NCBI GenBank assembly: GCA_003577305.1
Contig: QEVL01000015.1
Span: 1-64,000 of the forward strand
DNA from: Burkholderiales bacterium
GTDB taxonomy: Bacteria; Pseudomonadota; Gammaproteobacteria; Burkholderiales; Burkholderiaceae_E
Reading direction: 5' to 3'
Length of the DNA: 64,000 bases
Shown here in pieces: positions 1-64,000 of the stretch (position 1 is its first letter; each line of letters begins with the position of its first letter). The notes below the pieces were generated by a model that was not told the origin of the DNA, searched no databases, and was given only the letters and a program-made list of their open reading frames with translations. The translations under genes were made by a program, and so were the position numbers.

Positions 1-1
1 C

Positions 2-2896
2 CGGGCCGCAGAGCCCGCAGCAAGATCGCTCCAGAGCGTTCTCCGCGAGCGGGCGCGCGAAGCGATCTTCGTGCACCGCGCCCGCGAGCACAACCTGAAG
101 AACATCGACGTCGAGATCCCACGCGACCGGCTCACCGTGATCAGCGGCGTCTCGGGCTCGGGCAAGTCGACGCTCGCCTTCGACGTGATCTTCGGCGAGG
201 GCCAGCGCCGCTACCTCGAGTCGCTGAACGCCTACGCGCGCCAGTTCGTGCAGCCCGCGTCGCGACCCGACGTCGACGGCGTGTTCGGTATTCCGCCGAC
301 AGTGGCGATCGAGCAGCGCACCAGCCGCGGCGGGCGCAAGAGCACCGTCGCGACGCTCACCGAGATCTACCACTTCCTGCGCCTGCTCTACGTGAAGCTC
401 GGCCAGCAGTACTGCCCCGACTGCAACCTGAGGATCGAGCCGCAGGGTTTCGACGCGATCGCCGCGCGCATCCTGCGCGACTATCGCGGACGGCACGTCG
501 GACTGCTCGCGCCGCTGGTGGTCGCGCGCAAGGGCGTCTACACCGACCTCGCAAGATGGGCGAAAGCCAGGGACTTCGGCCACCTGCGCGTCGACGGCCG
601 CTTCCTGCCGACCGACCGCTTTCCGCGACTCGACCGCTACGTCGAGCACGACATCGAATTGCCGGTGGACGACCTGGTCGTCGATCCGGCCGACGAGGCG
701 CGGCTGCGCGACGCGCTGCGCCGCGCGCTCGACTTCGGCAAGGGCATCGTGATGCTAGCCGCCCCGCTCGATGCGCTGCGCGAAGCCGCCGAGCGCGGCG
801 ACCCGCAGGCCCACGAGCAGGCGTCGGCGGCGCTCGAAACGAGACTGTTCTCGACGAAGCGCGCCTGCTCGTCGTGCGGCGCGAGCTTCCCGGAACCCGA
901 TCCGCGGATGTTCTCGTTCAATTCGAAGATCGGCTGGTGCCCGGCCTGCCTCGGCACCGGCGTGAAACTTCCGTACCTGCCGACGCCCGCTCCGAAAGGC
1001 CGTTCCGACGAGGATTCGACGACCGAGGCGATCGGTGCGATCGCCGAGAAGCTGGCCGACCAGGCCGTCGAGCAGGCCGAAGGCGAGGCCGCAGCAGCGC
1101 GAGCGCCCGCCGCGACGGCCGGCGAACCCTGCCCGGCCTGCGCCGGCAAGCGCCTGAACCGCACCGCGCTCGCGGTGAAGCTGCTCGACCTGTCGATCGC
1201 CGAACTGACCGCGATGCCGATCGCCGATTGCGCGCGCTGGCTGAAGCAGGTCGGCTTCGCGGGCCGCGAGCGGGAGATCGCACGCGACGTGCTCGCGGAG
1301 ATCCGCTCGCGACTCGCATTCCTGTCCGACGTCGGACTGGGCTACCTGGCACTGGATCGCGCCGCACCCACGCTGTCGGGCGGCGAAGCGCAGCGCGTCC
1401 GCCTGGCCGCGCAGCTCGGCTCGAACCTGCAGGGCGTGTGCTACGTGCTCGACGAGCCGACGATCGGGTTGCATCCGCACGACAACCGCATCCTGCTCGA
1501 CACCCTCGAAGCGCTGCGCGACAAGGGGAACACGCTGCTGGTGGTCGAGCACGACGAGGACACGATCCGGCGCGCCGACCACGTGATCGACATCGGTCCG
1601 GGCGCCGGCCGGCTGGGCGGGCACGTCATCGCCACCGGCCACCACGAGGAGCTGGCGACGCACCCGGACAGCGTCACCGGGCGCTTCCTCGCGCAGCCGC
1701 TCGCACACCCGCTCGGCACGCCGCGTCCGGCACCGCCGGCCGACGGCCCCGACTGGCTCGTGCTGCGCGGCGCCCACCAGCACAACCTGCGCCACGTGAA
1801 CGCGCACATCCCTCTTCGGCGCATGACCGTCGTCACCGGGGTTTCCGGCTCCGGCAAGTCGACGCTGGCGCGCGACGTGCTGCTCGCCAACGCCGCGGCA
1901 CAGGTGCAGGCGCGCAACCAGCGCAAGGCCGCGCCGCCGCTCATCGGAGTCGAGCGCATCGAGGGCTGGGAAGGCATCACGCGGGTGCTCGAGGTCGACC
2001 AGACGCCGATCGGCAAGACGCCGCGCTCGTGCCCGGCAACCTACGTCGGCTTCTGGGACGCGATCCGGCGCCTGTTCGCCGACACCAGCGAGGCGCGCAT
2101 CCGCGGCTGGAACGCGAGCCGCTTCAGCTTCAACACCGGCGGCGGGCGCTGCGCGCTGTGCGACGGGCAGGGCCAGCAGACGATCGAAATGAACTTCCTG
2201 CCCGACGTGAAGGTGCTCTGCGACGCGTGCGGCGGGCGACGGTTCGACCCGGAGACGCTCGCGCTGCGATTGCGCGGCAGGAGCATCGGCGACGTGCTCG
2301 CGATGGACGTCGACGAAGCGGTCGGGTTCTTCGCGGCGCACCCGGCCATCTCGCATCCGCTGCGGCTGCTGCAGGACGTCGGCCTGGGCTACCTCACGCT
2401 CGGCCAGCCGAGCCCGACGCTGTCGGGCGGCGAGGCGCAGCGCATCAAGCTCGTAACCGAACTGGCGAAGGTGCGGGTGCGCGGCGAAGGCGCCGACGAC
2501 GACCCGCGCGTCGCTCGTTCACGCCCAAAGGCGATCGCCGCGGGCAGGACTGCGCCGCCGGGCCCGCACACGCTCTACGTGCTCGACGAGCCCACCGTCG
2601 GCCTGCACATGGCCGACGTCGAGAAGCTGATCCGCGTGCTGCACCGCCTGGTCGACGCCGGCAACACGCTGGTGGTGGTCGAGCACAACCTCGACATCTG
2701 GGCCGAGGCCGACTGGATCGTCGACCTCGGGCCCGACGGCGGCATCGGCGGCGGGCGCATCGTCGCCACCGGCACGCCGGCGACGCTGGCCGCGCGCGCC
2801 GGCACCCATACCGAGCGTGCGCTGCGGACCTTCCTCGACACGCGCCCTGCTCCCGATCCGGCGCTCGCACCGGGACACGCGGCCCGCCCGGGCTGA
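2..2896 (+). CDS. uvrA: UvrA-type excinuclease ABC subunit A, 5'-partial
   Basis: DNA-damage-recognition ATPase of nucleotide excision repair, or a UvrA2-type relative. Two ABC modules are visible: Walker [10 protein letters not shown] near residue 26 counted from the GTG at 71, signature LSGGEAQR with [11 protein letters not shown], then a second [17 protein letters not shown] and [10 protein letters not shown]. Paired CxxC zinc motifs (CSSC/CPAC; CALC/CDAC) are present, and so is the region that matches the UvrB-binding domain. The insertion domain between the first CxxC pairs is much shorter than in E. coli UvrA. The frame is open back to base 2, and residues just before GTG-71 (EAIFV) complete the first conserved beta strand, so GTG-71 is probably internal and the gene continues left of the window. 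It may be the second half of the double-length UvrA seen in some Burkholderiales (inference). Confidence 0.9.
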
Positions 2897-2943
2897 TCGC
2901 GAGATGTGCGAGAGCTGCTCGCGTGGCGCGACGCGTCTCGCGC

Positions 2944-3600
2944 TCAGGCCTTCCTGAACGTGTCCAGCCTGATGCCCTCGCGCGCCACCACGGCAGCCAC
3001 CGCCGGGTGCGCGGCAACGCGATCGACGTAGGCCTTGTACACGGGAAGCGAATCGGGGTCGATCCCCGCGAAACCGCCCCAGCGCAGCAGCGTGAGCGCA
3101 TACGCATCGTGGAACGACAGGCGCCCTCCGAACCAGTACGGGCTGGCTGACGAGATCCAGCCCTGGATGCGCTCGAGCTGCGTGCGATACAGCGCCGCGT
3201 TGAAGCGCTTGAGCTCGGCCTGCGTGGCCTCGCCGTCGCAGAATCGATCGGGCATGAACACGTGCGTGAAGGTCGGGTGCACGGTGTTGTTCATCCACAG
3301 GAACTGCGACATCGCCTGCGCCCGCGCCCAGGGCTCGGTCGGCAGCAGCCCCGCCTGCGGATAGCGCCGGTCGAGGTAGTCGCAGATCGCCACGATCTGC
3401 GACAGCGGCTTGCCGTCGACCACCAGCGTGGGCACCTGCGCATTCGGGTTGATCGCCAGGTACTCGGGCGTGCGCTGCTCGCCCTTGTGAAGCCTGACCA
3501 TGCGCGCAGCGAAGTCTTCGCCCGTGGCCGCCTTGATCGCCTCGAGCGCGACGTGCGGCACGAACGAGCAGGCCCCCGGACCGTAGTGCAGTTCGAGCAT
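2944..3600 (-). CDS. Glutathione S-transferase family protein
   Basis: Cytosolic GST of 218 residues, the usual family size. The N-terminal thioredoxin-like fold starts LELHYGPGACSFVPH, with the Cys typical of bacterial beta-class GSTs. A glutathione-site segment (NAQVPTLVVDGKPLSQI) and a helical C-terminal domain follow. A longer reading starts with TTG at 3609, but GGGGAG lies about 9 nt before the ATG at 3600, so that ATG is preferred. The gene is divergent from hcrCAB and convergent with uvrA. Substrate unknown; a role beside aromatic degradation genes is possible but not shown. Confidence 0.88.
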   Translation of the reverse strand: MLELHYGPGACSFVPHVALEAIKAATGEDFAARMVRLHKGEQRTPEYLAINPNAQVPTLVVDGKPLSQIVAICDYLDRRYPQAGLLPTEPWARAQAMSQFLWMNNTVHPTFTHVFMPDRFCDGEATQAELKRFNAALYRTQLERIQGWISSASPYWFGGRLSFHDAYALTLLRWGGFAGIDPDSLPVYKAYVDRVAAHPAVAAVVAREGIRLDTFRKA

Positions 3601-3638
3601 CGGATTCAACTCCCCTGTCGGATCGATCGGACCGGTCG

Positions 3639-3644
3639 AGTATA
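3639..3644 (-). promoter_or_regulatory. Candidate -10 box of the GST gene
   Basis: TATACT on the minus strand, 39 nt before the GST start codon. No convincing -35 was found. Confidence 0.3.
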
Positions 3645-3680
3645 CGGTGCCTCCCCTTGCCGGCAGGCGGCGCGATCGTC

Positions 3681-3694
3681 TTGATTCAGGTCAA
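3681..3694 (+). promoter_or_regulatory. FNR/ANR-type box upstream of hcrC
   Basis: TTGATTCAGGTCAA matches the FNR consensus TTGAT-N4-ATCAA at 9 of 10 defined bases. Its centre (3687.5) is about 41.5 bp before the start of transcription predicted from a weak -10 (GAGAAT, 3718-3723). That is the class II activator position. It implies activation of hcrCAB at low oxygen. Confidence 0.6.
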
Positions 3695-3722
3695 GGGCGG
3701 GGACGGTCGCTCGGGGCGAGAA

Positions 3723-3739
3723 TGTTGACCAGGTCAACA
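3723..3739. promoter_or_regulatory. Perfect 17-bp palindrome, candidate MarR operator of hcrCAB
   Basis: TGTTGACC-A-GGTCAACA is a perfect dyad around one central base. It covers the predicted hcrC transcription start, a usual place for a repressor. The MarR gene at the end of the same operon is the obvious candidate to bind it (inference). Confidence 0.5.
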
Positions 3740-3804
3740 ATTATCACGGCGACCCGCCCAGCGTGGCTGTCTCGCCACGGCGACAGATCAGCAGGAGGCA
3801 GTCA

Positions 3805-4356
3805 ATGACACCGATCGTTGCGGAACAGGGTCCGGCAGCCGACCCGCAACCGGCGGCCGCATCGGGCGTGAAGCGGCGCGCGCGATCGATCCTCGCCCTG
3901 ATCGTGAACGGCCGCGAACGCGAAGACGTGGTGCCCGACGGCATGTTGCTGCTCGACTACCTGCGCGAGGTGGTCGGCCTGACCGGCACCAAGCAGGGTT
4001 GCGACGGCGGCGAATGCGGCGCCTGCACCGTGCTGGTCGACGACCAGCCGCGGCTCTCCTGCTCGACGCTGGCGGTGCAGATGCAGGGCCGGCGGGTCGA
4101 GACGGTGGAAGGCCTGACCCAGGGCGGACGAATGAGCCCCCTGCAACAGGCGTTTCACGAATCGCTCGGCGCGCAGTGCGGCTTCTGCACACCCGGCATG
4201 ATCACCGCGGCCGAGGCGCTGCTGCGGCGCAACCCGGATCCGAGCCGCGAGGAGATCAAGGAAGCCATGGGCGGTAACCTGTGCCGCTGCACCGGCTACG
4301 TGAAGATCATCGAATCGGTCCGCAACGCCGCTGCGGCGCGCAAGGTGAGGTCATGA
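3805..4356 (+). CDS. hcrC: 4-hydroxybenzoyl-CoA reductase gamma subunit ([2Fe-2S] protein)
   Basis: Small electron-transfer subunit of a xanthine-oxidase-family hydroxylase/reductase, 183 residues. Plant-type [2Fe-2S] cysteines are at 66, 71, 74 and 86 ([10 protein letters not shown]...C). The second cluster uses cysteines 125, 128, 160 and 162 (CGFC...CRC). AGGAGG at 3793-3798 lies 6 nt before the ATG at 3805, which rules out the upstream in-frame GTG at 3763. The N-terminus carries about 28 extra residues before the ferredoxin fold. Its stop overlaps the hcrA start (ATGA). The assignment as HcrC rests mainly on the partner HcrB. Confidence 0.92.
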
Positions 4357-6671
4357 GCATCGCGCAACTGGAGAAGGCCCGCGTGGGCCCGGTGGGCGTG
4401 CGCACGCCGCTGATCGACGGCGTCGACAAGGTCACCGGCAAGGCGAAGTACACCGCCGACCTGGCCGCCGCCGGCGCGCTGTGCGGCCGCATCCTGCGCT
4501 CGACCGTGCCGCACGCACGCATCGTCTCGATCGACACCTCCGCGGCCGAGGCGCTGCCGGGCGTGGTCGCGGTGTGCACCGGCGACGATTGCAGGGTGCC
4601 GTTCGGCGTGCTGCCGATCGCCGAGAACGAGTATCCGCTGGCGCGCGAGAAAGTGCGCTATCGCGGCGACCCGGTCGCCGCGGTGGCCGCGGTCGACGAA
4701 GCCACTGCGGCGCGCGCGCTGAAGCTGATCCGCGTGCACTACGAGAAGCTGCCGGCCTATTTCAGCGCACGCAAGGCGATGAAGCCGGGCGCCGAGCCGA
4801 TCCACGCCGAGAAGCCCAACAACGTGCTGCGCGAAGTGCACGCCGAGTTCGGCGACACCGAAGCCGGTTTCGCAGCGGCCGACCTGGTGCGCGAGAAGAG
4901 CTACCGCTTCGCCGAGGTCTGCCACGCGCAGATGGAGCCGAACGCGACGCTGGCCGAATACGACCCCGAGCGCGGCCACCTCACGCTGCACACCACTACC
5001 CAGGTGCCTTACTACGTGCTGCTGAAAGTGGCGCAGTGCCTGGAGATGGAGCAGGCGCACATCCGCGTGGTCAAGCCGTTCCTGGGCGGCGGCTTCGGGC
5101 AGCGCACCGAGGCGCTGCACTTCGAGATCATCGCCGCGCTGCTCGCGCGCAAGGCCGGCGGCACGGTGCGCCTGCTGCAGACCCGCGAAGAGACCTTCAT
5201 CGCGCACCGCGGACGACCCGACACGCAGATCACGATCAAGCTGGGCATGACCCGCGAGGGCAAGCTCACCGCCTGCCACCTGCAGGCGACGCAGGAAGGC
5301 GGCGCGTACGCCGGCTACGGCATCATCACGATCCTCTACACCGGAGCGCTGCTGCACGGCATCTACGAGATTCCGGCGATCAAGCACGACGCCTGGCGTG
5401 TCTACACCAACAACCCGCCGTGCGGCGCGCAGCGCGGACACGGCACGGTGGATGCGCGTGCCGCCTTCGAGGCGCTGATGAACGAGATGGCCGACGAACT
5501 CGGGCTCGATCACTTCGCGGTGCGCCGCATCAACCTGCTGCCCGGCGTGCCCTACGTCACGGCCTACGCGCAGCGCGTGTTGAGCTACGGCCTGCCCGAA
5601 TGCCTGGACAAGGTCATGAAGGCTTCGGGCTGGGCCGAGCGGCGCGGCAGGATGCCCAGGGGGCGCGGGCTCGGCCTCGCCTGCTCGCACTTCGTTTCCG
5701 GCACCAGCACGCCCAAGCACTGGACCGGCGAGCCTCACGCGGTGGTCAATCTCCGACTCGACTTCGACGGCGGCATCACGGTGCTGACCGGCGCGGCCGA
5801 CATCGGCCAGGGCTCGAACACGATGGCCGCGCAGATGGTGGCCGAGGTCATGGGCGTCGACTGGTCGCGGCTGCGCGTGGTGTCGGCCGACAGCGCGCTC
5901 ACCCCCAAGGACAACGGCAGCTATTCGTCGCGGGTCACCTTCATGGTCGGCAACGCCGCGATCGATGCAGCCAGGCAACTCAGGCGCATTCTCGTCGAAG
6001 CGGCGGCGCGCAAGCTCGAGGCGAGCGCCGCCGACGTGGAGTGCGAAGGCGAGGCCTTCCGCATCGCCGGAACCGATCGCGCGATTCCGTTTCGCGAAGC
6101 CGTGCGGGCGGCATTGGTCGACACCGGGCCGATCACGGTCAAGGGCACTTTCACCTGCCCTCCCGAGTTCATGGGCAGCAAGCAGATCCGCGCGAGCGCG
6201 ATCGGCGCCACCATGGGCTTTTGCTACGCCGCACAGGTGGTCGAATGCTCGGTCGACGAAGTCACCGGCAAGGTGACCGCCGAGAAAGTCTGGGTGGCGG
6301 TCGACGTCGGGCGTGCGCTCAATCCGCTGGCGGTCGAGGGGCAGGTCCAGGGCGGGGTGTGGATGGGCATGGGCCAGGCACTCTCGGAGCAGACCCGCTT
6401 CGACGAGGGCCGCATGATGCACGGCAACCTGCTCGATTACCGCGTGCCGACGATGGTCGAGAGCCCCGACATCGAGGTGTTCATCGTCGAGAGCATCGAT
6501 CCCAACGGGCCGTTCGGCGCCAAGGAGGCGAGCGAAGGCATGCTGGCCGGTTTCCTGCCGGCGCTGATGGACGCGGTGCACGAAGCCACCGGGGTGCGTG
6601 CCTACAGCCTGCCGCTCAGCCCGGAGTGCATGGGCGAACTGCTCGACGCGCGCGACGGAGTGCAGTCATGA
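4353..6671 (+). CDS. hcrA: 4-hydroxybenzoyl-CoA reductase alpha subunit (molybdopterin)
   Basis: Catalytic molybdenum subunit of 772 residues, close to the remembered size of Thauera HcrA. It removes the para-hydroxyl of 4-hydroxybenzoyl-CoA, giving benzoyl-CoA. The N-terminal a/b hammerhead domain ([15 protein letters not shown]) is followed by molybdopterin-contact segments [32 protein letters not shown] and [16 protein letters not shown], and by GAKEASEG near the C-terminus with the expected active-site Glu. The start overlaps the hcrC stop and the stop overlaps the hcrB start, giving strict translational coupling. Confidence 0.93.
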
Positions 6672-7651
6672 ACCTGATGCCGGCATTCCGCCTGCACCGC
6701 CCGCAGACGCTCGAAGAGGCGGTGCGGCTCAAGACCGGGCTGCCCGGGGCGCGCTTCGTGGGAGGCGGCACCGATCTCCTGGTCAACCTGCGCCGCGGCC
6801 TGGGCGAGCCGAGCGACCTGATCGACCTGGGCGCGGTGACCGAACTCGGCGCAGTGCGCCACGTCGAAGGCGCGCTGTGGCTGGGCGCCGGCGTGACGCT
6901 GGCCAACCTGGCGCAGCACCCCGAGATCGTCGACGCCTATCCGGCCGTGGCGCAGGCCGCCCGGGCCGTGGCAGGTCCCACCCATCGTGCCGCGGCGACG
7001 CTGGGCGGCAACCTGTGCCAGGACACCCGCTGCATCTTCTACAACCAGAGCGACTGGTGGCGCGAGGGCAACGGCTTCTGCCTCAAGTACAAGGGCGACA
7101 AGTGCCACGTGGTGGTCAAGAGCGATCGCTGCTACGCCACTTACCACGGCGACCTCGCCCCGGCGCTGATGGTGCTCGATGCCGAGGCGGTGATCGCCGG
7201 CACGCAGAGCGCGCGGCGCATCGCGCTGTCGGAGCTGTACCGTGAAGACGGTGCCGCATACCTGACGCTGGGCGCCGGCGAAGCGCTGGCCGCGGTGGTG
7301 CTGCCGCCCCCGGGCGGGCGCCGTGCGGCCTACGCCAAGGCGCGCGTGCGCGATGCGGTCGACTTCCCGCTGGCCGGCGTGGCGGCGGCACTCAGGCGCG
7401 AGGGCGACGTCATCGGCGAGCTCAGGGTGGCGATCAGCGGCACGAATTCGGCGCCGCTGATGGTTCCCACCGCGGAGCTTGCAGGCCGTCCATGGAACGA
7501 CGAAGCCGCCGCGGCCCTTGCACTCGCCCTGCGCAAGACAGCCAACCCTCTGCGCACCACGGTCACCGCGCCGAAGTACCGCCGGCGGGCGATCCAGGGC
7601 ATGACGCGCAGGCTGGTCGACGGCCTGTGGAACGACGCGAGGGGCGGATGA
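6668..7651 (+). CDS. hcrB: 4-hydroxybenzoyl-CoA reductase beta subunit (FAD, extra [4Fe-4S])
   Basis: FAD-binding subunit of 327 residues. FAD motifs are [13 protein letters not shown] (30-42) and the [12 protein letters not shown] region. The diagnostic feature is an insertion with cysteines at 122, 138, 146 and 155. From memory these are the same positions as the [4Fe-4S] ligands of Thauera aromatica HcrB, and they are absent from ordinary xanthine dehydrogenase FAD subunits. This loop is what identifies the whole operon as 4-hydroxybenzoyl-CoA reductase rather than CO or xanthine dehydrogenase. The stop overlaps the start of the MarR gene. Confidence 0.95.
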
Positions 7652-8187
7652 AGACGGCGGCCGACACGGCCGACGCACCGGCCGCGGCAACGCCGAGAGA
7701 CCGCCAGGAACCGGGGGATCGCAACGAACTCTCCTACGGCCTGCTGCCGCAGGTGCTCGGCTATCACCTGCGGCGCACCCAGGTGGCGATCTTCCGGCAC
7801 TTCTCGCGAACCGTGGCGGCCGAGGAGAACATCACCCCCGGCCTGCTGGGCATGCTGCAGGTCATCGCCGCCAATCCGGGGCTCGCGCAGAGCCGGCTCG
7901 CCGAAGCGATGGAGGTCGATCGCTCGACGATCGTCAAGGTCGTCGACCAGCTCGAGGGACGCGGACTGATCGTGCGCGAGCCCTCGCCTCACGACAAGCG
8001 CAGCTACTGCCTGCGGCTCACCGGCGAGGGCACCGCGGCGCTGCGGCGTATGCTGGCGCTGATGCGCAGGCACGAAGACGAGTTCACGCAGGCCCTGTCG
8101 GCCGAGGAGCGGCAGTTGCTGATCCGCCTGCTCGAACGGCTGCACAGCCCGGCCGCGCCGTCACCGGATCGGCAAGCGCCGCGTTGA
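7648..8187 (+). CDS. MarR family transcriptional regulator of the hcr operon
   Basis: 179-residue winged-helix regulator. The HTH runs through LAQSRLAEAMEVDRSTIVKV and the wing through REPSPHDKRSYCLRLT. MarR proteins commonly sense aromatic ligands. Translation is coupled to hcrB by ATGA, so it is made together with the enzyme, which suits autoregulation from the palindrome at 3723-3739. It could act like BadR of Rhodopseudomonas, which senses benzoyl-CoA-type ligands, but the ligand here is unknown. The first ~28 residues are Ala/Asp/Pro-rich and probably disordered. Confidence 0.88.
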   Translation: MKTAADTADAPAAATPRDRQEPGDRNELSYGLLPQVLGYHLRRTQVAIFRHFSRTVAAEENITPGLLGMLQVIAANPGLAQSRLAEAMEVDRSTIVKVVDQLEGRGLIVREPSPHDKRSYCLRLTGEGTAALRRMLALMRRHEDEFTQALSAEERQLLIRLLERLHSPAAPSPDRQAPR

Positions 8188-8197
8188 CCTGCATCAA
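8184..8197 (+). promoter_or_regulatory. FNR/ANR-type box upstream of the ferritin-like gene
   Basis: TTGACCTGCATCAA matches TTGAT-N4-ATCAA at 9 of 10 defined bases. It overlaps the MarR stop codon and lies 74 nt before the ferritin-like start codon. No clear -10 is visible downstream, so the promoter itself is unplaced. Confidence 0.6.
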
Positions 8198-8271
8198 GTG
8201 CGGATTGCGCCATGCGAGCCACCCTGACGGGTGGCTGGCACCCCGGAGACGGGCCGCAACAAGGAGACGTC

Positions 8272-8781
8272 ATGAGCTACACGCTGCCGGAATTCCTCGC
8301 TCACGCGGTGGCGCTCGAAACCGAGGCGGCCGAGCGCTATCTCGAGCTCGCCGACATGATGGAAGCGCACCGCAACGACGAAGTCGCCGCGCTGTTCCGC
8401 GACATGGTGCGTTTCTCGCAAATGCACCGCGACGACATCAGGGCCAGGGTCGGCGACATCGTGCTGCCGAAGCTGAAGTCCTGGGAATACCGCTGGTCCA
8501 GTCCACCCGAGGTCGGCGGCGAGGAGGCCTTCGACTACCTGCTCGACCCGTGGCATGCACTGCGCTATGCACGCGAGAACGAAGTGCGCGCGATGGAGTA
8601 CTACAGTTCGGTGGGCATGCAGTCCAGCGACCCGGAAGTCAGGCGGCTGGCCGCCGAATTCGCCAGCGAGGAAGCCGAGCACGTCGATGCGCTCGACAAA
8701 TGGCTCGCGCGCACGCAGCGTCCCTCCACCACCTGGGACGCCGACCCCGAGATCGAGCCGGTGCGCCAGCACCGGAGTTGA
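8272..8781 (+). CDS. Ferritin-like/rubrerythrin-type diiron protein
   Basis: 169-residue protein predicted as a four-helix ferritin-like bundle. Likely metal-site residues include Glu in ALETEAAERY, Glu in NEVRAMEYY and a full ExxH in FASEEAEHVDAL. The first ExxH position reads SQMH, so one expected Glu ligand is Ser. AAGGAGA lies 5 nt before the ATG. The likely role is oxygen or peroxide protection or iron handling for the oxygen-sensitive Fe-S/Mo enzyme made by the operon upstream, and the FNR-like box fits that (inference). The substrate is not known. Confidence 0.82.
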   Translation: MSYTLPEFLAHAVALETEAAERYLELADMMEAHRNDEVAALFRDMVRFSQMHRDDIRARVGDIVLPKLKSWEYRWSSPPEVGGEEAFDYLLDPWHALRYARENEVRAMEYYSSVGMQSSDPEVRRLAAEFASEEAEHVDALDKWLARTQRPSTTWDADPEIEPVRQHRS

Positions 8782-8856
8782 GACGACCGCGCTTTCCGCT
8801 CCGACGTACCCCGGAGGTCCGCTTCGCCTGCGCTCGCTGCGCGCCAGAGCCGAACG

Positions 8857-10278
8857 ATGCACGCAACCGATCGCTGCCGCGCCGCGCCGGGCGAGCCGCC
8901 GCGCGCGCAACCCGAGGTCGTGGTGATCGGCGCCGGCCCCGCGGGACTGATGGCCGCCGAAGCCGCGAGCATGGCGGGCCTGGCCGTCGACGTCTTCGAT
9001 GCGATGCCCTCGGCCGGCCGCAAGTTCCTGCTCGCCGGCCGCGGCGGTCTGAACCTCACGCACTCCGAGCCGCTCGACGCCTTCCTGTCGCGCTACGGCG
9101 AGCGTCGCGCGCAGCTCGAACCGCTGATCCGCGGCTTCGGACCCGCCGAGCTGCGCGACTGGGCACATGCGCTCGGCGTGCAGACCTTCGTCGGATCGTC
9201 CGGACGCGTCTTTCCGGCGGAGATGAAGGCCGCCCCGCTGCTGCGCCGCTGGCTGCACCGGCTGCGCGAAGCCGGCGTGCGCCTGCACATGCGCCATCGC
9301 TGGCTCGGCTGGGCCGCAGCAGCCGGCGAGGCCGCGTCGGGCAGCGACGCGCCGCGCGCGGCTCCGGCGCTCGCGATGCTCGGCCCGCAAGGCGAGTTCA
9401 CGCTGCACGCGCAGGCAGTCGTGCTTGCGATGGGCGGCGCAAGCTGGGCGCGACTCGGCTCGGACGCCGCCTGGGTGCCGCTGCTCGAAGCGCGCGGCGT
9501 GCACATCAAGCGGCTGCGTCCGGCGAACTGCGGCTTCGACGTGGGCACGCCGCAGCAGCCCGGCTGGTCGGAGCACTTTCGCGAACGCTTTGCCGGCCGA
9601 CCGCTGAAGTCGGTCGCCGCCAGCATCGAGGGGGCAGCCGATGCACCCGCCCCGCGGCAGGGCGAATTCGTGGTCACCGACAGCGGCATCGAAGGCAGCC
9701 TCGTCTATGCGTTCTCCGCTGCGCTGCGCGACACGATCGAGGCGGCCGGTTCGGCCACGCTGCTGCTCGACCTCGCGCCCTCGCGCAGCCAGGCGCGGCT
9801 GGCGACCGAACTCGCGCGGCCACGCGGCGGGCGCACGCTGGCGAACCATCTGCGCGTGCGCGCCGGGCTCGAAGGCGTGAAGGCGGGACTGCTGCGCGAA
9901 CTGCTGCCCGCGCAGGACTTCGCCGATCCCGAGCGGCTGGCGGCGGCGATCAAGGGGCTACCCCTGCGCCTGGTCGCGGCGCGCCCGATCGACGAGGCGA
10001 TCAGCACTGCCGGCGGCGTGGCTTTCGAGTCGCTCGACGAGCACCTGATGCTGCGCGCCCTGCCCGGCGTGTTCTGCGCCGGCGAGATGCTCGACTGGGA
10101 GGCACCCACCGGCGGCTACCTGCTCACCGCCTGCTTCGCGACCGGCCGGGTCGCAGGCAGCGCGGCCGCGGCGTGGTGCCGCGGCCAGGCTCCGGTTCGC
10201 GCGCCGAACGGCCCCGCATCGCAACCAGGCGCAGTGCGCGCATTCGCGGCGTCCGGAAACGCCCGCACCGACGCGTGA
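8857..10278 (+). CDS. HI0933/BaiN-family FAD-dependent oxidoreductase
   Basis: 473-residue flavoprotein resembling the TIGR03862 family. The Rossmann FAD motif VVVIGAGPAGLMAAE is near residue 21, the family motif GRKFLLAGRGGLNLTHSE follows, and AGEMLDWEAPTGGYLLTAC near the end closes the FAD site. Biochemical function of this branch is unknown. A relation to BaiN (bile-acid 7-dehydroxylation) is by fold only. It stands between the aromatic genes without an FNR-like box of its own. Confidence 0.85.
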   Translation: MHATDRCRAAPGEPPRAQPEVVVIGAGPAGLMAAEAASMAGLAVDVFDAMPSAGRKFLLAGRGGLNLTHSEPLDAFLSRYGERRAQLEPLIRGFGPAELRDWAHALGVQTFVGSSGRVFPAEMKAAPLLRRWLHRLREAGVRLHMRHRWLGWAAAAGEAASGSDAPRAAPALAMLGPQGEFTLHAQAVVLAMGGASWARLGSDAAWVPLLEARGVHIKRLRPANCGFDVGTPQQPGWSEHFRERFAGRPLKSVAASIEGAADAPAPRQGEFVVTDSGIEGSLVYAFSAALRDTIEAAGSATLLLDLAPSRSQARLATELARPRGGRTLANHLRVRAGLEGVKAGLLRELLPAQDFADPERLAAAIKGLPLRLVAARPIDEAISTAGGVAFESLDEHLMLRALPGVFCAGEMLDWEAPTGGYLLTACFATGRVAGSAAAAWCRGQAPVRAPNGPASQPGAVRAFAASGNARTDA

Positions 10279-10384
10279 GCAGCAGCGCGGCACGGCGCGC
10301 AGGGGCTTGCGCGGCGCGCCCCGTTGCATTCATGCTTCGGTGTCGGCCCTCGGCCCCCGCCACGCTTTCCACGGGAGACTCCGC

Positions 10385-12439
10385 ATGCCCGCGCACCCGA
10401 GTGCGAACCTGCGAACGCTGGCTTTCGTCGGGCACTCCGGCGTGGGCAAGACCACGCTGGTCGAAGCGCTGCTCGCGGCGAGCGGCATGCTCACCGCTGC
10501 CGGCAGCGTCGAGCGCGGCAACACGGTCTGCGACTACGATCCGATCGAGAAGGAGCACGGCCATTCGCTGAAGGTGGCCTGCGCGCATCTCGAGCGCGAC
10601 GGCGTGCGCGTGCACCTGCTCGACACTCCCGGATATCCCGACTTCTCCGGGCGCGCGATGGCCGCGCTCGATGCGGTCGAGTCGGTCGCCATCGTGGTCA
10701 ACGCCCAGCACGGCGTCGAACTGTCGGCAGCGCGCATGGCACTGTGGGCGCAGACACGCGGGCTTTGCCGGTTCATCGTGCTCAACCGCATCGACGCCGA
10801 CGGCGTCGACCTGCCGGCGCGGGTCGACGACCTGCGTGCCGCCTTCGGCCAGGAGTGCCTGCCGGTGAACCTGCCCACCGGCGGCGGGCACGGCGTGGCC
10901 GACTGCTTCTTCGCACCCTCGGGCGTCCCCACCGATTTCGGCAGCATCGAGCAGGCGCATCGCGCGCTGGTCGAGCAGGTGGTCGAGGTCGACGACGCGC
11001 TCACCGAGCGCTACCTGTCCGGCGAGGAGATCGACGCGCAGACGCTGCACGACGCTTTCGAGCGGGCGCTGCGCGAAGGGCACATCGTGCCGATCCTGTT
11101 CGTGTCGGCGCGCACCGGCGCCGGTGTCGCCGAACTCCTCGACTTCATCGTGCGGCTCGCGCCGAGCCCCGACGAAGGCAATCCGCCGCTGTTCGAGCGC
11201 TGGCCCGGCGGCGATCGCGAGCGCGCCGAGCCGTTCGTCGCCACGCGCAGCGCCTCCGACCACGTGCTCGCGCACGTGTTCAAGGTCGAGATCGACCCCT
11301 ACGTGGGGCGCATCGGCGTGGTGCGCGTGCACCAGGGAACGATCACGCCCGACACGCTGCTCTACGTCGGCGAAGGCCGCAAGGCGGTCAAGGCCGGCAC
11401 GCCGATGCTGCTGCAGGGGCGCGAGACGCGCGCGCTGCCGGCCGCCGGGCCGGGCGAGATCTGCGCACTCTCGAAGATCGACGAACTCGCCTATGACGCC
11501 GTGCTGCACGATGCGGCCGAAGACGCCGCGATCCACTTCCGCCCGTTGCCGCTGCCGCATGCGGTCTACGGGCTGGCGGTGCGCGTGAAGCGGCGCGGCG
11601 ACGAGCAGAAGCTCGCCGAGGTGCTGCAGCGCATGACCTCCGAAGACCCGAGCCTCGCCGTCGAGCACGACCCGGTCACGCACGAGGCCGTGATCCGCGG
11701 CCTGGGCGAACTGCACGTCGGGCGCGTGCTCGAACGCATCCGCGCGCAATACAGGCTCGAAGTCGATTCGCATCCGCCGACGATCCCGTATCGCGAGACG
11801 ATCGCGGCGGCTGCCGAAGGCCATCACCGGCACAAGAAGCAGAGCGGCGGCGCCGGACAGTTCGGCGAGGTGTTCCTGCGCATCGCGCCGCTGGCGCGCG
11901 GCGAGGGCTTTCGCTTCGTCGACGAGGTCAAGGGCGGCGTGATCCCGAGCGTCTTCATTCCCGCGGTCGAAAAGGGCGTGCGCCAGGCGCTGGCCGGCGG
12001 CGCGATCGCCGGCTTCCCGGTGCAGGACGTGCAGGTCACCGTCTACGACGGCAAGACCCACTCGGTGGACGGCAAGGAGATCGCCTTCGTCACCGCAGGC
12101 CGCAAGGCGTTCCTCGACGCGGCATCCAAGGCCCGGCCGATCGTGCTCGAGCCGATCGTCTCGCTCGAACTGGTGATTCCGCAGGAAGCGATCGGCGCGG
12201 TCTCGGGCGAACTGTCCGCGCGCCGCGGCCAGGTGTCGGGCAGCGGCGCGGCGCGCGCCGGCATGGCCACGCTTCGCGGGCGCGCGCCACTGGCCGAGTT
12301 GTCCGACTTCCAGGGACGACTGAAGGCGATCACCGGCGGGCAGGGCAGCTACTCGCTCGAACTCCTCGGATACGAGGAGGCGCCGCCGAACGTGCAGAGC
12401 CGGCTGCGCGCCGCCTGGCGGCCACACGAAGAGGAGTGA
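10385..12439 (+). CDS. Elongation factor G-like translational GTPase
   Basis: 684 residues with the EF-G domain order. GTPase motifs: G1 GHSGVGKT (16-23), G3 DTPGYPDF, and G4 reading NRID instead of the usual NKxD. Then come domain II, the domain III/V folds and a domain IV segment (HKKQSGGAGQFGEVFL). A longer reading starts at TTG-10307, but GGGAGA sits just before ATG-10385. The altered G4 Lys and the isolated location, away from ribosomal protein genes, mark it as an EF-G paralogue (EF-G2 type). Such paralogues are linked to ribosome recycling or stress, but the role here is unknown. Confidence 0.87.
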   Translation: MPAHPSANLRTLAFVGHSGVGKTTLVEALLAASGMLTAAGSVERGNTVCDYDPIEKEHGHSLKVACAHLERDGVRVHLLDTPGYPDFSGRAMAALDAVESVAIVVNAQHGVELSAARMALWAQTRGLCRFIVLNRIDADGVDLPARVDDLRAAFGQECLPVNLPTGGGHGVADCFFAPSGVPTDFGSIEQAHRALVEQVVEVDDALTERYLSGEEIDAQTLHDAFERALREGHIVPILFVSARTGAGVAELLDFIVRLAPSPDEGNPPLFERWPGGDRERAEPFVATRSASDHVLAHVFKVEIDPYVGRIGVVRVHQGTITPDTLLYVGEGRKAVKAGTPMLLQGRETRALPAAGPGEICALSKIDELAYDAVLHDAAEDAAIHFRPLPLPHAVYGLAVRVKRRGDEQKLAEVLQRMTSEDPSLAVEHDPVTHEAVIRGLGELHVGRVLERIRAQYRLEVDSHPPTIPYRETIAAAAEGHHRHKKQSGGAGQFGEVFLRIAPLARGEGFRFVDEVKGGVIPSVFIPAVEKGVRQALAGGAIAGFPVQDVQVTVYDGKTHSVDGKEIAFVTAGRKAFLDAASKARPIVLEPIVSLELVIPQEAIGAVSGELSARRGQVSGSGAARAGMATLRGRAPLAELSDFQGRLKAITGGQGSYSLELLGYEEAPPNVQSRLRAAWRPHEEE

Positions 12440-12460
12440 CGGCGAGGGCTGCGCGGCGCC

Positions 12461-12474
12461 TTGATCTGGATTAA
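12461..12474 (+). promoter_or_regulatory. FNR-like box upstream of the aryl-CoA ligase
   Basis: TTGATCTGGATTAA differs from TTGAT-N4-ATCAA at one base. Its centre is about 41 bp before the start expected from a weak -10 (TCAAAT, 12497-12502), the same geometry as at hcrC. Confidence 0.5.
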
Positions 12475-12577
12475 ACCGGATCCGCATCCCCGGCGATCAA
12501 ATCACCCTGACGCGGTCCTTCGCGGATCGACCGCGATTCGCCAGCGTCCGACGTCCACGCGAGGAACCTGGAGCACC

Positions 12578-14221
12578 ATGCACCTGCCCGGCGGCGTCCC
12601 TTCGGCTCACGTCGATCCGTTCATCGGTTCGCAGCTTCCGCCGCGAGATCTGTGGCCGCGATTCGATTATTCGGCGGCGCACCTGAACCACTACCCGGAT
12701 CGGCTGAACGCCAGCGTGGCGCTGCTCGATGCGGCGGTCGAGGGCGGCGCCGGCGACAGGCCGGCATTGCACTACGAGGCGACCACCTGGACGTATCGAC
12801 ACCTCCTCGATCGCGTGCAGCGCATCGCGCGGGTGCTCGTCGAGGATTTCCGCCTCGTTCCGGGCGAGCGCGTGCTGCTGCGATCGGCCAACACGCCGAT
12901 GGTCGCCGCCTGCTGGCTCGCGGTGCTGCGCGCGGGCGGCGTCGTCGTCAACACGATGGCGATGCTGCGCGCGCGCGAACTCGCCTACATCCTCGACAAG
13001 GCGCAGGCGCGAATCGCGCTCTGCGAGGTCTCGCTTGCCGAAGAACTCGGGCTCGCCGCCGCGCGTGCGTCGCTGCCCGAGCGCATCGCGTGTTTCACGC
13101 CCTGCTGCGATGCGAGCCATCCCGATGCCGACCTCGACCGGCGGGTCGCGGCGAAACCCGCTGGCGGGTCCGCGGTGGCGACCGCGGCCGACGACGTGGC
13201 ACTGGTCAGCTTCACTTCGGGAACCACCGGCAACCCGAAAGGCGCGGCCGTCTTTCACCGCGACCTCGTCGCGGTGACCGATTGCTGGCCGCAGGTCTAC
13301 ACGGTCGAGCCCGACGAAGTCGTCGTCGGCTCGTCCACGCTGGCGTTCACCTACGGGCTGTCCACTTCGCTTCTCTTTCCGCTGCGCCATCGCGCCACTA
13401 CGGTACTGATCCCGCGCCCGACACCCGAGGCGCTGCTCGAAGCGATCCAGCGCTACCGTGCCACGAGCCTGTATTCGGTGCCGACGCTCTATCAGAACAT
13501 GTTGCCGCTCGCCGGCGCCTACGACCTCTCGAGCCTGCGCAAGTGCGCATCGGCGGGCGAGAACCTGCGCACCGACCTGTGGGAGCAATGGCGTGCGGCC
13601 ACCGGAACGCGCGCCGTGAACGGGCTCGGCACCACCGAGATGCTCTCGCACTTCGTCTCCGAATCGATGCAGGTGGCATGCGTGGGTTCGATGGGACGCC
13701 CGGTGCCCGGCTACACCGTGGAGATCCTCGACGACGAAGGCCGGTCGCTGCCGCCCGGCGAGCGCGGCCGTCTCGCCGTGATCGGCCCGACCGGCTGCCG
13801 CTACATCGGCGACCCGGCGCGCCAGGCGATTGCCGTGCAGCACGGCTGGAACCTCACCGGTGACATCTGCGAGCGCGACACCGAGGGCTGCTTCTGGTAC
13901 ATCGATCGCGCCGACGACATGATCGTCTCCGCCGGCTACAACATCTCGCCGCAGGAAGTCGAGCGCGCGGTGCTCGAGCATCCGAAGGTCTACACCTGCG
14001 CGGTGATCGGCGTGCCGAGCGAAACCCGCGGCAACATCGTGCGCGCCTGCGTGGTGCTGCACGATCCGCGCGACGCGGGCGAGGCGATGGCGGCCGAGAT
14101 CCAGAACCACGTCAAATCGATGCTCGCGCCGTACAAGTACCCGCGCGAAGTCAAGTTCGTCGACGAACTGCCGCGCACCGCGACGGGCAAGATCCAGCGC
14201 TACCGCCTGCGCGAACTGTAG
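12578..14221 (+). CDS. Benzoate/2-aminobenzoate-type aryl-CoA ligase
   Basis: 547-residue ANL-superfamily acyl-CoA synthetase. It activates a carboxylic acid with ATP and CoA. Motifs: P-loop FTSGTTGNPKGAA, GLGTTEMLSHF, LTGDICERD and the C-terminal catalytic-Lys region PRTATGKIQRYR. The N-terminus (AHVDPFIGSQLPPRDLWP) resembles 2-aminobenzoate-CoA ligases more than classic benzoate-CoA ligases. Given hcrCAB upstream, the physiological substrate may be 4-hydroxybenzoate, 2-aminobenzoate or benzoate; sequence alone does not decide. Two short purine-rich stretches precede ATG-12578. The FNR-like box suggests low-oxygen expression. Confidence 0.85.
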   Translation: MHLPGGVPSAHVDPFIGSQLPPRDLWPRFDYSAAHLNHYPDRLNASVALLDAAVEGGAGDRPALHYEATTWTYRHLLDRVQRIARVLVEDFRLVPGERVLLRSANTPMVAACWLAVLRAGGVVVNTMAMLRARELAYILDKAQARIALCEVSLAEELGLAAARASLPERIACFTPCCDASHPDADLDRRVAAKPAGGSAVATAADDVALVSFTSGTTGNPKGAAVFHRDLVAVTDCWPQVYTVEPDEVVVGSSTLAFTYGLSTSLLFPLRHRATTVLIPRPTPEALLEAIQRYRATSLYSVPTLYQNMLPLAGAYDLSSLRKCASAGENLRTDLWEQWRAATGTRAVNGLGTTEMLSHFVSESMQVACVGSMGRPVPGYTVEILDDEGRSLPPGERGRLAVIGPTGCRYIGDPARQAIAVQHGWNLTGDICERDTEGCFWYIDRADDMIVSAGYNISPQEVERAVLEHPKVYTCAVIGVPSETRGNIVRACVVLHDPRDAGEAMAAEIQNHVKSMLAPYKYPREVKFVDELPRTATGKIQRYRLREL

Positions 14222-14245
14222 CCCGGGGTCCGGCGCGCCGCCCGC

Positions 14246-15421
14246 ATGAGCACTGCCGCAGTCATCGAAATCCTCGGCCGGCTGGTGGCCTTCGACACCG
14301 TGAGTGCGCGGCCGAACGCCGCACTGATCGAATGGGCCGCCGACCGACTGCAGGCCTGCGGCGCGCGCACGCAGGTGCAGCACGGCCACGAGCCGGGCAA
14401 GGCCAACCTGTTAGCGACCATCGGCCCCGACGATCGCCCGGGGTTGATGCTCTCGGGCCATTCCGACGTGGTGCCCGTGACCGGCCAGGCGTGGAGTTCC
14501 GACCCGTTCACGCTCACCGAACGCGACGGCAGGCTGTACGCGCGCGGCGCGGCCGACATGAAGGGCTTCATCGCCTGCGTGCTCGAGGCGGCCCCGCGCT
14601 TCGCAAGCGCGCAGTTGCGCGCGCCGGTGCACGTCGCGCTGTCGTACAACGAGGAGACCGACATGCGCGGCATGCGCCACCTCGCGGCGCTGCTGGCGGC
14701 CACGCCGGTGCGCCCGGCGGCGTGCATCATCGGCGAACCGACCTCGATGCGGGTGGTCGTCGCGAACAAGGGCTCGGCCGGCTATCGCGTGAAGGTGCGC
14801 GGCCATTCGGTGCATTCGTCGCTGCGCGACCGGGGCGTGTCGGCAGTGGAGTGCGCGGCCGAGATCATCGTCTTCGTCAATGCGCTGCAGAAGCGCCTGA
14901 ACGCGGCGGCCCGCCACGACGGCTTCGAGTTCCCGCACAGCAGCGTGCACGTCGGGCGCATCGAAGGCGGCACCGCGCACAACATCACGGCGAAAGACTG
15001 CGAATTCCTGCTCGAGATCCGCACGCTGCCCGGCACGCGTTCGACCGACGTGCTGGGCGAGGTCCGCGCGTATTGCGACGAGGTGCTGCTGCCGGCCATG
15101 CGCGCGATCTCGCCCGATGCGACGATCGGGTTCGAGGAGATCTTCGACACGCCGGCACTCGACGAGCGCGGCAACGTCTACCTCGCGCAGGCGATCATGC
15201 CGCTGTGCGGCCACCTGTCGGCGGGCCGGGTCAGCTTCGGCACCGAGGCGGGCATCCTGCAGGAAATCGGCGTGTCCACCGTCGTCTGCGGCCCGGGGGA
15301 AATCCGCGTTGCGCACCAGCCCGACGAATACGTCGAGATCGCGCAACTCGAGGCGTGCACGCACTTTCTCGACCTGCTCGGCGAGCGCCTGGCCCGGGGC
15401 GAGCTTCCTCCGGGGCATTGA
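14246..15421 (+). CDS. argE: Acetylornithine deacetylase (M20 peptidase family)
   Basis: 391 residues. Zinc-dependent deacetylase producing ornithine in arginine synthesis. M20 metal-site motifs: SGHSDVVPVTGQ, GAADMKGFIAC, NEETDMRG with the catalytic Glu pair, GEPTS and the C-terminal HQPDEYVEI. The dimerisation domain is present (GHSVHSSL). It begins 24 nt after the ligase stop and could be cotranscribed with it. A related M20 amidohydrolase acting on another N-acyl compound cannot be excluded. Confidence 0.85.
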   Translation: MSTAAVIEILGRLVAFDTVSARPNAALIEWAADRLQACGARTQVQHGHEPGKANLLATIGPDDRPGLMLSGHSDVVPVTGQAWSSDPFTLTERDGRLYARGAADMKGFIACVLEAAPRFASAQLRAPVHVALSYNEETDMRGMRHLAALLAATPVRPAACIIGEPTSMRVVVANKGSAGYRVKVRGHSVHSSLRDRGVSAVECAAEIIVFVNALQKRLNAAARHDGFEFPHSSVHVGRIEGGTAHNITAKDCEFLLEIRTLPGTRSTDVLGEVRAYCDEVLLPAMRAISPDATIGFEEIFDTPALDERGNVYLAQAIMPLCGHLSAGRVSFGTEAGILQEIGVSTVVCGPGEIRVAHQPDEYVEIAQLEACTHFLDLLGERLARGELPPGH

Positions 15422-15444
15422 ACGGCGCAGCCGTGCGCCTGTGC

Positions 15445-15450
15445 GACAAT
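15445..15450 (+). promoter_or_regulatory. Candidate -10 box of the ccm operon
   Basis: GACAAT about 52 nt before the ccmI start, similar to other TACAAT-like -10 boxes in this window. No clear -35. Confidence 0.25.
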
Positions 15451-15501
15451 CCGCGCTGATCCGGACTCCTTTCGCCGCGCCCCGCCGGCCGGTTCCCGCC
15501 G

Positions 15502-16893
15502 ATGCTTCTCTGGGTATCCATTGCCGTCGCCACGCTCGTGGCGACCGCGGCCATCGTCTGGCCGCTGCTGTCGTCACGCCCTCCGGTACAGGCCGACGCG
15601 CGTGACGAAGATCGCCGCCGTCTCGCGGTCTTTCGCGACCGCAGGAACGAGATCGAACGCGAGCGCGCCGCCGGACGCCTGAGCGACGCCGACGCCGAGC
15701 AGGCGCAGGCCGACCTGCTGCGCCAGGTCGCCGAAGACCTTCCCGACGCGGGCACCGCGACGCAGGGCACGCCCCCCGGCCGCGCGGCCGCCGCCGGCGC
15801 GCGCGGCACTGCCGCCGCCAGCGACGCACGCCCCCGCAGCGCGGCGGCGGCGCCAGGACGCGCCGCGACGCTGGTCGCGCTGGCGCTCGCACTGCTGGTG
15901 CCGCTGATCGCGGTGGGGGTCTATCACCGGGTCGGCGCGCCCGAGCTCGCGAGCCTCGACCTGCGCGCCGGGCATCCGCCGGTCGACGCCGGCGACGTCG
16001 AGGCGCTCGTCGCTGGCATCGAGCAGCGCACCCGCGAGCGACCCGACGACGGCGAGGCCTGGGCGATGCTCGCCGAGGCGCGCCGGATGCAGGGCCGCCA
16101 CGCGGAAGCGGTGGCCGCGTTCGAGCAGGCGACGCGCCTGCTGCCCGCCGATGCGCGCCTGCTCGCCGACTATGCCGAATCGCTCGCGGTGCTGGCGAAG
16201 GGCGACTTCTCCGGCCGGCCCACCGAACTGCTCGAGCGCGCGCTGGCCGCCGACCCCGACGAAGCCAAGGCGATCGCACTGATGGGCGCGGCGCAGTACC
16301 GCCTCGGCAATCTCGAAGCCGCGCGCGGCTACCTGAAGAAGCTGCTCGACAGCCTGCCGGCCGGCTCCGACGACGCGGCGCAGATCGGCCAGGTGCTCGC
16401 GCGCATCGACTCCGAGCTCGCGCAAGGCGGCGCACGATCCTCGGCCGGCACCCCTGCTGCGCCCTCGGCCGGCAGCAGCGCATCGGCCGGCAGCAGCGCC
16501 GCGCCCGCAGCCGCCGGCGAAGCGCAAGCCCCGGGCGCGACGGCCGCCTCCAGCGTCACCGGCACCGTCTCGATCGATGCCGGGCTGGCCGACCGGGTGC
16601 GCGCCGGCGACACGCTCTACGTGATCGCCCGCCAGGCCGGCGGCCCGCCGATCCCGATCGCCGCGGTGCGCGAAACGAACGCCCGCCTGCCGATGAAATT
16701 CACGATCGGCGACGCCGACGCGATGGACCCCTCGCGGCGGCTCTCATCGGCCGAATCGCTGGTGCTCGAGGCGAGGCTCAGCCGCAGCGGCAACGCGATG
16801 CGCCAGCCCGGCGACCTCTACGGGCAACTCGCCGGCGTCGCACCGGGCCAGCACGACGTCGCGATCGTGATCGATCGCGTGGTCACGCCTTGA
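15502..16893 (+). CDS. ccmI: Cytochrome c biogenesis protein CcmI (CycH)
   Basis: 463 residues; chaperone that presents apocytochrome c to the heme lyase. An N-terminal membrane segment (LLWVSIAVATLVATAAIVW) is followed by a cytoplasmic loop rich in charged heptads (RRLAVFRDRRNEIERE). A second membrane segment lies near residue 130, then periplasmic TPR-like repeats, an Ala/Ser/Gly linker around 315-345, and a CycH-type C-terminal domain. Its stop overlaps the TTG start of ccmA. Finding ccmI ahead of ccmA rather than after ccmH is less usual. Confidence 0.9.
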   Translation: MLLWVSIAVATLVATAAIVWPLLSSRPPVQADARDEDRRRLAVFRDRRNEIERERAAGRLSDADAEQAQADLLRQVAEDLPDAGTATQGTPPGRAAAAGARGTAAASDARPRSAAAAPGRAATLVALALALLVPLIAVGVYHRVGAPELASLDLRAGHPPVDAGDVEALVAGIEQRTRERPDDGEAWAMLAEARRMQGRHAEAVAAFEQATRLLPADARLLADYAESLAVLAKGDFSGRPTELLERALAADPDEAKAIALMGAAQYRLGNLEAARGYLKKLLDSLPAGSDDAAQIGQVLARIDSELAQGGARSSAGTPAAPSAGSSASAGSSAAPAAAGEAQAPGATAASSVTGTVSIDAGLADRVRAGDTLYVIARQAGGPPIPIAAVRETNARLPMKFTIGDADAMDPSRRLSSAESLVLEARLSRSGNAMRQPGDLYGQLAGVAPGQHDVAIVIDRVVTP

Positions 16894-17537
16894 GCGGCAC
16901 GCCGGACTTCGACGGACTCGAGGTTCGCGCGCTGGCCTGCGCGGCAGGCTATCGCACGCTGTTCGACGGGCTCGACCTGCGCGTGCCGCGGGCGCGCTGG
17001 ATGATGCTGCTCGGCCCCAACGGCAGCGGCAAGTCGACGCTGTTGCGCGCGATCGCCGGACTCGCACGCCCGGTGGCCGGCGAGATCCTGTGGTGCGGCG
17101 CGGTTCGCCGGCCCGATTCCGCGCAGTGGCGCGCCGACTGCCTGTACCAAGGGCACGCGAGCGGCTGGAAGGACAACCTCGAAGCGCGCGAGAACCTGGT
17201 CCTCCAGGCCGCGCTCGACGGTCTCGGGCACGACCCCGCGCGCATCGACGCGCAACTGGCCCGCGTCGGGCTCGAGCGGCAGGCGCAGCTGCCGTTCGTG
17301 CGCCTGTCGGCCGGCCAGCGTCGCCGGCTCTCGCTGGCGCGCCTGGCGTTGTCGATGCGTCCGCTGTGGCTGCTCGACGAGCCGGGCACTGCGCTCGACG
17401 CGGCCGGGTTGCGCACCCTCGGCAGCCTGCTCGACGAGCATCTGGCGCGCGGCGGACTGGCGCTCGTGGCCACGCACCAGCAGCTGCCCTGCGCGCAGCC
17501 GCCGCTGGTGCTCGACCTGGGCGAAGTCCGGTCATGA
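16890..17537 (+). CDS. ccmA: Heme exporter ATP-binding protein CcmA
   Basis: 215-residue ABC ATPase that with CcmB releases holo-CcmE from CcmC. Walker A GPNGSGKST (about 49-57), signature LSAGQRRRLSLARL and Walker B LWLLDEP are all present. The start is TTG, inside the ccmI stop (TTGA). The downstream overlap with ccmB is ATGA. Confidence 0.93.
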   Translation: MSGTPDFDGLEVRALACAAGYRTLFDGLDLRVPRARWMMLLGPNGSGKSTLLRAIAGLARPVAGEILWCGAVRRPDSAQWRADCLYQGHASGWKDNLEARENLVLQAALDGLGHDPARIDAQLARVGLERQAQLPFVRLSAGQRRRLSLARLALSMRPLWLLDEPGTALDAAGLRTLGSLLDEHLARGGLALVATHQQLPCAQPPLVLDLGEVRS

Positions 17538-18226
17538 GGGAGCACGCCGCCACCGGGGTCTTCGCCGCGCTCGGATGGGCCTGCCGGCGCGACCTGCGCC
17601 TGGCGATGCGCTCGCGTGCCGAACTGGCGGTGATCCTGCTGTTCTTCCTGCTGGTGACCAGCCTGTTTCCGCTGGCGGTCAGCCCCGACCCGGCGCTGCT
17701 GCGCGCGATCGCGCCGGGCATCGCCTGGGTCGCCGCGCTGCTGGCGAGCCTGCTCGGGCTGTCGCGCCTGTTCGCCGTCGACCACGGTGACGGTACGCTC
17801 GAGCAGATGGTGCTCGCGCCAGCGCCGCTGCAGGCGCTGGTCGCCGGCAAGGTGCTCGCGCACTGGCTGGCCACCGGCGTGCCGCTGGTGCTGCTGTCGC
17901 CGGTGGCGGGACTGCAGTTCGGCCTGCCCGCCGATGCGATCGCGGTGCTGGCTGCCTCGCTGGCGATCGGCACGCCGATCCTGTCGTGGCTCGGAGCGGT
18001 GGCTGCCGCGCTCACGCTGGGGGCGCGTGGCGGTTCGTCGCTGCTCGCGCTGCTGGTGCTGCCGCTGGCCGTGCCGGTGCTGATCTTCGGCGCCGGCGCG
18101 GTCGAATCGTTCACCTCCGGGCTGGGCGCCGATGCGCACCTCTCGCTGCTGGGCGCGGGCTTGATCGCCGCGTGGGTATTGGGCCCGGGTGCGACCGCGT
18201 TAGCGGTTAGAATCGCCCACGAATGA
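17534..18226 (+). CDS. ccmB: Heme exporter membrane protein CcmB
   Basis: 230-residue integral membrane protein with about six hydrophobic segments. The CcmB hallmark DHGDGTLEQMVLAP is in the first loop. It forms the CcmAB(C) complex. Overlaps ccmA and ccmC by four bases each. Confidence 0.93.
   Translation: MREHAATGVFAALGWACRRDLRLAMRSRAELAVILLFFLLVTSLFPLAVSPDPALLRAIAPGIAWVAALLASLLGLSRLFAVDHGDGTLEQMVLAPAPLQALVAGKVLAHWLATGVPLVLLSPVAGLQFGLPADAIAVLAASLAIGTPILSWLGAVAAALTLGARGGSSLLALLVLPLAVPVLIFGAGAVESFTSGLGADAHLSLLGAGLIAAWVLGPGATALAVRIAHE
18208..18213 (+). promoter_or_regulatory. Possible internal -10 box before ccmC
   Basis: TAGAAT lies inside the end of ccmB, 9 nt before the ccmC start codon. 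The site would give an almost leaderless ccmC transcript, so it is weakly supported. Confidence 0.15.
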
Positions 18227-19017
18227 GCACCCCGTCGTCCAGCGCCGGCAGCATCTGGTTCCGGTACGCGTCACCTGCCAGTTTCTACCCGCTGGCAGGC
18301 CAGCTGATCCCATGGTTCGGAGCGGCCGCCGCAATCCTCGCGCTCGCCGGCCTGTACGTCGGGTTCTTCGTCGCGCCCACCGACTGGCAGCAGGGCGAGG
18401 CCTACCGGATCATCTTCATTCACGTGCCGGCCGCCTGGATGGCGATGTTCACCTATCTGGTCATGGCGTCGTGGTGCGCGATCTCGCTCGCGTTCAATAC
18501 GCGGCTGTCGGCAATGATGGCGCAGGCGCTCGCGCCCACCGGCGCGATGTTCGCATTCGTCTCGCTCTGGACCGGCGCCTTCTGGGGCCGTCCCACCTGG
18601 GGCGCCTACTGGGTCTGGGACGCGCGGCTCACCTCCACCCTGATCCTGCTGTTCCTCTACCTCGGGTTCATCGCGCTGCGTGCCTCGATCGACGATCCGC
18701 GCCGCGCCGACCGCGCCGCGGCGGTGCTCGCGCTGGTGGGCGCGATCAACGTTCCGATCATCTACTTCTCGGTGCGCTGGTGGAACACGCTGCACCAGGG
18801 CTCGTCGATCTCCGTGACCGCGGCTCCGAAGATGGCGTACACGATGCTCACCGCGATGCTGCTGATGACGCTGGCAGCCTGGGCCTACACGATCGCGGTC
18901 GCGCTCTACCGGGTGCGCAGCATCATCGTCGAGCGCGAAGCGCTCAGCGGCTGGGTCGGCGCGCTCGAAAGGCCGGGCGAGACTGGCCCGACCATGGCCG
19001 GAGCAGCCACGCGATGA
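18223..19017 (+). CDS. ccmC: Heme exporter protein CcmC
   Basis: 264 residues with six membrane segments and the tryptophan-rich heme-handling motif [13 protein letters not shown]. His residues in external loops ([10 protein letters not shown] and [10 protein letters not shown]) match the conserved heme ligands. It attaches heme to CcmE. Confidence 0.95.
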
Positions 19018-19205
19018 GCGAATGGCTCGCGATGGGCGGCTACGGGTTCTACGTCTGGAGCTCGTACGGCATGCTGGCGATCGCGTTGATCGTCGAACTC
19101 GCGTGGCTGCGCCACCACCGCCGCGAGAGCTGGCGGCGTGCGGCCGCCATGCGTGCGGAGCGCCCGATCGCGGCGACGACGCGCTCCGGAGGCACGAATC
19201 GATGA
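19014..19205 (+). CDS. ccmD: Heme exporter protein CcmD
   Basis: 63-residue single-span protein. The N-terminus [18 protein letters not shown] precedes one membrane helix ([12 protein letters not shown]) and a basic cytoplasmic tail. It starts inside the ccmC stop and ends overlapping ccmE by four bases. Stabilises CcmC-CcmE. Confidence 0.92.
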
Positions 19206-19669
19206 AACCGCGTCACAAGCGCATGCTGTGGATCGTCGCCGGGCTCGGCGCGCTGGCGATCGCCGCGACACTGGTCCTGAACGCGTTCCGCAGCAATCTC
19301 GTCTTCTTCTACACGCCCACGCAGATCGCCGACGGCGAAGCGCCGAAAGGCAAGCCGTTCCGCATCGGCGGACTGGTCGTGCCGGAGAGCGTCGCCCGTG
19401 TCGGCGACGGCACCACCGTCACTTTCGGCGTGACCGACAACGCGAAGACGATCCAGGTCGCCTATACCGGCATCCTGCCCGACCTGTTCCGCGAAGGGCG
19501 CGGCGTGGTCGCGCAGGGCACGCTGGAGCACGACGGCACCTTCAAGGCGCGCGAAGTGCTCGCCAAACACGACGAGAACTACATGCCGCCCGAGGCTGCC
19601 GAAGCGTTGAAGCGCGCCGGTCATCCGGTGGGCGCGCCGGCGCAGTTCCAGGAGGCGTCGAAGCAGTGA
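19202..19669 (+). CDS. ccmE: Heme chaperone CcmE
   Basis: 155-residue periplasmic heme chaperone, membrane-anchored at the N-terminus. The covalent heme-binding His lies in [12 protein letters not shown], the classical HxxxY form rather than the archaeal/deltaproteobacterial Cys variant. It passes heme from CcmC to CcmF. Confidence 0.95.
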
Positions 19670-19738
19670 GTACGTGCGAAGCCATCGCGGCAACGCGCGG
19701 CCGGCGAATCGATCGACGAACAAGGCACGGAGGCGGGC

Positions 19739-21736
19739 ATGATCGCTGAACTGGGTCAATTCGCACTGGCGCTCGCGCTGGCGGTGTCGCTCGCGCTGGG
19801 CATCCTGCCGATGACCGGCGCCGCGATGGGCGGGGCGACCGGCGCACGCCTGATGGCGGTGGCGCGCCCGGCCGCGATGACGCTCGCGGCGCTGGCGATC
19901 CTCGCATTCGGCCTGCTCACTGCGCTGTTCGTCGGCAACGACTTCAGCGTCGGGCTGGTGGCGAGTCACTCGAACCTGAGCCTGCCGCTGCACTACCGGA
20001 TCGCGGCGACCTGGGGCTCGCACGAAGGCTCGATGCTGCTGTGGGTGCTGATCCTGTCGTGCTGGACCGGCGCCGTCGCGGTGTTCTCCACCTCGCTGCC
20101 GCTGGTGCTGCGCGCGCGCATCCTCTCCACGATGGGGCTCGTGGCGGCCGGCTTCCTGATGTTCCTGCTGTTCACGTCGAACCCGTTCGATCGGCTGGTA
20201 CCGCCGCCGTCGGACGGACGCGACCTGAATCCGCTGCTGCAGGACGCCGGCATGGTGTTCCACCCGCCGCTGCTCTACATGGGCTACGTCGGGCTCTCGG
20301 TGGCCTTCGCGTTCTCGGTGGCCGGCCTGATCGGCGGGCGCTTCGACGCGGCCTGGGCACGCTGGGCGCGGCCCTGGACCACGGTGGCCTGGTGCTTCCT
20401 CACGCTCGGCATCGCGCTGGGCTCGTTCTGGGCGTACTACGAACTCGGCTGGGGCGGGTGGTGGTTCTGGGATCCGGTCGAGAACGCCTCGTTCATGCCC
20501 TGGCTGATCGCCACCGCGCTGGTGCACTCGCTGTCGGTCACCGAGAAGCGCGGCACCTTCCGCAGCTGGACCGTGCTGCTGGCGATCATCGGCTTCAGCC
20601 TGAGCCTGCTGGGCACCTTCCTCGTGCGCTCGGGCGTGCTCACTTCGGTGCACGCGTTCGCCACCGATCCGGCGCGCGGCGTCTTCATTCTCGCGTTCCT
20701 GGCGTTCGTGGTGGGCGGCTCGCTGCTGCTGTTCGCCTGGCGCGCGCCGGCGATCGGCAACGGCCCGGGTTTCGCCGCGGTGTCGCGCGAATCGCTGCTG
20801 CTGGCCAACAACGTGCTGCTCAGCGTCGCAATGGCGGCCGTGCTGCTCGGCACGCTGTATCCGCTGGTGCTCGACACGCTCGGCCTGGGCAAGATCTCGG
20901 TCGGGCCGCCCTATTTCGACGCGGTGTTCTATCCGCTGATGGCGCCGGCGCTGTTCCTGATGGGCATCGGGCCGCTGGCGCGCTGGAAGAAGGCCGAGTT
21001 GCCCGAACTGGTCGCGCGGTTGCGCTGGGCGTTCGCGGTGTCGGTGATCGCCGCGCTGCTGCTGCCGCTCGCCGCAGACGGTTTCCGCCCGATGACCAGC
21101 CTCGGCCTGATGTTCGCGCTGTGGATCGCAGCCTGCGTCGTGGTCGCGGTGCGCGACATGCTGCGCGGCGCCGACGGCAGGCTCTCGCTGCGCCGCATCG
21201 GCGTGCATCCGGCCAGCGCCTGGGGCATGCACTTCGCGCATCTCGGGGTCGCGGTGTTCGTGGCCGGCGTGACGCTGGTCACCAGCTACGAGAGCGGCCG
21301 CGAACTGCGCATGGAAGTGGGCCAGCGCATCGAGATCGGCGGCTACGACATCCGCTTCGTCGGACTGGCTCCGATCACCGGGCCGAACTACGACGGCACG
21401 CGCGGCGTCTTCGAAATCCGCCGCGCCGGCGCCGGCGACGCCGCACCGATCGCGATGCTCTCGCCCGAGAAGCGCGTCTATCGCGCCTCCGGCATGCCGA
21501 TGACCGAGGCGGCGATCGATCGCAGCCTGCTGCGCGACGTCTACCTGTCGATGGGCGAGCCGATCGGCGAGCGCGCCTGGGTGGTCCGCGCACACGTGAA
21601 GCCCTTCGTCAACTGGATCTGGCTCGGCTGCGTGCTGATGGCGATCGGCGGCTTCGTCGCCGCAGCCGATCGACGCTACCGCCGCCGCGCGCTCGAGCGC
21701 GCGGCACGGGCGCTGCCCGGAGGACAGCCCGCGTGA
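19739..21736 (+). CDS. ccmF: Cytochrome c heme lyase subunit CcmF
   Basis: 665 residues with many membrane segments. The WWD motif reads WGGWWFWDPVENASFMPW, and conserved external His residues flank it (SHSNLSLPLHYRIAA; ALVHSLSVTEKR). It joins heme from CcmE to apocytochrome CxxCH. A 69-nt gap separates it from ccmE. Confidence 0.95.
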   Translation: MIAELGQFALALALAVSLALGILPMTGAAMGGATGARLMAVARPAAMTLAALAILAFGLLTALFVGNDFSVGLVASHSNLSLPLHYRIAATWGSHEGSMLLWVLILSCWTGAVAVFSTSLPLVLRARILSTMGLVAAGFLMFLLFTSNPFDRLVPPPSDGRDLNPLLQDAGMVFHPPLLYMGYVGLSVAFAFSVAGLIGGRFDAAWARWARPWTTVAWCFLTLGIALGSFWAYYELGWGGWWFWDPVENASFMPWLIATALVHSLSVTEKRGTFRSWTVLLAIIGFSLSLLGTFLVRSGVLTSVHAFATDPARGVFILAFLAFVVGGSLLLFAWRAPAIGNGPGFAAVSRESLLLANNVLLSVAMAAVLLGTLYPLVLDTLGLGKISVGPPYFDAVFYPLMAPALFLMGIGPLARWKKAELPELVARLRWAFAVSVIAALLLPLAADGFRPMTSLGLMFALWIAACVVVAVRDMLRGADGRLSLRRIGVHPASAWGMHFAHLGVAVFVAGVTLVTSYESGRELRMEVGQRIEIGGYDIRFVGLAPITGPNYDGTRGVFEIRRAGAGDAAPIAMLSPEKRVYRASGMPMTEAAIDRSLLRDVYLSMGEPIGERAWVVRAHVKPFVNWIWLGCVLMAIGGFVAAADRRYRRRALERAARALPGGQPA

Positions 21737-21797
21737 TCGGCACCCGCGGTCGCGCAGTCCGCCCCGCCCTCCGTCTTCTGCACGGGAGCGCACCGCG

Positions 21798-22331
21798 ATG
21801 AGGGCGATGCGCTTCGTCCTTCCGGTCGCGGTCTTTGCCGTGATCGCGTGGTTCCTGATGAGGGGCCTCGATCGCGATCCGCGCGAGATTCCGTCGCCGC
21901 TGATCGGCAAGCCGGCGCCGATGTTCTCGCTGCCGGTCACGCACGACCTGTCGCGCGCCTGGACGCCCGAGGCGATGCGCGGACAGGTCTGGCTGCTCAA
22001 CGTCTGGGGTTCGTGGTGCTCGGCCTGCCAGGTCGAGCACCCGGTGTTCAACGACCTCGCGAAGTCCGGCGAGCTGCCGATCGTGGGACTGGCCTGGAAA
22101 GACATGCCCGACAACTCGATCGCGTGGCTGCGCAAGCTGGGCAATCCGTACATGGTGGTGGTCAGCGACATCAAGGGCGGCGTGGCGATCGACTACGGCG
22201 TCTACGGCGCCCCCGAAACCTTTTTGATCGACCAGCACGGCGTGATCCGCTTCAAGCAGGTCGGCCCGGTCACGCGCGACGTGCTGCAAAACAAGGTGCT
22301 GCCGATGGTGCGGCAGCTGCGCGGCTCATGA
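21798..22331 (+). CDS. ccmG: Thiol:disulfide interchange protein CcmG (DsbE)
   Basis: 177-residue membrane-anchored thioredoxin. The active site is WGSWCSACQVEHP (CSAC) and the cis-Pro region is YGVYGAPETFLID. It reduces apocytochrome disulfides with CcmH. The stop overlaps the ccmH start. Confidence 0.95.
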   Translation: MRAMRFVLPVAVFAVIAWFLMRGLDRDPREIPSPLIGKPAPMFSLPVTHDLSRAWTPEAMRGQVWLLNVWGSWCSACQVEHPVFNDLAKSGELPIVGLAWKDMPDNSIAWLRKLGNPYMVVVSDIKGGVAIDYGVYGAPETFLIDQHGVIRFKQVGPVTRDVLQNKVLPMVRQLRGS

Positions 22332-22894
22332 TGCGCACGCCGCTCGCGATCGTCTCGCTCGCCGCCGCGCTGCTCGGCGCGTCGCTGCCCTGGCCGGCTG
22401 GCGCCGCGGATGCGCCTGCCGCCGCTTCCGCCCCCGCCACCGCAGCGCCCGCTTCCCCCGCCGCCACCGCCGCCGCCACCGGACCCACCGACACCGGCAT
22501 TCTCGGTTCACCCGAACAGCGCGCGCGCTACCACCGACTCGCCGAGGAGCTGCGTTGCCTGGTCTGCCAGAACCAGACGCTGGCCGATTCCAACGCCGAA
22601 CTCGCCGCCGACCTGCGCCACCAGGTCGAGAACCAGATCCTCGCCGGGCGCAGCGACGACGAGATCAAGGCCTACCTCGTGCAGCGCTACGGCGACTTCG
22701 TCCTCTACCGGCCGCCGATGAAGAGCAGTACCTGGCTGCTGTGGCTCGGCCCGTTCGCGTTGCTGCTGTCGGGCGGCCTCGTCTGGTGGCGGGTGCAGCG
22801 ACGCAGCCGGGCGGCGCAGGCGGCCGACGCGGCACGCGCAGCCGCGGAGGGTTCCGACCTGGAGCGCGCACGCCGGCTGCTCGGCGAGCAGTAG
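22328..22894 (+). CDS. ccmH: Cytochrome c maturation protein CcmH
   Basis: 188 residues. A signal peptide is followed by a long Ala/Pro/Thr-rich spacer (about 27-58), unusual for CcmH and encoded by low-complexity GCC-repeat-like DNA. The conserved domain carries the redox motif LRCLVCQNQTLADSNA, and a C-terminal membrane anchor follows. It lacks the TPR domain, supplied separately by CcmI. Confidence 0.93.
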   Translation: MMRTPLAIVSLAAALLGASLPWPAGAADAPAAASAPATAAPASPAATAAATGPTDTGILGSPEQRARYHRLAEELRCLVCQNQTLADSNAELAADLRHQVENQILAGRSDDEIKAYLVQRYGDFVLYRPPMKSSTWLLWLGPFALLLSGGLVWWRVQRRSRAAQAADAARAAAEGSDLERARRLLGEQ

Positions 22895-22916
22895 GGCGGT
22901 TCACACCCCCGGCTTC

Positions 22917-24110
22917 TCAACGCGGCCTCACTGCGTCGTAGCGCCTGATCGACAGGCCGAGCGCCACCGTGACCAGTGCTGCCGCTCCGGTGGCGATCCA
23001 GGTCGAACTCCATCCGCCGCTGTATTGCGCGAGCGCGGCGATCGCCGGAGGCAGCAGCAACTGACCGAGGCCCGATCCCTGCTGCATCAGGCCGACCGTG
23101 GTGGATACCGCCGCGATCGACGGCGCATAGAAGGGCGCGGTCGCGAACAGGGCGCCGGGAATCAGTCCGCCTACCGCCGAGAGCACCACGATCGCCGCGT
23201 AGCGCCAGCCGAAATCCACCGCACTTCCGAACGCGAGCCAGGCGCACGTGGCCATCGTGAGGCCGACGACGACGATCAGCGTCGAGCGATCGACGCCTCG
23301 CTGCATCAGCAGGCCCGCTGCGAGTCCGCCACCGGCGTTGCTCGCCACCGCCAACGCGGTCAGCGATGCGCCCAGCTGGGCCGAGACGCCGTATTCGGCG
23401 TACACGCTCGGCAGGAAGCCGAAGATGCCCATGAACTGCCCGGCATAGAACCCGAAGCAAAGCGCGAGCAGCCACGGCCCGCGCGAGCGCAGCGTCGCGA
23501 GCGCGAGCGTGCCGATCGGTGCCGGCGGGGCAGCGTGCGCCGCGCCGCGCGGCTGGGTGGCCGCGACCAGCAGCGCCCAGGCCGCCGCGACGGCGGCGCA
23601 GAACGCCCACGCGCCTCGCCACCCGCCCAGGGTCATCAGCGCCGGCGCGAAGAACAGCGCGGCGCCCATGCCGATCGGCATGTAGGTGGCCCAGACGCCC
23701 AGCCAGCCGCGCAACGAGGCGCCGGGCACTGTCCGGCGCAGCAACGCCGGCGCCGGCAGCACGGTGAGCAGGAACGCCACGCTCTCGAGCGCGCGGCTCG
23801 CGAACAGCACCGGCGCGCTCTGCGCCAGCGCGCCCAGCGCGCCGGTGAGTGCGGTGAGCAGCAGCCCGCCGATCATCACGCGCCGCGGATCGAAGCGATC
23901 GGCGAGCGAGCCGCCGACGATGCCGAACAGCGCCGAACCGAGCAGGAACAGCGAGAGCATCCAGCTCACCTGCACCAGCGACAGGCCGAACTCGTGCTGA
24001 AGCTCGTGCAGTGCCGGCGGCAGCTTGCCGACGTTGAGCGCGGCGACCATGCCTGCGCCCACCAGCACGGCCGCGCGACCCGCTCCCGCCCCGTTCGCCG
24101 ATCCGGTCAT
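22917..24110 (-). CDS. MFS transporter
   Basis: 397-residue membrane protein with about 12 hydrophobic segments. The loop 2-3 MFS motif is visible as GGSLADRFDPRRV. Overall layout resembles CynX/NimT-type carriers. The longer reading from 24218 adds a non-hydrophobic Arg/Ser-rich leader without family character, so the ATG at 24110 is preferred. Substrate unknown. It ends 22 nt from the ccmH stop, convergently. Confidence 0.85.
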   Translation of the reverse strand: MTGSANGAGAGRAAVLVGAGMVAALNVGKLPPALHELQHEFGLSLVQVSWMLSLFLLGSALFGIVGGSLADRFDPRRVMIGGLLLTALTGALGALAQSAPVLFASRALESVAFLLTVLPAPALLRRTVPGASLRGWLGVWATYMPIGMGAALFFAPALMTLGGWRGAWAFCAAVAAAWALLVAATQPRGAAHAAPPAPIGTLALATLRSRGPWLLALCFGFYAGQFMGIFGFLPSVYAEYGVSAQLGASLTALAVASNAGGGLAAGLLMQRGVDRSTLIVVVGLTMATCAWLAFGSAVDFGWRYAAIVVLSAVGGLIPGALFATAPFYAPSIAAVSTTVGLMQQGSGLGQLLLPPAIAALAQYSGGWSSTWIATGAAALVTVALGLSIRRYDAVRPR

Positions 24111-24160
24111 CTCGCGCACGCCCGAATGCGGGGATCTGCAGGCCGATCGCTCATGCGGCG

Positions 24161-24166
24161 ATTGTA
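24161..24166 (-). promoter_or_regulatory. Candidate -10 box of the MFS gene
   Basis: TACAAT on the minus strand, 51 nt before the MFS start codon. Confidence 0.3.
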
Positions 24167-24253
24167 TCGTCGGGTGCCCCGCCCGAACGGAAGATGGCAC
24201 CATGCGGCTTGCGCGCACGTTGCGCCCGAGCAGGACGACGAGAGCCCGAAACC

Positions 24254-25255
24254 ATGAGTCTGCCCCCGATCCTGAAAGACAAGCTTCGCCTGCCGATCGT
24301 CGGCGCGCCGCTGTTCATCATCTCGAACCCAGACCTGGTCGCCGCGCAGTGCAAGGCCGGCATCGTCGGTTCGTTCCCGGCGCTCAACGCGCGTCCGGCC
24401 GAACGGCTCGAGGAATGGCTGCAGCAGATCACCGGCGAACTCGCCGGGCACGATCGCCGCCACCCCGATCGCCCGGCCGCCCCGTTCGCGGTGAACCAGA
24501 TCGTGCACAGGTCGAACGACCGGCTCGAACACGACCTGGCGCTGTGCGTGAAGTATCGCGTGCCGATCGTGATCACCTCGCTGGGCGCGCGGGTCGAGGT
24601 CAACGACGCGGTGCACGGCTACGGCGGCATCGTGCTGCACGACGTGATCAACGACAGTTTCGCGCGCAAGGCGATCGACAAGGGCGCCGACGGGCTGATC
24701 GCGGTGGCCGCGGGTGCCGGCGGCCACGCCGGCGGGCTGTCGCCGTTCGCGCTGGTGCAGGAGATCCGCGCCTGGTTCGACGGGCCGCTGCTGTTGTCCG
24801 GCGCGATCGCCACCGGCCGCTCGGTGCTCGCGGCACAGGCGATCGGCGCCGACCTCGCCTACATCGGCTCGGCGTTCATCGCCACGAAGGAAGCGCGCGC
24901 CGACGAGGCCTACAAGCGGATGATCGTCGAGTGCTCGGCCGAGGACATCGTCTACACGAACCTGTTCACCGGCGTGCTGGGCAACTACCTGAAGCCTTCG
25001 ATCCGCAACGCCGGCCTCGACCCCGACAACCTGCCGGCCAGCGACCCGTCGAAGATGAACTTCGGCTCCGGTCGCGACAAGCCCAAGACATGGAAGACGA
25101 TCTGGGGCTGCGGCCAGGGCATCGGCGCGGTGCACGACATCCCGGACGCCGCCGAACTCGTCGAGCGCCTCGGCCGCGAATACGAAGCGGCGTGCGAACA
25201 GATGGCGGCACTGTGCGCCGCCCGGCTGCCGGGCGCCAAGCGCCGCGCCGCCTGA
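24254..25255 (+). CDS. Nitronate monooxygenase-family flavoprotein
   Basis: 333 residues, FMN-binding TIM barrel. The N-terminal strand LPIVGAPLFIISNP, the glycine-rich stretch with the catalytic His AAGAGGHAGG and the phosphate loop LLLSGAIATG...YIGSAFIAT are family hallmarks. These enzymes oxidise nitronates or act as NADH:quinone or enoyl reductases, so the substrate remains open. It is divergent from the MFS gene. Confidence 0.88.
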   Translation: MSLPPILKDKLRLPIVGAPLFIISNPDLVAAQCKAGIVGSFPALNARPAERLEEWLQQITGELAGHDRRHPDRPAAPFAVNQIVHRSNDRLEHDLALCVKYRVPIVITSLGARVEVNDAVHGYGGIVLHDVINDSFARKAIDKGADGLIAVAAGAGGHAGGLSPFALVQEIRAWFDGPLLLSGAIATGRSVLAAQAIGADLAYIGSAFIATKEARADEAYKRMIVECSAEDIVYTNLFTGVLGNYLKPSIRNAGLDPDNLPASDPSKMNFGSGRDKPKTWKTIWGCGQGIGAVHDIPDAAELVERLGREYEAACEQMAALCAARLPGAKRRAA

Positions 25256-25340
25256 TCGCGACTCCCTGATCGCGCGCGGCGCATCGGGTCGTCGAAGGCC
25301 GAGACCGTGGCACCGCGGCCGGCGATCACCCGCGGGCGGG

Positions 25341-25472
25341 TCAGAGCGTCTTGTGCGTGCCGTCGCAGAACGGCTGCGTCCTGCTCAGTCCGCAGGCGCA
25401 CCACCAACAGGTCTTGCCGGCATCCACTTCGACGGGGTACGGTGCCTTCTGCGCAATGGTCGGTTCGCTCAT
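25341..25472 (-). CDS. CDGSH iron-sulfur domain protein
   Basis: A 43-residue protein that is almost entirely one CDGSH motif: C-A-C-G-L-S-R-T-Q-P-F-C-D-G-T-H, with three Cys and one His to hold a [2Fe-2S] cluster. The ATG at 25472 follows GGGAG at about 10 nt. The longer reading from 25583 has no family character. Redox or Fe-S transfer role is unknown. Confidence 0.85.
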   Translation of the reverse strand: MSEPTIAQKAPYPVEVDAGKTCWWCACGLSRTQPFCDGTHKTL

Positions 25473-25520
25473 CGATCTTCGCTCCCGGGATGCGCTCGCA
25501 TCCGGAGAGCGCGCACGTTC

Positions 25521-25526
25521 TACAAT
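25521..25526 (+). promoter_or_regulatory. Candidate -10 box of the MOSC gene
   Basis: TACAAT, 84 nt before the MOSC start codon. No clear -35. Confidence 0.3.
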
Positions 25527-25609
25527 CATCACATGCCGAAGCATGCCCTGCCCCGGAGCGTATCGGCGTTCCGGGCGCGGCAAGGGCCTCGCTGCCCAAC
25601 GGAGCGATC

Positions 25610-26290
25610 ATGACTGCACGGGTTCGTCTCGTGCTCGAAGGCGGCGTCGCGCCGCTCGGGAACACGACAAGCGGGATCGACAAGCACCCTGTCGCGGGCG
25701 CGCGCCGGGTGCAACGCCTGGGCCTGGTCGGCGACGCACAGGCCGACCTGCGCGCGCATGGCGGCCCCGACAAGGCAGTGCACTGCTACGCGTGGGCGCA
25801 CTACGCCTGGTGGCGCGAGGCGCTCGCCCCCTCGCCCTTGCTCGACGCACCCGGTGCCTTCGGCGAGAACCTGAGCCTCGACGGCATCGACGAACACGAC
25901 GTGTTCATCGGCGATCGCTGGCGCATCGGCAGCGCCGTCTTCGAAGTGAGCCAGGGTCGCCAGCCCTGCTACAAGCTGAACCTGCGGTTCGGCGTGCCGG
26001 ACATGGCGGCACGGGTGCAGCGCAGCCTGCGTGCCGGCTGGTACCTGCGCGTGATCGAACCGGGCTTCGTCGCGGCCGGCGACCGGCTCGAACTGCTCGA
26101 GCGCCCCTGGCCCACCTACAGCGTCGCCGCGCTGCTCGCACTCATCCGCGACCGCGAAGTGAGCGCCGAGCGCCTCGCGCCGGTGCTGCGGCTGCCGCTC
26201 ACGCCGAGCTGGCGCCGACTGTTCGAGGGCCGGCTGGCCAGCGGGCGCACGGAAGACTGGTCGGCGCGGCTGGACGGCCACCCGGATTGA
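25610..26290 (+). CDS. MOSC domain protein (YiiM-like)
   Basis: 226 residues. The MOSC core begins GVAPLGNTTSGIDKHPV and continues with GDAQADLRAHGGPDKAVHCY and GENLSLDGI. The conserved Cys lies in SQGRQPCYKLNLRF. Relatives such as YiiM use the molybdenum cofactor to reduce N-hydroxylated bases. GGAG is 5 nt before the ATG. Its need for Moco matches the presence of HcrA but there is no operon link. Confidence 0.88.
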   Translation: MTARVRLVLEGGVAPLGNTTSGIDKHPVAGARRVQRLGLVGDAQADLRAHGGPDKAVHCYAWAHYAWWREALAPSPLLDAPGAFGENLSLDGIDEHDVFIGDRWRIGSAVFEVSQGRQPCYKLNLRFGVPDMAARVQRSLRAGWYLRVIEPGFVAAGDRLELLERPWPTYSVAALLALIRDREVSAERLAPVLRLPLTPSWRRLFEGRLASGRTEDWSARLDGHPD

Positions 26291-26323
26291 ACGCGCTGCG
26301 GCGCCTTGCGCAGCGCCCACCGC

Positions 26324-27112
26324 TCATATCATCCGGAAGGCGGGCTTTCGCTTCTGCAGAAACGCTTCCAGCCCTTCGCGGAAGTCGGGCTCCGCGAAGC
26401 ACTGCTGGAACGCGTTCATTTCGTCGACGAGCCCCTGCTCGATACCCTGCTGGGTCGCATTGATCGTCGCCTTGATCCGGCGCGCCACCGGTCCGGAATG
26501 GCCGGCGATCCGTTCGGCCACCTGCCTGCTGACCTCGAACAAGTCGTCGTCGGCAACGACTCTCGACACCAGTCCGGCCGCATGCGCTTCGCTCGCGGTG
26601 AGCGCCCTTCCGGTGAGCATCACGTCCATCGCGACGTGCTTGCCCGCCACCCGGGCGAATCTCTGGATGCCACCGGCGCCGGACATCGCCGCGAGCGTGA
26701 TCTCCGGGTGCATGAACCGGGCCGACTCGGCGGCGACGACCACGTCGCACATCTCGACCAGTTCGCAGCCTGCGCCCGCCGCGATACCGTTGACCGCGAC
26801 CACGACGGGTTTTTTCGCCTTCGGCACTTCCCTGACACAGCCGACGAAGGCGCTCGCCTTCGCCTGCCCGGCGCTCATCTTCGACATCTCCGCGATGTCG
26901 GCGCCCGCGCAGAAGTGCTTCAGCATCGACGAGATGTGCAGGACCTTGATCCCGGGATCGCGCTCGAAGCGCAGGACCGCACTGTCGATGGCCTCGCAGA
27001 AGGCGACGTCGAGCGCGTTGAGCGAACCGGCGCGGTTGAGCCGGATGTAGCCGACACTGCCGAGCGCCTCGACGCGCACTTCGTCGCCTGCGTTTCGCGT
27101 CGCGATCGTCAT
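26324..27112 (-). CDS. Enoyl-CoA hydratase/isomerase family protein
   Basis: 262-residue crotonase-fold enzyme. The oxyanion-hole segment (HFCAGADIAEM) is present, as are both hydratase Glu positions: NGIAAGAGCELVEMCD and MHPEITL. Both catalytic glutamates are therefore in place, which favours hydratase activity. GGAGGAG lies 6 nt before the ATG. The arsM stop is one base upstream of its start, but only because arsM has a displaced end. Convergent with the MOSC gene. Confidence 0.9.
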   Translation of the reverse strand: MTIATRNAGDEVRVEALGSVGYIRLNRAGSLNALDVAFCEAIDSAVLRFERDPGIKVLHISSMLKHFCAGADIAEMSKMSAGQAKASAFVGCVREVPKAKKPVVVAVNGIAAGAGCELVEMCDVVVAAESARFMHPEITLAAMSGAGGIQRFARVAGKHVAMDVMLTGRALTASEAHAAGLVSRVVADDDLFEVSRQVAERIAGHSGPVARRIKATINATQQGIEQGLVDEMNAFQQCFAEPDFREGLEAFLQKRKPAFRMI

Positions 27113-27113
27113 G

Positions 27114-28103
27114 TCATCTCCTCCGGGGGCGCCCGGCGCGGCCGCTTCGCGCTTCCGTCGCTGCGCGGCCCCGATCGCTCAGAACGTGTGAAGCAATCGG
27201 CCGCGCCCGGAAGGCACGCCAGGAAGCGCGCGGGCGAGGCGCAAAGCGCAGCCATATCGGCCGATATGGCGAGCATTTGCTGAAGAACTTGCCGTCGATG
27301 TCGTCGCCGACGGCGGACGCATCCAGCCCATTGGCACCGAGGAACTCGCGCGCGTCCTCGGCCGTGTAGATCCGCGTCGGCTCGACGTCGATGTCGACGA
27401 ATCCGGCTCGTGCGAGCTTGTCGCGATACTCGCCTTCGTCGAGGGCACCGGCGACACAGCCAACCCAGGCCAGCACGCTGCGCCGGATCTCCGGGCGAAT
27501 CCCGCCGCGGGTGACCACGTCGGAGACCGCGAAGCGGCCCCCGGGCCGGAGCACCCTGAACGCCTCACGCAACACCTGGTCCTTGTCTGCCGAGAGGTTG
27601 ATCACGCAGTTCGAGATGATCACGTCGACCGACGCATCGGGCAGCGGAACGTGCTCGATCTCGCCCTTCAGGAACTCGACGTTGGTCGCGCCGGCCTTGC
27701 GCCTGTTCTCGTCGGCGAGCGCGAGCATCTCGTCGGTCATGTCGAGGCCGTACGCCTTGCCGGTGGGCCCCACGCGCCTGGCCGACAGCAGCACGTCGAT
27801 GCCGCCGCCGGAGCCGAGATCGAGTACCGTCTCGCCGGCCTTCAGTTCGGCCAGCGCGGTCGGGTTGCCGCAGCCGAGCGACGCGAGCACCGCGGCTTCC
27901 GGCAGCTGCCCGGTCTGCACGGAGTCGTAGAGGTCGCGGGTGATCGGATCGGTGCCGGCCAGCGCGCCGGTCGAGCAACACGATGTCGAGGGCACCGGAA
28001 CCGCTCCTCCGCAACAGGATGTCGCCGCGTCGGGCTGGACGACCCGGCGAGCCGCCTCGCCGTACTTCTGCCTGATCACGTGCCTGATGTCCGCTTCACT
28101 CAT
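27114..28103 (-). CDS. arsM: Arsenite S-adenosylmethionine methyltransferase with abnormal C-terminus
   Basis: 329 residues. The SAM site is [19 protein letters not shown]. The three arsenite-binding cysteines known in ArsM are found in [16 protein letters not shown] and [10 protein letters not shown]-terminal CC pairs (TSCCGG, TSCCST) also occur. Up to DGKFFS (about residue 273) the protein is normal. The usual closing AFVRA-like strand is then missing and some 55 Arg/Ala-rich residues of non-family sequence follow, starting at a perfect 20-bp palindrome. arsR lies upstream on the same strand, 43 nt away. It converts As(III) to methylated forms; whether the tail harms activity is unknown. 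Confidence 0.88.
27251..27270. repeat. Perfect 20-bp palindrome inside the arsM 3' end
   Basis: GCCATATCGGCCGATATGGC is its own reverse complement. GCAAA (27241-27245) and TTTGC (27276-27280) lie symmetrically outside it, so a 40-bp imperfect cruciform is possible. It marks the exact point where ArsM homology stops. No U-tract follows on either strand, so it is not an ordinary terminator. Confidence 0.75.
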
Positions 28104-28146
28104 GGAATGCCTCGATTTCGTTCGGTGACGGAGAGACGCGGTGCCG

Positions 28147-28470
28147 TCAGCAGGCGCAGGCCGGGCCGACCTGCGCCGGGCGCCGCTCGCCCTGGCAGCA
28201 GTTCTCGGTCAGGTAGGCAAGGAGCTCGCCCATGCGGTCGAATTCGGCGCGGTAGACGAGGTGGCGGCCGATGCGCTCCTGGGTGACGAGGCCCGCGTTG
28301 GTCAACTCCTTCAGATGGAAGGACAGCGTCGCCGCCGGCATCCGGAGTCCGTCCGCCATCGTGCCGGGCGTCAAGCCTGCCTTGCCGGCCACGACAAGAG
28401 CCCTGAAGGCGCGAAGCCGATGGGGCTGGGCCAGGGCAGCCAACGCCTTGACGACAGTGCTTTCTTCCAT
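28147..28470 (-). CDS. arsR: ArsR family arsenic-responsive repressor
   Basis: 107-residue winged-helix repressor. [27 protein letters not shown]. The classic ELCVC-type metal site of R773 ArsR is absent. Instead there is ENCCQGE and a terminal ACAC, like the C-terminal Cys site of Acidithiobacillus ArsR. It probably represses arsR-arsM until arsenite binds. Confidence 0.9.
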
Positions 28471-28474
28471 CGTT

Positions 28475-28496
28475 CGATAATTATAGAAATTACGAG
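28475..28496 (-). promoter_or_regulatory. arsR promoter/operator candidate
   Basis: An A+T-rich stretch just before the arsR ATG contains an imperfect dyad (CGATAATT...AATTACG) and, on the minus strand, TATAAT. The placement suits autorepression by ArsR. Confidence 0.4.
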
Positions 28497-28870
28497 TACT
28501 ATAGCGTGCCGGATCGACAGCCGCAAGCGAAGCTTTCAGGCGCGAAGTTTTCAGCCGTCAGCAGCCGGAAGGCCGCGCAGCCACGGATCGAGGCAGGTGC
28601 CGGCATCGATGCGCAGGAACGCGCTGGCCGTTCCCGCCGATGGCGGGCGACAGGTCCGAGGCGTGAGCGGCGTCGACCTGGCGCAGCGTCTGCCGGGCAA
28701 GTCGGCCTGCCGATGGGCCACTGCCCAGCTTGCACCGGAGAGCCTCGCGTCGATATGCATCACCGTGCCGGAGGGCGTGTCCTCGCGAATGCCGGGCGCC
28801 TTGGTCTCGATGCCGTGCGGCAGGTCCAGGATACGGCGGTTTTCCGGAAGGCGCAGTGGACGCTCATGGT
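28497..28870. other. 374-bp stretch without a recognisable gene
   Basis: It lies between the arsR promoter and the GNAT toxin stop. Open frames on both strands (for example 28551-28883 minus, 28506-28988 plus) give Arg/Pro-rich translations with no family I can name. It probably holds degraded sequence at the left end of the accessory segment. Confidence 0.5.
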
Positions 28871-29380
28871 TCAGCAGGCCCAACGACGGGCATCTTTGAG
28901 AAGCAGCAGCAATTGCTGCTCGCGCAGCGGCGATGCGATGAACCCGAACCGGGTGCAGAAGCCCGCCGCCTCCTCATCGATGGGGTAGGTCAGCATCGCC
29001 CGGATGCCGGCCTGCTCGGCAACCAGCATCGTGCGCCGAATGGCGTCCTGCAACAGGCGAAAGCCTATGCCGCGCCCATGATCCTGCCGGGACACGGCCA
29101 GCCTCGCCAGGATCACCACCGATACCGGATACTGCCCCATCCCTTTGCGGATGCGATCTGGTGCTTCCAGGGTATCGACCTGGCCGACCGTCAGACTGAA
29201 GTGGCCAGCGATCCGGCCGTTTTCCGCCGCCACAGGAGTCTTGGCCGAGCCGCTGCTTTGGGCTTGCCGCGCATGGCGTAGCAACCAGTCGTTCAGTGTG
29301 GGCTTGCCGCAGTCGAAATCATCGAGTTGGTGCTCGATCCCCAGGGGTTCCGGCCGAGACAAACTCACCGGGAATCCCAT
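28871..29380 (-). CDS. GNAT acetyltransferase toxin of a DUF1778/GNAT toxin-antitoxin pair
   Basis: 169 residues. Related to TacT/AtaT toxins, which acetylate aminoacyl-tRNA and stop translation. The acetyl-CoA loop is VVILARLAVSRQDHGRGIGFRLL. The C-terminal strand is conserved as FGFIASPL. The residue matching the catalytic Tyr of TacT-type toxins (family FYxxFGF) is Cys here (FCTRFGF), so activity may be weak or lost. The start ATG overlaps the antitoxin stop by 16 nt, the usual antitoxin-first order of this family. Confidence 0.85.
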   Translation of the reverse strand: MGFPVSLSRPEPLGIEHQLDDFDCGKPTLNDWLLRHARQAQSSGSAKTPVAAENGRIAGHFSLTVGQVDTLEAPDRIRKGMGQYPVSVVILARLAVSRQDHGRGIGFRLLQDAIRRTMLVAEQAGIRAMLTYPIDEEAAGFCTRFGFIASPLREQQLLLLLKDARRWAC

Positions 29381-29649
29381 GGCGCCTTGCGGCTGAAAAG
29401 ATCTTCCAAACCCGCATTGGTCTGCTCGGAGCGATCCGGAAGATCCATCAGAGCCCGGTACTGACTGCCTGAAACCATGAACAGGCGTTGATCGAGCAGT
29501 GTCTGTTCGGCAGCCAGGCAGGCACTGTCGAGGATGAAGTCGGTCAGCGACTTGTGGGCCACCTCGGCAGCACGACGCAGCACCGCCTCCTGTTCGGGGG
29601 TGGCGCGCAGCCCGAGGCTGGCAGACCGGGCGGAAGGCGACGATGCAAC
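29365..29649 (-). CDS. DUF1778-family ribbon-helix-helix antitoxin domain, fused in frame to upstream remnant
   Basis: About 94 residues with the DUF1778 pattern: ASLGLRATPEQEAVLRRAAE (RHH strand and helix), SLTDFILDSAC, and the toxin-binding tail ending GLEDLFSRKAPWD. It should bind and neutralise the GNAT toxin and repress the pair. There is no start codon at the expected place: the codon where Met is expected is GTT at 29647-29649, before ASSPSARSAS. The frame runs back unbroken through a 5'-nucleotidase remnant to a GTG at 30294, so the antitoxin may be made only as a fusion of up to 309 residues. Confidence 0.8.
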   Translation of the reverse strand, partial: VASSPSARSASLGLRATPEQEAVLRRAAEVAHKSLTDFILDSACLAAEQTLLDQRLFMVSGSQYRALMDLPDRSEQTNAGLEDLFSRKAPWDSR

Positions 29650-30342
29650 GGCAGGCCCGAGGTACCCGAGGTCGACCTCGCGGCCGGTCAGCAGGAAGTC
29701 CGCCAGCGCGACCCGGTAGCGCGATTGCGCGTCGATCGGCTTTCGGCCCACCAGCCAACCATCGGCGCCGCGTTGCGCACCGCGCGTCTGCAGATAGCCG
29801 CCCAGCCCCTGGTTGTTCTCGCCGGTTTCCAGCACGCGGGCGAGCAGTTCGCCCTGCATCAGCACGGACACCACGCTGCCGCCGAAGGGCAGTACGCGGA
29901 TCACGTCGTATTCGGTGATCGGCCCCGCCGGCAGCACGTCGTCGATTCGGACCGAGCCGCTGTTGAACAGCACCACGTCAGACCCACCGGCGACGCGGGC
30001 CATCGCCTCGGTGATCAGGTCGGTCAACCGACCCGGGCGGTTGCGCACCGTGGCCTCGCGGCCATCCAGCGGCTCGGTGGTCGTTGCCACCAGCGCCGTC
30101 GGGTCGAAGCCCTGGCTGCGAAAGCCGGCAAGTCCGGCTTCGGTCCAGCGTCGCGCCACGTTGGCCACATCCGGACCCGGGGGAATGCGTTCGTCCACCA
30201 GTTGCCAGCGCGTCGACACCGTGGGGCGCGTGCCCGGGGCGCCGAAGCTCATCGTCACCACCGCGATGCTGCGCCCATTGGCATCGGCCTTCACGATCGG
30301 TGCGATCTGAGTTCGACCAACCGATCGGCGGGTGGCGGATTT
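29650..30342 (-). pseudogene. 5'-nucleotidase C-terminal domain remnant
   Basis: The translated frame contains PIVKADANGRSIAVVTMSF, then a substrate-binding 5_nucleotid_C-like domain (RPGRLTDLITEAMA, DVVLFNSGSVRIDDVL, EYDVIRVLPFGGSV, YRVALADFLLTGRE). The N-terminal metallophosphatase domain with its metal ligands is missing: the frame meets a stop codon (30343-30345) only about 15 codons before PIVKAD, and that stop belongs to the upstream gene. The domain end at LGYL runs straight into the antitoxin. It is a 5'-truncated gene, not a functional phosphatase. Confidence 0.75.
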
Positions 30343-30801
30343 CTAGAGGTATTGGGTCCGAATGTCGGCGTCCACCCAGTAGCGCTTCGGGTTGCGCGGA
30401 TCCAGGTAGACCGGGATCGTGCTGCCCAGCGGGAATCGCGTGCCCGGGTTGGCATCGAGAATATCGCTGCGGAAGCTGAGCTCCTCGCCGCTGCGCGGAT
30501 CCACGCCGCGAGCCTTGATGCGCCACGCGGCACGCCGCCCGCGCCGACCAACCTTGGTGACCACCGCATCGATGCGGCGCCCGTGCGCGCGCAGCCAGTC
30601 CCGTTCACGCTGCTTGCGGCCACTGAACAGAGCGAACAGCACGGTGTGCGCGCTCAGGACGAGGGCGCAGAATCCCGCAGCGTAAGCAAACACGCGCCGG
30701 TCGCGCGATGCCCCCATTCCTTCCGCCAGAAAAGCCGTCAGCCCCCACAGTAGCAGGCTCAGAATGCAGAAGGTCACGATACCGAGGGTCTTCTTGTTCA
30801 T
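30343..30801 (-). CDS. DUF3592-like small membrane protein
   Basis: 152 residues. Two hydrophobic segments (LGIVTFCILSLLLWGLTAFL near 5-24 and a second near 40-60) are followed by a cytoplasmic-type beta domain typical of DUF3592: RIDAVVTKVGRRGRR, then FPLGSTIPVYLDPRNPKRYW. Function unknown. The ATG at 30801 is chosen because earlier residues in the frame look non-coding. Confidence 0.65.
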   Translation of the reverse strand: MNKKTLGIVTFCILSLLLWGLTAFLAEGMGASRDRRVFAYAAGFCALVLSAHTVLFALFSGRKQRERDWLRAHGRRIDAVVTKVGRRGRRAAWRIKARGVDPRSGEELSFRSDILDANPGTRFPLGSTIPVYLDPRNPKRYWVDADIRTQYL

Positions 30802-31084
30802 GGGCCTGCGCGGGCGGAAGACACGTCCCGAACCTTCGCACATCCGGGGCGGAAGGTGAAGCATTCGGTTGACGGGAGCGCAAACCACGCACCCCGCCGC
30901 GGCGCTGAGCGCGGGTATCGGCGACTTTGCGCCCTTCCCGCCCGGTTCGAGCGGCATGCCGCGAGCCTGCGAACGACCGCCGGCATGCAAGCCGGCGGGC
31001 AGGAATGATGGCCCGGGATATTCCCACCGCAAAGCCGTACGCGATGCAACCGCTCCCGCATTGCCGGGGTTGAAGCCAATAGCG
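30802..31084. other. 283-bp stretch with a stem-loop, no gene recognised
   Basis: The region between the DUF3592-like gene and the truncated hypothetical gene. It contains CCGCCGGC-ATGCAA-GCCGGCGG at 30977-30998, a perfect 8-bp stem with no U-tract on either strand. No protein family was seen in any frame. Confidence 0.5.
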
Positions 31085-31627
31085 TCAACAGAGAGAGACA
31101 GATAATCCAGTCCCAATCAGGTCCGGACGATTCAGCACGTCCAGTAGCAACGGCGCCACCAGTGGCGGAAACTCGGCCAGGGCCTGCAGCCGATGGGTCC
31201 GGATCGGATCGGGCAGGCGGATGAGGCGGTTGTAGTTGGAGACAGAACCAAAGAACGGCACGGGCACTTCCAGGCTGCCCAGCGCATCGAGCACCTTGGC
31301 ATCCAGCTGCTCGGCGAACGCCCGGACCGCCCGCAGCAGCGGATGCCCCCACGACACCGACCAGCGCGGTACCGGCACGACGAGCGCATCCTTGCCCGGA
31401 CAGTGCGCGGGCAAGACCAGAACCCGCACCTGCCCGTCCTCACGCAGCAGCCACAGCCAGCAGCGGTCGCGCGCATCAGCCCGCGAAAAGAAGTGCCGAG
31501 CCTCGATCCACACATGCGCCTTCACACCGCTTCGAGACGGTGCCACGGCACGGAGTATTGGCAGGGATGGGCGGAACAGGCTGCGCACGTTGAGGTACTG
31601 GAGTGGAGGCCCGACGCAAGCATCCAC
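31085..31627 (-). CDS. Unrecognised protein, probably truncated at its C-terminus
   Basis: About 180 residues from a possible GTG at 31627; TTG at 31693 would give 202. The middle looks like real folded protein: KAHVWIEARHFFSRADARDR, RVLVLPAHCPGKDALVVPVP, FAEQLDAKVLDALGSLEVPV. It has no internal Met and no family I can name. The reading ends abruptly after LLLDVLNRPDLIG with a short odd tail, which suggests the 3' part was lost. It lies on the tRNA-Ala side of the accessory segment. Confidence 0.4.
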   Translation of the reverse strand: MDACVGPPLQYLNVRSLFRPSLPILRAVAPSRSGVKAHVWIEARHFFSRADARDRCWLWLLREDGQVRVLVLPAHCPGKDALVVPVPRWSVSWGHPLLRAVRAFAEQLDAKVLDALGSLEVPVPFFGSVSNYNRLIRLPDPIRTHRLQALAEFPPLVAPLLLDVLNRPDLIGTGLSVSLC

Positions 31628-31865
31628 GATGGCTGTCTCACAGACTGAGTGTCGAAAGCCAGCGGACAACCGGCGACCTCGGCGCACGCACAAATCATTG
31701 ATGAATCACGCGATCTGCGTGTGCCACCGCGATACGGTTGGCACAGATTTCCAGAGAACAGAGGGCAAATTGGGGGCCAACAGGCGCGCCAACGCAGCGT
31801 TCCGGGGCCGGGCCTGGCACACGCAGAAACGCGGGAAGCCTGCGACACGGGCGGATTCCGGAAAC

Positions 31866-31894
31866 AAAAACGCCCAACCGAGGCTGGTTGGGCG
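31866..31894 (-). terminator. Rho-independent terminator of tRNA-Ala
   Basis: On the minus strand CGCCCAACC-AGCCTC-GGTTGGGCG forms a 9-bp stem with a 6-nt loop, followed by TTTTTGTTTC. It begins 8 nt after the tRNA 3' end. Confidence 0.88.
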
Positions 31895-31902
31895 CTGGAT
31901 AT

Positions 31903-31978
<76 letters not shown>

Positions 31979-31989
31979 GAAGAGCGGCG

Positions 31990-31995
31990 ATTATA
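31990..31995 (-). promoter_or_regulatory. -10 box of tRNA-Ala
   Basis: TATAAT on the minus strand, 11 nt before the mature tRNA 5' end, followed by a GC-rich discriminator (CGCCGC) usual for stable-RNA promoters. Confidence 0.6.
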
Positions 31996-32041
31996 CACGT
32001 TCGCCGCGTACGGCGTTGCGACCCCCGATCGGTCCGCGGGC

Positions 32042-32935
32042 CTACTCCTCGTTCGCCGCCCGCCCCCGGTTGGCGCCTTCGAGCACGCGCAGCAGCGACG
32101 AGGTGTCGTCGCGCCCCCAGCCGTTGCCGACCAGCGCGTTGAGCTGCTGCGAGACGATCGCGGCGGCGGGCAACGACAGCCCGAGCGCCTGCGTGGCTTC
32201 CACCACGATTCCGAAGTCCTTCTGGTGCAGGCGCGCCTCGATGCCGGCCGCGAAATCGCGCTCGGCCATCTTCGGGCCCATCAGGTCGAGCATGCGGCTG
32301 CCGGCCATGCCGGCCTGAAGCGCCGGCAGCATCCGCGCCGGGTCGACGCCGTTGGCCGACGCGAACAGCATCGCCTCGGCGATGCCTTCGATGTTGATCA
32401 CCTGCACGATCTGGTTGCAGGCCTTCACCACCTGTCCGGCCCCGTGACCGCCCACGTGCGTGATCGTGCGCCCGAGCCGCTCGAGCAGCGGACGGGCGCG
32501 CTCGAGCACCGCGGCATCGCCGCCGACGCTGATCGACAGCGTGGCCTGCCGCGCGCCCGCCGCGCCGCCCGACACCGGGCAGTCGAGCATGTCGATGCGC
32601 TGCTGCGCGAGCCGGCGCGCGAACCCGCGGGTGGCCACCGCCGAGATGGTGGAGAAATCGATCACGATCGCACCTGCTTCGGTCGCGCCGGCGGCGCCGT
32701 TCTCGCCGAACAGCACCGACTCGACGTCGGCCGTGCCGGTCACGTTGGTGCAGACGAATTCGGCGCCGCGCGCCGCCTCGGCCGGTGTCTGCGCGTAGCG
32801 CGCGCCGCGCTCGAACAGCGCGGCCGCCGCCTCGCGCCGTCGCACGTGCACCGCCACTTCGTGGCCGGCATCGAGCAGGTGGCCGATCATCGGCGCCCCC
32901 ATCACCCCGGCACCGACGAATCCGATCTTCGACAT
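32042..32935 (-). CDS. NAD(P)-dependent 3-hydroxyisobutyrate dehydrogenase-family protein
   Basis: 297 residues. The N-terminal Rossmann motif is IGFVGAGVMGAPM. The substrate motif is DCPVSGGAAGARQATLSI and the catalytic Lys is in GQVVKACNQI. It resembles GarR/GlxR (tartronate semialdehyde reductase) as well as HIBADH, so the substrate is not fixed. AGGAGA precedes the ATG by about 6 nt. It lies 9 nt after the TRAP receptor gene and is probably cotranscribed. Confidence 0.9.
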   Translation of the reverse strand: MSKIGFVGAGVMGAPMIGHLLDAGHEVAVHVRRREAAAALFERGARYAQTPAEAARGAEFVCTNVTGTADVESVLFGENGAAGATEAGAIVIDFSTISAVATRGFARRLAQQRIDMLDCPVSGGAAGARQATLSISVGGDAAVLERARPLLERLGRTITHVGGHGAGQVVKACNQIVQVINIEGIAEAMLFASANGVDPARMLPALQAGMAGSRMLDLMGPKMAERDFAAGIEARLHQKDFGIVVEATQALGLSLPAAAIVSQQLNALVGNGWGRDDTSSLLRVLEGANRGRAANEE

Positions 32936-32944
32936 CGCGTTCTC

Positions 32945-34042
32945 CTATCGCAATCGCGCCGCCTCGGCACGGAACTCCCTGAGCACCTGCTCGGGATCGG
33001 CCACCCCGCGCGCCCTCGCGTCGACCACCCACTTGTGCTCGAGCGGTGCCGCACGCGCGCGGATCTCGTCGACGAAGGCCCTGCCCGCCACGATCGTGCG
33101 CACGCCGCTCGCCTGCAGCAGCGCGATGCCGCGCCGATCGGCCTGGTCCCAGGCGCGCCCGAACAGCATCGCCGCGTGCTCGCCCGAGAGCCGCTCGATC
33201 GCCGTCTGATCGGTCTTCGAGATGCGCTCCCAGGCGGCCTGGTTCATGACGAACGCGAAGCTGGTGTTGTACAGGCCGCCGGGAACGATCGTGCAATGGT
33301 GGATCGCCTTCTCGAGCCTGAGTGACGAGATCGATTCCGCCGGCGAGAAAGTGCCGTCGACTGCGCCCGAGCCGAGCAGTTCGAGGGTTTCCGATGCGGG
33401 CTTCATCACCACCGTGACGCCGATCGCCTTGCCGATGTCGCTGACCGTGCCGCCGTCGACCCGGAAACGCAGGCCCTCCATGTCGGCGAGCGAGGCGACC
33501 GGCCGGCGCGCGTTGCAGATCTGGCCCGGCCCGTGCGTGAACACGGCGATCACCTTCAGGCCACGGTGGTCGTTGAGCGCCGCCAGGTGCCTGGCGAAGA
33601 TCCGCTGCCAGGCCCGCGACGCGGCCTCGGCGGTCGTGCCGGCGAACGGCAGCTCGGCGATCTGCGTGATCGGATACCGCCCGGGCGTGTACGCGTGCAC
33701 CGAGAACGACAGGTCGGCCAGGCCGTCGCGCACCGCGTCGAAAGTGCCCGGCGGCGGGCTCACCGGCCTGGGCAGCGCACTGCAGCGCACCCGCATGCTG
33801 GTGGCCTGTTCGACTTCCTCGCACCACTTCGCCTGCGACCGGGTCAGCGGATGCGAAGCGGGCAGCCAGCTCGAGGTCTTCAACGTAACCGCTTGTGCCT
33901 GTGCGGCCAGCGGCCAGGCCAGCGGCATCGCGATCAGCCAGGCCAGCGAGCGCGCCGCCGGCGCGCCCACGACGACGCGCACGAGCCTGCGTACAGCCGC
34001 CGACGAGGCCGCCAATGACAGGACTGCGAACGTGGCGAACAT
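32945..34042 (-). CDS. TRAP transporter DctP-family substrate-binding protein, orphan
   Basis: Periplasmic receptor of about 365 residues. The signal region has a hydrophobic core LAWLIAMPLAWPLAAQAQA unusually far from the N-terminus. The mature part has TSSWLPASHPL, the DctP strand LEGLRFRV-like ADMEGLRFRVDGG, and the ELLGSGAVDGTFSPAE loop. GGAG lies 5 nt before the ATG at 34042; the alternative at 34057 lacks one. No DctQ/DctM membrane subunits are adjacent, so the transporter partner must be elsewhere. Confidence 0.85.
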   Translation of the reverse strand: MFATFAVLSLAASSAAVRRLVRVVVGAPAARSLAWLIAMPLAWPLAAQAQAVTLKTSSWLPASHPLTRSQAKWCEEVEQATSMRVRCSALPRPVSPPPGTFDAVRDGLADLSFSVHAYTPGRYPITQIAELPFAGTTAEAASRAWQRIFARHLAALNDHRGLKVIAVFTHGPGQICNARRPVASLADMEGLRFRVDGGTVSDIGKAIGVTVVMKPASETLELLGSGAVDGTFSPAESISSLRLEKAIHHCTIVPGGLYNTSFAFVMNQAAWERISKTDQTAIERLSGEHAAMLFGRAWDQADRRGIALLQASGVRTIVAGRAFVDEIRARAAPLEHKWVVDARARGVADPEQVLREFRAEAARLR

Positions 34043-34219
34043 GGCGCTCCGGCGCATGCGGGATCGACTCTTCTCGACGCGGGGGATGCGGCACGCCGCG
34101 CGGTGCCGCCATCGGCCAAGGATAAGCGCAGCCGAAGCCCCGCGATCGCCCGGGCCGCGCCGCTCGCATCGGGACTTACCCGAGGCTCGCAGCGCGCAGC
34201 CCGGCGACCGATGCCGACG

Positions 34220-35140
34220 TCAGCGCCGCTGCGCGAGCCGATCCAGGACGCGCCGATCGACGCCGGGAGCGAACAACTCGATGAAGGCGATCGCGAATCC
34301 GCGCAGGAACGCATCACGGCGCACCGCGAGCCGCACGTGGTTCATGCCGAACAGCGCGCCCGCGGGCATCGCGACCAGGCCGCGGTCGTGCGCCGCGTCG
34401 TAGCCGAGCCCGCTCATGATGCCCACGCCGAGGCCGAGTCTGACGTAGGTCTTGATCACGTCGGTGTCGATCGCGGCCAGTACCACGTCGGGTCGCAGCC
34501 CCGCGTCGTCGAAGGCCCGGTCGATGCGGCGGCGGCCGGCGAACTCCTCGACGTAGGTGACGAGCGGATGCCTGACAAGCGCCTGCAGCGACAGAGGCTG
34601 TCGCGCCAGCGGATGCTTCGAGGGCACGACCACGACGTGTTCCCACTCGAACGCGGGTATCGACACCAGCCCCTCGGCCTCCTCGGGCACTTCGGTGGCG
34701 ATCGCGAAGTCGGCTTCGCGCGAGACCACCGACTGCGTGATCTGCCTCGGGCTTCCCTGCAGCAGCGTGAGCCGCACGGCCGGATAGCGCTTGCGGAATT
34801 CACGCACCACCGCGGGCAGCACGTAGCGCGCCTGCGTGTGCGTGGTGGCCACGCGCAGCTCGCCCGCGTCGCGCGCGCGAAAGTCGGCGGTGATCCGTTC
34901 GATGCCGTCGAGCTCGGCGAGCACGCGCTCGGCGCGCGCCAGCACCTCCTTGCCGGGCTCGGTCAGGCCGAGGATGCGCTTTCCGTGGCGCACGAAAACG
35001 TCGACGCCGAGCTCGGCCTCCAGCTCGAGGATGCCGCGCGAGACTGCCGGCTGCGAAGTGCCGATCGCCATCGCCGCGCGCGTCAGGCTGAAGTGCTGGC
35101 GCACGGTCTCGCGCACGAAGCGCAGTTGCTGCAGGTTCAT
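34220..35140 (-). CDS. cysB: CysB-family LysR transcriptional regulator
   Basis: 306 residues. HTH: FSLTRAAMAIGTSQPAVSRG. The CysB/Cbl signature regions are clear: ATTHTQARYVLP, GSPRQITQSV, DFAIATEV and DTDVIKTYVRLGLGVGIM. CysB activates sulfate assimilation genes and senses O-/N-acetylserine. Its ATG overlaps the stop of the glycosyltransferase gene (ATGA), so translation is coupled. Confidence 0.88.
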   Translation of the reverse strand: MNLQQLRFVRETVRQHFSLTRAAMAIGTSQPAVSRGILELEAELGVDVFVRHGKRILGLTEPGKEVLARAERVLAELDGIERITADFRARDAGELRVATTHTQARYVLPAVVREFRKRYPAVRLTLLQGSPRQITQSVVSREADFAIATEVPEEAEGLVSIPAFEWEHVVVVPSKHPLARQPLSLQALVRHPLVTYVEEFAGRRRIDRAFDDAGLRPDVVLAAIDTDVIKTYVRLGLGVGIMSGLGYDAAHDRGLVAMPAGALFGMNHVRLAVRRDAFLRGFAIAFIELFAPGVDRRVLDRLAQRR

Positions 35141-36696
35141 CGTTCGGCGCCTGCCTGCCGCCGGCAGGCACGTTCGGGAAAATACCGGTCGCAGAAATAG
35201 CACGGCCCCGCAGGCAGCCAGCGCGGCAGCGCGTAGTAGCGCTGGCGCACCGCTTCGAGCACGCGATCGCGGTAGGCCGGATAGCGAAAGCCCTCGCCCT
35301 CGACCAGGTGGAACACCGCCCCGCGGATCGAAATCCCGCGCAACCTCACGCGGTCGAAGTACGGCTCGTAGTCGGCCGCCGATGCGGCCCGGCGCCTGAC
35401 GATCAGGATGTCGCGCCCTTCGAGCGCGCGGAAATCGGTGAGGATGTCGTCGTGGCGCGCGTGGCTGGTGCCCGGGCCGAACACGATCACGTGCTCGCCG
35501 AGCGCGTAGCCGATCGTCGCCGCCGGCGAGTAGCCGTCGGAGGCGATCACATAGCGGCCGCGCCAGGGCGCGAGCGCGCGCGCGAGTTCGTCGCCGTGCG
35601 CCGTCATCACCACACCCTGGTAACTCGACAGCGACCGGAACGTCTCGGTGGGCAGCAGCGCGAGCGTGCCGATCGCGAGCCAGTGCGCGACGGCGATCAG
35701 GCCTGCGGTCGCGAGCGCGCCGGCGCGCGCGCGTGCGCCCGACGAAAGCACGAACCAGAGCACCGCCGGCAGCACGAAAGCCGCGAGCCAGTGCAGCCCG
35801 ATCGTCTTCACCAGCGACAGCGCCGCGAAGATCGCCAGCGGCGCGAGCGCCAGCCAGCGCAACGATGCGCACTCGTCGCGCACCGCCGGCGCCGCGGCGC
35901 CGTCGGTGCGCCCGGTGACCAGGCGCCAGGCGATCGCCGGAGTGAGCACGTAGGCCAGGCTGAGCAGGTACAGCAGCGGCGTGCGCCACGACAGGCCGGC
36001 ATCGCCGTGCCGGTTGATGAGGTTGAACATCACGTTCGGCCAGCAATGCTGCGAGTTCCAGGCAACCTGGATCGCGGCCCCGGGCAGCGAGCCGACGACG
36101 ATCAGGGCCAGGCCGGCGAGCGAGCGGCGGTCGGGCCTGCGAACCATGTCCGCGAAGATCGCGATTGCCAGCAGCCCCGCGAAATACTTCGACAACAGCG
36201 CCCCGCCCAGCGCGAAGCCCGCCAGCAGGAAATCGGCCATGCGGCCGCTTGCCCGGGCGCGCAGGTACAGCGCCACAGTCAGCGCGCCGAACAGCATCAG
36301 CGGAATGTCGGTGGTGATCGCCACGTTCCACGCGTTCAGCGGCACCAGCAGCAGCAGCGTGGCGCCCGACCACGCGAGCGCCTCACCGTGCCGGCGCAGC
36401 AACTGCCAGCCGACCAGCGCGACCAGCGGCGGCGCGAGCAACGCGGGCAGGCGCAGCACGAAGCGGTGCTGCGAGAGCGAGTCGAGCGCCGCGAGCCACC
36501 AGCCGATCATCGGCGGGTGGTCGTAGAAGCCCCAGTCGGGGTGCCGGCCCCACAGGTGGAAATACGCTTCGTCGCTGGTGAAGGGCAGCGTGGCGGCGAA
36601 CCAGGCGCGCAGCGCGGTGATCAGCGCGAGCACCAGCAGGAAGCTGCGTCGCGCCGCTGCCGCATCGGCGAACGTCCGCTCCACGAAGGCGATCAT
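35137..36696 (-). CDS. ArnT/PMT-like membrane glycosyltransferase (GT39/GT83 type)
   Basis: 519 residues with about ten hydrophobic segments. The first periplasmic loop has the catalytic acidic motif in TSDEAYFHLWGRHPDWG and the following YDHPPMIGWWLA, typical of lipid-linked sugar transferases of the ArnT group. Acceptor and donor are unknown. The N-terminal choice is uncertain because no good ribosome site precedes the ATG at 36696. The longer reading from 36819 runs through a terminator hairpin and is rejected. Confidence 0.82.
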   Translation of the reverse strand: MIAFVERTFADAAAARRSFLLVLALITALRAWFAATLPFTSDEAYFHLWGRHPDWGFYDHPPMIGWWLAALDSLSQHRFVLRLPALLAPPLVALVGWQLLRRHGEALAWSGATLLLLVPLNAWNVAITTDIPLMLFGALTVALYLRARASGRMADFLLAGFALGGALLSKYFAGLLAIAIFADMVRRPDRRSLAGLALIVVGSLPGAAIQVAWNSQHCWPNVMFNLINRHGDAGLSWRTPLLYLLSLAYVLTPAIAWRLVTGRTDGAAAPAVRDECASLRWLALAPLAIFAALSLVKTIGLHWLAAFVLPAVLWFVLSSGARARAGALATAGLIAVAHWLAIGTLALLPTETFRSLSSYQGVVMTAHGDELARALAPWRGRYVIASDGYSPAATIGYALGEHVIVFGPGTSHARHDDILTDFRALEGRDILIVRRRAASAADYEPYFDRVRLRGISIRGAVFHLVEGEGFRYPAYRDRVLEAVRQRYYALPRWLPAGPCYFCDRYFPERACRRQAGAER

Positions 36697-36711
36697 CGGG
36701 TAGTCGCCGGC

Positions 36712-36740
36712 AAAAAAAACGGCGCACATCGCTGTGCGCC
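36712..36740 (-). terminator. Rho-independent terminator of lptFG
   Basis: Minus strand: GGCGCACA-GCGA-TGTGCGCC, a perfect 8-bp stem with a 4-nt loop, then GTTTTTTTT. It stands 176 nt after the lptG stop and separates lptFG from the glycosyltransferase gene. Confidence 0.88.
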
Positions 36741-36915
36741 CCGAAACGGCAGCATGGCTGCCTCTCCTCCTCCTCGATCCGGACGGACCGCATGTGCCGG
36801 CACCGGTCGGGCGCGGCACGCGCGGCGGCCTCGGGCAAATGCTAATTCAGCATCGGGCCCGGAGTCCACGGAAATTTGCGTCGGCGTGCAACCCGCCAGT
36901 GGCCGGCTTCGCCAG

Positions 36916-38049
36916 TCAGCGCGCCCGGTCGACCCAGGCGAGCATGCCCAGCGCCAGCGCGAACGCACCGATGCTCGGGATGCTGACCGACAGCAGCGGC
37001 GGCCAGGTGTTGAGCAGGCCCAGGTGAGAGAACAGCCCGTTGAGGAAATGGAAGGCGATTCCGAGCATGATGCCGGCGAACACCTTGTAGCCGATGCCGC
37101 CGGCGCGCGCCTGCAGGTACGCAAAGGGCAGCGCGAGCGCCATCATCACGATCACCGCGAGCGGATAGACGAGTTTCCTGGCGAGCGCGATCTCGTACTG
37201 CGCCGAGTTCTGCCGGTTCTCCTTCAGGTGCCGCACGTATCGATACAGGCTGAGCGCCGACATCCGGTCGGGCTGCACCAGCAGCACGCCGAGCAGCCCC
37301 GGCGTGAGGTCGCTCTTCCAGAGGCGCTCGGCCGGACGCGACTGCTCGGCGTGCAGCGCCGGAGCGTCGGCGCCGATCCGGACCTCGACGAAGCGCGTCG
37401 CGTCGACGTCGGTGAGCCGCCAGGCGTCGGGCGGCGCGTAGCGGCCCACGCGGGCGTGGACGATCTCCGACAGCCGCAGCTCGGCGTCGAACTCGAACAC
37501 GCGCACCTCGCGCAGCGTGCCATCGGGCAGCAACTCGCCGATGTTGACGAAACGCAGCCGCTCGACCTCGCCGCCAGCGCCGCGCACCGAGTCCTTCAGC
37601 CACAGCCCGGAGCGGAACTGCCCGGCGACCGATGCGCCGATTGCGGAGAGTCGCAACTGCTGGGCCAGGCGCTCGGCCGCTGGCGACACCACTTCCCCGA
37701 CCAGCGCGGTGAGCACCGCGACCACCAGCCCGATGCGCGCGACGCTGCCCAGTGCCTGACGCCGCCCGAGGCCTGCGGCGCGCATCGCGGTGAATTCGGA
37801 ATTGGCGGCGAATTGCGCCAGCGCATAGATGGTGCCGATCAGCGCGACGATCGGCATCAGTTCGTAGACGTGCCCCGGCAACCCGAGCAGCACGAAGGCG
37901 AGCGCGTGCTGCAGCCGATAGCCGCCGCGGCCGACGTCGTCGAGCTCGTTGATGAAGTCGAAGAACGCGAACAGCGCGAGAAAACCGAAGAGCACGAACA
38001 CCAGCGCCGCGACGATCTGGCGCCCGAGGTAGCCGCGCAGCGTTCTCAT
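36916..38049 (-). CDS. lptG: LPS export ABC transporter permease LptG
   Basis: 377 residues. Three N-terminal membrane segments, a periplasmic jellyroll domain, and three C-terminal segments. [13 protein letters not shown] and FAANSEFTAMRAAGLG (the coupling helix that contacts LptB) are characteristic. With LptF and LptB it pulls LPS from the inner membrane. It overlaps lptF by four bases. Confidence 0.95.
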   Translation of the reverse strand: MRTLRGYLGRQIVAALVFVLFGFLALFAFFDFINELDDVGRGGYRLQHALAFVLLGLPGHVYELMPIVALIGTIYALAQFAANSEFTAMRAAGLGRRQALGSVARIGLVVAVLTALVGEVVSPAAERLAQQLRLSAIGASVAGQFRSGLWLKDSVRGAGGEVERLRFVNIGELLPDGTLREVRVFEFDAELRLSEIVHARVGRYAPPDAWRLTDVDATRFVEVRIGADAPALHAEQSRPAERLWKSDLTPGLLGVLLVQPDRMSALSLYRYVRHLKENRQNSAQYEIALARKLVYPLAVIVMMALALPFAYLQARAGGIGYKVFAGIMLGIAFHFLNGLFSHLGLLNTWPPLLSVSIPSIGAFALALGMLAWVDRAR

Positions 38050-39137
38050 GTGCGCCAGACCAGGCGGCGCAACGGGCGGCGCGGCAGCGTCATCCGGCGC
38101 CAGAACAGCAGGCCCGCCAGCGCGAGAACCGCCGCATGCAGCGCCCACGCGCCGATGCCGAACGACAGCTTCTCCCCCGAGATCCAGGCCTGCACGAGCG
38201 AGGTGAGGTTGCTGTAGGTGACGTAGACCAGCAGCGCGACCAGCAGGTTGATCGAACGGCCCACGCGCGGGTTGATCGCCGAAAGCGGGATCGCCAGCAG
38301 CGCCATCAGCAGCGCCGACACCGGAAGGCTGATGCGCCACGACAGCTCGCCGAGGTGACGCGGCGTGGGGTCGCGCAGCAACTCGAGCGTCGTCCGGGCC
38401 TTCGCGCGCTGGTCGCCGAGCGTCGGGCTGCGCGGCTCGAGCCTGAGCCCGTAGCGCCCGAACTCCATCAGCCGGAAGTCGGGACGCCCCATCGCGCCGT
38501 CGTAGCGACGGCCGTCCTCGAGCACGAGAAAGCGCGTGCCGTCGCGCTCGTTCTCGATGCGCCCGCTGCGCGAGACCACCACCGTGAGCAGTTCGCCGCG
38601 CGTCTGCGTGACGAACACGTTGCGCACTTCGGTCTGGGCCGCGTCGAGTTCCTCGACGAAGAACACACGGTTGGCCGAGACCGACTCGCGGAACCGCCCG
38701 GCCGAGACCTGCGAGATGTCTTCGCGCTGCGCGAAGCGCTGCTGGTATTCGCTCGCCTGCCGCTGGGCCCACGGCGAGACGAAGAACGCGATCACGGCCA
38801 CCACCAGCGCGATCGGGGCCGCGAAGCCGAGCACCGGCCGCACCCACGCCGCGAGGCTGCGTCCGCTCGCGAACCAGATCACCATCTCGGAGTCGCGATA
38901 GGCGCGCGTGAGCGACATCAGCACCGCGATGTAGATGGTGAGCACCAGCAGCACCGGAAGGATCCCGATCGCGTTGAAGGCGATCAGCGGCAGCACGCTT
39001 GCGGTGTCGACGCGCCCGCCGGCGGCACGCCCGAGCAGGCGGATCAGCGACGTCGTCAGCATGATGACGAAGAGCGTCGCGAAGACGGTGCCGGCGAGAT
39101 TGACGAGGTCGCGCCGCAGCGCCTTCTTGAAGAGCAT
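38046..39137 (-). CDS. lptF: LPS export ABC transporter permease LptF
   Basis: 363 residues with the same topology as Lpt[21 protein letters not shown] begins the first helix. The coupling helix is [15 protein letters not shown]. Divergent from pepA with only 43 nt between start codons. Longer upstream frames are antisense to pepA. Confidence 0.95.
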
Positions 39138-39144
39138 AGCCTCG

Positions 39145-39150
39145 TATAAT
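39145..39150 (+). promoter_or_regulatory. -10 box of pepA
   Basis: TATAAT, 30 nt before the pepA ATG, in the 43-bp lptF/pepA divergent gap. A matching -35 is not obvious. Confidence 0.45.
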
Positions 39151-39180
39151 CGACCGGTTCGAGACGAGAAAGAGCAAGCG

Positions 39181-40656
39181 ATGCAATTTAGCACACGTAC
39201 GACACCCCCCGGACGCGCGCGCGCCGACTGCGCGCTGGTGCCGGTCCTGGCGGGCAAGGAGCTCACTGCGGGCGGCAGGGAAATCGACGCGGTGCATGGC
39301 GGGCGCCTCGCGAAAGTGATCCGCAGCGGCGACCTGCCGGCGAAGGCCGGCTCCACGCTGCTGGTGCAACTCGACGGCCACCTGCCGCGCGCGCTGCTGG
39401 TATCGATGGGCGAGGCCCGCGAAGCCGCTGCCAGGGCGTTCACCGACGCGGTGCGCGGCGCCCTGCAGGCCGCCGGGCAACTCGCGGCCGACGAAGCGCT
39501 CTCGCTGCTGCACGAGGCGCCGGTCACGGGCCGCGACACCGAATGGAAGCTGCGCGCGCAGGTGCTGACGGGCCGCGAGATCGCCTACCGCTTCGAGACG
39601 CTGAAGACGAAGCGCGAAACCCGGCCGGTGCGTCCGAAGCGGGTCGTGCTGCCGGTCTCCGCGGGCGGCGCCTTTCGCGCCGCGGTCGCGCAGGCCACCG
39701 CGATCGCCAACGGCGTCGACATGGCGCGCGAACTCGGCAACCTGCCGGCCAACCACTGCACGCCCGCGTATCTCGCCGACACCGCGAGGAAGATGGCGCG
39801 CGAACTCGGCCTGAAGGCAGAGGTGCTCGATGTGCGCCAGATGCAGGCGCTGAAGATGGGCGCGCTGCTGTCGGTGGCGCGCGGCTCCGAGCAGCCGCCG
39901 AAGCTGATCGTCCTGCGCTACCAGGGCGCGGGCGCGAAGCAGCCCCCGATCGCGCTGGTCGGCAAGGGCATCACATTCGACACCGGCGGCATTTCGCTGA
40001 AACCCGCCGCCGAGATGGACGAGATGAAGTTCGACATGTGCGGCGCGGCGTCGGTGCTCGGCGCGATGCGCGCGGTCGCCGAGCTGAAACTGAAGCTCAA
40101 CCTGGTCGTGGTCGTGCCCACCACCGAGAACATGCCAGGAGGTCGTGCGACGAAGCCGGGCGACATCGTCGCGAGCATGTCGGGGCAGACCGTCGAGATC
40201 CTGAACACCGATGCCGAGGGGCGCCTGATCCTGTGCGACGCGCTCACCTACGTGCAGCGGTTCAAGCCGTCGACCGTGATCGACGTGGCCACGCTCACCG
40301 GCGCCTGCGTGATCGCGCTGGGCCACCATCGCTCGGGCCTGTTCTCGCCCAGCGACGCGCTGGCCACCGAACTGCTGGAGGCCGGCAACGAGATCGGCGA
40401 CGGTTGCTGGCGCATGCCGCTCGACGAGGAATACCAGGAGCAGCTGAAATCGCCGTTCGCCGACATGGCCAACATCGGCGGCCGGCCGGCGGGCTCGGTC
40501 ACCGCCGCCTGCTTCCTGTCGCGCTTCGCCAAGGGCTACGACTGGGCGCACCTCGACATCGCCGGCACTGCCTGGAAGTCGGGCACGAACAAGGGTGCAA
40601 CCGGCCGCCCGGTGCCGCTGCTCGCCAACTTCCTGCTGGCGCGTGCGCGAGGCTGA
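39181..40656 (+). CDS. pepA: Leucyl aminopeptidase (M17)
   Basis: 491-residue dizinc aminopeptidase. The metal/active-site stretch is [20 protein letters not shown] and the M17 signature is [10 protein letters not shown]. Lys in GKGITFD, Asp in FDTGG and Glu in DAEGR match known ligands. Also acts in site-specific recombination and regulation in E. coli. Confidence 0.95.
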
Positions 40657-40660
40657 CGCC

Positions 40661-41095
40661 TTGACCCGCGTCGACTTCCACTTCAACGCGGCCGACAAGC
40701 TGCGCTACGGATGCCGGCTGGTGCGCAAGGTCTATCGCGCGCGCCACAAGGTCCTGGTCTGGTGCGACGATGCGGTGCGCCTCGACGAATTCGACCGGCT
40801 GCTGTGGGCCTTCTCGCAGCACGACTTCATTCCCCACGTGGGCGCCGGCGACCCGCTGGCCGCCGAGACGCCGGTGCTGCTCGCGGCCGAGCCGGTCGAG
40901 CCCCCGTTTCACGACGTGCTGGTGAACCTGGGCGGCGGCATGCCGCCGATGTTCAGCCGCTTCGAGCGGCTGATCGAAGTGGTCGCCTCCGACGACACCG
41001 ACCGCGCGGCCGCGCGCGAGCGCTGGCGCTTCTACCGCGACCGCGGCTATCCGCTCGGGCGCCACGATCTTGCCGAGACTCCGGGGGCGGCGTGA
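40661..41095 (+). CDS. holC: DNA polymerase III chi subunit
   Basis: 144 residues from a TTG start preceded by GAGG at about 9 nt; an in-frame GTG at 40643 is the alternative. RVDFHFNAADKLRYGCRLVRK, VWCDDAVRLDEFDRLLW and FIPH match HolC. It links the clamp loader to SSB. It begins 5 bases after the pepA stop and overlaps the next gene by four. Confidence 0.92.
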   Translation: MTRVDFHFNAADKLRYGCRLVRKVYRARHKVLVWCDDAVRLDEFDRLLWAFSQHDFIPHVGAGDPLAAETPVLLAAEPVEPPFHDVLVNLGGGMPPMFSRFERLIEVVASDDTDRAAARERWRFYRDRGYPLGRHDLAETPGAA

Positions 41096-41517
41096 ACACC
41101 GAAGACGATCTCGAGCGCCTGGCCGACACGCTCAGGAGCGCGGCAGCCGCTGCCGGCGAAGCCGGCGAAAACGCGATTCCGTTGCTCACCGAGGTGGTCG
41201 AGGTCCCGCGCTACGACAGCAGCGAGTTGCCGCGCACGCTCGTCGAGATCGATTGGGCGCAACTCGCGATGCGCGTGCGCGAGAACGTGCTCGAAGGCCT
41301 GCTCGGGCGCGCCGACGCGCTGCTCGATGCGCAGCTGCGCGAGAACCTGCAGGCGGTGATCGGGCGCGCCACCGAGTCGCTCGCGGCCGACCTCGGCAGC
41401 ACGCTCGAGCAGCTGATCCGCGACCTGGTCGCGCGCGCGGTCGCCGAGGAGATCACCCGGGTGCACGACGAAGTGATCCGCGCGCGCGGCACCGACCCGG
41501 TCGCGCCACGGATATAA
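41092..41517 (+). CDS. Hypothetical protein between holC and valS
   Basis: 141 residues from a GTG overlapping the holC stop. The sequence is acidic and helical: a first part with LLTEVVEVPRYDSSELP and a second with repeated ENVLEGLLGRADALLDAQL-like amphipathic helices. No enzyme motif. The position between holC and valS is shared by other Burkholderiales as I recall, which suggests a conserved gene of unknown role. Confidence 0.7.
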   Translation: MNTEDDLERLADTLRSAAAAAGEAGENAIPLLTEVVEVPRYDSSELPRTLVEIDWAQLAMRVRENVLEGLLGRADALLDAQLRENLQAVIGRATESLAADLGSTLEQLIRDLVARAVAEEITRVHDEVIRARGTDPVAPRI

Positions 41518-41518
41518 T
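41513..41518 (+). promoter_or_regulatory. Candidate -10 box of valS
   Basis: TATAAT overlapping the stop codon of the hypothetical gene, 30 nt before the valS ATG. Confidence 0.4.
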
Positions 41519-41547
41519 TTTGCGTTTGTGATCAGACACTTGCGAAC

Positions 41548-44595
<3,048 letters not shown>

Positions 44596-44642
44596 ACCGG
44601 GCCACGCGAGGGCCGGCCCCGGGCTTCGCGCCTGTAGGCGGG

Positions 44643-44664
44643 GCGCGGATGCTAACATCCGCGC
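44643..44664. repeat. Perfect 9-bp stem-loop just before an FAH-family gene
   Basis: GCGCGGATG-CTAA-CATCCGCGC ends 2 nt before the start codon at 44667, where a ribosome would bind. No Shine-Dalgarno sequence is visible outside it. No U-tract, so not a standard terminator. Confidence 0.7.
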
Positions 44665-44666
44665 GC

Positions 44667-45452
44667 ATGGCACACGACTCGAACCTCTGGATGCGCTTCC
44701 GGCGCGATGGACGCGCCGGGTTCGGCCTGCTCGACGGCGACGAGGTCGTGGTGCACGAAGGCGACATGTTCGGCGGGCATGCGCCGACCGGCGAGCGGCT
44801 GCCGACCGACTCGATCGAGTGGCTGCCGCCAAGCCAGCCGTCGAAGTTCGTGTGCATCTGGAACAACTTCCACGCCGCCGCAGCGAAGCAGGAACTCGCG
44901 ATTCCCGCCGAGCCGCTCTACCTGATCAAGGGCGCCAACGCGTATTGCGCTCACGGGCAGCCGATCCGCGCGCCGGTCTCGTACGGCGGCCGGGTCGTCT
45001 ACGAGGGCGAACTCGGCGTCGTGATCGGTCGGCGTTGCTCGAACGTCTCGCCCGGCGAGGCCGCGCAGCACATCTTCGGCTACACCTGCGTCAACGATGT
45101 CACCGCGATCGAGATCGTCGGCCGCGACGCCGCGTTCGCGCAGTGGACCCGCGCGAAGAGCTTCGACACTTTCGGCGTCTTCGGGCCGGTGATCGCGACC
45201 GGGATCGAGCCGTCGGGCCTGTCGGTACGCACGCTGCTGGGCGGGCGCGAGCGTCAGAATTTCCCGGTGTCCGACATGATCTTCGCCCCCGCGCAACTGG
45301 TGAGCCTGATCTCGCGCGACATGACGCTCGAGCCCGGCGACCTGATCGCCTGCGGAACCTCGCTGGGCGTGCTGCCGATGAAGGCGGGAAACGTGGTCGA
45401 GGTGTCGATCGAGGGCATCGGCACGCTGCGCAACGAGTACCGTCAGGAATGA
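44667..45452 (+). CDS. Fumarylacetoacetate hydrolase-family protein
   Basis: 261 residues. FAH-fold metal-site pieces: VYEGELGVVIGRRC (two acidic ligands), YTCVNDVTA, WTRAKSFDTFGVFGPVI and GDLIACGTSLG. Members hydrolyse C-C bonds or decarboxylate in aromatic ring-cleavage pathways; the substrate is unknown. The start is ATG at 44667 just after a stem-loop. Confidence 0.9.
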   Translation: MAHDSNLWMRFRRDGRAGFGLLDGDEVVVHEGDMFGGHAPTGERLPTDSIEWLPPSQPSKFVCIWNNFHAAAAKQELAIPAEPLYLIKGANAYCAHGQPIRAPVSYGGRVVYEGELGVVIGRRCSNVSPGEAAQHIFGYTCVNDVTAIEIVGRDAAFAQWTRAKSFDTFGVFGPVIATGIEPSGLSVRTLLGGRERQNFPVSDMIFAPAQLVSLISRDMTLEPGDLIACGTSLGVLPMKAGNVVEVSIEGIGTLRNEYRQE

Positions 45453-45462
45453 GGCGGAACCG

Positions 45463-46473
45463 ATGAAGATCGCGGTGGTGGGAGCCGGCTCGATCGGCGG
45501 GTACCTGGGCGCGCGCCTGGCGCTCGCGGGCGAAGAAGTGACCTTCATCGCGCGCGGCGCCAACCTGCAGACGATCAACGCGCATGGCTTCCGGCTGATC
45601 GAGGAGGACGGCACCGAGCAAGTGGCGCGCAACGTGCGCGCGGTGCAGAAAACGACCGACGCCGGGCCGCAGGATTTCGTGCTGCTGGCCCTGAAGGCGC
45701 AGCAGGTCGGCGCACTGGCGGCCGACGTGCCCGCGATGTTCGGGGCCGAAACCGCGGTGGTCACGCTGCAGAACGGCATTCCGTGGTGGTACTTCCACAA
45801 GCTGGGCGGCGAATTCGACGGGCGCCCGCTGAAGTCGGTCGACCCCGACGGCACGATCGCGGCCGCGATCCCCGGCGAGCGGATCATCGGCTCGGTCGTC
45901 TACCCGGCCTCCGAACTGGTTGCGCCGGGCGTCGTCCGGGTCATCGAAGGCAATCGCTTCTCGCTGGGCGAACCCGACAACGGCAAGTCGGAGCGGGTGC
46001 AGCGCATCTCCGACGCCCTGACACGCGCGGGCTTCAAGGCCCCGGTGTCGTCCGACCTGCGTTCCGAGATCTGGCTCAAGCTGTGGGGCAACCTCACTTT
46101 CAACCCGGTGAGCGCGCTCACGCACGCATCGCTGGCGGCGATCTGCCGTTTTCCGGCCACGCGCGCGCTGGCCGCGGAGATGATGGCCGAGGCGCGCACG
46201 GTCGCCGAGAAGCTCGGCGTGCGCTTTCGCATCACGATCGACAAGCGCATCGCCGGCGCCGAGGCGGTGGGCGAGCACAAGACCTCGATGCTGCAGGACG
46301 TCGAGCACGGGCGCGCACTCGAACTCGACGCGCTGCTCGGCTCGGTGATCGAACTGGCCCGCCTGACCGGCACGCCGACGCCGCATTGCGACGCGGTCTA
46401 CGCGTGCGCGTCGCTGCTCGACGCGACGCTGTCGGCGCGCAAGGGGCGGCTGAAGATCGAGCCGCCGGGCTGA
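45463..46473 (+). CDS. Ketopantoate reductase-like (PanE/ApbA) dehydrogenase
   Basis: 336 residues. NADP motif VVGAGSIGGYLGARLA, then LALKAQQV, LQNGIPWW and the C-terminal helix with SEIWLKLWGNLTFNPVSALT holding the catalytic Lys/Asn region. Longer than E. coli PanE (303) and lying next to catabolic genes, so it may act on another 2-keto acid. It follows the FAH gene by 10 nt. Confidence 0.85.
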   Translation: MKIAVVGAGSIGGYLGARLALAGEEVTFIARGANLQTINAHGFRLIEEDGTEQVARNVRAVQKTTDAGPQDFVLLALKAQQVGALAADVPAMFGAETAVVTLQNGIPWWYFHKLGGEFDGRPLKSVDPDGTIAAAIPGERIIGSVVYPASELVAPGVVRVIEGNRFSLGEPDNGKSERVQRISDALTRAGFKAPVSSDLRSEIWLKLWGNLTFNPVSALTHASLAAICRFPATRALAAEMMAEARTVAEKLGVRFRITIDKRIAGAEAVGEHKTSMLQDVEHGRALELDALLGSVIELARLTGTPTPHCDAVYACASLLDATLSARKGRLKIEPPG

Positions 46474-46486
46474 GAGAACCGCGGCT

Positions 46487-47980
46487 TCAGGACGCCGGCC
46501 GCCGCGTCCAAAGGCGCGAGACCTGCTGCCAGAACAGCATCAGCAGGCCGAGCGACATCAGCACCGCGGCGAGCGGGCTCGCCCAGAAGACCGCCAGGCT
46601 GCCCTGCGAGAGCAGCAGCGCCTGGCGGAAACTCGACTCGGCCATGTCGCCCAGCACCAGCGCCAGCACCATCGGCGCGAGTGGATAGTCGAGTTTCTTG
46701 AACACGTAGCCGACGATGCCGAACACGACCATCATCGAAACGTCGAACATCGAGTTGTGCACCGTGTAGGCGCCCACCGCGCAGACCACGACGATCACCG
46801 GCGCGATGATCGAGAACGGAATGCGCAGGATCGCCGCCCACCACGGAACCGTGGTGAGCACGATCGCGAGCCCGACGACGTTGCCGAGATACATGCTGGC
46901 GATCAGGCCCCAGACGAATTCCTTCTGCTCGACGAACAGCAGTGGCCCGGGCTGCAGGCCCCAGATCAGCAGCCCCCCGAGCAGCACCGCGGCGGTCGGC
47001 GAGCCCGGGATGCCGAGCGTGAGCATCGGCAGCAGCGCACTGGTGCCGGCCGCGTGCGCCGCGGTTTCGGGTGCCACGACCCCTTCGATCTCGCCGGTTC
47101 CGAACCTGTCGCCGCTCTTCGACGAGCGCTTTGCGATCCCGTAGCTCATGAACGACGCAGGCGTGGCGCCGCCGGGGGTGATGCCCATCCAGCAGCCGAT
47201 GACGGTCGAGCGCAGCGAGGTCGCCCAGTAGCGCGGCAACCGCTTCCAGGTGTCGAGCACGACACGCGCGTTGATCCCGGCCTTGCCGCCCTTGAACGAC
47301 ATCCCCTCCTCCATCGTGAGCAGGATCTCGCCGATTCCGAACAGGCCGATCACCGCAGTGAGGAAATCGAAGCCCTTGAGCAGCGGGGTTGCGCCGAACG
47401 TCATCCTCAACTGGCCGGTCACGCTGTCGAGCCCGACCGCGGCCAGCGCGAAGCCCAGCATCATCGCCCCCAGCGTCTTGAACCGCGGCGACTTCGTCAT
47501 GCCGATGAAGCTGGCGAAAGTCAGGAACTGCACGCCGAAGAACTCGGCCGGTCCGAACTTCAGCGCGAACTTCGCCACCAGCGGCGCGAGGAAAGTGATC
47601 ATCAGCACCGCGAAGAACGCGCCGACGAACGACGAGGTGAATGCTGCGGTCAGCGCCTCGCCGGCGCGCCCCTTCTGCGCGAGCGGATAGCCGTCGAAAG
47701 TGGTCGCCACCGACCACGGCTCGCCGGGGATGTTGAACAGGATCGAGGTGATCGCCCCGCCGAACAGCGCACCCCAGTAAATGCACGACAGCATGATGAT
47801 CGCGCTGGTCGGCGGCATGCTGAAGGTGAGCGGCAGCAGGATCGCGACGCCGTTGGCTCCGCCCAGGCCGGGAAGCACGCCGATCAGCACGCCCAGCAGG
47901 ATGCCGACCAGCATGAAGCCGAGGTTCGGCAGCGTGAGGGCCACCGCGAAACCGTGGAACAGATTGCCGATTTCGTCCAT
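46487..47980 (-). CDS. tctA: Tripartite tricarboxylate transporter large permease TctA
   Basis: 497 residues with about 11-12 hydrophobic segments. Family motifs: GVLIGVLPGLGGANGVAIL, SILFNIPGEPWSVATTFDG, GITPGGATPASFMSYG and MLTLGIPGSPTAAVLLGGL. Third gene of the minus-strand tctC-tctB-tctA order. Substrate unknown. Confidence 0.95.
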   Translation of the reverse strand: MDEIGNLFHGFAVALTLPNLGFMLVGILLGVLIGVLPGLGGANGVAILLPLTFSMPPTSAIIMLSCIYWGALFGGAITSILFNIPGEPWSVATTFDGYPLAQKGRAGEALTAAFTSSFVGAFFAVLMITFLAPLVAKFALKFGPAEFFGVQFLTFASFIGMTKSPRFKTLGAMMLGFALAAVGLDSVTGQLRMTFGATPLLKGFDFLTAVIGLFGIGEILLTMEEGMSFKGGKAGINARVVLDTWKRLPRYWATSLRSTVIGCWMGITPGGATPASFMSYGIAKRSSKSGDRFGTGEIEGVVAPETAAHAAGTSALLPMLTLGIPGSPTAAVLLGGLLIWGLQPGPLLFVEQKEFVWGLIASMYLGNVVGLAIVLTTVPWWAAILRIPFSIIAPVIVVVCAVGAYTVHNSMFDVSMMVVFGIVGYVFKKLDYPLAPMVLALVLGDMAESSFRQALLLSQGSLAVFWASPLAAVLMSLGLLMLFWQQVSRLWTRRPAS

Positions 47981-48000
47981 CGTCTCGGAGCCCGGAGCCG

Positions 48001-48507
48001 CTAGAAACCTAGCATCGCCTCGAGCGGCCCCTTGGGCAGCGGCACGAGAAACCAGCGCTCGAACACCAGGAACAGCACCAGCGGTACGCCGAGTGCGACC
48101 ACTGCCGCCGTCCAGCGAAAGCGGCCGTGCCGCAGCATGAACCACGCGATGAAGATCGCCGCGGCGACGTACATTCCCAGGAGCGCGATCAACCCCGCGA
48201 AGATCGCGGTGGGCACGAGGACGTGCAGCACGTGGCCGAGCCCGGCTCGCGAGACGAACGGTCCGCCCAGGAGCCAGCGGCTGCGCATCGCGATCAACAG
48301 GTTCGCAACGCCCGCCACGACCATCAGCGCCCCGACGTAGAACGGGAAATTACCCGCCTGCGGACCGTCGTCGGCCCAGCCGGCCCCGATGCGCGCACTG
48401 TCGACGATCACGAGTGCGCCCAGCGCGACGAACAGCAGCGCAACCGCAACCTCGGCGGTCAGCACCCGGATGGCGGGGCGATGGTCGCCCCCGTCTTCGC
48501 CGCTCAC
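48001..48507 (-). CDS. tctB: Tripartite tricarboxylate transporter small permease TctB
   Basis: 168 residues with four hydrophobic segments and the short loop GPQAGNFPFYVG typical of TctB. The GTG start overlaps the tctC stop (GTGA). An ATG start in frame is not available. Confidence 0.88.
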   Translation of the reverse strand: MSGEDGGDHRPAIRVLTAEVAVALLFVALGALVIVDSARIGAGWADDGPQAGNFPFYVGALMVVAGVANLLIAMRSRWLLGGPFVSRAGLGHVLHVLVPTAIFAGLIALLGMYVAAAIFIAWFMLRHGRFRWTAAVVALGVPLVLFLVFERWFLVPLPKGPLEAMLGF

Positions 48508-49532
48508 TTCGCGAGGAACCCGGCGTCGCGCATCAGCGTGCGATGCAGCTCCTCGGCGTTGGCCACCCAGTGGGTGTACTCCTTGCCGGTCATGAAGCTG
48601 TCCTTGAACGCGCCCTTCTCCATGAACTCCTTCCAGTCGGGCGTCGCGCGCACTTTCCTGAACAGGTCGATGTACCACTCGACCTGCTCGGCGCTGACGC
48701 CGGATGGCATGAAGATGCCGCGCATCATCAGGTAGTCGACCGGCACGCCCGCCTCGCGGCACGACGGAATGTCGTTCCAGGACATGGTCTCGGTGATCTT
48801 CGCCTTGTACGGCATGCGCTCGTCGTCGAGCACGCACAGCGGACGCAGCTTGCCGCCACGCCAGTGCGCGATCGCCTCGATCGGGTTGTTGACCGTGGAG
48901 TCGACGTGCTTGCCGACCAGCTGCACCGCGACGTCGCCGCCTCCCTTGAACGGGATGTAGGTGATCTTGCGCCCGGCCGCCTTCTCGAGCGCGACCGTGA
49001 TGATCTGGTCTTCCTGCTTCGAGCCGGTGCCCGCCATCTTGAACGTGTTGTTCGGCGCGGCCTTGACAGCCTCGAGATAGGCCTGAGCGGTCTTGTACGG
49101 CGACTCGACGTTGACCCACAGCACGAACTGGTCGAGCGCCAGCATCGCCACCGGCGTCATGTCGCGCCAGTTGACGGGCACGCCGGTGCCCAGCGGGGTG
49201 GTGAACAGGTTCGACAGCGTGATCACGAGCTTGTGCGGGTCGCCCCTGGCGCCCTTGATCTCGAGGAAACCCTCGGCACCGGCGCCGCCCGACTTGTTGA
49301 CCACGACGATCGGCTGCTTCATCAGTGAGTGCTTGGTGACCACCCCCTGGATGAAGCGGGCCATCTGGTCGGCCCCGCCGCCGGTGCCGGCCGGAACGAC
49401 GAACTCGACGGGCTTGGTCGGCTCCCAGGCGGCAACCGCCGGAGTCGTCACGGAGAACCCGAGCAGTGCGGCAGCGGCCGCGAGGCCGGCGCGCGCACGC
49501 GACAGCGGAATCGAAAACGATCGATGGCGCAT
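48504..49532 (-). CDS. tctC: Bug-family (TctC) substrate-binding protein
   Basis: 342 residues. A signal peptide ends near TPAVAAWEP. The Bug fold begins KPVEFVVPAGTGGGADQMARF and has VVNKSGGAGAEGF, IPFKGGGDVAVQL and VDSTVNNPIEAI. GGGGAG precedes the ATG at 49532, which rules out the 49595 start that runs into the leader terminator. The ligand, probably a carboxylate, is unknown. Confidence 0.93.
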   Translation of the reverse strand: MRHRSFSIPLSRARAGLAAAAALLGFSVTTPAVAAWEPTKPVEFVVPAGTGGGADQMARFIQGVVTKHSLMKQPIVVVNKSGGAGAEGFLEIKGARGDPHKLVITLSNLFTTPLGTGVPVNWRDMTPVAMLALDQFVLWVNVESPYKTAQAYLEAVKAAPNNTFKMAGTGSKQEDQIITVALEKAAGRKITYIPFKGGGDVAVQLVGKHVDSTVNNPIEAIAHWRGGKLRPLCVLDDERMPYKAKITETMSWNDIPSCREAGVPVDYLMMRGIFMPSGVSAEQVEWYIDLFRKVRATPDWKEFMEKGAFKDSFMTGKEYTHWVANAEELHRTLMRDAGFLAK

Positions 49533-49579
49533 CTGTCTCCCCTTCCCGACGGCCTTGGTGGTGGCCGCTCTCGTCGGAC

Positions 49580-49604
49580 AAAAAACGGACCGCAAAAGGT
49601 CCGT
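49580..49604 (-). terminator. Terminator-like hairpin in the tctC leader
   Basis: Minus strand: ACGGACC-TTTTGC-GGTCCGT followed by TTTTT. It stands 48 nt before tctC and no minus-strand gene ends upstream of it. It could be an attenuator of tctCBA or a stop for antisense transcripts from the divergent gene. Confidence 0.7.
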
Positions 49605-49639
49605 CGATACGGTTCATGGTACCCGAGCCCTGCGCATCG

Positions 49640-49645
49640 TACAAT
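49640..49645 (+). promoter_or_regulatory. Candidate -10 box of the acyl-CoA ligase
   Basis: TACAAT, 27 nt before the ligase ATG. Confidence 0.4.
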
Positions 49646-49672
49646 CCACGCCGATCAGGAAACGAGGAAGGC

Positions 49673-51196
49673 ATGGGCCAGACACTCAGGGATCTGCTCG
49701 CCGCGGGCGCCGACGAATCGACCGCACTGACTGCACCGGGTGGCGTGCCGCTCACGTTCGGAGCGCTGCGCGCACTGGTCGCGACGACGCTGGCGACCCT
49801 CAACGCAATGGGCATCGGCCGCAACGAGCGCGTCGGAATCGTGCTGCCCAACGGACCGGAAATGGCAACCGCGTTCGTCTCGGTCGCCTCGGGCGCGACC
49901 TCGGCCCCGCTCAACCCTGCGTACCGCGCCGACGAGTTCGAGTTCTACCTGAGCGACCTCGGTGCGCGCGCGCTGATCGTCGACGCGGGCAGCACCTCGC
50001 CCGCGATCGAGGTCGCGCGCAAGCTCGGCGTGCGCATCGTCGAACTGCACGCGCGCCCGGAGCGCGGCGCCGGAAGCTTCGAGCTGCGCGACACCTCGGG
50101 CGATGCGGCCGCGACACCGGCGTCGGGCGGCTTCGCGCAACCCGACGACGTCGCGCTGGTGCTGCACACTTCGGGCACCACGTCGCGTCCGAAGATCGTG
50201 CCGCTCGCGCAGCGCAACGTCTGCGCGTCGGCGCGCAACATCCGTGAGTTCCTGGCGCTGTCGGCAACCGACCGCGGACTGAACATCATGCCGCTGTTCC
50301 ACATCCACGGGCTGATCGCCGGCGTTCTGGCGCCGCTGTCGGCCGGCGGCCAGGTGTGCTGCACTCCGGGATTCAACGCGCTGAAGTTCTTCGGCTGGGT
50401 CGAGGAAGCGCACCCCACCTGGTACACCGCGGTACCGACGATGCACCAGGCGATCCTGGCGCGCGCAGCGAACAACAAGGCAGTGATCGCCGCCAACCCG
50501 CTGCGCTTCATCCGCTCGTCGTCCTCGGCGATGCCGCCGCAGGTGATCCGCGAAATCGAGGAGGTGTTCGGGGCGCCGCTGGTCGAGGCCTACGGCATGA
50601 CCGAGGCGGCGCACCAGATGGCGGCCAACCCGTTGCCGCCGCGCGTTCGCAAGCCGGGCACGGTCGGCATCGCGGCGGGCCCCGAGGTCGCGATCATGGA
50701 CGAGGCCGGCACGCTGCTGGCGCACGGCAACGTGGGCGAGGTCGTGATCCGCGGCGAGAACGTCACGCGCGGCTACGAGAACAATCCGAAGGCCAACGCC
50801 GAGGCGTTCACCAACGGGTGGTTCCGCACCGGCGACCAGGGCGTGATGGACGCCGAAGGCTATCTGTCGATCACCGGGCGGCTGAAGGAGATCATCAATC
50901 GCGGCGGCGAGAAGGTCTCGCCGCGCGAGGTCGACGAAGTGCTGATGGACCACCCGGCAGTGGCGCAGGTCGTCACTTTCGCGATCCCGCACGACAAGCT
51001 CGGCGAGGAAGTGGGCGCCGTCGTCGTGCTGCGCGAAGGCGCCACGCTCACCGAGAAGGAACTGCGCGAGTTCGCCGCCACGCGGCTGGCCGATTTCAAG
51101 GTGCCGCGCAAGGTGCTGTTCATGGCCGAGATCCCGAAGGGGGCGACCGGCAAGCTGCAGCGCATCGGTCTCGCGAAGAAGCTCGGCCTGGGCTGA
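49673..51196 (+). CDS. Oxalyl-CoA synthetase-like acyl-CoA ligase
   Basis: 507-residue ANL enzyme. Motifs: LHTSGTTSRPKIVPL, MPLFHIHGLIAG, EAYGMTEAAHQMA, WFRTGDQG and PKGATGKLQR with the catalytic Lys. The pattern matches AAE3/Pcs60-type oxalate-CoA ligases better than fatty-acyl ligases. GAGGAA precedes the ATG. Divergent from tctCBA, so it may activate the acid that transporter brings in (inference). Confidence 0.85.
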   Translation: MGQTLRDLLAAGADESTALTAPGGVPLTFGALRALVATTLATLNAMGIGRNERVGIVLPNGPEMATAFVSVASGATSAPLNPAYRADEFEFYLSDLGARALIVDAGSTSPAIEVARKLGVRIVELHARPERGAGSFELRDTSGDAAATPASGGFAQPDDVALVLHTSGTTSRPKIVPLAQRNVCASARNIREFLALSATDRGLNIMPLFHIHGLIAGVLAPLSAGGQVCCTPGFNALKFFGWVEEAHPTWYTAVPTMHQAILARAANNKAVIAANPLRFIRSSSSAMPPQVIREIEEVFGAPLVEAYGMTEAAHQMAANPLPPRVRKPGTVGIAAGPEVAIMDEAGTLLAHGNVGEVVIRGENVTRGYENNPKANAEAFTNGWFRTGDQGVMDAEGYLSITGRLKEIINRGGEKVSPREVDEVLMDHPAVAQVVTFAIPHDKLGEEVGAVVVLREGATLTEKELREFAATRLADFKVPRKVLFMAEIPKGATGKLQRIGLAKKLGLG

Positions 51197-51248
51197 GCGG
51201 CGCGCTCGTTGCGGGCCGCGCGCAGCCCGCGGCCGGCGGGCACGCCCG

Positions 51249-51791
51249 TCAGGAGGCGCCCTGCGTCGGCCGCGGCCGCAACGGAAGGTCCACGAACTCG
51301 AACGGCAGGTCGCGCGCGCGCATCCAGTCGGCCACCGCGAGCCCGGTGCCGGCGCGCCACGGCCTGAGCCGCTCCGGGGCCACCATCCGGTATTCGACCA
51401 GCTCTTCGGACAGCTGCACGCTGCCGGAGGCCACGACGTGGTAGGCGACGATCAGTTCGTTCTTGCGGGTGAACTCGTAGACGCCGATCAGGCTGGTGCG
51501 CTCGACGTCGAGGTTGGTCTCCTCCTTCACCTCGCGTGCGATGCCCTGCTCCGGCGTTTCGCCGGCCTCGAGAAAGCCGGTGATCAGCGCGAAGGTCTTG
51601 GGTGGCCAGGCCGCGTTGCGCGCGAGCAGGATCCGCTCGCCGACCTGCACCAGGCCGGCCACCACCGGTGCCGGGTTGTTCCAGTGCGTGAAGCCGCAGG
51701 CGGGGCAGGTCTTGCGCTCGCGGCCCGCGATCAGGCTCGCCGACAGCAGATTGGCGCAATGCGGGCAGAAGCGGTAGTCGGGATGCAGCAT
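51249..51791 (-). CDS. NUDIX hydrolase with zinc ribbon
   Basis: 180 residues. A four-Cys zinc ribbon (CPHC...CPAC) is at 9-33, then the Nudix box GFLEAGETPEQGIAREVKEE. Family members hydrolyse NADH or other nucleoside diphosphate derivatives; it is smaller than NudC (257 in E. coli). It starts 4 nt after the alaS stop and is probably cotranscribed. Confidence 0.88.
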   Translation of the reverse strand: MLHPDYRFCPHCANLLSASLIAGRERKTCPACGFTHWNNPAPVVAGLVQVGERILLARNAAWPPKTFALITGFLEAGETPEQGIAREVKEETNLDVERTSLIGVYEFTRKNELIVAYHVVASGSVQLSEELVEYRMVAPERLRPWRAGTGLAVADWMRARDLPFEFVDLPLRPRPTQGAS

Positions 51792-51795
51792 GCGC

Positions 51796-54414
<2,619 letters not shown>

Positions 54415-54511
54415 GGCGTGCCCGGTCATTCTTTCGGTTGCGCGGCGCCCAGTGGGGTTGCTCAGCGGTGCTGTACTGGCGCAGCGAGTTGATTTTTCAG
54501 CGGAATTTGCG

Positions 54512-54517
54512 ATTCTA
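54512..54517 (-). promoter_or_regulatory. Candidate -10 box of alaS
   Basis: TAGAAT on the minus strand, about 98 nt before the alaS start, inside the 187-bp divergent gap. Confidence 0.35.
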
Positions 54518-54601
54518 CCGAAATGCGGGCAGGAAAATGGCGCGCACGGGGCAGGCCGTTCCCCGAAGCGGCGGCCCGCACGATCGCGTAAGGTTGCACC
54601 C

Positions 54602-55825
54602 ATGAAGACCGCCCTGAACGGAATCCGCGTCCTCGATCTCACCCGGGTGCTCGCCGGACCCTGGTGCTCGCAGAACCTCGCCGACCTCGGCGCCGACGTG
54701 ATCAAGGTGGAACGGCCCGGTGCGGGCGACGACACGCGGACCTGGGGTCCGCCGTTCCTGAAAGACCGCGAAGGTCGCGACACGGCCGACGCCGCCTATT
54801 ACCTGGCCGCCAACCGCAACAAGCGCTCGGTCGAGATCGACCTGTCCTCGGCGGCGGGCCAACGGGCGGTGCGCGAACTGGCCCGGGCGAGCGACGTGGT
54901 GCTCGAGAACTACAAGGTCGGCCAGTTGCGCAAGTACGGCCTCGACTACCCGAGCCTGGCCGCGCTCAATCCGCGCCTGGTCTACTGCTCCGTCACCGGC
55001 TTCGGCCAGACCGGACCGTGGGCGCATCGCGCCGGCTACGACTTCATCATCCAGGGGCTCGGCGGCCTGATGTCGATCACCGGCGAAGCCGACGAGCGCC
55101 CCGGCGGCGGCCCGCAGAAGGTGGGCGTGGCCGTCTCCGACCTGATGACCGGCATGTACGCGACGCAGGCGGTGCTCGCCGCGCTGCTGCATCGCGAGCG
55201 CAGCGGCGAGGGCCAGTACATCGACGTCGCGCTGCTCGACGTGCAGGTGGCGATGCTGGCCAACATGAACACCAATTTCCTGGTGAGCGGCCAGCCGCCG
55301 AAGCGCTGGGGCAACGCGCATCCGAACATCGTTCCGTACCAGGCGTTTCGCGCCGCCGACCAGTGGATAGTGGTGGCGGTGGGCAACGACGAGCAGTACC
55401 GGCGCTTCTGCGAGCTCGCCGGCCGCTCCGAACTGCACCGCGACGAGCGCTTCACGCGCAACAGCGATCGGGTGCGCAACCGCGAGACACTGGTGCCGCT
55501 GATCGCGGAGCTGATCGCGCAGCACCCCGCCGCCTGGTGGCTCGAGGCGCTCGAGCGCGCCGGCGTGCCCTGCGGCCCGATCAACGACCTGCGCCAGGTG
55601 TTCGACAACGAGCAGGTGCGCGCGCGCGGGCTGCGCATCGACATCGAGCGCGAGGATGCGGGTGCAGTGCCGCTGGTCGGCAGCCCGCTGAAGATGAGCG
55701 CCACGCCGCCGAGTTACCGGCTGCCGCCGCCGCGGCTCGGCGAGCACACCGAGCAGGTGCTGCGCGAGCTGCTCGGCTACGACGACGACGCGATCGCGGC
55801 GGTGCGCGGCACGCGCGGCCGCTGA
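54602..55825 (+). CDS. Class III (CaiB/BaiF) CoA-transferase
   Basis: 407 residues. N-terminal [20 protein letters not shown] and [14 protein letters not shown] are characteristic. The catalytic Asp lies in [15 protein letters not shown]. It swaps CoA between carboxylic acids. It comes 78 nt before a tctCBA set and probably activates the imported carboxylate. Confidence 0.93.
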
Positions 55826-55903
55826 GCGGGGCTGGGCGCCTTGCTCGCGCATGCACCGGCTGCCGGTATCATCGACCCCCGAACGAATCGAAGGAGAACG
55901 CCG

Positions 55904-56920
55904 ATGATCGATCGCCCCGCGTCGAGCGGCCCGCGCCGCCGTTTCTTCGCCGTTGCCGGCCTGCTCGCGGCCGCGCTGTGCGCCGGCACCGCGCCGGCGG
56001 CCGCGCAGGAGTGGCCGAACCGCCCGATCCGCTTCGTGGTTCCCTATCCGCCCGGCGGGCCGCTCGACCAGGTCGCGCGCGCGCTCGCCGAGAAACTGCG
56101 CGAGCCGCTCGGGCAGCCGATGGTCGTCGAGAACCGGCCCGGGGCAGGCGGCAACATCGGCGCCGACCTGGTCGCCAAGGCCGCGCCAGACGGTTACGCG
56201 ATCGTCATGGGAGCGGTGGCCACGCACGCGATCAATCCGTACCTGTACGCGAAGATGCCGTACGACGCCAATCGCGACTTCACGCCGATCACGCGGATCG
56301 CAACCGTTCCGAACGTGCTCGTGATGAATCCCCAGACTGCCGAGCGACTCGGCGTGCGCAGCCTCGCCGACCTGATTGCCTACGCGCGCAGGAATCCGGG
56401 CAAGCTGAACTACGCGTCGGGCGGCAACGGCAGCGCCGGTCACCTGGCGGGCGAGCTGCTCGAAGCGCAGGCCGGCGTCAGCATGGTGCACATTCCTTAC
56501 GGCGGGGCGGCGCCCGCACAACTCGGCCTGCTTGCGGGGCAGACCGACCTGATGTTCGACAACCTGGCTTCGGCGACGCCGCAGATCCGCGCCGGCAAGC
56601 TGAAGGCGTTCGCGGTCACCACCGCGCAGCGCAGCAGTTTCTTCCCGGAACTGCCGACGGTGGCCGAGAGCGGGCTGAAGGGCTTCGACATCAGCACCTG
56701 GTTCGGCGTGTTCGCGCCCGCCGGCACGCCGAAGCCGATCGTCGGCCGCCTGAACGCGGAATTCACGCGCGCGCTGTCGGCCCAGGACATCCGCGAGCGG
56801 CTGGCGCGCATGGGCGCGGAACCCTCGCCGATGAGCCCCGAAGACTTCGCCGCGTTCGTGCGTGCCGAGCAGGCGAAATACGAGCGCGTGGTCAAGGCCT
56901 CGGGGGCCCGTGTCGACTAG
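55904..56920 (+). CDS. tctC: Bug-family (TctC) substrate-binding protein
   Basis: 338 residues. An Arg-rich signal peptide is cleaved near GTAPAAAQEWP. Bug motifs: PIRFVVPYPPGGPLDQVAR, VVENRPGAGGNIGADLVAK, YGGAAPAQLGLLAGQTDLMF and the PAGTPKPIV stretch. AAGGAGA precedes the ATG by 6 nt. Confidence 0.95.
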   Translation: MIDRPASSGPRRRFFAVAGLLAAALCAGTAPAAAQEWPNRPIRFVVPYPPGGPLDQVARALAEKLREPLGQPMVVENRPGAGGNIGADLVAKAAPDGYAIVMGAVATHAINPYLYAKMPYDANRDFTPITRIATVPNVLVMNPQTAERLGVRSLADLIAYARRNPGKLNYASGGNGSAGHLAGELLEAQAGVSMVHIPYGGAAPAQLGLLAGQTDLMFDNLASATPQIRAGKLKAFAVTTAQRSSFFPELPTVAESGLKGFDISTWFGVFAPAGTPKPIVGRLNAEFTRALSAQDIRERLARMGAEPSPMSPEDFAAFVRAEQAKYERVVKASGARVD

Positions 56921-56969
56921 CGCGGTGCGCGCCACCACACGAGAAGAACGAACGACGGAGACTTCGCCG

Positions 56970-57431
56970 ATGCGCATCCGCAACCAGCGCGACTTCTGGT
57001 CCGGGGTGATGTTCCTGTTGCTGGGGGTGCTGTTCGTGATCTTCTCGCAGGCCTACCAGCTGGGCACGCCGGCGCGCATGGGACCGGGGTTCTTTCCGAC
57101 GATGCTCGGGGCGCTGCTGGCACTGCTCGGGCTGCTGGTGGCGTGGCGCTCGCTGGCGCGCACCGCCGACAGGACCGAACTGGAGCGGGTGGGCTGGCGC
57201 GAGCTGTTCCTGGTGCTGGTGGCGGTCGGGGTGTTCGCCGCCACGCTGTCGTACCTCGGGATGGTGGTGGCGGTGACGCTGCTGATCGCGATCTCGGCCA
57301 CCGGCAGCCACGAGTTCAGCTGGAAGGAGACGGCGATCTCGATCGTGGTGCTGCTGGTGATGTCCGACCTGGTGTTCGTGCGGGGGCTGGAGCTGCAGTT
57401 TCCGGTCTGGCCGAAGTTCCTTGCGCACTGA
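56970..57431 (+). CDS. tctB: Tripartite tricarboxylate transporter small permease TctB
   Basis: 153 residues with four hydrophobic segments and the TctB motif GTPARMGPGFFPTMLGALLA. Between tctC and tctA. Confidence 0.93.
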   Translation: MRIRNQRDFWSGVMFLLLGVLFVIFSQAYQLGTPARMGPGFFPTMLGALLALLGLLVAWRSLARTADRTELERVGWRELFLVLVAVGVFAATLSYLGMVVAVTLLIAISATGSHEFSWKETAISIVVLLVMSDLVFVRGLELQFPVWPKFLAH

Positions 57432-57449
57432 CCGGGAGGCATCCGGCAC

Positions 57450-58961
57450 ATGGAACTGCTGTCGAACCTCTCGCTGGGCTTTGCCACCGCGCTCACGCTG
57501 ACCAACGTGTTCTACTGCTTCGTGGGCGTGCTGCTGGGCACCGTGATCGGCGTGCTGCCGGGCATCGGGCCGCTGGCCACGATCGCGATGCTGCTGCCGA
57601 TCACCTACAAGCTCACCGACCCCACCACGGCGCTCATCATGCTCGCCGGCATCTATTACGGCGCGCAGTACGGAGGCTCGACCACCGCCATCCTTGTGAA
57701 CCTGCCCGGCGAGATCTCTTCGGTGGTCACCACGCTCGACGGCTACCAGATGGCGCGCAACGGCCGCCCGGGGCCGGCGCTGTCGATCGCCGCGGTCGGC
57801 TCGTTCTTCGCCGGCACCGTGGCCACGCTGCTGATCGCCGGCTTCGCCCCGCCACTGGCCGAGGTGGCCTTCAAGTTCGGCCCCGCCGAGTACTTCTCGC
57901 TGATGGTGCTTGGCCTGATCGCCGCGGTGATCCTCGCGCACGGCTCGATCCTCAAGGCGCTGGCGATGGTGGTGTTCGGGCTGCTGATCGGCATGGTGGG
58001 CACCGACGTGAACTCGGGCGTGGCGCGCTTTTCGTTCGACATTCCCGAACTCACCGACGGCCTGGACTTCGCCGCCATTGCGATCGGCATCTTCGGCTTC
58101 GGCGAGATCATCTACAACCTGGAATTGCGCGACAAGCGCGAGGTGTTCGCGCGCAAGGTCGGCCGCCTGCTGCCCAGCATGGCCGAGTTGCGCGCCTCGA
58201 TCGCGCCGATCTTGCGCGGCACGGCGCTGGGTTCGTTCCTGGGCATCCTGCCCGGTGGGGGCTCCGTGCTCGCCTCGTTCACCTCCTATGCGGTCGAGAA
58301 GAAGGTCTCGAAGACGCCCGAGCGCTTCGGCAAGGGCGCGATCGAGGGCGTGGCCGGCCCCGAGTCGGCCAACAACGCGGGCGCGCAGACCTCGTTCATT
58401 CCGATGCTCACGCTGGGCATTCCCACCAACGCGGTGATGGCGCTGATGATCGCCGGGATGATGATTCACAACATCCAGCCCGGCCCGCAGGTGATGACCA
58501 GCAACCCGAGCCTGTTCTGGGGGCTGATCGCCTCGATGTGGATCGGCAACCTGATGCTGGTGATCCTGAACCTGCCGCTGATCGGCATCTGGATCAGGCT
58601 GCTCACCGTGCCGTACCGCATCCTGTATCCGGCGATCCTGCTGTTCTGCTGCGTGGGCGCTTATTCGATCAACAACAACGTCTTCGACGTGTTCGTCACG
58701 ATCCCGTTCGCGATCCTCGGCTACGTGTTCCGCAAGCTCGACTGCGAGCCCGCGCCGCTGCTGCTGGGGCTGGTACTGGGCAAGCTGATGGAGGAGTACC
58801 TGCGCCGCGCGATGACGATCTCGCGCGGCGACTGGTCGGTGTTCGTCACCCGGCCGCTGTCGGCCACGCTGCTGGCGATCGCCGCAGTGTTGCTGATCAT
58901 CGTCTTCATGCCCGCGATCGCGAAGAAACGCGGCGAGGCGTTCGCCGAGGAAGAGACCTGA
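57450..58961 (+). CDS. tctA: Tripartite tricarboxylate transporter large permease TctA
   Basis: 503 residues. [57 protein letters not shown] and [19 protein letters not shown] are the TctA hallmarks. GGGAGG precedes the ATG. Confidence 0.95.
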
Positions 58962-58964
58962 CAC

Positions 58965-59699
58965 ATGAGCCGCACGGCCGAACGAGCCGCGGACTGCCTC
59001 GATCCGATGCCGGCGGTGCTCGCCTTCGATGTCTTCGGCACGGTGGTCGACTGGTACGGCTCGATCGAGCGCGAGGTGGCGGCGCTCGGGCTCGGCATCG
59101 ACGCGGGCGCGTTCGCGCTTGCGTGGCGCGCCGGCTACCGGCCCGCGATGGCACGGGTGCGCGGCGGCGCCCTCGGCTGGACCAAGATCGACGCGCTCCA
59201 CCGGATGATCCTCGACGGGATTCTCGAACGCTTCGGCGTGGCCGACCGGCTCGACGAGGCGGCGCGCCGCTCGCTGAACCTCGCCTGGCACCGGCTCGAC
59301 CCGTGGCCCGACGTCGTCGAGGGGCTGAACCGGCTTCGCGGGCGGTTCATGCTGTGCACGCTGTCCAACGGCAACCTCGGCCTGCTCGCCGACCTCTCAC
59401 GGCACGGCGGCTTGCACTGGGATCTCATCCTCTCGGCCGAAGTGTTTCGCCACTACAAGCCCGATCCGCAGACCTATCTCGGCGCGTGCGAGGTCTTCGA
59501 CGTCGAGCCGGCGCGGATGATGCTGGTGGCGGCGCACCACGACGACCTCGCGGCGGCGCGCGCCTGCGGCTGCCGCACCGCGTTCGTCGAGCGGGCGCTC
59601 GAATACGGGCCTGCGGTCGCGAACGACCTCGCACCGCGTGCCGGCAACGACCTGCACGCGCGCGACCTGCGCGACCTCGCGCGCCAGCTCGGTTGCTGA
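58965..59699 (+). CDS. HAD-family L-2-haloacid dehalogenase-like protein
   Basis: 244 residues. Nucleophile Asp in LAFDVFGTVVDW, motif II TLSNGN, Lys in HYKPDPQTY and acidic motif AAHHDDLAAA match type II haloacid dehalogenases. The last motif has HHDD where dehalogenases usually have SNxWD, so another HAD activity is possible. 3 nt from tctA. Confidence 0.85.
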   Translation: MSRTAERAADCLDPMPAVLAFDVFGTVVDWYGSIEREVAALGLGIDAGAFALAWRAGYRPAMARVRGGALGWTKIDALHRMILDGILERFGVADRLDEAARRSLNLAWHRLDPWPDVVEGLNRLRGRFMLCTLSNGNLGLLADLSRHGGLHWDLILSAEVFRHYKPDPQTYLGACEVFDVEPARMMLVAAHHDDLAAARACGCRTAFVERALEYGPAVANDLAPRAGNDLHARDLRDLARQLGC

Positions 59700-59829
59700 C
59701 GCCGCGCCCATCACGCGCACCAGCGCAGGGGCGATGCGGCACCGCGACGCGATTTCCATTATCGTGACGCCTGCCGCGAACCTGCCCGCGCCAGGCACCA
59801 CCCGGGCCGATCGATCGAGGATCCCGCAA

Positions 59830-60747
59830 ATGACGAGCAAGCAATACGAACCCGTCGCGCCACACAAGGTCGCCTTCCTCGGCCTGGGCGTGATGGGCTA
59901 CCCGATGGCCGGCCACCTGAAGCGCGCCGGCCACTCGGTGACGGTCTACAACCGCACCGCAGCGAAAGCCGACCAGTGGGCCGGCGAGTACGCGGGCGGC
60001 GCCGGCGGCGCCACCGCGCCGACCCCGCGGCAGGCTGCGCACGAGGCCGACATCGTGTTCGCCTGCGTCGGCAACGACGACGATCTGCGTTCGGTGGTGC
60101 TCGGCGAACACGGCGCCTTTGCCGGCATGAGGCCCGATGCGGTGTTCGTCGACAACACGACCGCCTCGGCCGCGGTTGCGCGCGAATTGCACGAAACAGC
60201 CAGGAGCCGCGGCCTGCACTTCGTCGACGCACCGGTGTCCGGAGGACAGGCCGGCGCGGTCAACGGCCTGCTCACCGTGATGTGCGGCGGCGAGCAGCCC
60301 GCGTTCGAGCGCATCCGCCCGGTGGCGATGGCGTTCGCGCGCGCCTGCACGCTGGTCGGCGGGCCGGGCGCCGGACAACTCGCCAAGATGGTCAACCAGA
60401 TCTGCATCGCCGGGCTGTTGCAGGGGTTGTCCGAGGGGGTGAATTTCGGCCTGGCTTCCGGCCTCGACATGAAGCTGGTGCTCGAGGTGATCGGCAAGGG
60501 CGCCGCGCAATCGTGGCAGATGGACAACCGGGGAACGACGATGATCGACGACAGGTTCGACTTCGGCTTCGCGGTCGACTGGATGCGCAAGGATCTCGGG
60601 CTGTGCCTGGACGAGGCGAAGCGCAACCGAGCGCCGTTGCCGGTCACCGCGCTGGTCGACCAGTTCTACGGCGACGTGCAGCGCATGGGCGGCAGCCGCT
60701 GGGACACTTCCAGCCTGATCAGGCGGCTTCGCGATAAGGCTGGCTGA
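59830..60747 (+). CDS. NAD(P)-dependent 3-hydroxyisobutyrate dehydrogenase-family protein
   Basis: 305 residues. Rossmann motif VAFLGLGVMGYPMAGHL, FVDAPVSGGQAGAVNG, catalytic Lys in GQLAKMVNQI. Second paralogue of the family in this window (the other is at 32042). Same strand as the transporter set, 130 nt after the HAD gene. Confidence 0.9.
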   Translation: MTSKQYEPVAPHKVAFLGLGVMGYPMAGHLKRAGHSVTVYNRTAAKADQWAGEYAGGAGGATAPTPRQAAHEADIVFACVGNDDDLRSVVLGEHGAFAGMRPDAVFVDNTTASAAVARELHETARSRGLHFVDAPVSGGQAGAVNGLLTVMCGGEQPAFERIRPVAMAFARACTLVGGPGAGQLAKMVNQICIAGLLQGLSEGVNFGLASGLDMKLVLEVIGKGAAQSWQMDNRGTTMIDDRFDFGFAVDWMRKDLGLCLDEAKRNRAPLPVTALVDQFYGDVQRMGGSRWDTSSLIRRLRDKAG

Positions 60748-60816
60748 GGCCGGTCCAGGCCGGCAGCACCCCGCTCCAATCCGATTCATTTTCCCGAAAC
60801 CCGACGAGGAATCCCG

Positions 60817-61170
60817 ATGTCCTTCCAGACCACCGCCTCCGGGCTGCAATACGACGACGTGACGCCGGGAAGCGGCGACGAAGCGCGCGCAGGCCGGCAG
60901 GTGCGCGTGCACTACACCGGCTGGCTCTACGAAGACGGCCAGGCCGGGCGCAAGTTCGATTCCAGCAAGGACCGCGGCGAGCCGTTCACTTTTCCGCTCG
61001 GCGCGGGCCAGGTGATCCGCGGCTGGGACGAGGGCGTCGCCGGCATGCGGGTGGGCGGCACGCGGCGGCTCCTGATTCCACCGGAACTGGGCTATGGCGC
61101 TCGCGGCGCAGGCGGCGTGATTCCGCCGAATGCGACGCTGCTGTTCGAAGTGGAGCTGCTCGGGGTCTGA
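60817..61170 (+). CDS. FKBP-type peptidyl-prolyl isomerase
   Basis: 117 residues, a single FKBP domain without signal peptide, so cytoplasmic. [33 protein letters not shown] and [13 protein letters not shown] form the active pocket. Confidence 0.95.
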
Positions 61171-61226
61171 GCCCTGGCTGCAATCCCCGGTCCGTCTGCC
61201 CCGCCACCGCATCCGACGACGGTTCG

Positions 61227-63005
<1,779 letters not shown>

Positions 63006-63038
63006 GCGGTCGACGCCACGAGGCGGCGCGAACCCGAT

Positions 63039-63695
63039 TCAGCCCCGATGGATTCCGAGCGCGAGGTCGCCCACGAACGGGTTGCTGGCGCGCTCCTCGC
63101 CGAAAGTGGACATCGGTCCGTGGCCCGGGACGAAGGCGACGTCGTCGCCCAGCGGCCAGAGCTTGTCGGTGATCGACGCGACGAGCGTCGCATGATCGCC
63201 ACGCGGAAAATCGGTGCGGCCGATCGAACCCTGGAACAGCACGTCGCCGACGATCGCGAGCCGGCTCGGCGCGTGAAAGAAGACCACGTGGCCCGGCGTG
63301 TGGCCCGGGCAATGGAGCACCTCGAGCGTCTGTTCGCCGAAAACGACCGTGTCGCCGTCCTCGAGCCAGCGATCGGGCTCGAAGGCCGAAAGGAGCGGAA
63401 AACCGAACATCTTCCCCTGGCTCGGCAACTGCTCGATCCAGAAGCGGTCCTCGCGCTGCGGACCTTCGATCGGCACCCGGTGGCGCTGCGCGAACTGGCC
63501 GGCCTGGCCGCAGTGATCGATGTGGCCGTGCGTGAGGAACACTTTCTCGAGCGTTGCGCCCTCGCTGCGCAGTGCCGACTCGATGCGTTCGAGATCGCCG
63601 CCGGGGTCGATCGCGGCAGCCTGGCCGGTGCGCTCGCACACCAGCACCGAACAGTTCTGCATGAAGGGCGTGACGGGAACGATCAGGAGCTTCAT
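63039..63695 (-). CDS. MBL-fold metallo-hydrolase (glyoxalase II-like)
   Basis: 218 residues. Metal motif THGHIDHCG, then HCPGHTPGHVVFF and GDVLFQGSIGRTDFPRGD, and final His in VPGHGPMSTFGEE. Like YcbL, a hydroxyacylglutathione hydrolase relative. 7 nt after the DUF2237 gene, likely the same operon. Confidence 0.92.
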   Translation of the reverse strand: MKLLIVPVTPFMQNCSVLVCERTGQAAAIDPGGDLERIESALRSEGATLEKVFLTHGHIDHCGQAGQFAQRHRVPIEGPQREDRFWIEQLPSQGKMFGFPLLSAFEPDRWLEDGDTVVFGEQTLEVLHCPGHTPGHVVFFHAPSRLAIVGDVLFQGSIGRTDFPRGDHATLVASITDKLWPLGDDVAFVPGHGPMSTFGEERASNPFVGDLALGIHRG

Positions 63696-63702
63696 CGGCG
63701 CA

Positions 63703-64000
63703 TTATCGCCCGGCCGGCCCGGTTTTCTTCGCGGTCCAGGCGCAGCTGCGCAATGCCTCGAATGGCACCACGCGCAACGCCGCCTCGTGGGTCGCCTCGA
63801 GCACCACCGGCGGCGCGACGCCCGCCTCCCAGGCCTCGCGCCAGCGCGCCGCGCACAGGCACCAGCGGTCGCCCGGCTTCAGGCCCGCGAAGCGCCACTG
63901 CGGCTGCGGCGTGACCAGGTCGTTGCCGCGCGCCAGCGAGAACGCGAGGAACTCCTCGGTGACGCGCGCGCACACCGTGTGCTCACCCGGATCGTCCGGA
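63703..64000 (-). CDS. DUF2237 family protein, 5'-partial at window edge
   Basis: The frame is open to the right edge. The visible part has EHTVCARVTEEFLAFSLARG, GLKPGDRWCLCAARW and VVLEATHEAALRVVPFE, all typical of DUF2237. The residues upstream of the in-frame GTG at 63975 (PDDPGEHT) also match the family, so that GTG is internal. Function unknown. Confidence 0.85.
   Translation of the reverse strand, partial: PDDPGEHTVCARVTEEFLAFSLARGNDLVTPQPQWRFAGLKPGDRWCLCAARWREAWEAGVAPPVVLEATHEAALRVVPFEALRSCAWTAKKTGPAGR

Follow-up and report, generated by a model that had tools for sequence, protein, structure and literature searches.

The window analysed here is a 64,000-nucleotide stretch of a Burkholderiales contig that carries an hcr operon on its plus strand. 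4-Hydroxybenzoyl-CoA reductase strips the hydroxyl group from 4-hydroxybenzoyl-CoA and catalyses an entry step in the anaerobic degradation of phenol and 4-hydroxybenzoate. Its gamma, alpha and beta subunits are encoded by hcrC (3805-4356; TIGR03193, 268.5 bits vs. a cut-off of 257.8), hcrA (4353-6671; TIGR03194, 1264.8 vs. 994.55) and hcrB (6668-7651; TIGR03195, 467 vs. 404.55), all over the NCBIfam equivalog cut-offs, and the operon is complete as originally predicted. In enzymes of this type the beta subunit carries a cysteine-bearing insertion for an extra Fe-S cluster, and the HcrB encoded here contains a cysteine-rich stretch (segments of 12 and of 10 residues, then DRC), judged by eye only. 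The last gene of the operon, marR (7648-8187, plus strand), overlaps the end of hcrB by 4 bases and encodes the proposed hcr repressor, whose winged-helix region scores over cut-off for both PF01047 and PF12802.

Upstream of hcrC, the two elements described in the original prediction were found in place: an FNR-type box, TTGATTCAGGTCAA (3681-3694, plus strand), proposed as an activator site and differing by one mismatch from TTGATN4ATCAA, the box of FNR-dependent class II promoters, and a 17-bp palindrome, TGTTGACCAGGTCAACA (3723-3739, plus strand), perfect over 8+1+8 bases and proposed as the MarR operator. Each element taken alone is weak, because neither type of pattern is rare in the window: FNR-like matches with at most two mismatches occur 17 times vs. 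4.7 expected, and perfect 8+1+8 palindromes 9 times vs. an average of 4.2 over 20 Markov resamples. The exact hcr palindrome has no second place in the genome within two mismatches. Since neither element is rare alone, the case for both rests on comparison, and their significance lies in conservation and co-occurrence.

Conservation of both sites before hcrC in relatives had been proposed as a check, and it was found. In a sample of 18 genus genomes (G000 being the window's own), both sites precede hcrC in all six that have this operon type with marR (G000, G061, G062, G066, G068 and G069). The FNR-type box occupies the same place in all six and carries zero or one mismatch in the other five, and in G061 and G068 the palindrome has a degenerate right half (TGTTTACCTACGCAACA, 4 mismatches). 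Pairwise identity of the upstream flanks is 39-60% for all pairs except G062/G069 (85%), and invariant columns among the six sequences make up 10/14 of the FNR site, 12/17 of the palindrome and 20/244 of the other upstream positions; the spacer between box and palindrome varies from 26 to 28 bp. Orthologs of marR (at least 71% identity) occur in exactly these six of the 18 genomes. The pattern TGTTKACCN4MAACA is present in the same six, at one place each; the pattern was derived from these sites, and its informative part is the absence in the other 12 genomes. Eight other genus genomes have an HcrC over the family cut-off, with HcrA about 60-62% identical, and show no FNR-like site (up to 2 mismatches) and no palindrome (up to 4) in the 350 bp scanned.

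A wider scan covered the 350 bp before hcrC at 39 loci with HcrC of at least 60% identity, loci below 60% being dropped. The palindrome was detected with at most four mismatches in nine rows, corresponding to eight distinct sequences (L015 and L038 seem to come from a single contig; L020 is the window). BroJett031 (L037) also has both sites, with little independent weight given that its DNA is 98.5% identical over 11.6 kb, and L042 has both before hcrC with a degenerate FNR site (2 mismatches). At L040, hcrC comes after hcrB, so that the 350-bp scan missed the operon start; the whole L040 stretch contains no palindrome, and its FNR-like boxes lie only kilobases from the operon start. L039 has only a palindrome-like stretch with 4 mismatches about 500 bp before its HcrC match, and a marR match is absent from both L039 and L040. 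A different MarR (40-45%) precedes hcrC at L043, L046 and L054, with no such palindrome before hcrC. In a phylum-wide sample, MarR matches were obtained in 4 of 398 genomes including the window's own, the other three at 36-44% identity. A search for plasmid-borne relatives in 72,556 plasmid records gave no hit to either MarR (at an E limit of 1e-20) or HcrB (1e-40).

MarR relatives were also identified in 22 of 55 genomes of a second group, at 25 loci, and hcrC lies just downstream in 21 of these. Here marR is the first gene and the palindrome precedes it: at 18 of the 25 loci, all among the 21 with hcrC, it occurs with at most two mismatches within 220 bp upstream of marR, compared with 0.025 such loci expected from shuffles, although these loci are related to one another and do not represent 18 independent events. 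At the other three of the 21 loci, the sites present all carry 3 or 4 mismatches. Two palindromes are present at 16 loci, spaced 33 bp apart in 14, and no FNR box accompanies them. At L199, where the MarR relative is weak (38%), a perfect palindrome match lies 539 bp after the marR start and none before it.

The MarR protein itself has as its best solved match CouR of R. palustris (6c28) with an E-value of 7e-26. None of the NCBIfam MarR equivalogs (e.g., Saro_0803, HpaR, SlyA) exceeds its curated cut-off, the best being NF053777 with 103.6 bits vs. 200. The recognition-helix region reads MEVDRS in all nine orthologs compared, whereas it is different in 11 weaker relatives (35-50%), whose upstream stretches of about 200 bp contain no full palindrome. 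CouR, the nearest solved relative, differs in that it controls p-coumarate genes. According to excerpts of the published work, p-coumaroyl-CoA is the effector that releases CouR repressors (PMC9594313, PMC4737184), and the R. jostii CouR box is ATTGA-N5-TCAAT (PMC4737184). Because the hcr MarR is related to CouR, we propose with moderate confidence that an aryl-CoA acts as the releasing ligand, 4-hydroxybenzoyl-CoA and benzoyl-CoA being the likeliest candidates.

Together, we consider it probable that hcrCAB-marR run from one promoter that is activated via the FNR-type box, repressed by the operon's own MarR at the palindrome and released by aryl-CoA. A single promoter in the 3681-3750 region would transcribe the four genes, and an FNR-family activator bound at 3681-3694 would switch them on. 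As the comparison suggests, MarR very likely binds the palindrome, which overlaps the core promoter, and would thereby block RNA polymerase until aryl-CoA frees the promoter, a step suggested with moderate confidence by the CouR relationship. The promoter would then act as an AND gate requiring both the activator condition and aryl-CoA, and the repressor would limit its own synthesis because marR sits inside the operon.

Several other readings bear on parts of this scheme. That both elements arose by chance as near-matches in GC-rich intergenic DNA, devoid of regulatory meaning, would agree with neither being rare alone, but their conservation in flanks as diverged as these and the co-occurrence with marR led us to reject this explanation, which we regard as extremely improbable. 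It is also improbable, if somewhat less so, that another dimeric regulator binds the palindrome while the operon's MarR acts elsewhere: MarR is tied to this site by linkage, yet the pattern has exactly one place in each genus genome with this marR and none in the others, and in the second group it lies ahead of marR. In all likelihood, the palindrome is the operator of the operon's MarR, the pairing made in the original prediction, given the co-occurrence in exactly six of 18 genus genomes and the site before marR in the second group. The position of the promoter is more evenly contested. The original prediction placed the -10 at GAGAAT (3718-3723, plus strand) and the start near 3729, with the FNR box at about -41.5; the hexamer exists, but it matches only 4/6, has no -35 partner and competes with AACAAT (3736-3741, plus strand), also a 4/6 match. 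Because of this second candidate, which would shift the FNR box to about -60.5, the start near 3729 and the -41.5 distance are not established, and a promoter/terminator scan of the region returned no passing sigma-70 promoter and no terminator. With AACAAT as the -10, transcription would start near 3748 in a class I geometry, the palindrome would fall between the -35 and -10 positions, and the -35 hexamer would have been lost with its role taken by the FNR site. AACAAT is invariant across seven aligned sequences and ends 16 of 18 proximal operators in the second group, where a hexamer matching TTGACA at 4 or 5 of 6 positions lies exactly 17 bp before it in 14 of 18 loci; the window has GGGGCG at the equivalent position. 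We gave this geometry more weight because of these -35-like partners, and put its chances a little short of even. Against it, AACAAT is also preceded by the distal operator, within a longer palindrome, in many second-group loci, and because distal operators carry it too, its conservation may stem from the operator, of which AACAAT may be an outer part rather than a -10. At the GAGAAT position, five of the six genus sequences keep [CG]AGAAT even though it breaks the longer symmetry, and this hexamer fits -41.5 well; CAAAAT also occurs in the genus, and L042 has AAGACT.

The nature of the activator raises a further alternative. The hcr box belongs to a set of FNR-type sites that also precede benzoyl-CoA-pathway and box genes. 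This membership is supported by perfect boxes between had and korA in 4/4 genomes fetched and by a box before boxC in 6/6 genomes (two perfect, four with one mismatch), at a distance of about 250-300 bp from boxC in three of the six; these stretches contain five more one-mismatch matches at other places. Oxygen as the signal is not established, however, because G000 (assembly 90.7% complete) showed no cysteine-bearing FNR and the Fe-S cysteines are missing from six FNR homologs read in other members of the genus, including all five other operon-type genomes. The palindrome could thus be the MarR operator while an FNR-family protein without these cysteines occupies the FNR-type box, a FixK-, DNR- or HbaR-like factor that does not itself sense oxygen and instead responds to a kinase cascade, nitrogen oxides or aromatic substrate. 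By eye, the six homologs keep the FNR-type helix (ETVSR) and have neither the N-terminal C-x2-C-x5-C nor the central cysteine; a PAS-histidine kinase gene adjoins in G061 and G069; and G000 has over the Pfam cut-off only a cysteine-less DNR-like protein (C15) and a CRP-like one (C23). BroJett031, on the other hand, has the same promoter and a cysteine-bearing FNR (CSNCQLREAC, ADVCAIPY), and the L042 and L041 genomes encode FNRs that score above the family cut-off and carry the cysteine motif; a cysteine-less activator stays a tentative possibility.

Returning to the scheme of MarR repression and FNR-type activation, we lean slightly towards a broader interpretation, in which a dedicated module of MarR and its operator tGTTKACC-N-GGTMAACa moves together with hcr genes in no fewer than two groups of bacteria. 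One group would run it as an autoregulated marR-hcrCAB unit whose promoter holds a pair of operators spaced by about 33 bp and a -35-like hexamer but lacks an FNR box. The window's genus has marR last in the operon and, at the promoter, one operator plus an FNR-type site that would stand in for the -35; rewiring would have turned what was a switch for substrate into a substrate-AND-FNR switch within the wider benzoyl-CoA-pathway/box set. The two arrangements offer a natural comparison of the same repressor module with and without FNR-type input, a specific and testable repressor and operator candidate for 4-hydroxybenzoyl-CoA reductase genes, and possibly a CoA-ester-responsive promoter.

Related regulatory designs are known. 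In Rhodopseudomonas palustris, the MarR-family BadR and the Fnr-family AadR are said to act on anaerobic benzoate genes, a MarR/Fnr pair on anaerobic aromatic genes as proposed here but with other targets, and HbaR is reportedly called a 4-hydroxybenzoate sensor in the title of its paper. The BadR operator, given as CAAN4TTG in excerpts of PMC9795900, has no match in 3700-3760 of the window, and a BadR-type operator was rejected as the identity of the palindrome. In Thauera aromatica and R. palustris, a marR co-localized with anaerobic benzoate genes was proposed as their regulator (PMC5852087, in part), similarly adjoining anaerobic aromatic genes but those for benzoate rather than hcr. HbaR of R. 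palustris likewise provides FNR/CRP-family control of anaerobic 4-hydroxybenzoate degradation, although the excerpted text mentions no MarR partner (PMC4424350). MarR control of hcr genes was not described in the portions of open-licence PMC literature covered, including PMC5852087, PMC6974649, PMC4424350 and PMC4268860. Within that literature, the originally claimed absence of a described MarR/FNR control with this layout holds for hcr itself, but neighbouring pathways for anaerobic aromatic compounds are known to combine an FNR-type activator with a repressor, a MarR/Fnr pair among them. According to excerpts of PMC6678401, the bzd PN promoter of Azoarcus sp. CIB is governed by AcpR and BzdR, with benzoyl-CoA relieving repression; it is like the hcr promoter as originally predicted in having an FNR-family activator centred at -41.5 and a repressor operator over -10 and +1, and differs in its repressor (BzdR), its TGCA-type operators in three regions and its target, a benzoate operon rather than hcr. 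The regulatory logic proposed here resembles that of Azoarcus bzd and R. palustris BadR/AadR, and its novelty is accordingly smaller than first stated.

The FNR-type box TTGATTCAGGTCAA (3681-3694) and the perfect 8+1+8 palindrome TGTTGACCAGGTCAACA (3723-3739) are both present at the places originally given. They lie in the intergenic region flanked on one side by hcrC, which starts with ATG at 3805, and on the other by a glutathione-transferase-like gene that diverges from it (minus strand, about 2944-3600). The products of hcrC, hcrA and hcrB each exceed NCBIfam cut-offs, accounting for all three 4-hydroxybenzoyl-CoA reductase subunits, and a MarR-family gene follows directly without a gap. 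Either element, on its own, is hardly beyond chance: the window holds 17 FNR-like near-matches against 4.7 expected, and nine perfect 8+1+8 palindromes against about four expected. The genome (G000) contains the exact palindrome nowhere else; its next best places have three mismatches.

Of 74 genomes in the window's family, 14 encode an HcrC that exceeds the protein-family cut-off; all 14 belong to the window's genus and fall into two operon types. In type 1 (six genomes: G000, G061, G062, G066, G068 and G069) HcrC is at least 80% identical to that of the window, and in type 2 (eight genomes) HcrA is about 60-62% identical. Both sites precede hcrC in all six type-1 genomes. Over the 350 bp scanned at type-2 operons, neither an FNR-like site (up to two mismatches) nor the palindrome (up to four mismatches) was found in any of the eight. 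Among the six type-1 sequences, 10/14 columns of the FNR site and 12/17 of the palindrome are invariant, compared to 20/244 other columns upstream of the start; pairwise flank identity is 39-60%, except for G062/G069 (85%). BroJett031 (locus L037) also has both sites and weighs little as conservation evidence because it is 98.5% identical to the window over 11.6 kb. This genome carries a second hcr cluster (L061, HcrA 64% identical) besides the shared one. In Rubrivivax sp. SCN 71-131 (L042), the palindrome has one mismatch and the FNR site is degraded (TTGATCCATCGCAA, two mismatches).

The natural reading is that the palindrome is a putative operator bound by the MarR protein. A marR ortholog (at least 71% identity) occurs in 6 of 18 genus genomes, exactly the type-1 six, after hcrB in each; in G069 the match extends past the stop at the gene's end, with no stop within the gene. 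The pattern TGTTKACCNNNNMAACA, built from sites already seen, has a single location in each of these six genomes and no match in the 12 others. Outside the genus it matches in 7 of 56 family genomes, and its reversed control gave one match in all 74. A stronger test of the pairing than this distribution is the arrangement at L048, titled a Rhodospirillaceae MAG, where a 68.5% identical marR heads the gene order marR-hcrCAB, with two such palindromes in front of it. The MarR search in the family of L048 (the second group) returned 25 matches in 22 of 55 genomes, with hcrC just downstream of marR at 21 of the 25 loci. At 18 loci the 220 bp preceding marR contain at least one palindrome site with up to two mismatches, where shuffles expect 0.025 loci; these are not 18 independent events because the genomes are related to one another. 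All 18 belong to the 21 with hcrC downstream, and 16 have two sites, spaced by 33 bp (14 loci), 35 bp (one) or 23 bp (one). An FNR box (up to one mismatch) was found in the same 220 bp at none of the 25. The nine MarR orthologs compared have MEVDRS in common at the recognition helix, where 11 weaker relatives (35-50% identity) differ. In the roughly 200 bp preceding the genes of these 11 no full palindrome occurs; one of the stretches contains a half-site and another includes masked bases. At L199 (G512), which encodes a weak MarR relative without adjoining hcr genes, a perfect operator-pattern match, TGTTTACCTGGTCAACT, lies downstream instead, roughly 539 bp beyond the start of the MarR-like gene. 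The shared occurrence of marR and pattern in the genus, together with the sites before marR in the second group, supports the original choice of MarR as the palindrome's probable partner.

Two -10 candidates were considered. GAGAAT (3718-3723), the original choice, fits an FNR box at -41.5, and AACAAT (3736-3741) would place the box near -60.5. The latter is invariant in a 7-sequence alignment. It also forms the end of 16 of the 18 proximal operators in the second group, and a hexamer matching TTGACA at four or five places stands exactly 17 bp before it in 14 of 18. The window has GGGGCG at this -35-like position, and in distal operators AACAAT is part of a longer palindrome. With either candidate, the putative operator overlaps the core promoter.

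Two CRP/FNR-family proteins of G000 exceed the Pfam cut-off, one CRP-like and one without the FNR cysteines, which we label DNR-like. FNR homologs (E 2e-58 or better) occur in 16 of 18 genus genomes, none above the Fnr cut-off, and the N-terminal cysteine motif was found in none of the six read, which include all five other type-1 genomes. The genus homologs at L130, L131, L133, L135, L140 and L143 have an FNR-type recognition helix without the Fe-S cysteine motif, and a PAS-histidine kinase gene adjoins the cysteine-less homolog in G061 and G069. A cysteine-bearing FNR is present in BroJett031 and in the genomes of loci L041 and L042; oxygen is therefore only a candidate direct signal.

TTGATN4ATCAA occurs in G000 without mismatch at four sites and with up to one mismatch at 52, versus 4 for the reversed control pattern. 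The perfect boxes lie between had, which encodes 6-hydroxycyclohex-1-ene-1-carbonyl-CoA dehydrogenase, and a gene for a 2-oxoacid oxidoreductase; directly before a gene pair on contig C33 whose products resemble benzoyl-CoA reductase subunits C and B and score below family cut-offs; between boxC and a divergent 3,4-dehydroadipyl-CoA semialdehyde dehydrogenase gene (G000:C42:41142; L126:5143-5156); and upstream of a gene resembling electron-transfer flavoprotein beta (below cut-off), close to an EttA gene. The C33 pair (L125:4633-7114) is a second such pair and adjoins a formate/nitrite transporter-like gene; a benzoyl-CoA reductase subunit C and boxB of G000 both exceed their cut-offs. Among hand-picked subsets of the 18 genus genomes, the had-korA box is without mismatch in 4/4 (G000, G061, G069, G072), and a box precedes boxC by about 33-300 bp in 6/6 (perfect in G000 and G061; one mismatch in G062, G066, G069 and G072), with five further one-mismatch matches elsewhere in these stretches. 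A TATAAT hexamer lies 8 bp downstream of the L126 box, which might therefore repress, not activate, the box genes.

Within the window, FNR-like TTGACCTGCATCAA (8184-8197) overlaps the marR stop before a ferritin/rubrerythrin-like gene (8272-8781) and recurs in BroJett031 (L037:11517), a relative too close for a test. FNR-like TTGATCTGGATTAA (12461-12474) is situated some 85 bp upstream of a gene resembling benzoate-CoA ligase (12560-14221). The product of this gene scores 347.2 bits with TIGR02262, below the cut-off of 375.25, and is a candidate 4-hydroxybenzoate-CoA ligase. At L198 the genes of a second-group MarR relative and of a ligase converge, the ligase being 62% identical to this product.

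The best solved match of MarR is a CouR (6c28, E 7e-26), presumably from R. palustris, and MarR passes none of the NCBIfam equivalog cut-offs. CouR repressors are released by p-coumaroyl-CoA (PMC9594313, PMC4737184). By inference, the predicted MarR ligand is likely 4-hydroxybenzoyl-CoA or benzoyl-CoA.

Searches of the open-licence literature found no account of hcr genes being controlled by MarR. A BadR/AadR paper reportedly names a MarR/Fnr pair in its title. In both Thauera aromatica and R. palustris, benzoate genes have marR neighbours (PMC5852087), and the BadR operator is unlike the window's palindrome (PMC9795900). The regulatory logic proposed for the hcr promoter of the window already has a precedent in the bzd PN promoter of Azoarcus, where AcpR sits at -41.5 and BzdR over -10/+1 (PMC6678401).
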